A model generated the notes under the pieces. It worked only from the letters and a program-made list of their open reading frames with translations, searched no databases and had not been told where the DNA came from. Of a stretch of DNA of 41,988 nt, positions 1 through 41,988 are shown in pieces. Numbering within the stretch: the first letter of the stretch is position 1; each line of letters opens with the position of its first letter. The position numbers were made by a program, and so were the translations under genes. Origin of the DNA: Desulfuromonadales bacterium (lineage in GTDB: Bacteria > Desulfobacterota > Desulfuromonadia > Desulfuromonadales > Syntrophotaleaceae). The stretch spans positions 1-41,988 of the forward strand of contig JAUWLU010000003.1 of the NCBI GenBank assembly GCA_030613545.1, written 5' to 3'.

Positions 1-656
1 AAAGCCCATTTGCCGTAATCGGCGGGCCGCAGCTAATGCCACTGCTCCTGGTGCCGATAGTAGCCGGTGGTGAAAAAGGTCAGCACTTGGGAAATGTCGT
101 AATAAGCGCCGACGGTGAAGACAAATTGCACCCGTTGCCGAATCGACTCGTCAAGGGCCGCCAGCACCGCCGGTCCGGCCGCATAACTGAATGCCGCCAT
201 TCCGGCCCTCCCCTGCGGAGCGAGCTGGGGATCGGCAACCAGCCAGGCGAAGGCATCCACCACCTCGGCTACGTCTGCCGGGCTCACCTGCAGATGCCGC
301 AGGCTGCGTAAATCTGGCACCAGCACAACAAAGCCGGCCCGCGCCAGGGTGGTGGCAAAGGCCACCAGCCGCGGATCATCTTTGCCGGCCGCGGCCACCC
401 CCGGAATGAGCAGCAACGCCGCCTTGATCTCTGACGCCGGCCGGTAGAGATCCCCCTGGCCCTGGCGGCCGGCAGTCTGGTAACGAACCGCCGTCCGCTG
501 CGGACCGCGGGTAGTGCGCTTGAGCCGGCTCGGCCCATCACCAGCGGCAATATCGGCCAACACCAGAGCCGCTTCGTAGGGACGGCAGCCACTGACTCCG
601 AGCATCTGCCAGACCGCCAACAATACCAAAATCGCAAACTTCGCTTGTTTGCCCAT
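1..656 (-). pseudogene. alpha/beta-hydrolase-like predicted lipoprotein, 3' part interrupted by in-frame TAG at 33-35 and running off the window edge
   Basis: ORF 33..692; better start at 656 (GGAG upstream of ATGGGCAAACAAGCG); lipobox-like LGVSGC; ALLLIPGVAAAGKDDPRLVAFATTLARAGFVVLVPDLRS hydrolase-like core. The frame continues past the TAG as LRPADYGKWA up to the edge. Confidence 0.5.
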
Positions 657-738
657 TCGCTCTGCTCCGTTCGCCGACACAGCACCTGCCACAAGTTTAT
701 CGCCCGGAGCCTACTTATCAAACATGGATGTTGGGCAA

Positions 739-767
739 TAAAAAAGGAGGAACCCGCAGGCCCCTCC
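739..767 (-). terminator. Rho-independent terminator of the sensory operon
   Basis: Minus strand GGAGGGGCC-TGCG-GGTTCCTCC (two G-U pairs) followed by TTTTTT. Confidence 0.75.
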
Positions 768-798
768 CTCGTCATGCATGCCGGCTTGCATTAAGCCA

Positions 799-2922
799 CT
801 ACCCCGCCTTGCCGGAGAAATGACGCTGCAGAAAGAGCCCGGCCCGCTCAGCCGGTTGCGGGCGGCTAAAGTAATAACCCTGCACCTCCTCGCAACCGCA
901 GCGACGCAGGAATTCGAGCTGTCCCTCGGTTTCGACCCCTTCGGCACCGACCTTCAGCTTGAGGCTGTGGGCCATGACGACGATAGCCTCGGTAATGGCA
1001 GCATCGTCCGAGTTGGTGGTGATGTCACGCACAAAGCTGCGATCGATCTTGATGCGATCGATGGGGAAATACTTGAGATAGCTGAGCATGCTGTAACCGG
1101 TACCGAAATCGTCGATGGCCAGCTTGATGCCGCGTACCTTCAGGTCGGTGAGGGTCAGCAGAGTATCCTCGGAGCGTTCCATGACGATGCTCTCAGTCAG
1201 CTCTACCTCCAGATGCTCGGGGTCGAGGTCAGCCGCTTGTAAAATGTGGTTGAGGCGCTCGATAAAATCGGCCTGTTTGAATTGACGGGCGGAAATATTG
1301 ACCGCCATACGCAAATTGTGAAATCCCGCCTGATGCCATTGCCGCGCCTGCTTACAGGCCGTCTCCAGGACCCATTCGCCGATGGGCAGGATCAGCCCGG
1401 TCTCTTCGGCCAAGGGGATGAAGCGGGACGGCGGGATGCTGCCGAGCTCGGCGGAGTCCCAGCGCAGCAGGGCTTCCATTCCAATTACCCGGCCACTTTG
1501 CAGATCGATCTGCGGCTGATAATGGAGACTCAGCTCCCGGCGATCGAGGGCCTGCCGCAGGCGATTCTCCATCGCAAGGCGTTGGCAGGTGACGAGGTTC
1601 ATCTCCGGCGAATAGAAGCGGTAACTGCCGGTCCCCTGTTCCCTGGCCTTGTGCAGAGCGATGCCGGCATGCTTGATCAGGGTGTCGACATTGTCGCTAT
1701 CCGTGGGGTAGAGGGCCAGACCGACGCTCGCCGAACAGTAGGTCGGCTGCTGCTCCAGTTCGATCGGCTCGGCCAGGCAGTGCAGCATCTTCTGGGCACG
1801 GAGGGAAAAACTTTCCGGACCGTCGACCTGGGGCAGCACCAGGGCGAACTCGTCGGGCCCCAGGCGCGCCAGGGTTTCGCCCTTTTGCAGGCAGTCGGTC
1901 AGGCGCTCACTGACCACCTTGAGCAGCTGGTCGCCGACCTCATGGCCGAAGGTATCGTTGATGCCCTTGAAGCGATCGAGATCGAGGACCAACAGCCCGA
2001 CCTGGTTCCGCCCCGCCCGCTCCAGCACATCGCGGCAGCGATCCCGAAACAGCTGGCGATTGGGCAGCCCGGTCAGGGTATCGAAATAGGCCAGCTGACG
2101 AATCTCCTGCTGGGCCTTGTGATGCGGGGTGATGTCGTGCACCAGGCTGACGCAGAAGGTCACCCGCCTCTGGTCGTCGAACAGCCAACAGTTGGCCACA
2201 TGCCCCCAGACGGTTTCGCCATCCTTGCACAGGAAGCGCTTTTCGTAATCGACGGCCTGCCGCTGGCCGGCCGCCGCCTCGCTGAACAGGCGGCGGGTCA
2301 GGACAATGTCGGCGGGGTGGGTGATGTCGAAAGTGGTCTTGCCCAGCAGCTCCGCCTCCGTATACTTGAACATCTTGCAGAAGGCCGGATTGACCTGCAG
2401 AAAGCTGCCGTCGGCGGCAAGGGTCGCCATGCCGGCCACGGCATTGAGAAAGATGGAGCGGAACCGCCGCTCGCTCTCGCGCAACTCTTCCTCCGCCCGG
2501 CGGCGCCGGCGGCGCCCTTCGGCTTCGCGAAGCTCGCGATCGATGGCCGGCAGCAGACGGGCGGTGTTGCCCTTCATGACGTAATCGTGGGCACCGGCCC
2601 GCATCGACTCGACGGCGGTCTCCTCGCCGATGTTGCCGGACAGAACGATAAAGGGGATATCGAGACCGCTCTCCTTGAGCACCGCCAGGGCCGCCGGAGC
2701 ACTGAAATTGGGCATGGAATAGTCGGAAATGACAAGATCCCAGACCTGCTCGGTCATGGCGGCGGCCATGGCCTCGGCGGTGTCGACCCGCTCGTAGGTC
2801 AGCTCGTAGCCGGCCCGCTGCAGGCTACGCACCAGCAACCAGGCGTCGTCTTCGGTGTCCTCGACGATCAGCACCCGCAACGGCTGCTTGGTCGCTGGTT
2901 CTTTATTGATAGGATTGTTCAT
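799..2922 (-). CDS. REC-PAS-GGDEF-EAL protein (predicted c-di-GMP phosphodiesterase with degenerate GGDEF)
   Basis: REC domain LRVLIVEDTEDDAWLLVRSL; PAS segment; GGDEF domain with GPDEF signature; EAL motifs EALLRW, ELTES, IDDFGTGYSMLSYL, EGVET. Confidence 0.93.
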   Translation of the reverse strand: MNNPINKEPATKQPLRVLIVEDTEDDAWLLVRSLQRAGYELTYERVDTAEAMAAAMTEQVWDLVISDYSMPNFSAPAALAVLKESGLDIPFIVLSGNIGEETAVESMRAGAHDYVMKGNTARLLPAIDRELREAEGRRRRRRAEEELRESERRFRSIFLNAVAGMATLAADGSFLQVNPAFCKMFKYTEAELLGKTTFDITHPADIVLTRRLFSEAAAGQRQAVDYEKRFLCKDGETVWGHVANCWLFDDQRRVTFCVSLVHDITPHHKAQQEIRQLAYFDTLTGLPNRQLFRDRCRDVLERAGRNQVGLLVLDLDRFKGINDTFGHEVGDQLLKVVSERLTDCLQKGETLARLGPDEFALVLPQVDGPESFSLRAQKMLHCLAEPIELEQQPTYCSASVGLALYPTDSDNVDTLIKHAGIALHKAREQGTGSYRFYSPEMNLVTCQRLAMENRLRQALDRRELSLHYQPQIDLQSGRVIGMEALLRWDSAELGSIPPSRFIPLAEETGLILPIGEWVLETACKQARQWHQAGFHNLRMAVNISARQFKQADFIERLNHILQAADLDPEHLEVELTESIVMERSEDTLLTLTDLKVRGIKLAIDDFGTGYSMLSYLKYFPIDRIKIDRSFVRDITTNSDDAAITEAIVVMAHSLKLKVGAEGVETEGQLEFLRRCGCEEVQGYYFSRPQPAERAGLFLQRHFSGKAG

Positions 2923-3343
2923 TGAGCTTCAGCCAATAGTTGCCCAGCTGCCCGACGGTATCGAGGAAGCAGTTGAAATCGACCGGCTTGCGAATATAGC
3001 TGTTGGCCCCCAGCCGATAAGCTTCCGCCAGGTCCCGCTCTTCCCGCGAGGAGGTCAGAACCACCACCGGCAGCAGACGGGTGCGCCGGTCAAGCCGCAG
3101 CCGCTCCAGCACCTCCAGGCCGTCGACCTTGGGCAGCTTCAGGTCGAGCAGCACCACAGCCGGCAGCTCCCAATGCTCGCGGTCGGCATGCTGACCGCGG
3201 CCGAACAGGTAGTCGAGGGCTTCGACGCCGTCGCGGGCCACCACCACCGGGTTGGCGATCTTGTTCTTGCGAAAGGCCCGCAGGGTCAGGGCTTCATCGT
3301 CCGGGTTGTCTTCCACCAGCAGGATGTTTTTTTCCGTGTTCAT
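2903..3343 (-). CDS. Rcp1-type single-domain response regulator
   Basis: ILLVEDNPDDEALTLRAFRKNKIANPVVVARDGVEALDYLFGRG ... VVLLDLKLPKVDGLEVL ... VVVLTSS ... YIRKPVDF. Confidence 0.93.
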   Translation of the reverse strand: MNTEKNILLVEDNPDDEALTLRAFRKNKIANPVVVARDGVEALDYLFGRGQHADREHWELPAVVLLDLKLPKVDGLEVLERLRLDRRTRLLPVVVLTSSREERDLAEAYRLGANSYIRKPVDFNCFLDTVGQLGNYWLKLNEQSYQ

Positions 3344-3357
3344 GCCGATTATCCATT

Positions 3358-4938
3358 TTATAGAGCGAAGTAAAAGTTGGCGCCGATGCCCACCTCGCCA
3401 TCGGCCCAGACCTGGCCGCCATGGCGATGAATGATGCGCTGTACGGTAGCCAGGCCGATGCCGGTGCCTGGAAAGTCTTCAGCCCGGTGCAGGCGCTGAA
3501 AGACCCCGAACAGCTTGTCGGCATAGGCCGGGTCGAAGCCGGCGCCGTTGTCCCGCACAAAAAAGGCCCGATTACCGGGTTGGCCCCCTCGGCCCGACGG
3601 GAGCTTGTCGCTGCGGCCGAACTCGATGCGGGCATGGTCGCAGCGGCTGGTGAACTTCCAGGCGTTGCCGAGCAGGTTTTCCATCACCACCCGCAGCAGC
3701 CGGGCATCCCCTTCGGCCTGCACCTGGGACTGGATGACGATTTCCACTTGCCGCTGCGGCTCGGCCTGCCGCAGATCTTCGGCCACCAGGGCGGCCAAAC
3801 GGCTCAGATCGACCGGCGCCCGCACCATTTCGCCGCGGGTGATACGCGACAGGTTCAGCAAGTCGTCGATAAGCTGCGCCATGCGCTGCGAAGCGCGCCG
3901 CACCCGCTGCAAAAACTCCAGGCCTTCGGCATCGAGCCGGGCACCGTAATCGTCGAGCAGCGCCTGGCTGAAGCCGTCGATGCTGCGCAGCGGCGCCCGC
4001 AGATCGTGGGAAACCGAATAGGCAAAGGCCTCCAGCTCCTCATTAGCGGCCTTGAGTTGTGCGGTGCGCTCCAGCACCCGCTGTTCGAGTTCCAGATTGA
4101 GCTGGTATATTTCCCGCTGGGCCTGCTGATGCTCGCTGATCTCCAGGTGCAAGCGGGTGTTGGTATTCTGCAGCACCTTGGCCTGTTTTTCCAGGTCGCG
4201 CTGGGCCGCCGAAAGATGCTCGGACATCTGACTAAAGGCCCGAGTCAGATCGCCGACTTCATCCACCGCAGTCGATTGAGGCAGCGTCTTGTCCCAGTCG
4301 CCGTGACTGATAGCCAACGCCGCTTCCGAGAGCAGCTGTACCGGGGCGACGATGCCACCGGTAAACCAGACGAAGGCCAACAGGCCACAAGCCAGGCCCA
4401 CCAACAGAATCAAGGCCACCTGGCTGAGAAAGGCGTTGCGCTCAACCAACATCTCAGCTTTATCCACCGACAAAAGCACAACCCAGTGCCATGCCGGAAA
4501 GCTCGCGTAATAAACAAACCGCTTTTCTTTGCCATGGGAGCATTCCCTGAATCCCCGGCCCGTCTGTACTATCTCATCAAGGCACAGGGTATCGAGGTCG
4601 TGGTTCTTCAACAGTTGCGGCAGCAGTTGGCTGGAGCCGGGCTGTCCGAAAATCAGCAGCTGGCCGGTATGACCGAAACGATAGTCCCGATACTCTTCGA
4701 GGATGTCGGTCTGCGCCTTGTGCACGTAGCTGTCGACGGATGCCACGCCGCTTTCCGTCAGCACCTTGTGCGCACTGCGAATCTGCTCGACAAGGTGTAC
4801 AACCTCCGACTCCATCAACTTGCGGTTCATGCTGTAGGCCAGCCGCTCGATGGTAAATACGCCGGCGATGCTGATGGCGACGCCGACCACGATCAGGACG
4901 CCGAGGGCGAGCAGGTTGAATTTGTACTTCAGCTTCAT
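3358..4938 (-). CDS. membrane sensor histidine kinase (periplasmic Cache-like domain, HAMP, HisKA, HATPase_c)
   Basis: Two TM segments flanking about 150 aa; HAMP-like stretch; FAYSVSHDLRAPLRSIDGFSQ H-box; N-box VVMENLLGNAWKFTS; GNRAFFVRDNGAGFD; GTGIGLATVQRIIHRHGG. Confidence 0.93.
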   Translation of the reverse strand: MKLKYKFNLLALGVLIVVGVAISIAGVFTIERLAYSMNRKLMESEVVHLVEQIRSAHKVLTESGVASVDSYVHKAQTDILEEYRDYRFGHTGQLLIFGQPGSSQLLPQLLKNHDLDTLCLDEIVQTGRGFRECSHGKEKRFVYYASFPAWHWVVLLSVDKAEMLVERNAFLSQVALILLVGLACGLLAFVWFTGGIVAPVQLLSEAALAISHGDWDKTLPQSTAVDEVGDLTRAFSQMSEHLSAAQRDLEKQAKVLQNTNTRLHLEISEHQQAQREIYQLNLELEQRVLERTAQLKAANEELEAFAYSVSHDLRAPLRSIDGFSQALLDDYGARLDAEGLEFLQRVRRASQRMAQLIDDLLNLSRITRGEMVRAPVDLSRLAALVAEDLRQAEPQRQVEIVIQSQVQAEGDARLLRVVMENLLGNAWKFTSRCDHARIEFGRSDKLPSGRGGQPGNRAFFVRDNGAGFDPAYADKLFGVFQRLHRAEDFPGTGIGLATVQRIIHRHGGQVWADGEVGIGANFYFAL

Positions 4939-4942
4939 AAGC

Positions 4943-5983
4943 TCAATAGCCCTCTGCCACGACTGCAGCGGCCTTTCCGTAGGCCTCCTGGCCGATGACC
5001 TCCGCTGTCTGCAGCAAGGAAACCGGCAGGACGATACCCGCAGCCTTGGCCATCTTCAGGTTCACCACCAGCTGGGCCATCCGGTTGCTGACCACGGGCA
5101 CCTCTTCGGGCCGGGCACCGGCGAAAATGCGCAGAGCGGTGGCGGCGGCATATTCCCCCTGCTCCTCCGGTACCTTGGCCATGGTCAGGACATTGTAAGG
5201 TTTCATCCAGGGCAGCACCGAGCCGGTCGGAACGACCACGTTCTCTAACAGGAAGGCCTCGGCCGCCGCGGCATCCCAGTCGTTAATACCGGCATTATTT
5301 CTTACCAGCAGCACATCGACTTCCTGCTGCGCCAGCAGGAAGGCCCGCTTGAATTCCGCGAAGGAACGGACCAGATAGCGCTTTAGCCGGCCATCGAAAA
5401 GTTGTTGGTTATATTGGTCGGTAACAATCCGGGTCGTATGAACGTCCCCGCCCAGCACCCCGATACGGTCGCCCCGGGCATAACGGCTCAGATGCCTGAC
5501 CAGGCCCTCGACCAATTCGACCTCGGCCATGCCGGTCACGTTGCGGCAGGGATAGCCATAATGACCGGGATCGCGATTCACGCCGCAGAACACCACCGGC
5601 AAATCGGTGTCTTTGAGGTACGGAACCACCAGGTACCGCTGGGCATTATCGTCCGAGGCGATCACCAGGTCGGGTCGATAACGCGCGACAACAGCCCTGG
5701 CCCGCTGCCCGGCCAGCCGGCCATATTCTTCATCGCTGTGGCGTTTGGTATCCATACGCCAGACTTTCAGTTCCGCGCCGCTGCCGGCCAGCGCACCCCG
5801 AATGCCCCTTTCGAGCCCCTGGCTCCACTCGTAGCCGGCATGATAGGAATCGATCCAGAGAATTTTTTTGCCCCGGTAGCGTGACGGCGCTCGGCCATCG
5901 TCCGTGGCCGCCAGGCCTGGGCCGCAGCAGAGCCAGCCGAGCAGCAGCAGACAACCCCCTCCTAATACCCATCGCAACATCAT
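4943..5983 (-). CDS. ABC-type substrate-binding protein (PF04392-like), signal peptide
   Basis: Signal peptide; KKILWIDSYHAGYEWSQGLERGIRGAL ... RPDLVIASDDNAQRYLVVPYLKDTDLPVVFCGVN; paralogue of the next gene; RBS GGAGGG. Confidence 0.85.
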   Translation of the reverse strand: MMLRWVLGGGCLLLLGWLCCGPGLAATDDGRAPSRYRGKKILWIDSYHAGYEWSQGLERGIRGALAGSGAELKVWRMDTKRHSDEEYGRLAGQRARAVVARYRPDLVIASDDNAQRYLVVPYLKDTDLPVVFCGVNRDPGHYGYPCRNVTGMAEVELVEGLVRHLSRYARGDRIGVLGGDVHTTRIVTDQYNQQLFDGRLKRYLVRSFAEFKRAFLLAQQEVDVLLVRNNAGINDWDAAAAEAFLLENVVVPTGSVLPWMKPYNVLTMAKVPEEQGEYAAATALRIFAGARPEEVPVVSNRMAQLVVNLKMAKAAGIVLPVSLLQTAEVIGQEAYGKAAAVVAEGY

Positions 5984-6043
5984 ATCCCTCCACGGAGCCG
6001 CTCGGCGCTGTGCAGCTCCTGAGAAAACCGGTCTCCCGACCGG

Positions 6044-7081
6044 TCAGCGCAACGCCTCCTGGCCAATAACCTTGCTGGCCGCGTTGAGGGTGCTAATCGG
6101 CAGCACGATGCCGGCCGCCTTGGCCATCTTGAGGTTAAGGGTCAGGCTGGCCCGCTCGTTGGCGGCCAGCGGAATGGCGCCGGGAACCGCGCCGTCGAGA
6201 ATCCGCAGGGCGGTGCGCGCCGCCCACTCGCCCTGCTCTTCCGGCACCTTGGCCACGGTAACGATCACATAGCGCTCCATGTAGGCTAGGCGCGAACCGG
6301 TCGGCAGCTTGACGTGGCGGGCCAGAAAGTCCTCGGCCAGCGTCGAGTCCCAGCCGGGCATGTCGGAATGGTTGGCGATGTAGAGCATGTCGACTTCCTG
6401 CTGGGCGCGCAGAAAGAGTTCCTTGAATTGGGCGAAGTCTCTGGCCAGGTAGGATTTCATTTGGCCGTTGAAAAAGCGTTGGTTATAGGCGCTGACCACC
6501 TTACGCTCGGAGACGGTATCGGCACTCAGGTAGCCGAGGCGGTCGCCCTCGGCATAGCGCCGCAGGTGCCGGACCAGGGTCTCGACCGGCTCGACCTCCA
6601 CCATGCCGGTCACATTGCGGCAGGGCAAGCCGTAGGGAGAGGCGTCCCAGTTGATGCCGCAAAAGACCACGGACAGGTCCGTATCTTTCAGATGGGGAAC
6701 GATCAGATACTTGGCGGCGTTGTCGTCGGAAGCAATGACCACGTCGGGGCGAAATTCCTCGATCACCGCCTTGGCCTTGAGGGCGGCCGCCTGGCGGAAG
6801 CCCTCCTCGCGGTTCCATTTGGTATTCATGCGTTCGATACGCAACTGAACGCCGCTGTTTTGCAGAACCTGGCGAATCCCCCGTTCGATGCCGGCCGTCC
6901 AGGCATAACCTTCGTGGTAGGAATCGACCCAGAGGACCTTTTTGCCCGGGAAAGATCCACGGGCGGGGGAAGGCCGTTCGCCGGCCGCCGGACCGACGCA
7001 GAGCAGCACCGCCGCCAGGGCGGCCCACAGCCCTATCCAGAGCATCCGTCGCTTCAGCCTGCTGTTCGCCATCCGGAGCAT
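6044..7081 (-). CDS. ABC-type substrate-binding protein (PF04392-like), signal peptide
   Basis: ORF 6044..7120; start at 7081 preferred (GAGG six nt upstream). KKVLWVDSYHEGYAWTAGIERGIRQVL ... RPDVVIASDDNAAKYLIVPHLKDTDLSVVFCGIN. Confidence 0.85.
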   Translation of the reverse strand: MLRMANSRLKRRMLWIGLWAALAAVLLCVGPAAGERPSPARGSFPGKKVLWVDSYHEGYAWTAGIERGIRQVLQNSGVQLRIERMNTKWNREEGFRQAAALKAKAVIEEFRPDVVIASDDNAAKYLIVPHLKDTDLSVVFCGINWDASPYGLPCRNVTGMVEVEPVETLVRHLRRYAEGDRLGYLSADTVSERKVVSAYNQRFFNGQMKSYLARDFAQFKELFLRAQQEVDMLYIANHSDMPGWDSTLAEDFLARHVKLPTGSRLAYMERYVIVTVAKVPEEQGEWAARTALRILDGAVPGAIPLAANERASLTLNLKMAKAAGIVLPISTLNAASKVIGQEALR

Positions 7082-7499
7082 AGAGCACCTCAAAACAAGG
7101 TTTTGCTGCTCATTTCGCACACTGGAAACGGCCCGTTTTTGAGGCCATAGAGTTGCTGCCGCTCAATGACCGTAAAGAAAAAATGCGGATACCGTTTATA
7201 ATAAAACAAAACATTATTTTGCCATCTGCCCACAAAAGGCAACCTAAATATCCTTCATGCGCCCACTTCAAACCGAAAGAGCCATATCTTTTCTGCCGTC
7301 ACAATATGTTGGAATCACCAAGAAAAAAGCGGCCAGACGGCGGAAAAACATCGCTCTGGCGCATTCGATTAGGCGCATTGTGAAACCGCGGACAAAGCCA
7401 AGCAGCACCAGCAGTCCCAGCAACCCGAAGGGGTGGCGTCAGCCCGGCCATCGCCGGTGACAAATCTGGCCCCTGGCCAGTCTTCATGTACTGCCGGGT

Positions 7500-7542
7500 T
7501 TGACAAGGCGCCACTCAAAAATGTATTAGATTAGAGCTAATA
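7500..7542 (+). promoter_or_regulatory. putative sigma-70 promoter with overlapping dyad, upstream of the bd-like operon
   Basis: TTGACA (7500-7505), 18-nt spacer, TATTAG (7524-7529); dyad TATTAG-N7-CTAATA (7524-7542). Confidence 0.45.
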
Positions 7543-7565
7543 GACTTTTTCTCCCGGGAGAGCGC

Positions 7566-9116
7566 ATGAACTATCCGGTTTGGTACCTGCCGACCATCGG
7601 CGGCGGCACCCTCATCGCCCTGATCGCCATCGGTCATGTCTTTGTCGCCCACTTTGCCGTCGGCGGCGGCCTGCTGCTGGCCTTGAGCGAACAGCTGGCC
7701 CGAGGGCGCAACGATGCCGGGCTGCTTGCCTTCAACAGACGCTTCGCCCGTTTTTTCGTCCTCTTGACCCTGGTCTACGGCAGCCTTACCGGGGTCGGCA
7801 TCTGGTTCGTCATCTCCCTGGTGCAGCCGGGCGGCACCTCGCTGCTCATCCACCAGTTCGTCTTCGCCTGGGCGGCGGAATGGGTCTTCTTTCTGGTCGA
7901 GATTGTCGCCATCTCGGTCTACCTTTATTCCTTCGACCGCATGGCTCCCGCTGTGCACCAGGCGGTCGCCTGGATCTACTTCGGCGCTGCCTGGTGCAGC
8001 CTGTTTATCATCAACGGCATCATCTCCTTTATGCTCACCTCGGGCAGCTGGACCACCGACCGCTCCTTCTGGAGCGCCTTTTTCAATCCCGGCTTCTGGC
8101 CCTCCCTGGCCTTCCGCACCCTGATCGCCATCATCCTGGCCGGGCTGTTTGCGCTGCTGTTCTGCTCCTTCAGCAAGGATCGCAGTCTGCGTCGGCGGCT
8201 GGTGCGCTACGGCTGCGGCATGGTGCTGCCGGCGCTGCTCGGGGCCGTGCCGGCGGCCGGGTGGTATCTGCACAGTCTGCCCGAGCCGGCCAGGGAACTG
8301 GTCGGCGGCGGCTCGCCGACTATCGTCCGCGCCCTGCACTGGGGCGGCAGCGGCGCCATCGTCCTGACCCTGATCCTGCTCTTTAGCCTCTGGCAGCCGG
8401 CCCGCCACAACCGCGCTCTGGCGGGCCTCGCTCTGGCCGCAGCGCTGGTGTTGATGGGCAGCTTCGAGTGGATCCGGGAGGCGGCAAGGCGGCCCTTTGT
8501 TGTGCAGCAGGCGATGTTTTGCAACGGCATCGCAACCGCTCAACTGCCACAGCTGCAGCAAGGTTTTCTACCTGCGGCGCGCTGGAGCCGGGTGCGCCAG
8601 GTCGCTGCCGACCCGCTGGCGGCGGGCCGTGAGCTGTTCAAATTCCAATGCTACTCCTGCCACACCCTCGACGGCATCAACAACGACCTTCGCCAGCGCA
8701 CCGACGCGCTGAGCCAAGAGGCCCTGGCCGGCTACATCGGCGGGCTGCATAAGGCCCGCTATTTTATGCCGCCCTTTGCCGGCAACGATGGCGAGCGTCA
8801 GGCTCTGGCCGCCTTTCTGACCGGCGGCCTGTTCCCCGCCTTCGAAGGCCCCGCCGACACGCAGGGAAAAACGCTCCAGGACCAGTTTCTTTTTGAACAG
8901 AACTGCACCCTGTGCCACAGCACCGAGTTGGTCAGAAACCGCACCGCCGGCTGGACGAAAAACCGCATCCGCAGCGCCCTCGACCACCTCAACCGGCTCC
9001 ATCCGGCCATGCCCGACTACAAAGGGACACCGAATGAAAAAGATCGCCTGGCCGACTATATTCTACGCCTGAATCAGCCGGCCGCTCAGCAGCCGGCCAA
9101 GGGAGTCACTCCATGA
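7566..9116 (+). CDS. CydA-like membrane subunit fused to C-terminal c-type cytochrome with two CXXCH sites (atypical cytochrome bd-family complex)
   Basis: N-terminal TM pattern resembles CydA (GHVFVAHFAVGGGLLLALSE; FARFFVLLTLVYGSLTGVGIWFVI; WVFFLVEIVAISVYLYSFDRM; HQAVAWIYFGAAWCSLFIINGIISFML); CYSCH at 8649-8663 and CTLCH at 8904-8918. Confidence 0.8.
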   Translation: MNYPVWYLPTIGGGTLIALIAIGHVFVAHFAVGGGLLLALSEQLARGRNDAGLLAFNRRFARFFVLLTLVYGSLTGVGIWFVISLVQPGGTSLLIHQFVFAWAAEWVFFLVEIVAISVYLYSFDRMAPAVHQAVAWIYFGAAWCSLFIINGIISFMLTSGSWTTDRSFWSAFFNPGFWPSLAFRTLIAIILAGLFALLFCSFSKDRSLRRRLVRYGCGMVLPALLGAVPAAGWYLHSLPEPARELVGGGSPTIVRALHWGGSGAIVLTLILLFSLWQPARHNRALAGLALAAALVLMGSFEWIREAARRPFVVQQAMFCNGIATAQLPQLQQGFLPAARWSRVRQVAADPLAAGRELFKFQCYSCHTLDGINNDLRQRTDALSQEALAGYIGGLHKARYFMPPFAGNDGERQALAAFLTGGLFPAFEGPADTQGKTLQDQFLFEQNCTLCHSTELVRNRTAGWTKNRIRSALDHLNRLHPAMPDYKGTPNEKDRLADYILRLNQPAAQQPAKGVTP

Positions 9117-10177
9117 ACCCGCTGATCCCCCTGCCGGATCCCATTCCCGTCGCCTGGGGCTACCTTCTCGCCCTTCTGTTGCTGGTTTTCTCTCTGCATC
9201 TGCTGTTCATGAACTGCCTGCTCGGCACTACGGCGGTAACTCTCTACCTGCAACGCCGTTCCGACGCCGTGGCCAACCGACTGGCCACGGAACTGAGTCG
9301 CGCCCTGCCGCTGCTCATGGCCTTCACGGTCAATCTCGGCATCGCCGCCCTGCTCTTTCTTCAGGTCCTGTACGGCCAGTTTTTCTACACCAGTTCGATC
9401 CTCATGGGCAGCTACTGGCTGGCCATCATCCCCCTGCTGATCCTGGCCTACTACGCCCTCTATTGGGTCGATTTGCGCTACCGGCGCCTTGGCCGACAGC
9501 GCTGGCTGCTGCTGGCCGGCGTGCTGGCCCTGTTGCTGGCGGTCCCTTTTCTGTTCAGCAACAACATGACCCTGATGCTGCATCCGCAGCGCTGGTCAGG
9601 CTACTTCGACCAAGACAACGGAACCCTGCTGAATCTCGCGGACCTCACCTTATGGCCCCGCTACGCCCATTTCATTGCCGCCGCCCTGGCGGTCGGCGGC
9701 CTGTTCACGGCCACCCTGGGCCGCTGCTATCGATCGAGGGCTCCCGAACTGGCCGCCTATGCCCGGAACCTCGGCATGACCCTGTTCAGCCGCCTGACCT
9801 TGCTGCAATTACTGATCGGCCCGCTGTTTCTATTCAGTCTGCCACAGCCGCTGCGCTGGCAGATCCTCGGCGATTCGCCCCTCGCCACCCTGCTGCTGAC
9901 CACCGCCCTGGCCCTGCTGGCGGCCTTGCTGGTCAACGCCTTTCAACAGCGAGTGCTGACCAGCCTGGCCCTGCTGGTTCCCCTGGGCTGCTGCATGGTC
10001 GCGCTGCGGGCCTGGCTGCGCAGCGCCTTTCTGCAACCGCACTTCACCCTCGACCAGTTACAGGTCGTCCCCCAATATTCCCCCCTGTTGGTCTTTGTGA
10101 TAGTCCTGTTGTTCGGCAGCGCCCTGATTGGCTGGCTGCTCTACCAGGCCACAAGGGCAGCCCGTCAGGACATGTGA
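9113..10177 (+). CDS. second CydA-like multi-TM subunit of the bd-family complex
   Basis: Overlaps the previous gene by 4 nt (ATGA). Many TM segments; MAFTVNLGIAALLFLQVLYGQFFYTSSILMGSYWLAIIPLLILAYYALYWVDLRYRRLG resembles the CydA TM2-TM4 layout. Confidence 0.65.
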   Translation: MNPLIPLPDPIPVAWGYLLALLLLVFSLHLLFMNCLLGTTAVTLYLQRRSDAVANRLATELSRALPLLMAFTVNLGIAALLFLQVLYGQFFYTSSILMGSYWLAIIPLLILAYYALYWVDLRYRRLGRQRWLLLAGVLALLLAVPFLFSNNMTLMLHPQRWSGYFDQDNGTLLNLADLTLWPRYAHFIAAALAVGGLFTATLGRCYRSRAPELAAYARNLGMTLFSRLTLLQLLIGPLFLFSLPQPLRWQILGDSPLATLLLTTALALLAALLVNAFQQRVLTSLALLVPLGCCMVALRAWLRSAFLQPHFTLDQLQVVPQYSPLLVFVIVLLFGSALIGWLLYQATRAARQDM

Positions 10178-10285
10178 GGGACGGCCTTCGCCCTCACTGA
10201 AGATAGATAAGGGCTGGAGCCAGCCTCGACATCGAACAAAACAAGCAGTGGAAGAGCAGGATTCAGAACAGGCGGGAGCCAGGCT

Positions 10286-10972
10286 TCAGGGGTAATCGCC
10301 ACGCCGATAAACGGCGCAGTCGCCCTGCAGAGGACAGTCGCAGCAGAGGGGTTTGACGCGGCAGTGCTGTTTGCACTGCTCGACGATAAGGGCGTGATAT
10401 TCGTTGAACAGATCGCTGTTGTGAGGCAGGTGGGTCATGAACAGCTGGCGGATCTGGTCATAACGCTCATGGCCCTGCAGCAGGCCGAGGCGACCGAGCA
10501 GCCGCCGGGTGTAGGCATCGACCACGAAGGAAGGCTGGCCGCCGGCGTAGAGCAGAATGGAATCGGCAGTCTCCGGCCCCACCCCCTTGCAGTGCAACAA
10601 TTCATCCCGGACGTCCTGCAGAGGACCGGCCAGCATGGCGCTCAGATCGCCAGCGTAGTGGTTCATGAGATGAGCGGCAAAGAGCTGCAGGCGTTCGGCT
10701 TTCTGGCGAAAAAAGCCGGCGGGACGAATCAGCTCCTCGAGCCGCTGGCGATCGATCCGCAGCAGGTTGCCGGCAGTAAGGGGCACCTCGCCCTTGAGGG
10801 CGGCGATGGCCAGCTCGACGTTACGCCAAGCGGTATTCTGAGTCAGGATCGCTCCGACCACCACTTCAAAAGGGCTATCGGCGGGCCACCAATGCAAGGC
10901 TCCGAAACGTGCCAGCAAACGATTAAAGATATCGTTCAGACATTCAGTCAGCGGTTTCGCCATCGCCCCCAT
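10286..10972 (-). CDS. endonuclease III-like HhH-GPD DNA glycosylase with C-terminal Fe-S motif
   Basis: ORF 10286..11041; starts at 10972 or 10963 avoid a long overlap with comF. PFEVVVGAILTQNTAWRNVELAI; LLHCKGVGPETADSILLYAGGQPSFVVDAYTRR; CRVKPLCCDCPLQGDC. Confidence 0.88.
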   Translation of the reverse strand: MGAMAKPLTECLNDIFNRLLARFGALHWWPADSPFEVVVGAILTQNTAWRNVELAIAALKGEVPLTAGNLLRIDRQRLEELIRPAGFFRQKAERLQLFAAHLMNHYAGDLSAMLAGPLQDVRDELLHCKGVGPETADSILLYAGGQPSFVVDAYTRRLLGRLGLLQGHERYDQIRQLFMTHLPHNSDLFNEYHALIVEQCKQHCRVKPLCCDCPLQGDCAVYRRGDYP

Positions 10973-10988
10973 TGTTCCCCTTGGCAGA

Positions 10989-11768
10989 TCAACCATGCAG
11001 CCGGGCCCGGGCCAGAACGGCCACCGCCACCTCGCCGGCACCGCCGTCGAGCAGAGTGCGACTGCACTCGCGGGCTGTGGCGCCGGTGGTCATCACATCG
11101 TCTATCAACAAAACCCGCTCGCCTCGTAGCGGCCGACGCAGCGCAAAGGCGCCGCGCAGATTGCGCCGGCGCTGGGCCGCCTTGAGTCCGATCTGGGGTG
11201 GAGTCGAGCGGGTGCGCAGCAGCAGCCGGGACGACACTGGCAACTGCCAGCAACGCCCCAGCGCCCTGGCCAACAGCAGCGCCTGGTTGTAGCTGCGCTG
11301 ACGCAGTCGGGTGACGTACAGAGGCACGGGAACCAGCAGGTCGGGACAAAAATCCCCCAGCGGTCCGTGCAAAGCCTCCTTCATCAGAGCCGCCAGAGGC
11401 CGGTCAAGGTTGAACCCCCCTCGGTACTTGAATTGCTGTACGGCCCGGCGCAAGGTTTCGTCGTAGAGGCCAGCGCTTTTGGCCCATAGAAATGGCGGCG
11501 GGTCCTGCAGACAGGATTGGCAGAGGTGATCGCCGCCATCCATTGCGGCAAAGGGCAGATCGCAACGCGGGCAGCACGGAGAAGCCACGGGCACAATGGT
11601 GTCAAGGCAGCTGGCACAGAAGGTGGCCGATGTCGGCAGGGATTGACGGCAGAGGGGACAGACGGGAGGAAAACACAGCCCGGCCAGGCCGATCAACTCC
11701 CGGCGTAAAAACTGCCAGAGAACCCTGGGGCTGTTGAAGCTCATCAAGACGACTCCCCGCCACGCCAC
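10989..11768 (-). CDS. comF: ComF family amidophosphoribosyltransferase-like protein
   Basis: Zn-finger-like CPLCRQSLPTSATFCASCLDTI / CCPRCDLPF; VPVPLYVTRLRQRSYNQALLLARAL; VLLIDDVMTTGATARECSRTL. Confidence 0.92.
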   Translation of the reverse strand: MAWRGVVLMSFNSPRVLWQFLRRELIGLAGLCFPPVCPLCRQSLPTSATFCASCLDTIVPVASPCCPRCDLPFAAMDGGDHLCQSCLQDPPPFLWAKSAGLYDETLRRAVQQFKYRGGFNLDRPLAALMKEALHGPLGDFCPDLLVPVPLYVTRLRQRSYNQALLLARALGRCWQLPVSSRLLLRTRSTPPQIGLKAAQRRRNLRGAFALRRPLRGERVLLIDDVMTTGATARECSRTLLDGGAGEVAVAVLARARLHG

Positions 11769-11783
11769 CGGCGGATCGAGGGA

Positions 11784-13325
<1,542 letters not shown>

Positions 13326-13327
13326 GG

Positions 13328-14677
13328 CTACTCCCGTTCTCCGTGATGAATCTCGCGCACTTCCGCCGCGGGCAGATTTTTAATCGACGGCACATCACTG
13401 AGATTCAGGCAGCCCCAACTGCCGCACTGACCGCAGCGCCCCTGCCAGGAAGCAGCGCCCGCGCCACACTGCTGGCAGACATAAGCGAACCGGAACCGGT
13501 CTTCCCCTCCCAAAGCTTTCTGGTATTCTGCCACTGCATCGCTCGGGCGCTGACGGCGCATATGGCTTTCAGCCAGCAACAGATGCAGCTGCGGAAAGTC
13601 GGCGCCGCTCTTTTCCAGACCGTGGAGCTGCTCCAGGGCCTCGTCGACCATTTCCACCCGCAGACAGAACTTGCCGTAAAAGAAGTGCAGCAACAGATCG
13701 TCGGGGCGTTCCGTCACCTCCTGCCGATAGTAGTTCAGCAGGGTAGTAGGATCTTCCTCGGCCATGGCCAGCTTCTCCAGACGCTTGAGAAACACACTGT
13801 GGCCGAAGCACCGATAACCGGCCTGCCAGGTTGCCACCGCCTGTTCAAAACGCCCCTGCTGACGCAGCATATCCCCCAGCGAGACTTGGGCGGGCAGAAA
13901 GTCGGGAGCGTCCTTGGCCAGCTTCTGATAGTCAACCAGCGCCTCGTCAAACCGCTCTTCTTCTTCCGCTTGCTGGGCCAACTGATAGCGCAGACCGTTG
14001 AGCAGGGTCTTTTCGGCAGCCTGGGCCTCGCCGGCGCTCTTTTTCACCAGTCGCTTCTGGACGGCAAGAGCATCGCTCCACTGCTGCTGCGCCAGATAGA
14101 GATCGCGCAGCCCAACCTGCCCTTGATAATTGTCGCCGTCCAGATCGAGCAATTCACGATAACAGTCCGCCGCCTCCTTTAGCTGCTGAGTCTGCCCATA
14201 GGTCTCGGCCAGAGCAAAGAGCACCGTCAGGTCCTTGGGAGCGAGCTTGCGAGCACGCTGCAGCAGACTGATACTTTCCTCTATTTCGCCTTCGGCCAAC
14301 TGGACCTCGGCCAGGGCGCTCAGCACCTCGATGCGACTGCCGTCCATGCTCAGAGCCTTCTGCAACAGCCGGCGGGCCTTGGTGCTGTCCCCGGACCGCA
14401 GCCGTGCCATGCCTTCGCGGTGCAGTTCGGTTACTTCCTTTCCCCGTTTTTCCGAGCGGGTGCGCCGCCAGCCCTTAAGCAGATAGCTGGCCGCCCCGTA
14501 GAGATGCAACAGATAGCCGATGGTCAAACCAAGCACGATACAGGCCACCACCACTACCGCCGGAGAGGCGTGTAGCACATGGTCCGGAAAAAAGACAATG
14601 GCGATTTCTGCGGGATTAAGCTGCAGAAAATAAATAAAAAACACCATGAACAGGATAATCAGCAGCAGTAGGGTCAT
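13328..14677 (-). CDS. LapA-like membrane anchor fused to LapB/YciM-like TPR protein with C-terminal zinc ribbon
   Basis: ORF 13328..14719; start at 14677 ([31 protein letters not shown]) preferred. Two N-terminal TMs, TPR repeats, C-terminal [23 protein letters not shown]. Confidence 0.82.
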
Positions 14678-14722
14678 GGTCTTCCTCCTTGGTCGCCGAG
14701 GCGACAAACAGTGCTTCAAAGG

Positions 14723-14875
14723 TTGATGCTTTCACAAACAGTCATGAGATGGCTAAGCAAAAATTTCGAGCTGCAAGGCGTAGTGGTTTTTCAGGGGTGA
14801 AGACATACACAGGGTATGTCGAAGTCCTGAAAAAACGCTGCAACGCAGCAGGTCGGACTTTTTGCGACGCCATCA
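14723..14875. repeat. 153-bp structured intergenic element, copy 1
   Basis: Gapless alignment to 22411-22563 with about 17 differences by hand count; imperfect terminal inverted repeats and internal stem-loop GACATAC..GTATGTC. Confidence 0.93.
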
Positions 14876-15346
14876 CCGGTTGTGGTAGGGCTCATTACGC
14901 AAAATGGTAAAGCCCCGATAAAGTTGTTCAAGCAGCAGTAGCCGCGCCATTTGATGGGTCAGGGTCAGGGCCGAGAGGGACAACAGCAGATTGGCCCGCT
15001 CCTTGACGGCTCGGCTCAAGCCATAGGCGCCGCCGATGACGAACACCAGTTCGCCGGTGCCCTGCAGCATATGCTGTCCCAGTAAATCTGCCAGTTTTTC
15101 CGAGCTATAATCTCGGCCCCGTTCGTCGAGGGCGACAAGATAGGCACCTTCCGGCACCCGAGCCAGGATGCGCTCGCCCTCCTGCTCGCGAATCACCTTG
15201 GAATTAGCCTTGGAGCCACCCTTGGCCTCTTTAAGCTCACTGCTGTTAAACGCGATGTAGCGTTGGATGCGACCGGCATATTCGGCCACGCCGTCCCGCA
15301 GGAAAGGCTGGGAAAGCTTGCCGATGCTGATCAGGCCAATTTTCAT
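14873..15346 (-). CDS. rlmH: 23S rRNA (pseudouridine1915-N3)-methyltransferase RlmH
   Basis: Start MKIGLISIGKL at 15346, overlapping the rsfS stop; LVALDERGRDYSSEKLADLLG; FVIGGAYGLS; LLSLSALTLTHQMARLLLLEQLYRGFTILRNEPYHNR. Confidence 0.96.
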   Translation of the reverse strand: MKIGLISIGKLSQPFLRDGVAEYAGRIQRYIAFNSSELKEAKGGSKANSKVIREQEGERILARVPEGAYLVALDERGRDYSSEKLADLLGQHMLQGTGELVFVIGGAYGLSRAVKERANLLLSLSALTLTHQMARLLLLEQLYRGFTILRNEPYHNR

Positions 15347-15732
15347 GAACGATCGGCGGGTCGCTCCTGCTGCGTCCCTTCGGCAACGGCCAGTTCCGCG
15401 GCTTCGCTCCAGAGGCCGTCCAGGTCGTAATATTCCCGCACCGAGTCCTGAAAGACATGAACCATAACGTCGCCATAGTCGATCAACACCCAACGGCCCT
15501 CTTTCATGCCTTCGATGGCCAGAGGCATGGTGGCGTGGTCTTTTTTCAGGCCGAGATGGATGGAATCGGCCACCGCCTGCACCTGACGGTCGGAGCGTCC
15601 CGAAGCGATAAGCAGGTAGTCGGTCAGCGAGGAAATCTTTCGCACATCGAGCAGACGGACGTCGAAAGCCTTCTTATCCAGAGCATAAGCGGCGCAGAGC
15701 TGCGCGCGTTCTTGGGATTGCAAAATCTTCAT
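15343..15732 (-). CDS. rsfS: ribosomal silencing factor RsfS
   Basis: FDVRLLDVRKISSLTDYLLIASGRSDRQVQAVADSI; WVLIDYGDVMVHVFQDSVREYYDLDGLW. Confidence 0.96.
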   Translation of the reverse strand: MKILQSQERAQLCAAYALDKKAFDVRLLDVRKISSLTDYLLIASGRSDRQVQAVADSIHLGLKKDHATMPLAIEGMKEGRWVLIDYGDVMVHVFQDSVREYYDLDGLWSEAAELAVAEGTQQERPADRS

Positions 15733-16385
15733 AACCTTTCCCGGCGACGATAAAGGACGTGCCGGCAGATGTAATTTTCCACGATGGAGGGGACTAAGTA
15801 ACGGATTGAGCCGTGCTCGGCGACCTGCTGGCGAATCCGGGTCGAGGAGATGTCGAGGAATGTCTCCTGCAGCAAAATCACCCGGTTACCACTGCAGTGT
15901 CGCAAAATATTTGACTGCTTATCGTAACAGAACTGCCCCCGTATGACAACGGGCAGCAGCGCCAGCGGGTCGCCTCCGGCATGGCCCGGACGGGCGGCCA
16001 CCACCAGGTTGGTCAGCTCGAACAGGCGAGAATAATCCTTCCAGGTGTCGATGGCCCGGTAGGAGTCCATGCCGATAATGAAATAGAATTCGTCGTCCGG
16101 AAACTGGCGATGCAGAATTTCCAGGGTGGCAACCGAATAGCTCTTGCCCGGCCGCTGCGCTTCGAGATCGCAGGCCACAAAGGCCGGATGATCGGCCACC
16201 GCCGCCTCAACCATGGCATAGCGGTGGGCAAAGGAAATATCATCGGCCAGCGGCTTGTGGGGTGGGGTCGCCGCCGGCATGAACAGCACCCGGTCGAGAC
16301 CGCAGGCTACGCGCACCTCCTCGGCGATCCGCAAATGAGCCAGATGAATGGGATTGAAGGTCCCACCGAGAATACCGGTCTTCAT
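15729..16385 (-). CDS. nadD: nicotinate-nucleotide adenylyltransferase
   Basis: MKTGILGGTFNPIHLAHLRIAEEV; FYFIIGMDSYRAIDTWKDY; DISSTRIRQ. Confidence 0.96.
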   Translation of the reverse strand: MKTGILGGTFNPIHLAHLRIAEEVRVACGLDRVLFMPAATPPHKPLADDISFAHRYAMVEAAVADHPAFVACDLEAQRPGKSYSVATLEILHRQFPDDEFYFIIGMDSYRAIDTWKDYSRLFELTNLVVAARPGHAGGDPLALLPVVIRGQFCYDKQSNILRHCSGNRVILLQETFLDISSTRIRQQVAEHGSIRYLVPSIVENYICRHVLYRRRERL

Positions 16386-16415
16386 CGTTGCCGATTCCTT
16401 CCCCTTCGCACCGGG

Positions 16416-17672
16416 CTAGGGACGAACCTGGCCGTCGCCAAGCACCACGAACTTGCGAGTGGTCAGATCCTCCAGGCCCATGGGACCGAAGGAGTGGAGC
16501 TTGGTGGTGGAAATACCGATCTCGGCCCCGAGACCGAACTGGTTGCCGTCGGAGAAACGGGACGAGGCGTTGACCATGACCACGCTGCTGTTGACCTCGC
16601 GCACGAAACGCTGAGAATTGTGGTAGTCGTTGGTCACGATAACCTCGGTATGCAGCGAACAGTACTGGCGGATATGCTCGATAGCCTCATCTATATCCTC
16701 GACCACCTTGATCGCCAGGATCAGGTCGAGATATTCGGCAGCCCAGTCCTCTTCCGTGGCCGGGATCACCTCGGGGGCGAATTCCCGGGTCACGGTGCAG
16801 CCGCGCAACTCGACGCCTTTGCCTTTGAGGGTGGCGACGATGCGCGGCACGAAGGTCTCGGCGATGTCCTTGTGAATCAGCAGGGTCTCCATAGCATTGC
16901 AGACCCCGGGCCGCTGGACCTTGGCGTTAACGCAGATGCGCTCGGCCATCTCGTAGTCGGCGCTGGCGTCGACAAAGGTATGACAGACCCCTTTATAATG
17001 CTTGATGACCGGAATCCGGGAGTTTTCGCTGACGAAGCGAATCAGCCCTTCTCCGCCACGGGGAATGATCAGGTCGATATATTCTTCGAGTTTCAGCAGC
17101 TCGGTGACCGCGCTGCGATCGGTGGTGGTCACCACCTGCAGGGCACCGGCGGGCAGGCCCATGGCCAGCAGTTCCTTCTTCAGTACCGCGCCGATGGCGA
17201 CGTTGGAGTTAATGGCCTCGGACCCCCCGCGCAGCACCACCACGTTGCCACTCTTCAGGCACAGCCCGGCGGCATCGGCGGTCACATTGGGACGGGATTC
17301 GTAGATGATGCCGATCACCCCCAGGGGAATACGCATGCGACCGACCTGAATGCCATTGGGCCGCCGCCGCATGCCGGTGATCTCACCGACCGGATCGGGC
17401 AGTTCGGCCACCTCGCGCAGGCCATCGGCCATGGCGGTGATGCGCTCGTCGTTGAGCACCAAACGATCGATCATGGCGGCGGACAGGCCCTTTTGCCGAG
17501 CCCGTTCAAGGTCCTTTTCATTGGCTTGGACAAGGGCCGGAGCGGCCTGCTCCAGGGCAGCGGCCATGCGCCGCAGCATATCGTTCTTGGCGGTGACCGA
17601 CAGGTTGGCCATGATCCGCGTTGCCTGTTGCGCTTCTTGCGCCAGCGCCACCATCTGTTCCTGAATCGTCAT
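16416..17672 (-). CDS. proA: glutamate-5-semialdehyde dehydrogenase
   Basis: [73 protein letters not shown]. Confidence 0.97.
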
Positions 17673-17675
17673 CGC

Positions 17676-18830
17676 TCACTCCTCGCAAATAGCGGCCCGT
17701 TGCCCGGCCTGCTTTTTCAATACCAGATTGTCCCGATGAACCACCTCAGCACCATACTGGTAGCCGAGCAGCCCTTCGATATCCTGAGAATTATGTCCTT
17801 GAATGCGCGCCAGCTCCGCTTGAGAATAGTTGATGATGCCCCGGGCGAACTCTCGTCCCTCGGCATCGCAGAGCCGCACCGCATCGCCTCGCTCGAAGAT
17901 CCCCTCGATTTCGATGATCCCCGAGGGCAGCAGACTCTTGCCCTTATCCGCCAGCGCTTGGCGAGCCCCCTCGTCGAGCAACAGCCGGCCGCGGGGCTTC
18001 TTGGTAAAGGCGATCCAGTGTTTACGGGCAGTGAGACGGTCGACCGCAGGCAGAAACCAGCTGCCCAGCTCCTCGCCGGCAAACAGCCGCGGCAGCACTC
18101 GCGGCTGACGGCCGTTAACGATGACCGTGCTGACGCCGTACAGGGACGCCCGCTTGGCCGCTTCGATCTTGGTTGCCATACCGCCGGTGCCGACCTCGCT
18201 GCCGGCGCCGCCGGCCATAGCCTCGATCTCCGGGGTAACCTGCGCCACCCTGGCGATCAGCCTGGCCTGCGGATTGGTTCGAGGGTTACTGTCGTACAGA
18301 CCGTCGACATCGGACAGAATCACCAGCAGATCGGCCTCGGCCAGGTTGGTCACCAGAGCCGACAGATTATCGTTATCGCCGAAACGGATTTCGTCCACCA
18401 CCACCGTGTCGTTCTCGTTGATGATGGGAATGATGCCGTATTCGAGCAGCGCCATGAGGGTATTGCGGGCGTTGAGAAAACGCCGCCGGTTGGCCAGGTC
18501 ATCGCGGGTCAGCAGAATCTGCGCGACCCGCCGATCGCAGGCACGAAAGGCGTCTTTGTAAAAACGCATCAGCCGGCTCTGGCCGATGGCCGCCGCGGCC
18601 TGCTTGAGGGGAATGGTGGGCGGCCGGCCGACGATGCCGAGATCGCCCTTGCCGGTGGCTACCGCGCCGGAAGTAACCAGCAGCACCTCGTAACCCTGCT
18701 CGATAAGCTCGCAGAGATCGGCAACCAACGCTTCGATAATGGCTGGATCGACCCCGTCGTTGCCGACCAGCACACCGCTGCCGACCTTGATGACGACCCG
18801 CTTAACTTGTGCGAGAAGCTCTTTGCGCAT
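17676..18830 (-). CDS. proB: glutamate 5-kinase (AAK domain plus C-terminal PUA)
   Basis: Start [21 protein letters not shown] at 18830; [56 protein letters not shown]-terminal PUA. Confidence 0.97.
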
Positions 18831-18907
18831 GCCCGATCCTTCCCCGCAAACCGGCATAATTCCTGAAAAATTTCGGCTCGAATTTTACTTGCGTCGCCGC
18901 CTGCTTG

Positions 18908-19957
<1,050 letters not shown>

Positions 19958-20052
19958 CTAGACCCATCTTTACTTAGAATTACTTACGTTAACCAGCCGA
20001 CTTTATTTGCCAAGCAGCCTATAGGAACCATAGAAAAGGAGCGACCCACGAC

Positions 20053-20088
20053 GAAAAAAGCCCGAAGTTCGTTCAGGAACATCGGGCT
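20053..20088 (-). terminator. Rho-independent terminator between rpmA and obgE
   Basis: Minus strand AGCCCGATGTTC-CTGAAC-GAACTTCGGGCT (11/12 arm match) followed by TTTTT. Confidence 0.75.
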
Positions 20089-20119
20089 CTTCTCATGGAT
20101 CCAAAGTCGCTGGGCTATA

Positions 20120-20374
20120 TCAGGCCGTGTATACGCTGACCTTCTTTTTGTCCTTGCCCTTGCGTTCAAAGGTAACGACTCCGTCTACCAGAGCAAACAG
20201 AGTGTAATCCTTGCCGCAACCGACATTGTTGCCAGGATGGATAGTAGTGCCACGCTGCCGCACCAGAATCGATCCGGCCGTTACTTGCTGGCCGCCGTAG
20301 CGCTTCACGCCAAGGCGCTTGCCAATACTGTCGCGGCCGTTCTTTGAACTGCCACCAGCTTTTTTATGAGCCAT
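20120..20374 (-). CDS. rpmA: 50S ribosomal protein L27
   Basis: [43 protein letters not shown]. Confidence 0.98.
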
Positions 20375-20386
20375 GGGTTAGCCTCC

Positions 20387-20695
20387 TTAAGCCTGAATGC
20401 CCGTAATTTGCAGGCGGGTGAGAGGTTGACGGTGTCCATAGGTCTTGCGATAGCCCTTGCGCCGCTTGTGATGGAATACCAGGACCTTCTTGTCCTTGCC
20501 TTGCTCCACAATGCGCGCCGTGACTTTCGCTTCTGGCAATAGAGGTGTTCCGATTTTAACCTCTTCTCCGCCGACCATGAGGACCTCGCTCAACGCGACA
20601 GTGTCACCCACTGCGCCTTCAATCTTTTCGATCTTGAGCAGATCACCTTCGGATACTTTGTATTGTTTTCCCCCGGTCTTGATCACCGCATACAT
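20387..20695 (-). CDS. rplU: 50S ribosomal protein L21
   Basis: MYAVIKTGGKQYKVSEGDLLKIEKI ... FHHKRRKGYRKTYGHRQPLTRLQI. Confidence 0.98.
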   Translation of the reverse strand: MYAVIKTGGKQYKVSEGDLLKIEKIEGAVGDTVALSEVLMVGGEEVKIGTPLLPEAKVTARIVEQGKDKKVLVFHHKRRKGYRKTYGHRQPLTRLQITGIQA

Positions 20696-20741
20696 ATTGC
20701 TTCACCTCGCTCTCATATATTGTTATTTTTACAGAACAGGC

Positions 20742-20770
20742 AATATAGCCCTGGCCTGCACCCCTGTCAA
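20742..20770 (-). promoter_or_regulatory. sigma-70 promoter of rplU-rpmA
   Basis: Minus strand TTGACA-N17-TATATT (-35 at 20765-20770, -10 at 20742-20747), about 47 nt upstream of the rplU start. Confidence 0.82.
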
Positions 20771-20856
20771 GCAAAAACACCAGACATGAGTTCAGGCGCA
20801 AGGCCATTTTCAGCCGTGATTTCCGCCCCACCAACTAAGGTTTTCAGACTGGAAAA

Positions 20857-22359
20857 CTAGCTGGCAACGATGTCGAACTGCTCCCGATGGTAATCGAAGC
20901 GAGCGGTGATGGCGATCTGCTTGGCGAAGCGGGTTTCCAGGTCGTCGATTTCGCAGCGCTCCTCGTCGCAGATCAAGGAGGCGAGGTCGGGATGCACCAG
21001 CAGGGTCACCTGCTTGCCGGGCAAGCTGCCGATCTCACGCCGCAACCGGCGGAAGATCTCGTACACCATGGTGGGGCGACTCTTGACATAACCCCTGCCC
21101 TCGCAATAGGGGCACGGCTCGCAGAGGGTGCGGGTCAGGTTCTCGCGCACCCGCTTGCGGGTCATCTCCACCAGGCCCAGCTCCGAGATCTTGAGAATGT
21201 TGGTCTTGGCCCGGTCGGGGCGCAGAGCCTCTTCCAGAGCCAGGTAAACCTTATCCCGGTGGGCCTCTTTTTCCATGTCGATAAAATCGACGATGATCAA
21301 GCCACCGAGATTGCGCAGCCGCAGCTGAAAGGCAACCTCCCGCACCGCCTCGAGGTTGGTCTTGAGAATGGTGTCTTCAAGGTTGCGCTTGCCGACGAAG
21401 CGGCCAGTATTGACGTCGATGGCGGTCAGGGCTTCGGTCTGCTCGATAATAATGTAGCCGCCGCTCTTCAGCCACACTCGCGTGCCGAGGGCACGGGCGA
21501 TCTCCACTTCGAGACCAAAGGCTTCGTACACCGGCTCTTGGCCCTGATAGAGCTCGATACTGTACTCGAGACGGGGCATGAAGGTTGCGATAAACTGCAC
21601 GATCTTGCCGTATTCCCGCTTGGAATCGACCACGATGCGCCGCACGTCCTCGGTGAGGATGTCCCGCAACACCTTGCTGATCACATCGAGATCCGAATAG
21701 ATCAGACAGGGAGCCGGATTGCGGCGCTGCAGACCGCAGATATCCTGCCACAGCCCGGACAGAAACTCCATGTCGGAGCGAAGCTCTTCCACGCTCTTGC
21801 CTTCGGAAACGGTGCGGACGATAAAGCCCGCCCCTTCCGGGCGAATGGCCTCGACCATTGTGCGCAAGCGCTCCTTCTCTTCCTCGCTTTCGATACGCCG
21901 AGAAATCCCGACGTGATCGACGGTCGGCATATAGACCAGATGGCGGCCCGGCAGGGAGATATGGGCGGTGATACGTGCCCCCTTGGTACCGATGGGCTCC
22001 TTGGAGACCTGCACCAGCACCTCCTGCCCCTCCTGCAGCAAATCCTGAATGGGCGGCAGAATCGGCGCCTCCTCCTTGCCGCCTTCGGCCAGGGCGCTGC
22101 CCTCGTCAATATAGCGCTCAACCCCCTGAACCTCGTCGAGGACATCCGCTACATAAAGAAAGGCAGCCTTTTCCAGACCGATATCGACAAAGGCGGCCTG
22201 CATGCCGGGCAACACCCGCAGCACCTTGCCCTTGTAGATATTGCCGACGATACCCCGCTCGCGAATACGCTCGATATAGAGCTCGGCGATGTGGCCGTTC
22301 TCCAGCAGCGCCACCCGCGTTTCGTGGGAGGTGGTATTGATGACCAGCTCTTTGGTCAT
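20857..22359 (-). CDS. rng: ribonuclease G (Rne/Rng family)
   Basis: ORF 20857..22425; start MTKELVINTTSHETRVALLENG at 22359 with AGGAG. GNIYKGKVLRVLPGMQAAFVDIG; DVNTGRFVG; IVDFIDME; CPYCEGRG. Confidence 0.96.
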   Translation of the reverse strand: MTKELVINTTSHETRVALLENGHIAELYIERIRERGIVGNIYKGKVLRVLPGMQAAFVDIGLEKAAFLYVADVLDEVQGVERYIDEGSALAEGGKEEAPILPPIQDLLQEGQEVLVQVSKEPIGTKGARITAHISLPGRHLVYMPTVDHVGISRRIESEEEKERLRTMVEAIRPEGAGFIVRTVSEGKSVEELRSDMEFLSGLWQDICGLQRRNPAPCLIYSDLDVISKVLRDILTEDVRRIVVDSKREYGKIVQFIATFMPRLEYSIELYQGQEPVYEAFGLEVEIARALGTRVWLKSGGYIIIEQTEALTAIDVNTGRFVGKRNLEDTILKTNLEAVREVAFQLRLRNLGGLIIVDFIDMEKEAHRDKVYLALEEALRPDRAKTNILKISELGLVEMTRKRVRENLTRTLCEPCPYCEGRGYVKSRPTMVYEIFRRLRREIGSLPGKQVTLLVHPDLASLICDEERCEIDDLETRFAKQIAITARFDYHREQFDIVAS

Positions 22360-22410
22360 GGTCTCTGTTCTCCTGATGTGTGACTCTATAAGAATGCTAA
22401 CCGATAATGT

Positions 22411-22563
22411 TTGATGTTTTCGCAAAAAGTCATGTGATGGCTAAGCAAAAATTTCGGCCTACAAGGCATAGTGGTTTTTCAGGGGTGAAGGCATACCTAT
22501 AGTATGTCGAAGTCCTGAAAAAACGCTGCAACGCAGTAGGGTGGATTTTTTGCGACGCCATCA
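22411..22563. repeat. 153-bp structured intergenic element, copy 2
   Basis: Same length and orientation as 14723-14875; stem GGCATAC/GTATGTC kept; CTAC/GTAG replaces CTGC/GCAG of copy 1. Confidence 0.93.
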
Positions 22564-22567
22564 ATGC

Positions 22568-25096
22568 TTATTCCGAAAGGGGCGTGCAAAGCCGCACCGC
22601 CGTCTTGCGCAGGCCAAGAACGGCCGTCTTTTCGGGCGCCAGGCCGAGCAGGTAGCCGGCCAGCAGGGTCGGACTGCCCTTGCTCAGCCTCAACAGCAGA
22701 GCACCGTCGCGCCATTGCACGTCGACCACTCCGGCCCGCACCTCAACCTGCTGCTCGCGGCCTTTCTTCAGCCGCGTCGCATGCACCTCTTCGGCGGCCA
22801 GAAAGAGGGCGATGCGCTTCGGCAGATCCGCCGGTGCCTGTTCGGCCAGCGGCAGGCGATAGGTCGTTTCCTCTATACACAGGGACGGTGCCGGCGTCTT
22901 CCAGGGGACGGCCTCGGCCCGCTCCACGGCAAAACCGGCCGGCAATTGGGCATTGAGGGCCGCCGCCAGCTCTTGCGCCGCCAGCGGATGGCGCAGTTTG
23001 AGATCGATGATCTCGGTTTCGCTCTCGACCCCGGTCGGCAACGCGTCGGGAAAGGAAATCTGCGGAGCCGGATGGAAACCGCCGGAATAGCGGATCGGCA
23101 GCCCCGCCCGTCGCACCGCTCGGTGAACAACGGTCATAAATTCCAGATGGCCGACGAACCGTCCCCGGCCGAGCTTGCTTACCCACAGCCGCACCTTGCA
23201 CGGCTCCTCGTCCTCAGGCGAAACCACCTCCGCAGCGCCAACCGGCTTGGCTGCAACCGCAGCCACCTCACCATGGTCGGTGGCGTAGCGCATCCGCACT
23301 GTCTCAAAATCGCACACGCCGCAACCAGTACAGCCACCGTCCCGGCAGTCGACCGTTGCGGTGCCGCTCAAAGCCCGCTGCCACTCGTCAAGCAAAAACT
23401 GCCGGGAGACGCCGCAATCGATGTGGTCCCAGGGCAGAATCTCATCCGTGGATCGCTCGCGCAGATACCAGGCCGGATCGATGCCGCAATCGGCAAAGGC
23501 CTGCTGCCAAAGGTCGAAGCGAAAATGCTCCCGCCAACTGTCGAAACGGCAGCCGAGGGCCAGGGCTCGCTCCAGCACCGGCGCCAGACGTCGGTCGCCG
23601 CGGGCGAAGACCCCTTCGACAAAGGAGAGTTGCGCCTCGTGCCACTTGAGCCGCAGCTTTTTGCTGCGCAACTTCTGCCGCAGTGCGTCCTGCTTGGCCA
23701 GGGTTTCGTCGATGCCGATCTGGCGCTGCCACTGAAAGGGCGTATGGGGCTTGGGCACCAGGGTCGAGACGGAAACATTGACGTCGGCGCCGCCGGGAGT
23801 CCCCTTGCCGGTGCGCTTGACCCGCGCCGCCAGATCGACGATGGCATCGAGATCGGCTTCCCGTTCCGTCGGCAGACCGATCATGAAATAGAGCTTAATG
23901 ATCCGCCAGCCGAGGGAAAAGGCGCTATCGGCCGCCACCAACAGATCCTCCTCACTGATGCCCTTGTTGATCAGCTGCCGCAGCCGCTCGCTGCCGGCTT
24001 CGGGAGCGAGGGTGAAGCCGGTTTTACGGACCTTTTTGATCTCCTCCATCAACTCGCTGGTCAACGAACCGACGCGCAGGCTCGGCAACGAGACGGCGAT
24101 CCGCTCTTCGCGATAACGATCCATCAACCCTTTGAGCAACGGACCGATACAACTGTAATCGCCGGTCGACAGGGAGAGCAGGGAAACCTCATCGTAGCCC
24201 GAATGTCCCAAGGAGCGGTCGATGACATCGACAATCTGCTCCAAACTCCGCTCTCGCAGCGGGCGGCCGATATAACCGGCCTGACAGAAACGGCAACCGC
24301 GGGTACAGCCGCGAGCGATCTCCACCGCCACCCGGTTGTGCACCGTATTCATGAAGGGCACGATGGGCGTAACCGGATAGTCGACCGCCGCCAGATCGGC
24401 CAACACCCGGCGCCGCACTTTTGCATAATCCTTTCGCAGCGGCTGCAGCGCAGCGATGCGGCCATCATCATGGTAGACGACGTCGAACAGGGACGGCACG
24501 TAGACTCCGTCGATCCTGGCCAACTCTTCCAACAGCTGCGCCCGCGAACTGCCGGCCCGCTTGGCCTCGCGAACCACCCGGCACAGATCGACAATGGCCT
24601 CCTCGCCATCGCCAATCACCGCACAGTCGATGAAATCGGCCAACGGTTCCGGATTGTAGGCGCAAGGGCCGCCGACCACCACCAGGGGGGCCTGCGCGTC
24701 GCGCTGTTCGCGACGTAGCGGAACGCCGGCCAATTCCAGCATGGCGAGGACATTGGTATAGGACAGCTCGTGCTGCAGGGTAAAACCGAGCAGGTCAAAC
24801 TCTGCAAGGGGCCGCTGCGATTCCAGGGAGGTCAGCGGCAGACCGTTTTGGCGCAGCTCGGCGGCCATGTCCGGCCAGGGGGCGTAGACCCGCTCTGCCG
24901 CCGCCCAATCGAGGCAATTGACCGCATGGTAGAGCATCGGCAGGCCGATATGGCTCATGCCCACTTCGTAGACGTCGGGAAAGGCCAGAGCACAGCTGAC
25001 CTCCACTGACGCGAGGTCCTTGGACACCGTACCGAGCTCACCGCCCAGATATCGGCTGGGCCGGCTGACCCGGCCAAAAAGTTGATCCTGATTCAT
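22568..25096 (-). CDS. TIGR03960-type B12-binding/radical SAM protein fused to C-terminal DUF2344 (TIGR03936) domain
   Basis: ORF 22568..25111; start MNQDQLFGRVSRPSRYLGGELG at 25096 preferred. VAVEIARGCTRGCRFCQAGYIGRPLRERS radical SAM cluster; C-terminal KVRLWVSKLGRGRFVGHLEFMTVVHRAVRRAGLPIRYSGGFHPAPQISF. Confidence 0.93.
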   Translation of the reverse strand: MNQDQLFGRVSRPSRYLGGELGTVSKDLASVEVSCALAFPDVYEVGMSHIGLPMLYHAVNCLDWAAAERVYAPWPDMAAELRQNGLPLTSLESQRPLAEFDLLGFTLQHELSYTNVLAMLELAGVPLRREQRDAQAPLVVVGGPCAYNPEPLADFIDCAVIGDGEEAIVDLCRVVREAKRAGSSRAQLLEELARIDGVYVPSLFDVVYHDDGRIAALQPLRKDYAKVRRRVLADLAAVDYPVTPIVPFMNTVHNRVAVEIARGCTRGCRFCQAGYIGRPLRERSLEQIVDVIDRSLGHSGYDEVSLLSLSTGDYSCIGPLLKGLMDRYREERIAVSLPSLRVGSLTSELMEEIKKVRKTGFTLAPEAGSERLRQLINKGISEEDLLVAADSAFSLGWRIIKLYFMIGLPTEREADLDAIVDLAARVKRTGKGTPGGADVNVSVSTLVPKPHTPFQWQRQIGIDETLAKQDALRQKLRSKKLRLKWHEAQLSFVEGVFARGDRRLAPVLERALALGCRFDSWREHFRFDLWQQAFADCGIDPAWYLRERSTDEILPWDHIDCGVSRQFLLDEWQRALSGTATVDCRDGGCTGCGVCDFETVRMRYATDHGEVAAVAAKPVGAAEVVSPEDEEPCKVRLWVSKLGRGRFVGHLEFMTVVHRAVRRAGLPIRYSGGFHPAPQISFPDALPTGVESETEIIDLKLRHPLAAQELAAALNAQLPAGFAVERAEAVPWKTPAPSLCIEETTYRLPLAEQAPADLPKRIALFLAAEEVHATRLKKGREQQVEVRAGVVDVQWRDGALLLRLSKGSPTLLAGYLLGLAPEKTAVLGLRKTAVRLCTPLSE

Positions 25097-25313
25097 ATAT
25101 TCTTTCAACAACTGTCTCGCTTATATTTATTTGCAAACATTCTTTGTAACACGAAAAAGACCTATAAAACAATCTTTTCCGGGCAGCCGGCGACGCCACC
25201 CACAACCCGTACCGTGGCCCACGGCTCACCTTCGCCGCTCCATTCAAGATGGCACAGGGCAAAAATTCTGTGCTAAGATACCGGCCAACAAAACCTGCGA
25301 AAGGATCCACGCC

Positions 25314-26036
25314 ATGCCACTGTCGGGCACCACTGAAGCGGACCTTCACGTACATACCGTCGCCTCCGGACACGCCTACAGCACCATTAATGAAATTGCC
25401 GCCGAAGCCGCCCGGCGCCAATTGCGCCTGGTCGGCATGACCGATCACGGGCCAGCCCTGCCCGGCGGGCCCCACCCCTATCATTTCATGGCCTTGCGCT
25501 TCATTCCCCAGCACATCGGCGGAGTGCGCATCTTGCGCGGCGTCGAGGCCAACATCCTCGGCGACGGTCGTCTCGACCTGGAAGACCCGCAACTCGCCCA
25601 ACTGGAACTGGTGCTGGCCGGCTTTCATCCCGGCTGCGGCTATAGCGGCCGGGGCCAGGCGGATAACACGCGGGCGGCGATGGCAATAATGGACAAACCC
25701 CAGGTCCACGTGATCTGCCATCCCGGCAACCCGGAGTTCCCCCTCGACTATCAGGCCATTGCTCGTCACGCCGCAGCCACCGGCACCGCCCTGGAGATTA
25801 ACAATTCCTCCTTCGGCGTGAGCCGGGCCGGCAGCGCCGACAACTGTCGGCGCCTGGCCGGTTACTGCGCCCAATACGGCGCCCCGGTCGCCCTTGGCAG
25901 CGACGCCCATATTGCCCAGGGGGTCGGCCAACTCGACCAGGCCCTGGCCGAAGCCCTTCAGGCCGGCATTCGGCCGGAACAGATCGTCAACCTGACCCTG
26001 GCATCGACCCTGGCCTTTCTCGGCCTGACGGACTGA
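25314..26036 (+). CDS. PHP-domain phosphatase (YcdX-like)
   Basis: EADLHVHTVASGHAYSTINEIAAEA; GMTDHGPALPGGPHPYHF; VHVICHPGNPEFPLDYQAI; ALGSDAHIA. Confidence 0.92.
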   Translation: MPLSGTTEADLHVHTVASGHAYSTINEIAAEAARRQLRLVGMTDHGPALPGGPHPYHFMALRFIPQHIGGVRILRGVEANILGDGRLDLEDPQLAQLELVLAGFHPGCGYSGRGQADNTRAAMAIMDKPQVHVICHPGNPEFPLDYQAIARHAAATGTALEINNSSFGVSRAGSADNCRRLAGYCAQYGAPVALGSDAHIAQGVGQLDQALAEALQAGIRPEQIVNLTLASTLAFLGLTD

Positions 26037-26087
26037 GAGTCGAGCGTAATTTATCTACCCAGCTACTTTGCCTTGGAGGCTTCCACC

Positions 26088-26462
26088 ATGGAAGAGCGGA
26101 CCCACGAAGAAAGCAACTGGACAACCTTCTGCCACCTCTCAGCCCTGGCCGGTTATCTGGTGCCTATTGGCTACCCCTTCAGCTGCGTACTGATTGGCAA
26201 CATGCTCGGCCCCCTGGTCATCTGGCTATTGAAGAAGGACCTCTACCCTTCGATGGACCGGCACGGCAAAGAGGCCCTTAATTTCCAAATCAGCATCAGC
26301 ATCTACGCTCTCGCCGCCTCGGCCCTGATCGTGATACTGATCGGCATTCCCCTGCTGATCGGGCTGGCGGCATTCAACTTCGTCATGATCATCATTGCCG
26401 CCATCAAGTGCAAAAACGGCCAGGCATTCCGCTATCCGCTGAGCCTGCGCCTGCTCAAGTAA
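26088..26462 (+). CDS. DUF4870-like small membrane protein
   Basis: Start MEERTHEESNWTTFCHLSALAGYLVPIGYPF with GGAGG upstream; GKEALNFQISISIYALAASALIVILIGIPLLIG. Confidence 0.85.
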   Translation: MEERTHEESNWTTFCHLSALAGYLVPIGYPFSCVLIGNMLGPLVIWLLKKDLYPSMDRHGKEALNFQISISIYALAASALIVILIGIPLLIGLAAFNFVMIIIAAIKCKNGQAFRYPLSLRLLK

Positions 26463-26558
26463 GCGAACCGACCGGCAAAAGCCCTTGCCAGGCGGGGACC
26501 CATTATGCTAAAGAATTTAATCCCATTACATACAATTCCCGGCCCGGAGACTGGTACC

Positions 26559-27623
26559 ATGGATTTGCAGATCCTGCCCCTGACAAAACGTAAGCCGCCC
26601 ATTGAAGACGAGGCCTCCCTGGTCTTCGGCCGCACCTTTACCGACCGCATGTTCATCATGGAGTACGACACCGGTCGCGGCTGGCACTCGGCGCGCATCG
26701 CCCCCTACGCCCCCTTTTCCCTCGACCCGGCGGCCCTGGTGCTACACTACGCCCAGGAGATCTTCGAAGGGCTCAAGGCCTTTCGCCGGCCCGACGGCAA
26801 CATTGCGCTGTTTCGCCCCCGGGACAACATCGCCCGCTTCAACCGCAGCGCCCAGCGGCTGTGCATGCCCGCGGTCGACGAAGACTTTTTTCTGCACGCT
26901 CTCAAGGAACTGATCCGCCTTGAAGCCGACTGGGTGCCGCGTAGCGAAGGAACCAGCCTCTATATCCGCCCGACCATGATTGCCACCCAGCCGGTGCTGG
27001 GAGTCAAACCGAGCGATCAGTACCTCTGCTATATCATCCTTTCGCCCGTCGGCCCCTACTACAAGGGCGGCTTCAAACCGGTGCGCATCTGGATCTCCGA
27101 CCAGTACGTGCGCTCCGCGCCGGGCGGCACTGGCGAAGCCAAAACCGGCGGCAACTACGCTGCCAGCCTGCTGGCCGCCCGCGAAGCGGCGGAGCGGGGT
27201 TTTGACCAGGTGCTGTGGCTCGACGCCGTGAATCGCCAATACGTCGAAGAAGTCGGCAGCATGAATATCTGCTTTGTCTATGACGGCAAGATTATCACCT
27301 CGCCGCTACAGGGCACCATCCTCGACGGCATCACCCGCCGCTCCATTCTGACCCTGGCCGAAGAAATGGGCCTGGAGATTGAGGAGCGAGCCATGTCCAT
27401 CGATGAAATCCTCGACGGTGCCGCCAGCGGCCGCCTCTCCGAGGCCTTTGGCACCGGCACCGCCGCCGTGGTCAGCCCGGTCGGCCAGTTCACCTATCGG
27501 GACCGCACCGTCACTCTGGGCAACAACGGGGTCGGGGCCCTGACCATGAAGTTTTTCAATGCCCTGACCGGCATTCAGTACGGTCGGCAACCCGACCCCC
27601 ACGACTGGGTCGAACTCCTCTGA
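26559..27623 (+). CDS. ilvE: branched-chain amino acid aminotransferase
   Basis: HYAQEIFEGLKAFRRPDGNIALFRPRDNIARFNRSAQRLCMP; TGGNYAASLLAAREAAERGFDQVLWLDAVNRQYVEEVGSMNICF; SEAFGTGTAAVVSPVG. Confidence 0.95.
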   Translation: MDLQILPLTKRKPPIEDEASLVFGRTFTDRMFIMEYDTGRGWHSARIAPYAPFSLDPAALVLHYAQEIFEGLKAFRRPDGNIALFRPRDNIARFNRSAQRLCMPAVDEDFFLHALKELIRLEADWVPRSEGTSLYIRPTMIATQPVLGVKPSDQYLCYIILSPVGPYYKGGFKPVRIWISDQYVRSAPGGTGEAKTGGNYAASLLAAREAAERGFDQVLWLDAVNRQYVEEVGSMNICFVYDGKIITSPLQGTILDGITRRSILTLAEEMGLEIEERAMSIDEILDGAASGRLSEAFGTGTAAVVSPVGQFTYRDRTVTLGNNGVGALTMKFFNALTGIQYGRQPDPHDWVELL

Positions 27624-27648
27624 TCTCCCCCTTGCTCAATCCTCTCCC

Positions 27649-27676
27649 AGCCCCTGCCTTTTGCAGGGGCTTTTTG
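27649..27676 (+). terminator. Rho-independent terminator of ilvE
   Basis: AGCCCCTGC-CTTTT-GCAGGGGCT followed by a T-rich tract. Confidence 0.88.
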
Positions 27677-27786
27677 CTGTTACAATGGCGGCTCGGCGCC
27701 TATTCTCTGAGCAGCAGTGCCTTTTTTTTGATCATTTATCGGCCGGTCACATTCATAACCTACTGAAATAATGATCATCTTTTTTT

Positions 27787-27802
27787 CGGCACGGGGTTTG
27801 CT
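27787..27802 (+). promoter_or_regulatory. sigma-54 (-24/-12) promoter of amt
   Basis: CGGCAC-GGGGT-TTGCT against consensus TGGCAC-N5-TTGCW; 52 bp upstream of the amt start. Confidence 0.72.
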
Positions 27803-27854
27803 GCTGTCCTTCGCACCGGCAGCACAATCTGACATCCCCATCGGAGGAAAGAAA

Positions 27855-29129
27855 ATGAAGCACAAGTCTCTGACCACCCTGCCCGCCCTGTTCGGGCTCA
27901 CCCTGCTACCGACCCTGTGCTTGGCGGCGGAAAGTGCCGACCCTGGCGACACCGCCTGGATGCTGGTTTCTTCAGCCCTGGTTCTGGTCATGCTGCCGGG
28001 CCTGGCCCTGTTCTACGCCGGCATGGTCCGCTCCAAAAACGTCCTGTCCACCATCATGCATACCTTTGCCGCCATGGCCATCATCGGCGTGCAGTGGGTG
28101 GTGGTCGGCTACACCCTGGCCTTTGGCGGTGCCGGCCCCTTCATCGGCAGCCTGCAGAACCTCTTTCTCTGCGGCATCGGCCCCGATTCCCTGACCGGGA
28201 CCATCCCGACCTACGTGTTCGTCATGTTCCAGGGCATGTTCGCCATCATCACCCCGGCCCTGATCTCCGGCGCCATTGCCGAACGCATGAAATTCTCCAC
28301 TTACTGCATCTTCATCCTTCTGTGGAGCGTGCTGGTCTACGATCCCCTGGCTCACTGGGTATGGGGCGAGGGCGGTTGGCTGCTGGAGATGGGTGCTCTC
28401 GACTTTGCCGGCGGCACCGTGGTCCATCTCTCTTCCGGTATTTCGGCCCTAGTGCTGGCTCTGTTTCTCGGCAAGCGGGTCGGCTTTCCCCATGAGCGCA
28501 TGGCCCCTCACAACCTGCCCATGACCCTGCTCGGCGCCGGCCTGTTGTGGTTCGGCTGGTTCGGCTTCAACGCCGGCAGCGCCCTGTCCGCCGGCGGCAG
28601 CGCCGCCCTGGCCTTCCCCACCACCCAGACCGCCGCGGCCGCCGCGGCCCTCTCCTGGATGCTGCTCGAGTGGATCTTGGCCGGCAAGCCGAGCGCCCTC
28701 GGCGTGGCCTCCGGTATCGTTGCCGGCCTGGTGACCATCACCCCGGCCGCCGGCTTCGTCACTCCGGGCTGGGCCATCGTCATGGGCCTGCTCGGCGGCG
28801 CCGTCTGCTACGGCGGCGTCATGCTCAAGCACAAGTTCGGCTACGACGACTCCCTTGACGTGCTCGGCATTCACGGCATCGGCGGCGCCTTTGGCGCCCT
28901 GGCCACCGGGGTCTTCGCCACCGTTGGCGCCACCAGCGTCCTGACCGGCGACTTCCATCAACTGTGGGTGCAGCTTGTCGGTATCGCCGCCGCTGCCGGC
29001 TACGCAGCGGTCATTACCACCATTCTGCTGCTGATCCTCAAAGCCACCATCGGCCTGCGGGTGGGACGCGAGGACGAACTCACTGGCCTCGACCAGACGG
29101 CCCATTCGGAAACCGGCTACAATCTCTAA
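27855..29129 (+). CDS. amt: ammonium transporter (Amt family)
   Basis: Start MKHKSLTTLPALFG with GGAGG RBS; signal peptide; GLALFYAGMVRSKNVLSTIMHTF; FGWFGFNAGSAL; DDSLDVLGIHGIGGAFGALATGVFA. Confidence 0.96.
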   Translation: MKHKSLTTLPALFGLTLLPTLCLAAESADPGDTAWMLVSSALVLVMLPGLALFYAGMVRSKNVLSTIMHTFAAMAIIGVQWVVVGYTLAFGGAGPFIGSLQNLFLCGIGPDSLTGTIPTYVFVMFQGMFAIITPALISGAIAERMKFSTYCIFILLWSVLVYDPLAHWVWGEGGWLLEMGALDFAGGTVVHLSSGISALVLALFLGKRVGFPHERMAPHNLPMTLLGAGLLWFGWFGFNAGSALSAGGSAALAFPTTQTAAAAAALSWMLLEWILAGKPSALGVASGIVAGLVTITPAAGFVTPGWAIVMGLLGGAVCYGGVMLKHKFGYDDSLDVLGIHGIGGAFGALATGVFATVGATSVLTGDFHQLWVQLVGIAAAAGYAAVITTILLLILKATIGLRVGREDELTGLDQTAHSETGYNL

Positions 29130-29132
29130 TCG

Positions 29133-29184
29133 CTACACAAGACGGGCCCGGCTCTTCTCGAAGAGCCGGACCCGTCTTGTGTAG
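29133..29184. terminator. 24-bp hairpin after amt, CTCG tetraloop, no T-tract
   Basis: CTACACAAGACGGGCCCGGCTCTT-CTCG-AAGAGCCGGACCCGTCTTGTGTAG, 23 of 24 pairs Watson-Crick. Confidence 0.65.
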
Positions 29185-29345
29185 CCAAAACACACTGCGT
29201 TAAGCAGATCTGCTCTCCCAAGCCACTTCTCAAGCCCACTGCGTTAGCAAAAACTCACCAAACCCGCCCCTCCATAGGCCCACAAAACCCTGTTTTAAAA
29301 AGGCTTTCTTGCGCCAAAGCAATTCTTTACAAGAAAAGCAAATTA

Positions 29346-29361
29346 TGGCACCCTGCTTGCA
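29346..29361 (+). promoter_or_regulatory. sigma-54 (-24/-12) promoter of the glutamate synthase operon
   Basis: TGGCAC-CCTGC-TTGCA, exact match to TGGCAC-N5-TTGCW; 82 bp upstream of the first gene. Confidence 0.87.
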
Positions 29362-29443
29362 ATTGTGTAACGATTCAGCAACAAACTATTTCACCAGCCC
29401 GCAACTTTTGCACAACTAAATCGTTTCTTGGAGGTAACCGCTC

Positions 29444-30550
29444 ATGTGTCGCATTGGAGCTCTCAAAAGCCGCCACTATATGCACCCGAGTAAAGCCCTG
29501 TTGCTTATGCAGTCGCAGCAGGAAGGCCACGACAACTCCGGGTTCGCCATGGTCATGCAGGATCTGGGAGGGATTTTTGAAGATTACAAACATCTTCCGA
29601 CCCTCTCCCTGGCCTGCACTGACGAAGGCCTGAAAATCGCCGAAGACCTGCTGCACACCAAAGGCTTCCGCCGTGTTCATCAGTGGGTGCCGGAGATCAA
29701 CCCCGAACCGGGCCTCGATATTCAGGCCATGCCCAACTACGTCTTTGAAACCTTCGACTATCCAAAGGGATACCAGAACGCTACCGACCAGGAAAAGGGC
29801 GAACTGCTGACCGACACCCGCCTGGAGTTGCGCGCCGCCATGGAGAAGGACGAAACGGGCTTTGCCTACTCCTTCTGGCCGGACGTCATCACCCTTAAGG
29901 AGATCGGCGATCCGCGGGCCATCGGCACCTACTTCAACCTCTGGGAACCGAATGACAACTTCACCGCCAAGGTGATCACCGCCCAGTGCCGGCAGAACAC
30001 CAACTACGCCATCGTGCGTTACGCCGCCCACCCCTTCTTTCTGCAGGGCTACACGGCGCTGGCCAACGGCGAGAACACCTTTTACCAGAGAAACAAGGAA
30101 TTCCAGAGCAGCCTGCATCGCGGCTACATCGGCTTTGAGTCCGATTCGCAGTGCTTTCTCTACACCCTGCATTACGTCCACAAGGAACTCGGCTGGCCGC
30201 TCCCCTATTACAAGCATGTCGTCACTCCGCTGCCCTTCGAGGACATGGCCAAACGTGACGATCAGGAGCAGCTGCTGGCCATGCGCCAGTCCCTGGCCCA
30301 CCTGGAGATCAACGGCCCCAACACCATCATCGGCGTACTGCCCGACAACACCCTCTTTACCTGCTGCGACGCCAAGAAGCTGCGGCCGGTAGTGGTCGGC
30401 AGGGACGACGATATGGTGGTCATCTCCTCGGAGGTCTGCGGCATCAACGAAGTCCTGCCCGACCGCAACTGGGAGGTAGACATTTACCCCAACGAACGCG
30501 AAATCGTGGCCATCGACGACAACCTGGAGGTCCAGAGATGGAACCAATAA
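29444..30550 (+). CDS. split glutamate synthase, class II glutamine amidotransferase subunit
   Basis: MCRIGALKSRHYMHPSKALLLMQSQQEGHDNSGFAMVMQDLGG with Cys2 nucleophile; NYAIVRYAAHPFFLQGYTALANGENTFYQRN. Confidence 0.9.
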   Translation: MCRIGALKSRHYMHPSKALLLMQSQQEGHDNSGFAMVMQDLGGIFEDYKHLPTLSLACTDEGLKIAEDLLHTKGFRRVHQWVPEINPEPGLDIQAMPNYVFETFDYPKGYQNATDQEKGELLTDTRLELRAAMEKDETGFAYSFWPDVITLKEIGDPRAIGTYFNLWEPNDNFTAKVITAQCRQNTNYAIVRYAAHPFFLQGYTALANGENTFYQRNKEFQSSLHRGYIGFESDSQCFLYTLHYVHKELGWPLPYYKHVVTPLPFEDMAKRDDQEQLLAMRQSLAHLEINGPNTIIGVLPDNTLFTCCDAKKLRPVVVGRDDDMVVISSEVCGINEVLPDRNWEVDIYPNEREIVAIDDNLEVQRWNQ

Positions 30551-32181
30551 AAATTAACGACCTCGCCTGTAACGATCTGCCGTGGAAGATTGCCTACGAC
30601 CCGAACCGCTGCACCCTGTGCGGTTCCTGCATTGCGGCCTGCACCTTCGACGCCATCGGCCCGAAGATGGAGCGGCGGCGGATGATCTTTACCGACAGCG
30701 AGACTCCGGAACCGAAAACCCGCTTTTCCGCCCAGCCGGTCATTGCCCAACGCGACGTGATCAAGAACTTCTGCCGCGGCTGCGGCGTCTGTGAGCGGGT
30801 CTGCCCCAACAACGCCATCAGCGCGTCTCGCAACCCCGACTCCCGGTTCAACGTCGTCTACCAGACCGCTACCGGCTCCGGACCCAAGCGTGGTGGCCGC
30901 AACAACCTGGAAGTCCAGGCCCGGACCCTCGACACCCTGCGGGTCGGACGCATTTCGCAGATGACCGACCCGAGTCTCGATGCCCAGCGCCACACCTTCG
31001 ACTGCCTGGCGCCCTTCGGTCGCATTCTGCCGGCCAAGGCCCTGCCCCTGCAGCAAACCGCTGACGGCAAGCTGATTCAGGACAGCCAGACCCCACCGGT
31101 GCGCTGGGTCTATCCGGTGATCATCGGCGACATGTCCATCGGCGCCCTCTCCTGGCGCATGTGGGAAGCGATCGCCATGGCCGTCGCCTACCTTAACGAG
31201 GAGTGCGGACTGCCGGTGCGCATGTGTTCCGGCGAGGGTGGCATGCCGGTCCGGCTGCTGAAGAGCAAGTACCTCAAGTACATGATCCTGCAGATCGCTT
31301 CCGGCCACTTCGGCTGGAACCGCATCATTCAGGCCATGCCGCACATGGTCGAGGATCCGGCCGGCATTCTGATCAAAATCGGCCAGGGCGCCAAGCCCGG
31401 CGACGGTGGCCTGCTGATGGCCGCCAAGGTCGCTGAGCACATTCAGGCCATCCGCGGCGTACCCCGCACCGACCTGCTGTCGCCGCCCAACCACCAGGGC
31501 CTCTACTCCATTGAGGAGAGCGTGCAGAAGATGTTCCTCTCCTTTAACGCCGCTTTCAAGTTCCGCGTGCCGGTGGCCATCAAGGTGGCGGCCAGCGCCA
31601 CCAGCGTCTCGGTCTTCAACAACCTGGTGCGCGATCCCTACAACATCGTCGGCGGCTTTTTCCTCGACGGTATCGACGGCGGCACCGGCGCGGCCCACGA
31701 CATCTCCCTCGACCACACCGGCCATCCGTCGGTCAGCAAGCTGCGCGACTGCTACCTGGCTGCGGTGGCCCAGGGTCGCCAGGGCCAGATCCCGCTGTGG
31801 GCGGCCGGCGGCCTCGGCAAGACCGGCAATCTGGCGGCGGACGCCTTCAAGATGATGTGTCTCGGCGCCAACGGCGTCTTTACCGGCAAGCTGATTCTGC
31901 AGATGGCCGGTTGCCTCGGCAACGACCATGGTCGCTGCAACGCCTGCAATACCGGCCTCTGTCCGGCCGGCATCACCACGCAGGAGCCGGTGCTCGCCAA
32001 ACGCCTCAATCCCGAGCGGGTGGCGGAGAACATCGTCAATTATTTCCTGGGCATGGACATGGAACTGCGTAAGCTCATGGCCCCCATCGGTAACTCTGCC
32101 CTGCCCATCGGCCGCTCCGACTGTCTGGTCTCCACCGACAAAGCGGTAGCCGATCGTTTGCAGGTTCAGTACGTCTGCTAA
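30538..32181 (+). CDS. split glutamate synthase, FMN-binding synthase subunit with N-terminal ferredoxin domain
   Basis: CTLCGSCIAACTFDAIGP and CRGCGVCERVCPNNAIS; SPPNHQGLYSIEE; VPVAIKVAASATSVSVFNNLVRDPYNIVGGFFLDGIDGGTGAA; GRCNACNTGLCPAGITTQEPVLAKRLNPE. Confidence 0.92.
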   Translation: MEPIKINDLACNDLPWKIAYDPNRCTLCGSCIAACTFDAIGPKMERRRMIFTDSETPEPKTRFSAQPVIAQRDVIKNFCRGCGVCERVCPNNAISASRNPDSRFNVVYQTATGSGPKRGGRNNLEVQARTLDTLRVGRISQMTDPSLDAQRHTFDCLAPFGRILPAKALPLQQTADGKLIQDSQTPPVRWVYPVIIGDMSIGALSWRMWEAIAMAVAYLNEECGLPVRMCSGEGGMPVRLLKSKYLKYMILQIASGHFGWNRIIQAMPHMVEDPAGILIKIGQGAKPGDGGLLMAAKVAEHIQAIRGVPRTDLLSPPNHQGLYSIEESVQKMFLSFNAAFKFRVPVAIKVAASATSVSVFNNLVRDPYNIVGGFFLDGIDGGTGAAHDISLDHTGHPSVSKLRDCYLAAVAQGRQGQIPLWAAGGLGKTGNLAADAFKMMCLGANGVFTGKLILQMAGCLGNDHGRCNACNTGLCPAGITTQEPVLAKRLNPERVAENIVNYFLGMDMELRKLMAPIGNSALPIGRSDCLVSTDKAVADRLQVQYVC

Positions 32182-32194
32182 GGAGATTCAAGCA

Positions 32195-34510
32195 ATGGCA
32201 GCCCATATTAATGGTTTTGACGAAAATAACCGGCGCATCTCCACGCAGCAGCTGCTGCAGAAGATCTATGCCGCCCTGGAAGCCGGCGAGACCGAATTCG
32301 AAGTTCTCTCGTCGGGACATCACGATATCGGTGGACCGCTGTGGAGCGCTGACGGCAAGACCCTGAAGTTCACCGTCAAGAATCCCGGCCAGCGGGTCGG
32401 CGCCTTCGGCCTCGCAGGCACCGAGATCATCATCAACGGTCCGGCTCCAGCCGACGTCGGCTGGCTCAACGCCGGCGCCACCCTGGTGCTCAAGGGCGAC
32501 GGCGGCGATACCACCGGCCACTGCGCCGCCAGCGGCCAGATCTACGTCGCCGGCCGTGGCGGTACCCGCACCGGTTCGCTGATGAAACACGACCCGGCCC
32601 ATAGTCCGCCGGAGATGTGGATTCTGAAAAACACCGGTTCCTTCTCCTTCGAGTTCATGGGCGGCGGCATCGCCGTGGTCTGCGGCGTTGACAGCGAGCA
32701 ATTTGACTCGGTACTCGGCGACCGCGGCTGCGTCGGCATGGTCGGCGGCACCATCTACGTGCGCGGCCCGGTCAAAGGACTGTCCAACGATGTCTGGCTG
32801 CTCGAACTGGACGAAGGGGATCGGCAGTTTCTGTCCAGCAACATGCCGGTGTTCCTCGACAAGATCGAAAAACCGCAGCTGCTGGCCGAGCTGACCGACT
32901 TCTCCCAGTGGAAGAAAATTGTTGCCAAGACCTACCAAGAGCGGCAGGCGGTGGAGCGCATCTCGATGCGTGAATTTCGCCTCGGCAAGTGGGTCGAGGG
33001 CGGTATTTTTGGCGACGTGGTCACGGACAACTACGATGAGGTGGCCGGCTTTGTCAACACCGGCGACGGCCGACTGAAAATCCCTCACTGGCAGAACAAA
33101 TCCTACGCCGCGCCCTGTCAGGCCGCCTGTCCGACGGGCATACCGACCCAGGACCGCATTCGCCTGCTGCGCGAAGGCAAGACCAAGGAAGCCCTGGAGT
33201 TGGTGCTGCACTACTCGCCCTTCCCGGCCAGTGTCTGTGGCCAGGTCTGTCCCAATCTCTGCATGGATGCCTGCAGCCGACGTTCCCTTGACTACCCGGT
33301 GGCCATGCAGGAACTCGGTCGCCTGTCCCAGGATGCGGAAGCGCCTGAACTGCTACCCGCCACCGGCAAGAGCGTCGCGGTGATCGGTGGCGGTCCCGCC
33401 GGCCTGTCCGCCGCCTGGCAGCTCGGTCTGCGCGGCCACAGCGTCACCCTCTACGAAGGCGACGAGGAGGTCGGCGGCAAGCTGCGCCAGGCCATCCCCA
33501 AGGAGCGCCTGCCCCGCGAGGTGCTGGGCGCCGAAGTCGACCGCATCAAGCGAATCGGCGTCAACATCCAGACCGGGCGCCAGATCGAGCGCGAGGACTT
33601 CGAGACGATTCGCGCCGAGGCCGATGCGGTGGTCATCGCCAGCGGTGCCCATAACCCGGTGGTCATCCCCTTCCCCGGTCACGAACGGCTGGTCAAGGGC
33701 CTAGAGTTCCTCAAGGAGGTCAACGCCGGCAAAAACCCCAAAGTCGGTCGACGGGTCGTGGTCATCGGCGCCGGCAACGCCGGCATGGATGTGGCCATCG
33801 GCGCCTACGCCATGGGCGCCCAGCAGGTTACCGCCATCGACGTGCAGCGGCCGGCCGCTTTCCAGAAGGAGATCGACCACTTTGACGCCCTCGGCGGCCA
33901 GATTCAGTGGCCGGTCTTTACCGAGCGCATCTCCGAAGAGGGTCTGCACACCAAGGACGGACGCCTCATCGAGGCCGACACGGTGATCATCTCCATCGGT
34001 GAACGGCCCGACCTGTCCTACGTGCCCCGCGAATGGCTCACCGACCGCGGCATGATGGACGTCGACGATTGCTGGCAGGCCAAACAGGCTCCGGGCATCT
34101 TCGCCCTCGGCGACACCATTCAGCCCGGCCTGCTGACCCACGCCATCGGTAGCGGTCGGGAGGTCTCCGAATATATCGACGACTACCTGAACGGTCTCGA
34201 ACTGGTGGCCAAGAAGAATCCGGAGGTGATTCCCCAGTGGAAACTGAGCAAGGAAGCATTCCAGGCCCAGAACCGGGGCCGCTTCCAGGTCGTCGACGCC
34301 TGCGAAGAGGTCCATCGCTGCATCAGCTGCGGCACCTGCCGCGACTGCTCCATGTGCCTGGAAGCCTGCCCCGAAGGGGCTATCGCCCGCAAGGAGAGCC
34401 TCGACGGCTCCTTTGAATATGTATCCGATGAGCAGTACTGCATCGGCTGCGGGCTGTGTGCCGGCATCTGCCCCTGCGGCGTGTGGGCCATAGAAAAGGT
34501 CATCGCCTGA
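32195..34510 (+). CDS. split glutamate synthase, GXGXG domain fused to GltD-like NAD(P)H-binding subunit plus C-terminal ferredoxin
   Basis: GTEIIINGPAPADVGWLNAGATLVLKGDGGDTTGHCAASGQIYVAGRGGTRTGSLMKH; CQAACPTGIPTQDRIRLLREGKTKEALEL; SVAVIGGGPAGLSAAWQLGLRGHSVTLYEG; VVVIGAGNAGMDVAIGA; CISCGTCRDCSMCLEACPEGAI; CIGCGLCAGICPCGVWAI. Confidence 0.93.
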   Translation: MAAHINGFDENNRRISTQQLLQKIYAALEAGETEFEVLSSGHHDIGGPLWSADGKTLKFTVKNPGQRVGAFGLAGTEIIINGPAPADVGWLNAGATLVLKGDGGDTTGHCAASGQIYVAGRGGTRTGSLMKHDPAHSPPEMWILKNTGSFSFEFMGGGIAVVCGVDSEQFDSVLGDRGCVGMVGGTIYVRGPVKGLSNDVWLLELDEGDRQFLSSNMPVFLDKIEKPQLLAELTDFSQWKKIVAKTYQERQAVERISMREFRLGKWVEGGIFGDVVTDNYDEVAGFVNTGDGRLKIPHWQNKSYAAPCQAACPTGIPTQDRIRLLREGKTKEALELVLHYSPFPASVCGQVCPNLCMDACSRRSLDYPVAMQELGRLSQDAEAPELLPATGKSVAVIGGGPAGLSAAWQLGLRGHSVTLYEGDEEVGGKLRQAIPKERLPREVLGAEVDRIKRIGVNIQTGRQIEREDFETIRAEADAVVIASGAHNPVVIPFPGHERLVKGLEFLKEVNAGKNPKVGRRVVVIGAGNAGMDVAIGAYAMGAQQVTAIDVQRPAAFQKEIDHFDALGGQIQWPVFTERISEEGLHTKDGRLIEADTVIISIGERPDLSYVPREWLTDRGMMDVDDCWQAKQAPGIFALGDTIQPGLLTHAIGSGREVSEYIDDYLNGLELVAKKNPEVIPQWKLSKEAFQAQNRGRFQVVDACEEVHRCISCGTCRDCSMCLEACPEGAIARKESLDGSFEYVSDEQYCIGCGLCAGICPCGVWAIEKVIA

Positions 34511-34541
34511 CCCGACACCGATAAAGCAACAGGGCACCAAC

Positions 34542-34575
34542 AAAAGCGGCGGAACCGATCGGTTCCGCCGCTTTT
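34542..34575. terminator. bidirectional Rho-independent terminator between the convergent glutamate synthase operon and rsgA
   Basis: AAAAGCGGCGGAACC-GATC-GGTTCCGCCGCTTTT, perfect arms. Confidence 0.92.
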
Positions 34576-34635
34576 TCATGCTGGGTCAAATGACTGTTCA
34601 GTGCCTGTGCGCAGAGACAACGCTGCCTTGCCCCC

Positions 34636-35592
34636 TCAGTTTTTCCACCCCCTGCGGCGCTTCTCGTCCTCCGCCACCTCGATCTCAGCCAGCAGATCGA
34701 GATAGGCCCGATAACGCTCCTCGGCCAGAGCCCCTTTTTCCACCAGGGCCGTCACGGCGCAGCCGGGCTCGGCACGGTGACGACAATCGCGAAACCGGCA
34801 GCGGGCCATCATGGCCTGCTCGAAACCGGGAAAATGAACAATCAACTCTTCGACGACGATGTCGACCAGACCGAAATCGCGAAAACCGGGGGTATCGATC
34901 AACTCGCCACCACCGGGCAGGGCATGCAGGGTCGCCACCGTAGTGGTGTGACGGCCGACGCCGCGGGCCTCGCACAGTTCACCGACGGTCAGGGCGAGAT
35001 CGGGGCAGAGGGCGTTGAGCAGCGAACTTTTGCCGACCCCGGTGGTGCCGACGAAGGCCCCTCGATGGCCTTCTGCCATGAAGCGGCGCAACAGATCGAG
35101 GCCGATGCCCGCCTTAGCGCTCAGGGTAAAAACCGGCAGCGCGGCACCATAGAGAGCCCGCAGCTCGGCGGTCAGCTCAGCGGCGCCGGCCAGATCTTCC
35201 TTGTTGACAATGAGAAAGGGTTTGAGGCCGGCCGCACGGGCCGCCACGATGGCGCGATCGACAAAACCGGCCGGCGGCAAGGGCCGCGGAGCGACCACCA
35301 CACCGAGCACATCGAGATTGGCGCCGACCAGATGCACCGCGCCACGCCCGTCGCGACGGCGCAATTCGGTGCTACGCGGCAGGCGTTCCAGCACCTCGCC
35401 GCGAACCAGTACCGAATCCCCTACCACATGGCCGGAGCGCCGCTTAACCCGCACCTGATGGCGCTCGCCATCGCCAAACAGCACCTCGACAGCCACCCCG
35501 AGGTGGGCGACAATCACCCCCTGGCGGGCTGCGTCTGGCGAGGACATCGGCGGCTTTTTGCGACTGACGGTTTTGTTTGGTTTACGGCTCAA
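34636..35592 (-). CDS. rsgA: ribosome small subunit-dependent GTPase A
   Basis: VDRAIVAARAAGLKPFLIVNKEDL; GHRGAFVGTTGVGKSSLLNAL; HTTTVATLHALPGGGELIDTPGFRDFGL; CRFRDCRHRAEPGCAV. Confidence 0.95.
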   Translation of the reverse strand: MSRKPNKTVSRKKPPMSSPDAARQGVIVAHLGVAVEVLFGDGERHQVRVKRRSGHVVGDSVLVRGEVLERLPRSTELRRRDGRGAVHLVGANLDVLGVVVAPRPLPPAGFVDRAIVAARAAGLKPFLIVNKEDLAGAAELTAELRALYGAALPVFTLSAKAGIGLDLLRRFMAEGHRGAFVGTTGVGKSSLLNALCPDLALTVGELCEARGVGRHTTTVATLHALPGGGELIDTPGFRDFGLVDIVVEELIVHFPGFEQAMMARCRFRDCRHRAEPGCAVTALVEKGALAEERYRAYLDLLAEIEVAEDEKRRRGWKN

Positions 35593-35613
35593 AGGGTTTC
35601 ACCTCAGAAACAA

Positions 35614-35698
35614 AGGTTTCTTCGCGTCTTTGCGCGAAAACAGGTTTACCTGCTTCTGTCTCACGCGAAGCCGCGAAGAACGCGAAGCAAGTCAACCT
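35614..35698. repeat. palindromic CTTCGCG-type intergenic repeat
   Basis: AGGTTTCTTCGCGTCTTTGCGCG ... CGCGAAGCCGCGAAGAACGCGAAGCAAGTCAACCT imperfect inverted repeat. Confidence 0.65.
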
Positions 35699-35808
35699 GT
35701 CGCTGCATTTATGCGGCTTTCTCCCGACACTTGGTCCGCCATGGCACGTCTCAAAAGACAAAAAGACAACGGTTTTCTCGTATCTCGGATCTTGGACCTT
35801 TCCGTAAA

Positions 35809-37035
35809 TCAACGCTTTTTCTTCTTCTCCAGCTGCGCCTTGAGCATATCGCCCAGGGTGCCCATGGAGCCGCCGGCCGGTGTGTCCTCGTAGGAGCTTC
35901 GGCTGGGTGCAGCCTCGGCCCCTGCGGCGGCCTGGCCCTCGCCGGCCACCGGCACCAGAGAGATGCGGCGCTGCTCCAGATCGATCTTTTCGATGGTCAC
36001 GGTCAGGGTCTGACCGGTCTTGACGGCCTCCTGGGCGTGTTTGAGGCGCCGCCCGCCGCCAAGGCGGGAAATGTGCAGCAGACCGTCGATGCCGTCCTCA
36101 AGGGTGACGAAGGCGCCGAATTGAGCCACCCGCGCCACGGTGCCGGGATAGCTGCCTCCTTCGACGTAGAGGGAACCGACCTTGGCCCAGGGATCGGCCA
36201 GCGTATCACGCAACGAAAAGGAGAAGCGGTTCGCCTCCCAATCGATCTTCTTGACCGCCACCTCCAGTTCCTGATCGACCTGCAATACCTGGCCGATATC
36301 GTCGATACGGCCGTAACCAACCTCGGAGATAGGCAACAAGCCTTCGATGCCGCCGATATCGATAAAGGCGCCGAACTCGCGCAGGGACGTCACCACCCCC
36401 TTGACCACCATGCCTTCGTGCAGGGTTTCCTTGAGGGCCTCCCGTTGCAGGGCCCGCTCCTCTTCAAGAAGCGCCCGGTGGGAGACGACTACGTTGCGAC
36501 CCTGGTCGGCGAACTTGATGACCTTGAAGGGTCGGCTGGTGTCGATTACCTCTTCGGCCGACTCCTGGCGACGCAGGCCGAGCTGTGAAAAGGGACAGAA
36601 GGCCCGCACTCCACCCGCCAACTTGACCTCGTAGCCGCCCTTGATTTCCTTTTCCAGACGGCCTTCCACAGGGATGCCACTGCGCCAGGCCTCTTCGATC
36701 TGGGCCGCCCCGGCTACGCCGGAAGCGAGACGGGTGGTAAAGCGCAACTCGCCGCCAGCGCGGGATACAAAGTAGGCCTTGAGCTTGTCGCCGACCGCTA
36801 CCGAAAGGTTGCCTTCTTCGTCCTGTACTTCCTTGCGGTCAAGAATCCCCTCGCCCTTTTGGCCGACATCGAGAAAAACGCACTGTTTGCCGATTTGCAG
36901 CACCGTCGATTCGACCTGCTGGCCCGGCTTCAGCTCCACGGCACCGATCAGGCTCTCTTCCAGCAGATCGGCAAAACTTCCCTCACCGTCTTGCTCCTCG
37001 TTTATCTCTTCAGCATCGCGCTTGTTGTCTTCCAT
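35809..37035 (-). CDS. S1 RNA-binding domain protein (about four S1 domains)
   Basis: KGVVTSLREFGAFIDIGGIEGLLPISEV; PGTVARVAQFGAFVTLEDGIDGLLHISRL; two more divergent S1-like repeats upstream. Confidence 0.9.
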   Translation of the reverse strand: MEDNKRDAEEINEEQDGEGSFADLLEESLIGAVELKPGQQVESTVLQIGKQCVFLDVGQKGEGILDRKEVQDEEGNLSVAVGDKLKAYFVSRAGGELRFTTRLASGVAGAAQIEEAWRSGIPVEGRLEKEIKGGYEVKLAGGVRAFCPFSQLGLRRQESAEEVIDTSRPFKVIKFADQGRNVVVSHRALLEEERALQREALKETLHEGMVVKGVVTSLREFGAFIDIGGIEGLLPISEVGYGRIDDIGQVLQVDQELEVAVKKIDWEANRFSFSLRDTLADPWAKVGSLYVEGGSYPGTVARVAQFGAFVTLEDGIDGLLHISRLGGGRRLKHAQEAVKTGQTLTVTIEKIDLEQRRISLVPVAGEGQAAAGAEAAPSRSSYEDTPAGGSMGTLGDMLKAQLEKKKKR

Positions 37036-37298
37036 GTCAGCCTCTTTGAGTGGGGTTTATGGTTCGCCAAAGGATTTTATAGCCTATTCGCCCGATACGG
37101 GCAAGCAACTAAGGGGCAGGTACCCGAGGTATTTACGGTTTAATAATCCCGACCTTCACTCGGAACCGTACTGGGCAAAACATGCTATTCTGGCAAAAAT
37201 ATTCGGACCTATAACCCAAACAAAGGTTGGCTCCCAAAGTCTGATGGATGATCAGGAGCTTGGCCAACAACACCGACGGGTCGCGTCCCGCCAGACGC

Positions 37299-37332
37299 CT
37301 TCCTTTTTGTCCGGGCGGCAACAAAAAGGAAG
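37299..37332. repeat. 12-bp perfect inverted repeat within a non-coding structured region
   Basis: CTTCCTTTTTGT-N10-ACAAAAAGGAAG. Confidence 0.7.
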
Positions 37333-37607
37333 CAAAAAGTGCCTTCCCCTGCGGGGGGCATTACTGTCGCGCAGGGGCAGAGAAGGTTAAGAGCCGTTGC
37401 GCCGCTCCCCCTCTTGCGACAGTTGGTTGCTAAAGCCATCGGTCCGCTTCTTTTCCGCAACGGGGGTCGATGTTTCTGTTGGTAAAACCCAATAACGCAA
37501 ATGCAATGCCTCTACGCCACCCTCTGTCGTTCCCGCTTGCAAGCTGTCCAATGGCAGGGGGGCGCCGCTGCAAATGTGAAGCGGCGCCGACAGCCAGCAA
37601 GACGCCA

Positions 37608-37919
37608 CTATTGCTTGATCCCCAGTTTTTCCATCATCTCTTCGACTTCTTCGTAGCCTTCCTGATACAGATTTTCTTCGTCCGGCGCCAGATGAAGCAA
37701 CAGGCGCAGAAACTCGCCGGCATGGACCCGCTCCTCGTCGGCGATATCGATGAGCACTTCCTTGGCCAGGGCGTCGTCTGTCGCTTCGGCAAGTTGCATG
37801 TAGAGTTGAATCGCTTCGTATTCGGCTGAAACCATGAAGCGGATGGCCCGAATAAGTTCAGTTTGGGTGAGCTTGCGGTCGATGGTGTTGCCGCTGAAAG
37901 GGTGGCCAAATTCCGGCAT
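37608..37919 (-). CDS. short demi-ferritin / rubrerythrin-like protein
   Basis: 103 aa; RAIRFMVSAEYEAIQLYMQLAEATDDALAKEVLIDIADEERVHAGEFLRLL (E ... EExxH pattern); GGAGG RBS upstream. Confidence 0.85.
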   Translation of the reverse strand: MPEFGHPFSGNTIDRKLTQTELIRAIRFMVSAEYEAIQLYMQLAEATDDALAKEVLIDIADEERVHAGEFLRLLLHLAPDEENLYQEGYEEVEEMMEKLGIKQ

Positions 37920-38032
37920 GAGATACCTCCTTGTGGTTGGCCGACCCCGGCTTTTGCCGGGGCCGTACAGTGTCGGCGATCCCTTTTATGGATAGCCTTC
38001 AAGTAGAGGTTGTCAAGGGGAGCGGGTCAGAA

Positions 38033-41000
38033 TCAGAGTGTGCCGCCGGGCGGCCGTGGGTTGAAGTCGCGAAAATTGACTCGAAAGAAGAGACTATAGA
38101 GAACCGGTACCAGACCCAGGGTCAGAATGGTGGCGAACAGCAGGCCGAAGATGATGGAGATGGCCATCGGTTCCCACATGGGCCCCCCGCTCAGCCACAG
38201 GGGCAGCAGGCCGCCCATGGTGGTCGCCGTGGTGAGCAGAATCGGTCGCAGGCGGCGCTGGGCCGATTCAAGAATTGCTGTGGCCGGATCCTGCCCCTTC
38301 TGCTCGATCTCGATATTGATGCGATCGATGAGCACGATGGCGTTGTTGATGACGATGCCGCACAGGGCGATGATGCCAAGCAGGGTCATAAAACCGAAGT
38401 AAGAGCCGGTAACCAGAAGGCCGAAGGTCACCCCGATCATGCCCAGGGGGATGGTCAGCAGAATAATCAGCGGCCGGCGCAGCGAGTTGAACTGGCCGAC
38501 CAGCAGCAGCAGGATCAGCAGCGCGGTCAACGGCAGATTGACAGCGATCGATGCGTTGGCTTCGCCGGAGGTCTCAATCTCACCGCCGAGCTGGTATTTG
38601 TCGCCAAAGGGCCAGCTGTGGCTCTGCTCTTTTAGCCAGCCGTCGATCTGCTGGCCGATGGCGATGGCATTGGCGCCGCGGTCGATGTTAGCCTGCACGG
38701 TCACGGTCCTAAGTCGATCGCGGCGGTTAATTTTGCCCGGCTGCCAGGCGATTTTGATGTCGGCTACCTGTTTCAAGGGCACCGATTGGCCAGTCTGCTG
38801 CACGTAGATGTTGTGGCTTTCCAGTTTGCCTATATCTTTGCGGTCGGCTGCCACCGAGCGCAGGATGACGGGAATCAGCTCATCCTGCTCCCGATATTCG
38901 GTGGTCTGAATGCCGCTCAGGATAGTCTGTAGCGATACGGCGATATCGCGGCTGGTGAGGCCGGCACGCAGGGCTCGCGGCTGGTTGATCTGCACCACCA
39001 GCTTTTTGGTGCGCGCGCCCCAATCGTCGGTGATGTTGCGGGTGCCGGGAATTTTGGCCAATTGGTCCTTGGTCAGCTGAGCCAGCTCGAACAGGCGGTC
39101 GGTATTCTTTCCCGAACGGCGCACTTCGCTGGGGTGTTCGATGGGCGGGCCGAGAATCAGCGGGCGGATCTTGGGTGTCAGGTCGGGAAAGTGGTTCAGG
39201 CAGTAGGCCTCCAGTCGCGGAATCATTTCTGTCAGATTGTGTTCGCGGCTGGTGCCGTTGATGAGCATATAGGTGTATTCTGGACTGGGCGCCTCGGGGG
39301 AGTAGGGCAGCATATAGCGGGGGGCACCGGAGCCGATGTAGCTGACCCAGCTGACCAGGCCATCCTGATCCTGTTTCGGGTCGGCCATCATTTCCGCCTG
39401 CATGAAGCTTTCGATCTGTTGCACCACCGCTTCCATGCGTTTCAACGGGGTGCCGACGGGCAGACGCAGTTCGGCGCTGAAGATCGGCTTGTTGTGGGGC
39501 GGAAAGAACATCTTCGGCACAAAACGGAAGCTGGCCATGGCGACGACAAAAACCAGGATCACCGCGGCCAGGGTGAGCAACCGGTTGCGCAGCATGGTGA
39601 GCAACAAGCCACGATAGCGGCGGTAAAAGGCGGTGTTGTAGCCGCCCTGCCCGGAGGTGGGCTTGATGCGGATGAAATAGACGCAAAACAGCGGCGTCAT
39701 GGTCAGCGACAGGACCCAGGAACACAGCAAGGTGATGGTTACCACCTTGAACAGCGGGGCGGTGTATTCGCCGGTCGATGATTTGGCCAGGTAGATGGGC
39801 AGAAAGGCGGCGGCGGTGGTCAGGGAGGAGGTCAGCAGCGGAATCTTCAGCTCTTGCGCCGAATCGACCGCCGCCTCGACGGCCGACTTGCCCTCGCCCA
39901 TCAGCACCATGATCGATTCGGACATGACGATGGCATTGTCGACCAGCATGCCCAGAGCGATGATCATTGCCGCCAGGGACATCTGATCGATGCCGATGCC
40001 GATCACGCCCATTACCAGCAAAGCCATGATCATGGCCATGGGAATCAGGCTGGATACCGCCAGGCCGGTGCGCAGGCCGAGAAAGACCAGCATCACCGCC
40101 AGCACGATGACCATGGCCTGTAGCAGGTTGGTGACGAACTCGTCGACCTTGCGTTTAACGTGCTCGGGCTGAAAGGCGACGATGTCGAAATCGACGCCCA
40201 CGGGATAGGCCTGGCGAAAACGCTCCAAAGAGAGCTTGACGTCGTCGCCGAGGGCCAGCATGTCTCCCCCCTCGCGCAGGTTGATGGCCAGGGTCAGGGA
40301 CGGTTTACCCTTATAGTGGACGCGGCTGGTAGGCGGGTCGATATAGTGGCGCTGAATGTCGACGATGTCTTCCAGGTAGACGACCTCGTTGCGGCCGGGC
40401 AGGGTGATGACGGTGCGCTTGAGGTCGGCCACCGAATCGAAGTTGCCGGTCGGTTCAAGGACAATCTGCTCCCGGTCGGTAAAGATCTCGCCGCCGGGAA
40501 TGATGATGTTGCGGGCTTCGAGGATGCCTTTGAGCTGAAAGGGCGACAGGCCGAGTTCCGCCAGCCGGGCGTTATGATATTCGACGAAGATCCGTTCCTG
40601 CTGAATGCCCTGAATGTCGACTTTGGCGATGTGCGGATTGAGCAACAGCTCGTTGCGGCAATCGTCGGCAATCTCCTTGAGTTCCGCGTAGCTGAAATCC
40701 TCGCCGCTGATGGCGACGATGATGCCGAAGATATCGCCGAATTCGTCGTTGACGAAGGGGCCGACCACTTCGTCGGGCAGTTCGCCGGTGGCCCGGGTAA
40801 CCTTGCGCCGCAAATCGTCCCAGATGGGCCGCATCTCTTTGTGGCGCTCGAGGATGTTGACCCAGATGACCGAAACGCCCGGTTTCGACTCGCTCTCGAT
40901 ATAGTCGATCTGGGGAATTTCCTGTATGACCTTTTCCAGCTTGTCGGTGACCAGCTGCTCAACCCGCTCCGGGCTGGCACCGGGGAAATAGGTCAGTACC

Positions 41001-41137
41001 TGGGCCACACGCACCACAAAACCGGGATCTTCGGCGCGGGGCAGAGTGGAAAAGTAGAACAGCCCGGCCAGGACGATGACCAGCAGGGCGACCAGGGTGA
41101 CCCGGTTCTTTTCCAGAGCCGAGCGGGTCAGGTTCAT
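38033..41137 (-). CDS. RND family efflux transporter inner-membrane subunit
   Basis: 1034 aa AcrB-like layout; FYFSTLPRAEDPGFVVRVAQVLTYFPGASPERVEQLVTDKLE; GMLVDNAIVMSESI; GIIALCGIVINNAIVLIDRIN; PILLTTATTMGGLLPLWL. Confidence 0.95.
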   Translation of the reverse strand: MNLTRSALEKNRVTLVALLVIVLAGLFYFSTLPRAEDPGFVVRVAQVLTYFPGASPERVEQLVTDKLEKVIQEIPQIDYIESESKPGVSVIWVNILERHKEMRPIWDDLRRKVTRATGELPDEVVGPFVNDEFGDIFGIIVAISGEDFSYAELKEIADDCRNELLLNPHIAKVDIQGIQQERIFVEYHNARLAELGLSPFQLKGILEARNIIIPGGEIFTDREQIVLEPTGNFDSVADLKRTVITLPGRNEVVYLEDIVDIQRHYIDPPTSRVHYKGKPSLTLAINLREGGDMLALGDDVKLSLERFRQAYPVGVDFDIVAFQPEHVKRKVDEFVTNLLQAMVIVLAVMLVFLGLRTGLAVSSLIPMAMIMALLVMGVIGIGIDQMSLAAMIIALGMLVDNAIVMSESIMVLMGEGKSAVEAAVDSAQELKIPLLTSSLTTAAAFLPIYLAKSSTGEYTAPLFKVVTITLLCSWVLSLTMTPLFCVYFIRIKPTSGQGGYNTAFYRRYRGLLLTMLRNRLLTLAAVILVFVVAMASFRFVPKMFFPPHNKPIFSAELRLPVGTPLKRMEAVVQQIESFMQAEMMADPKQDQDGLVSWVSYIGSGAPRYMLPYSPEAPSPEYTYMLINGTSREHNLTEMIPRLEAYCLNHFPDLTPKIRPLILGPPIEHPSEVRRSGKNTDRLFELAQLTKDQLAKIPGTRNITDDWGARTKKLVVQINQPRALRAGLTSRDIAVSLQTILSGIQTTEYREQDELIPVILRSVAADRKDIGKLESHNIYVQQTGQSVPLKQVADIKIAWQPGKINRRDRLRTVTVQANIDRGANAIAIGQQIDGWLKEQSHSWPFGDKYQLGGEIETSGEANASIAVNLPLTALLILLLLVGQFNSLRRPLIILLTIPLGMIGVTFGLLVTGSYFGFMTLLGIIALCGIVINNAIVLIDRINIEIEQKGQDPATAILESAQRRLRPILLTTATTMGGLLPLWLSGGPMWEPMAISIIFGLLFATILTLGLVPVLYSLFFRVNFRDFNPRPPGGTL

Positions 41138-41988
41138 GGACGGACCTCGTTGCTGGCAAGAATCTGCACCTGTTGCCCTTCGTGGATGCGACTGATGCCG
41201 GCGGTGACGACCAGATCACTGTCCTGCAGACCGCTGAGCACCTCCAGGCCGTCTGAGGTCAGTTCGCCGACCGTGACCGCCCGCCGGTGGATGATCCCCA
41301 GTCCATCCTTGCGGGATTCGACCACAAAGGCAAAGCGCCCTTTGCGGTCTTCGCCGATAGCCTCCGGCGCCACCAGAACCGAAGTGTTGTTACCGGTTTT
41401 AGGCAAGAGAAAAATAATCGCCGCAGCCATGCCGGGACGGATCAGACCGGAGCTCTGCTCAAGGCGCACGGTGACCGGAAAGGTCGTCGCCCGGCCGGTG
41501 GCCGCGACGCCGACTTCGGTGACCTTGGCGGCGAACTTCCGTTCAGGAAGGGCGTCAAAGACGACGCTGACCGGCATATTCTTTTTGATCTGGGTAATGA
41601 GACTTTCCGGAACGGTACAGCCGACCTCTGTCTGTGTGCCGGAGGTCAGCAGCGCCACCATCTGACCGGCGGCGATATTTTCGTTGACCTCGATGGGCAC
41701 GCTGGCGATGGCTCCGGCGCTGGGAGCGGTAAGCCGGGTGTAGCTACGCTGCGAACGGGCCAGTTTCAGGCGGGTGTTGCTGGCCCGGACCAGCGCTTCG
41801 GCCGATTCGCTGGCGGCTCGAGCGGCGTCCAGGTCGTTGCGCGAAGCGTTGCGGTTTTCGTACAGAGCACGAACCCGCTCGTAATTGGCTTCGGCGTTGC
41901 GGGCCTGGGCTCGCGCGTTGGCCCGGCCCGCCTGCGCTTCCTGCGCCGGCCGCCGCTAGTCGGTGTCATCAAGGCGGGCGATCAGTTG
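41134..41988 (-). pseudogene. RND periplasmic adaptor (membrane fusion protein), interrupted by in-frame TAG at 41956-41958 and truncated by the window edge
   Basis: ORF track gives only 41134..41700, but the same frame is open upstream: QLIARLDDTD*RRPAQEAQAGRANARAQARNAEANYERVRALYENRNASRNDLDAARAASESAEALVRASNTRLKLARSQRSYTRLTAPSAGAIASVPIEVNENIAAGQ, a classic adaptor sequence broken by one TAG. Confidence 0.75.

Follow-up and report, generated by a model that had tools for sequence, protein, structure and literature searches.

A CydA-like subunit with a di-heme cytochrome c tail and a neighbouring CydA paralog: a conserved gene pair of the cytochrome bd superfamily in a Desulfuromonadales bacterium

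According to papers that cite it, the survey of Murali, Gennis and Hemp (2021, ISME J 15:3534) covers the OR-C family of the cytochrome bd superfamily; it reportedly describes a c-type heme in the OR-C subunit. In archaea, the enzyme CydAA', which reportedly uses quinol, is made up, or presumed to be made up, of two paralogs of the CydA superfamily. All bd-type cytochromes biochemically characterised until then were quinol oxidases according to a 2021 review (PMC8509429). This review and PMC10839748 also describe bd families that lack a quinol site and for which cytochrome c is the presumed donor, and OR-C, a type already recognised from genome surveys, appears in both papers and in PMC13189123. 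A complex of OR-N1 and OR-N2 was proposed for nitrite oxidisers (PMC10839748, PMC12342949). In the literature searched on OR-C with Geobacter, Desulfobulbus-type bacteria and octaheme cytochromes, we found no description of the gene pair presented here.

The pair lies in a stretch of 41,988 nucleotides (the window, meaning the whole of the DNA analysed) and consists of two ORFs at exactly the coordinates given in the initial annotation, the end of gene 1 overlapping the start of gene 2 in ATGA. Because the flanking genes on both sides are on the opposite strand, the two form a unit of their own.

7566..9116, + strand: gene 1, CydA-like subunit with a di-heme cytochrome c tail, 516 aa (Pfam, AlphaFold, Foldseek)
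9113..10177, + strand: gene 2, a further CydA-like subunit of 354 aa with nine helices and without c heme (hhalign, AlphaFold, Foldseek)

Gene 1 belongs to the bd superfamily, by its homology to CydA and its active-site heme ligands. Residues 17–223, in its N-terminal half, match the CydA model PF01654 above the cut-off (36.9 bits), and two matches to CBB3-type cytochrome c (PF13442, 59.7 bits) were obtained. Significant Foldseek matches of its AlphaFold model (pLDDT 88.6) are bd-oxidase subunits only, CydA chains coming first (E 1.8e-7). Ligands are numbered after E. coli CydA, whose residues 19, 99, 107, 186, 393, 441, 445 and 448 correspond to the numbering of the literature; conservation was counted in 94 core relatives of gene 1 and 12 more distant ones.

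7602..8489, + strand: membrane domain of gene 1, eight predicted helices, residues 13–308 (AlphaFold helices, loop charge pattern)
7635..7637, + strand: H24, equivalent of CydA H19, active-site heme ligand (invariant, 94/94 and 12/12 distant)
7878..7880, + strand: E105, equivalent of CydA E99, shifted by one residue (invariant, 94/94 and 12/12)
7899..7901, + strand: E112, equivalent of CydA E107 (invariant, 94/94 and 12/12)
8115..8117, + strand: R184, replacing the heme b558 ligand H186 (Arg in 94/94)
8478..8480, + strand: E305, equivalent of CydA E445, active-site heme ligand (invariant, 94/94 and 12/12)
8649..8663, + strand: first c-type heme motif, CYSCH, residues 362–366
8904..8918, + strand: second c-type heme motif, CTLCH, residues 447–451

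E305 and R308, the latter equivalent to CydA R448 and also invariant (94/94 and 12/12), were placed by aligning the RRP and RQP motifs. The description of gene 1 as a CydA-type protein with two CXXCH sites is thus borne out by the PF01654 match and by the position of both motifs, and the invariance of H24, E105, E112 and E305 rules out a loss of all ligands. The quinol side is lost: the H186/M393 pair that binds heme b558 was not found in gene 1 by alignment with CydA, and the loop between helices 6 and 7, the site of the Q-loop in canonical CydA, has only about 14 residues, the Q-loop being missing.

Gene 1 loops carry on average 2.1–5.6 Lys+Arg where predicted to be cytoplasmic, versus 0.1–1.8 in periplasmic inter-helix loops. 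Because of the eight helices and this positive-inside pattern, with the N terminus outside, the c domain is assigned to the periplasm. In the model, the chain would exit the membrane on the periplasmic side right after the helix bearing E305 and R308 and continue into the c-heme domain; in solved bd oxidases, the active-site hemes lie toward that same side. A plausible Met ligand of the CYSCH heme, conserved among relatives, is M401 in MPPF (8766–8768), and that of the CTLCH heme is probably M482 in MPDY.

No Pfam match above cut-off and no NCBIfam match was obtained for gene 2. We compared by hhalign profiles built from 94 gene 1 relatives, 91 gene 2 relatives, 20 CydA (plus E. coli) and 16 CydB. 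The gene 2 profile reached a probability of 97.7% to the gene 1 family, 68% to CydA (45% in the reverse direction) and 12–23% to CydB, in agreement with the initial annotation, which had called this protein CydA-like and not a clear CydB. Homology to CydA (hhalign, Foldseek) places gene 2 within the bd superfamily, and so does the tree; the annotation's proviso that an HMM search might place it elsewhere did not materialise. CydA chains of bd oxidases are the two best solved relatives of its AlphaFold model (pLDDT 95.4, nine helices), and CydB chains follow closely, so that the fold alone does not settle between CydA and CydB. We nevertheless regard it as highly improbable that gene 2 is a very divergent CydB, in an otherwise ordinary CydAB with a cytochrome c: it does occupy the usual place of cydB, and CydB chains are among the Foldseek matches of its model (5doq_B, TM-score by target 0.72), but in the profile comparison gene 1 and CydA score far better than CydB, and gene 2 has His residues that align with H19 and H186 of CydA.

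9197..9199, + strand: gene 2 H29, equivalent of CydA H19 (91/91, local hhalign alignment)
9668..9670, + strand: gene 2 H186, equivalent of CydA H186, heme b558 ligand (89/90)
9995..9997, + strand: gene 2 M295, conserved Met, possible heme ligand (88/89)

R299 is likewise (nearly) invariant, and Q84 occurs often. The positions of E99, E107 and E445 are non-acidic in gene 2 while His is kept at those of H19 and H186, the reverse of what is seen in gene 1; without these acidic ligands, gene 2 is therefore a paralog lacking a full active site. In a distant branch, the gene 2 homolog carries two c-type hemes and the gene 1 homolog one (di-heme gene 2 homologs at L131:2919-4490, L132:2860-4419 and L137:6444-7997). 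Two gene-2-like proteins of 329–342 aa (L138:4692-5681, L140:2061-3089) have Phe at the H29 position and keep H186; no gene 1 homolog was seen within the fetched stretches around them.

A search of 84,980 species genomes gave at least 580 gene 1 relatives. In 77 of the 80 loci kept from this search, gene 2 adjoins gene 1; in the three others (L073, L093, L113), the stored sequence breaks off at gene 1, on the flank that gene 2 would occupy. Such recurrence is far beyond chance, and gene 2 is an obligate neighbour of gene 1. Strong matches to gene 1 and gene 2 occur in 25 and 26 genomes, respectively, of a phylum sample of 148, and in the single genome with gene 2 only, that gene starts 98 bases from a contig end; both genes mark the same 20 genomes among 58 closer relatives. 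Distances within the two families are correlated over 69 pairs (r = 0.85; maximum 0.21 in 2000 permutations), which reflects joint inheritance and not physical contact, because host relatedness contributes. In the tree, gene 1, gene 2, canonical CydA and OR-N-like proteins of about 600 aa form separate clades, and branching is alike inside the first two. No neighbourhood is common to all loci of the pair; outside those bearing a cytochrome of the octaheme tetrathionate reductase (OTR) family, the neighbours are regulatory or housekeeping genes.

With canonical bd oxidases (CydAB, qOR), the pair shares the fold of subunit I and the oxygen-site ligands. It differs from them in that gene 1 lacks the heme b558 ligand, the Q-loop and the ninth helix, that c hemes are added and that a CydA paralog replaces CydB. 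The pair is thus not a qOR, having neither the Q-loop and H186/M393 in subunit I nor a CydB partner, the gene 2 profile being CydA-like. In having a CydA paralog where CydB would be, the pair recalls both CydAA' and the proposed OR-N1/OR-N2 complex. However, the pair is bacterial, bears c hemes and has no CydA-type quinol site, and so falls outside CydAA', an archaeal pair of CydA paralogs using quinol. Like the OR-N proteins of Nitrospira and Nitrospina, it lacks a quinol site, comprises two CydA-like proteins that are proposed to associate and probably has cytochrome c as donor (PMC10839748), but no c heme has been reported for the 14-helix OR-N proteins (PMC3578206), and the OR-N-like candidates of about 600 aa form a clade apart from genes 1 and 2. 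Other Desulfobacterota encode CydA-like proteins of about 580–730 aa without c heme (L121–L130, L133–L135, L158), which resemble the 14-helix OR-N type. The closest likeness is to OR-C: the core is CydA-type and keeps the oxygen-site ligands, the quinol site is missing, and cytochrome c is the presumed donor. Judged on the features reported for the family, mainly in papers that cite the survey, the CydA-type subunit, the C-terminal c-type heme and the missing quinol site of gene 1 are those of OR-C.

Because the oxygen-site ligands are kept, the quinol side is lost and a cytochrome c is attached, we consider it likely that the pair encodes a two-subunit cytochrome c:O2 oxidoreductase of the bd superfamily, of the OR-C type as described in the papers citing the survey. 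Electrons from a periplasmic cytochrome would enter the two c hemes on the gene 1 tail and then reach a heme pair held by H24, E105/E112 and E305, ligands whose equivalence comes from alignment, toward the periplasmic face of the membrane domain; O2 would be reduced there with protons from the cytoplasm, by analogy with characterised bd oxidases. Gene 2 would act as partner in the place of CydB, and may itself hold one or two b hemes, with H29 and H186 as ligands. In the Desulfuromonadales host, the enzyme would likely remove low levels of O2 with electrons of the periplasmic cytochrome pool. An O2-protective oxidase, as initially suggested, seems to fit the retained ligands, while the displacement of E105 by one residue from E99 would speak against an oxidase, and the OTR-family neighbour in Geobacter-type loci, described below, could point elsewhere.

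The initial annotation also considered electron transfer between the quinone pool and periplasmic cytochromes. A quinol:cytochrome c oxidoreductase (or the reverse) linking menaquinone to periplasmic multiheme cytochromes, in which gene 2 would provide the heme on the quinone side, has in its favour the His kept in gene 2 at the b558 position and the multiheme cytochromes fused to or beside gene 1 in many relatives, and the same idea was proposed for the bd-like proteins of Nitrospina (PMC3578206). This reading is nonetheless improbable in our view; it is weakened because gene 1 has neither the b558 His nor the Q-loop, though gene 2 keeps the His. Moreover, the Q-loop is absent from both subunits, gene 1 has no H186/M393 pair, and the invariance of the oxygen-site ligands would have no reason.

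Family searches showed that the host genome encodes a heme-copper oxidase; the cytochrome c:O2 oxidoreductase would therefore be an additional, perhaps protective, oxidase, not needed as the only one. The same searches found no canonical CydA in the host's fragmented assembly; three congeners have one. We rejected the idea that the pair is its hosts' sole oxidase, as each of the 20 carriers among the 58 relatives also encodes a heme-copper oxidase or a canonical CydA. Being compact, conserved and equipped with a cytochrome c, the two-gene unit would allow a direct test of a bd oxidase driven by cytochrome c.

Across relatives, the tail of gene 1 carries from 1 to 8 c hemes, in two arrangements. 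In one, gene 1 bears one to four single-heme domains and is followed by gene 2; in the other, gene 2 comes first and gene 1, mostly of 843–909 aa, combines one heme with a seven-heme module (within L082–L120, for example L084:2787-5444 and L117:8001-10643). Gene 2 is also first in L097, L107 and L114, where gene 1 has one heme. The fused module, found in many Desulfobacterota, has an N-terminal non-heme part with AWN[DN]LGMHC, for which a Pfam scan reported no model. A free-standing seven-heme protein of similar sequence lies beside gene 1 at L114:5613-7115, and L080:29-1786 encodes a nine-heme form of the AWN[DN]LGMHC-bearing cytochrome.

Six Geobacter-type loci (L048, L052, L054, L057, L058, L064) have an octaheme cytochrome directly downstream of the pair (L048:10923-12407, L058:7545-9128). 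These six cytochromes cluster together, and those of the two loci scanned belong to the OTR family (TIGR04315, 524–527 bits). A search of the window's host for this family gave no match, which is weak evidence since control genomes also gave none. In four loci with a multiheme-fused gene 1 (L085:10707-11336; also L086, L090, L092), the gene directly downstream encodes a small NnrU-like membrane protein (PF07298, 24.4 bits, just under the cut-off of 24.7).

The OTR family can reduce nitrogen oxyanions besides tetrathionate. This family and the NnrU-like gene, adjoining the pair in six and four loci, respectively, could suggest a detoxifying role in which the substrate of the bd-type site is another small molecule, such as nitric oxide, nitrite or peroxide. 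Such a role appears quite improbable, as the NnrU/OTR link is seen in few relatives only and is absent from the window, and the gene 1 heme ligands match those of O2-reducing bd enzymes. Within the preferred reading of a cytochrome c:O2 oxidoreductase, a tentative and rather doubtful extension is that the c-heme tail is an evolutionarily adjustable wire, which would link O2 reduction directly to the multiheme network for extracellular electron transfer of metal-reducing bacteria; it would take the form of 1, 2, 3, 4 or 1+7 hemes, or of a neighbouring OTR octaheme cytochrome, always with an obligate CydA paralog as partner. The variation in heme number offers a natural series for the study of how electron wires are attached to a membrane enzyme.

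Upstream of gene 1, the sequence suggests the following signals.

7500..7529, + strand: promoter-like TTGACA-18-TATTAG (read from the sequence)
7556..7562, + strand: ribosome-binding-site-like GGGAGAG directly before the gene 1 start (from the sequence)

Within the promoter-like stretch, TTTGACAA is shared without change by all five congeneric species in the comparison; a consensus promoter scan did not list TTGACA-18-TATTAG in its output. The palindrome-like TATTAG-N7-CTAATA 5' of gene 1 was considered as an operator and dropped: two congeners have similar arms with a shorter spacing, two others lack it, and a genome search yielded no second site. Divergent from the pair, a possible sensory unit may occupy window positions 2903–7120 (−), where two related ABC_sub_bind-type proteins (4943–5983 and 6044–7120, −) adjoin a histidine kinase (3358–4938, −) and a response regulator (2903–3343, −).
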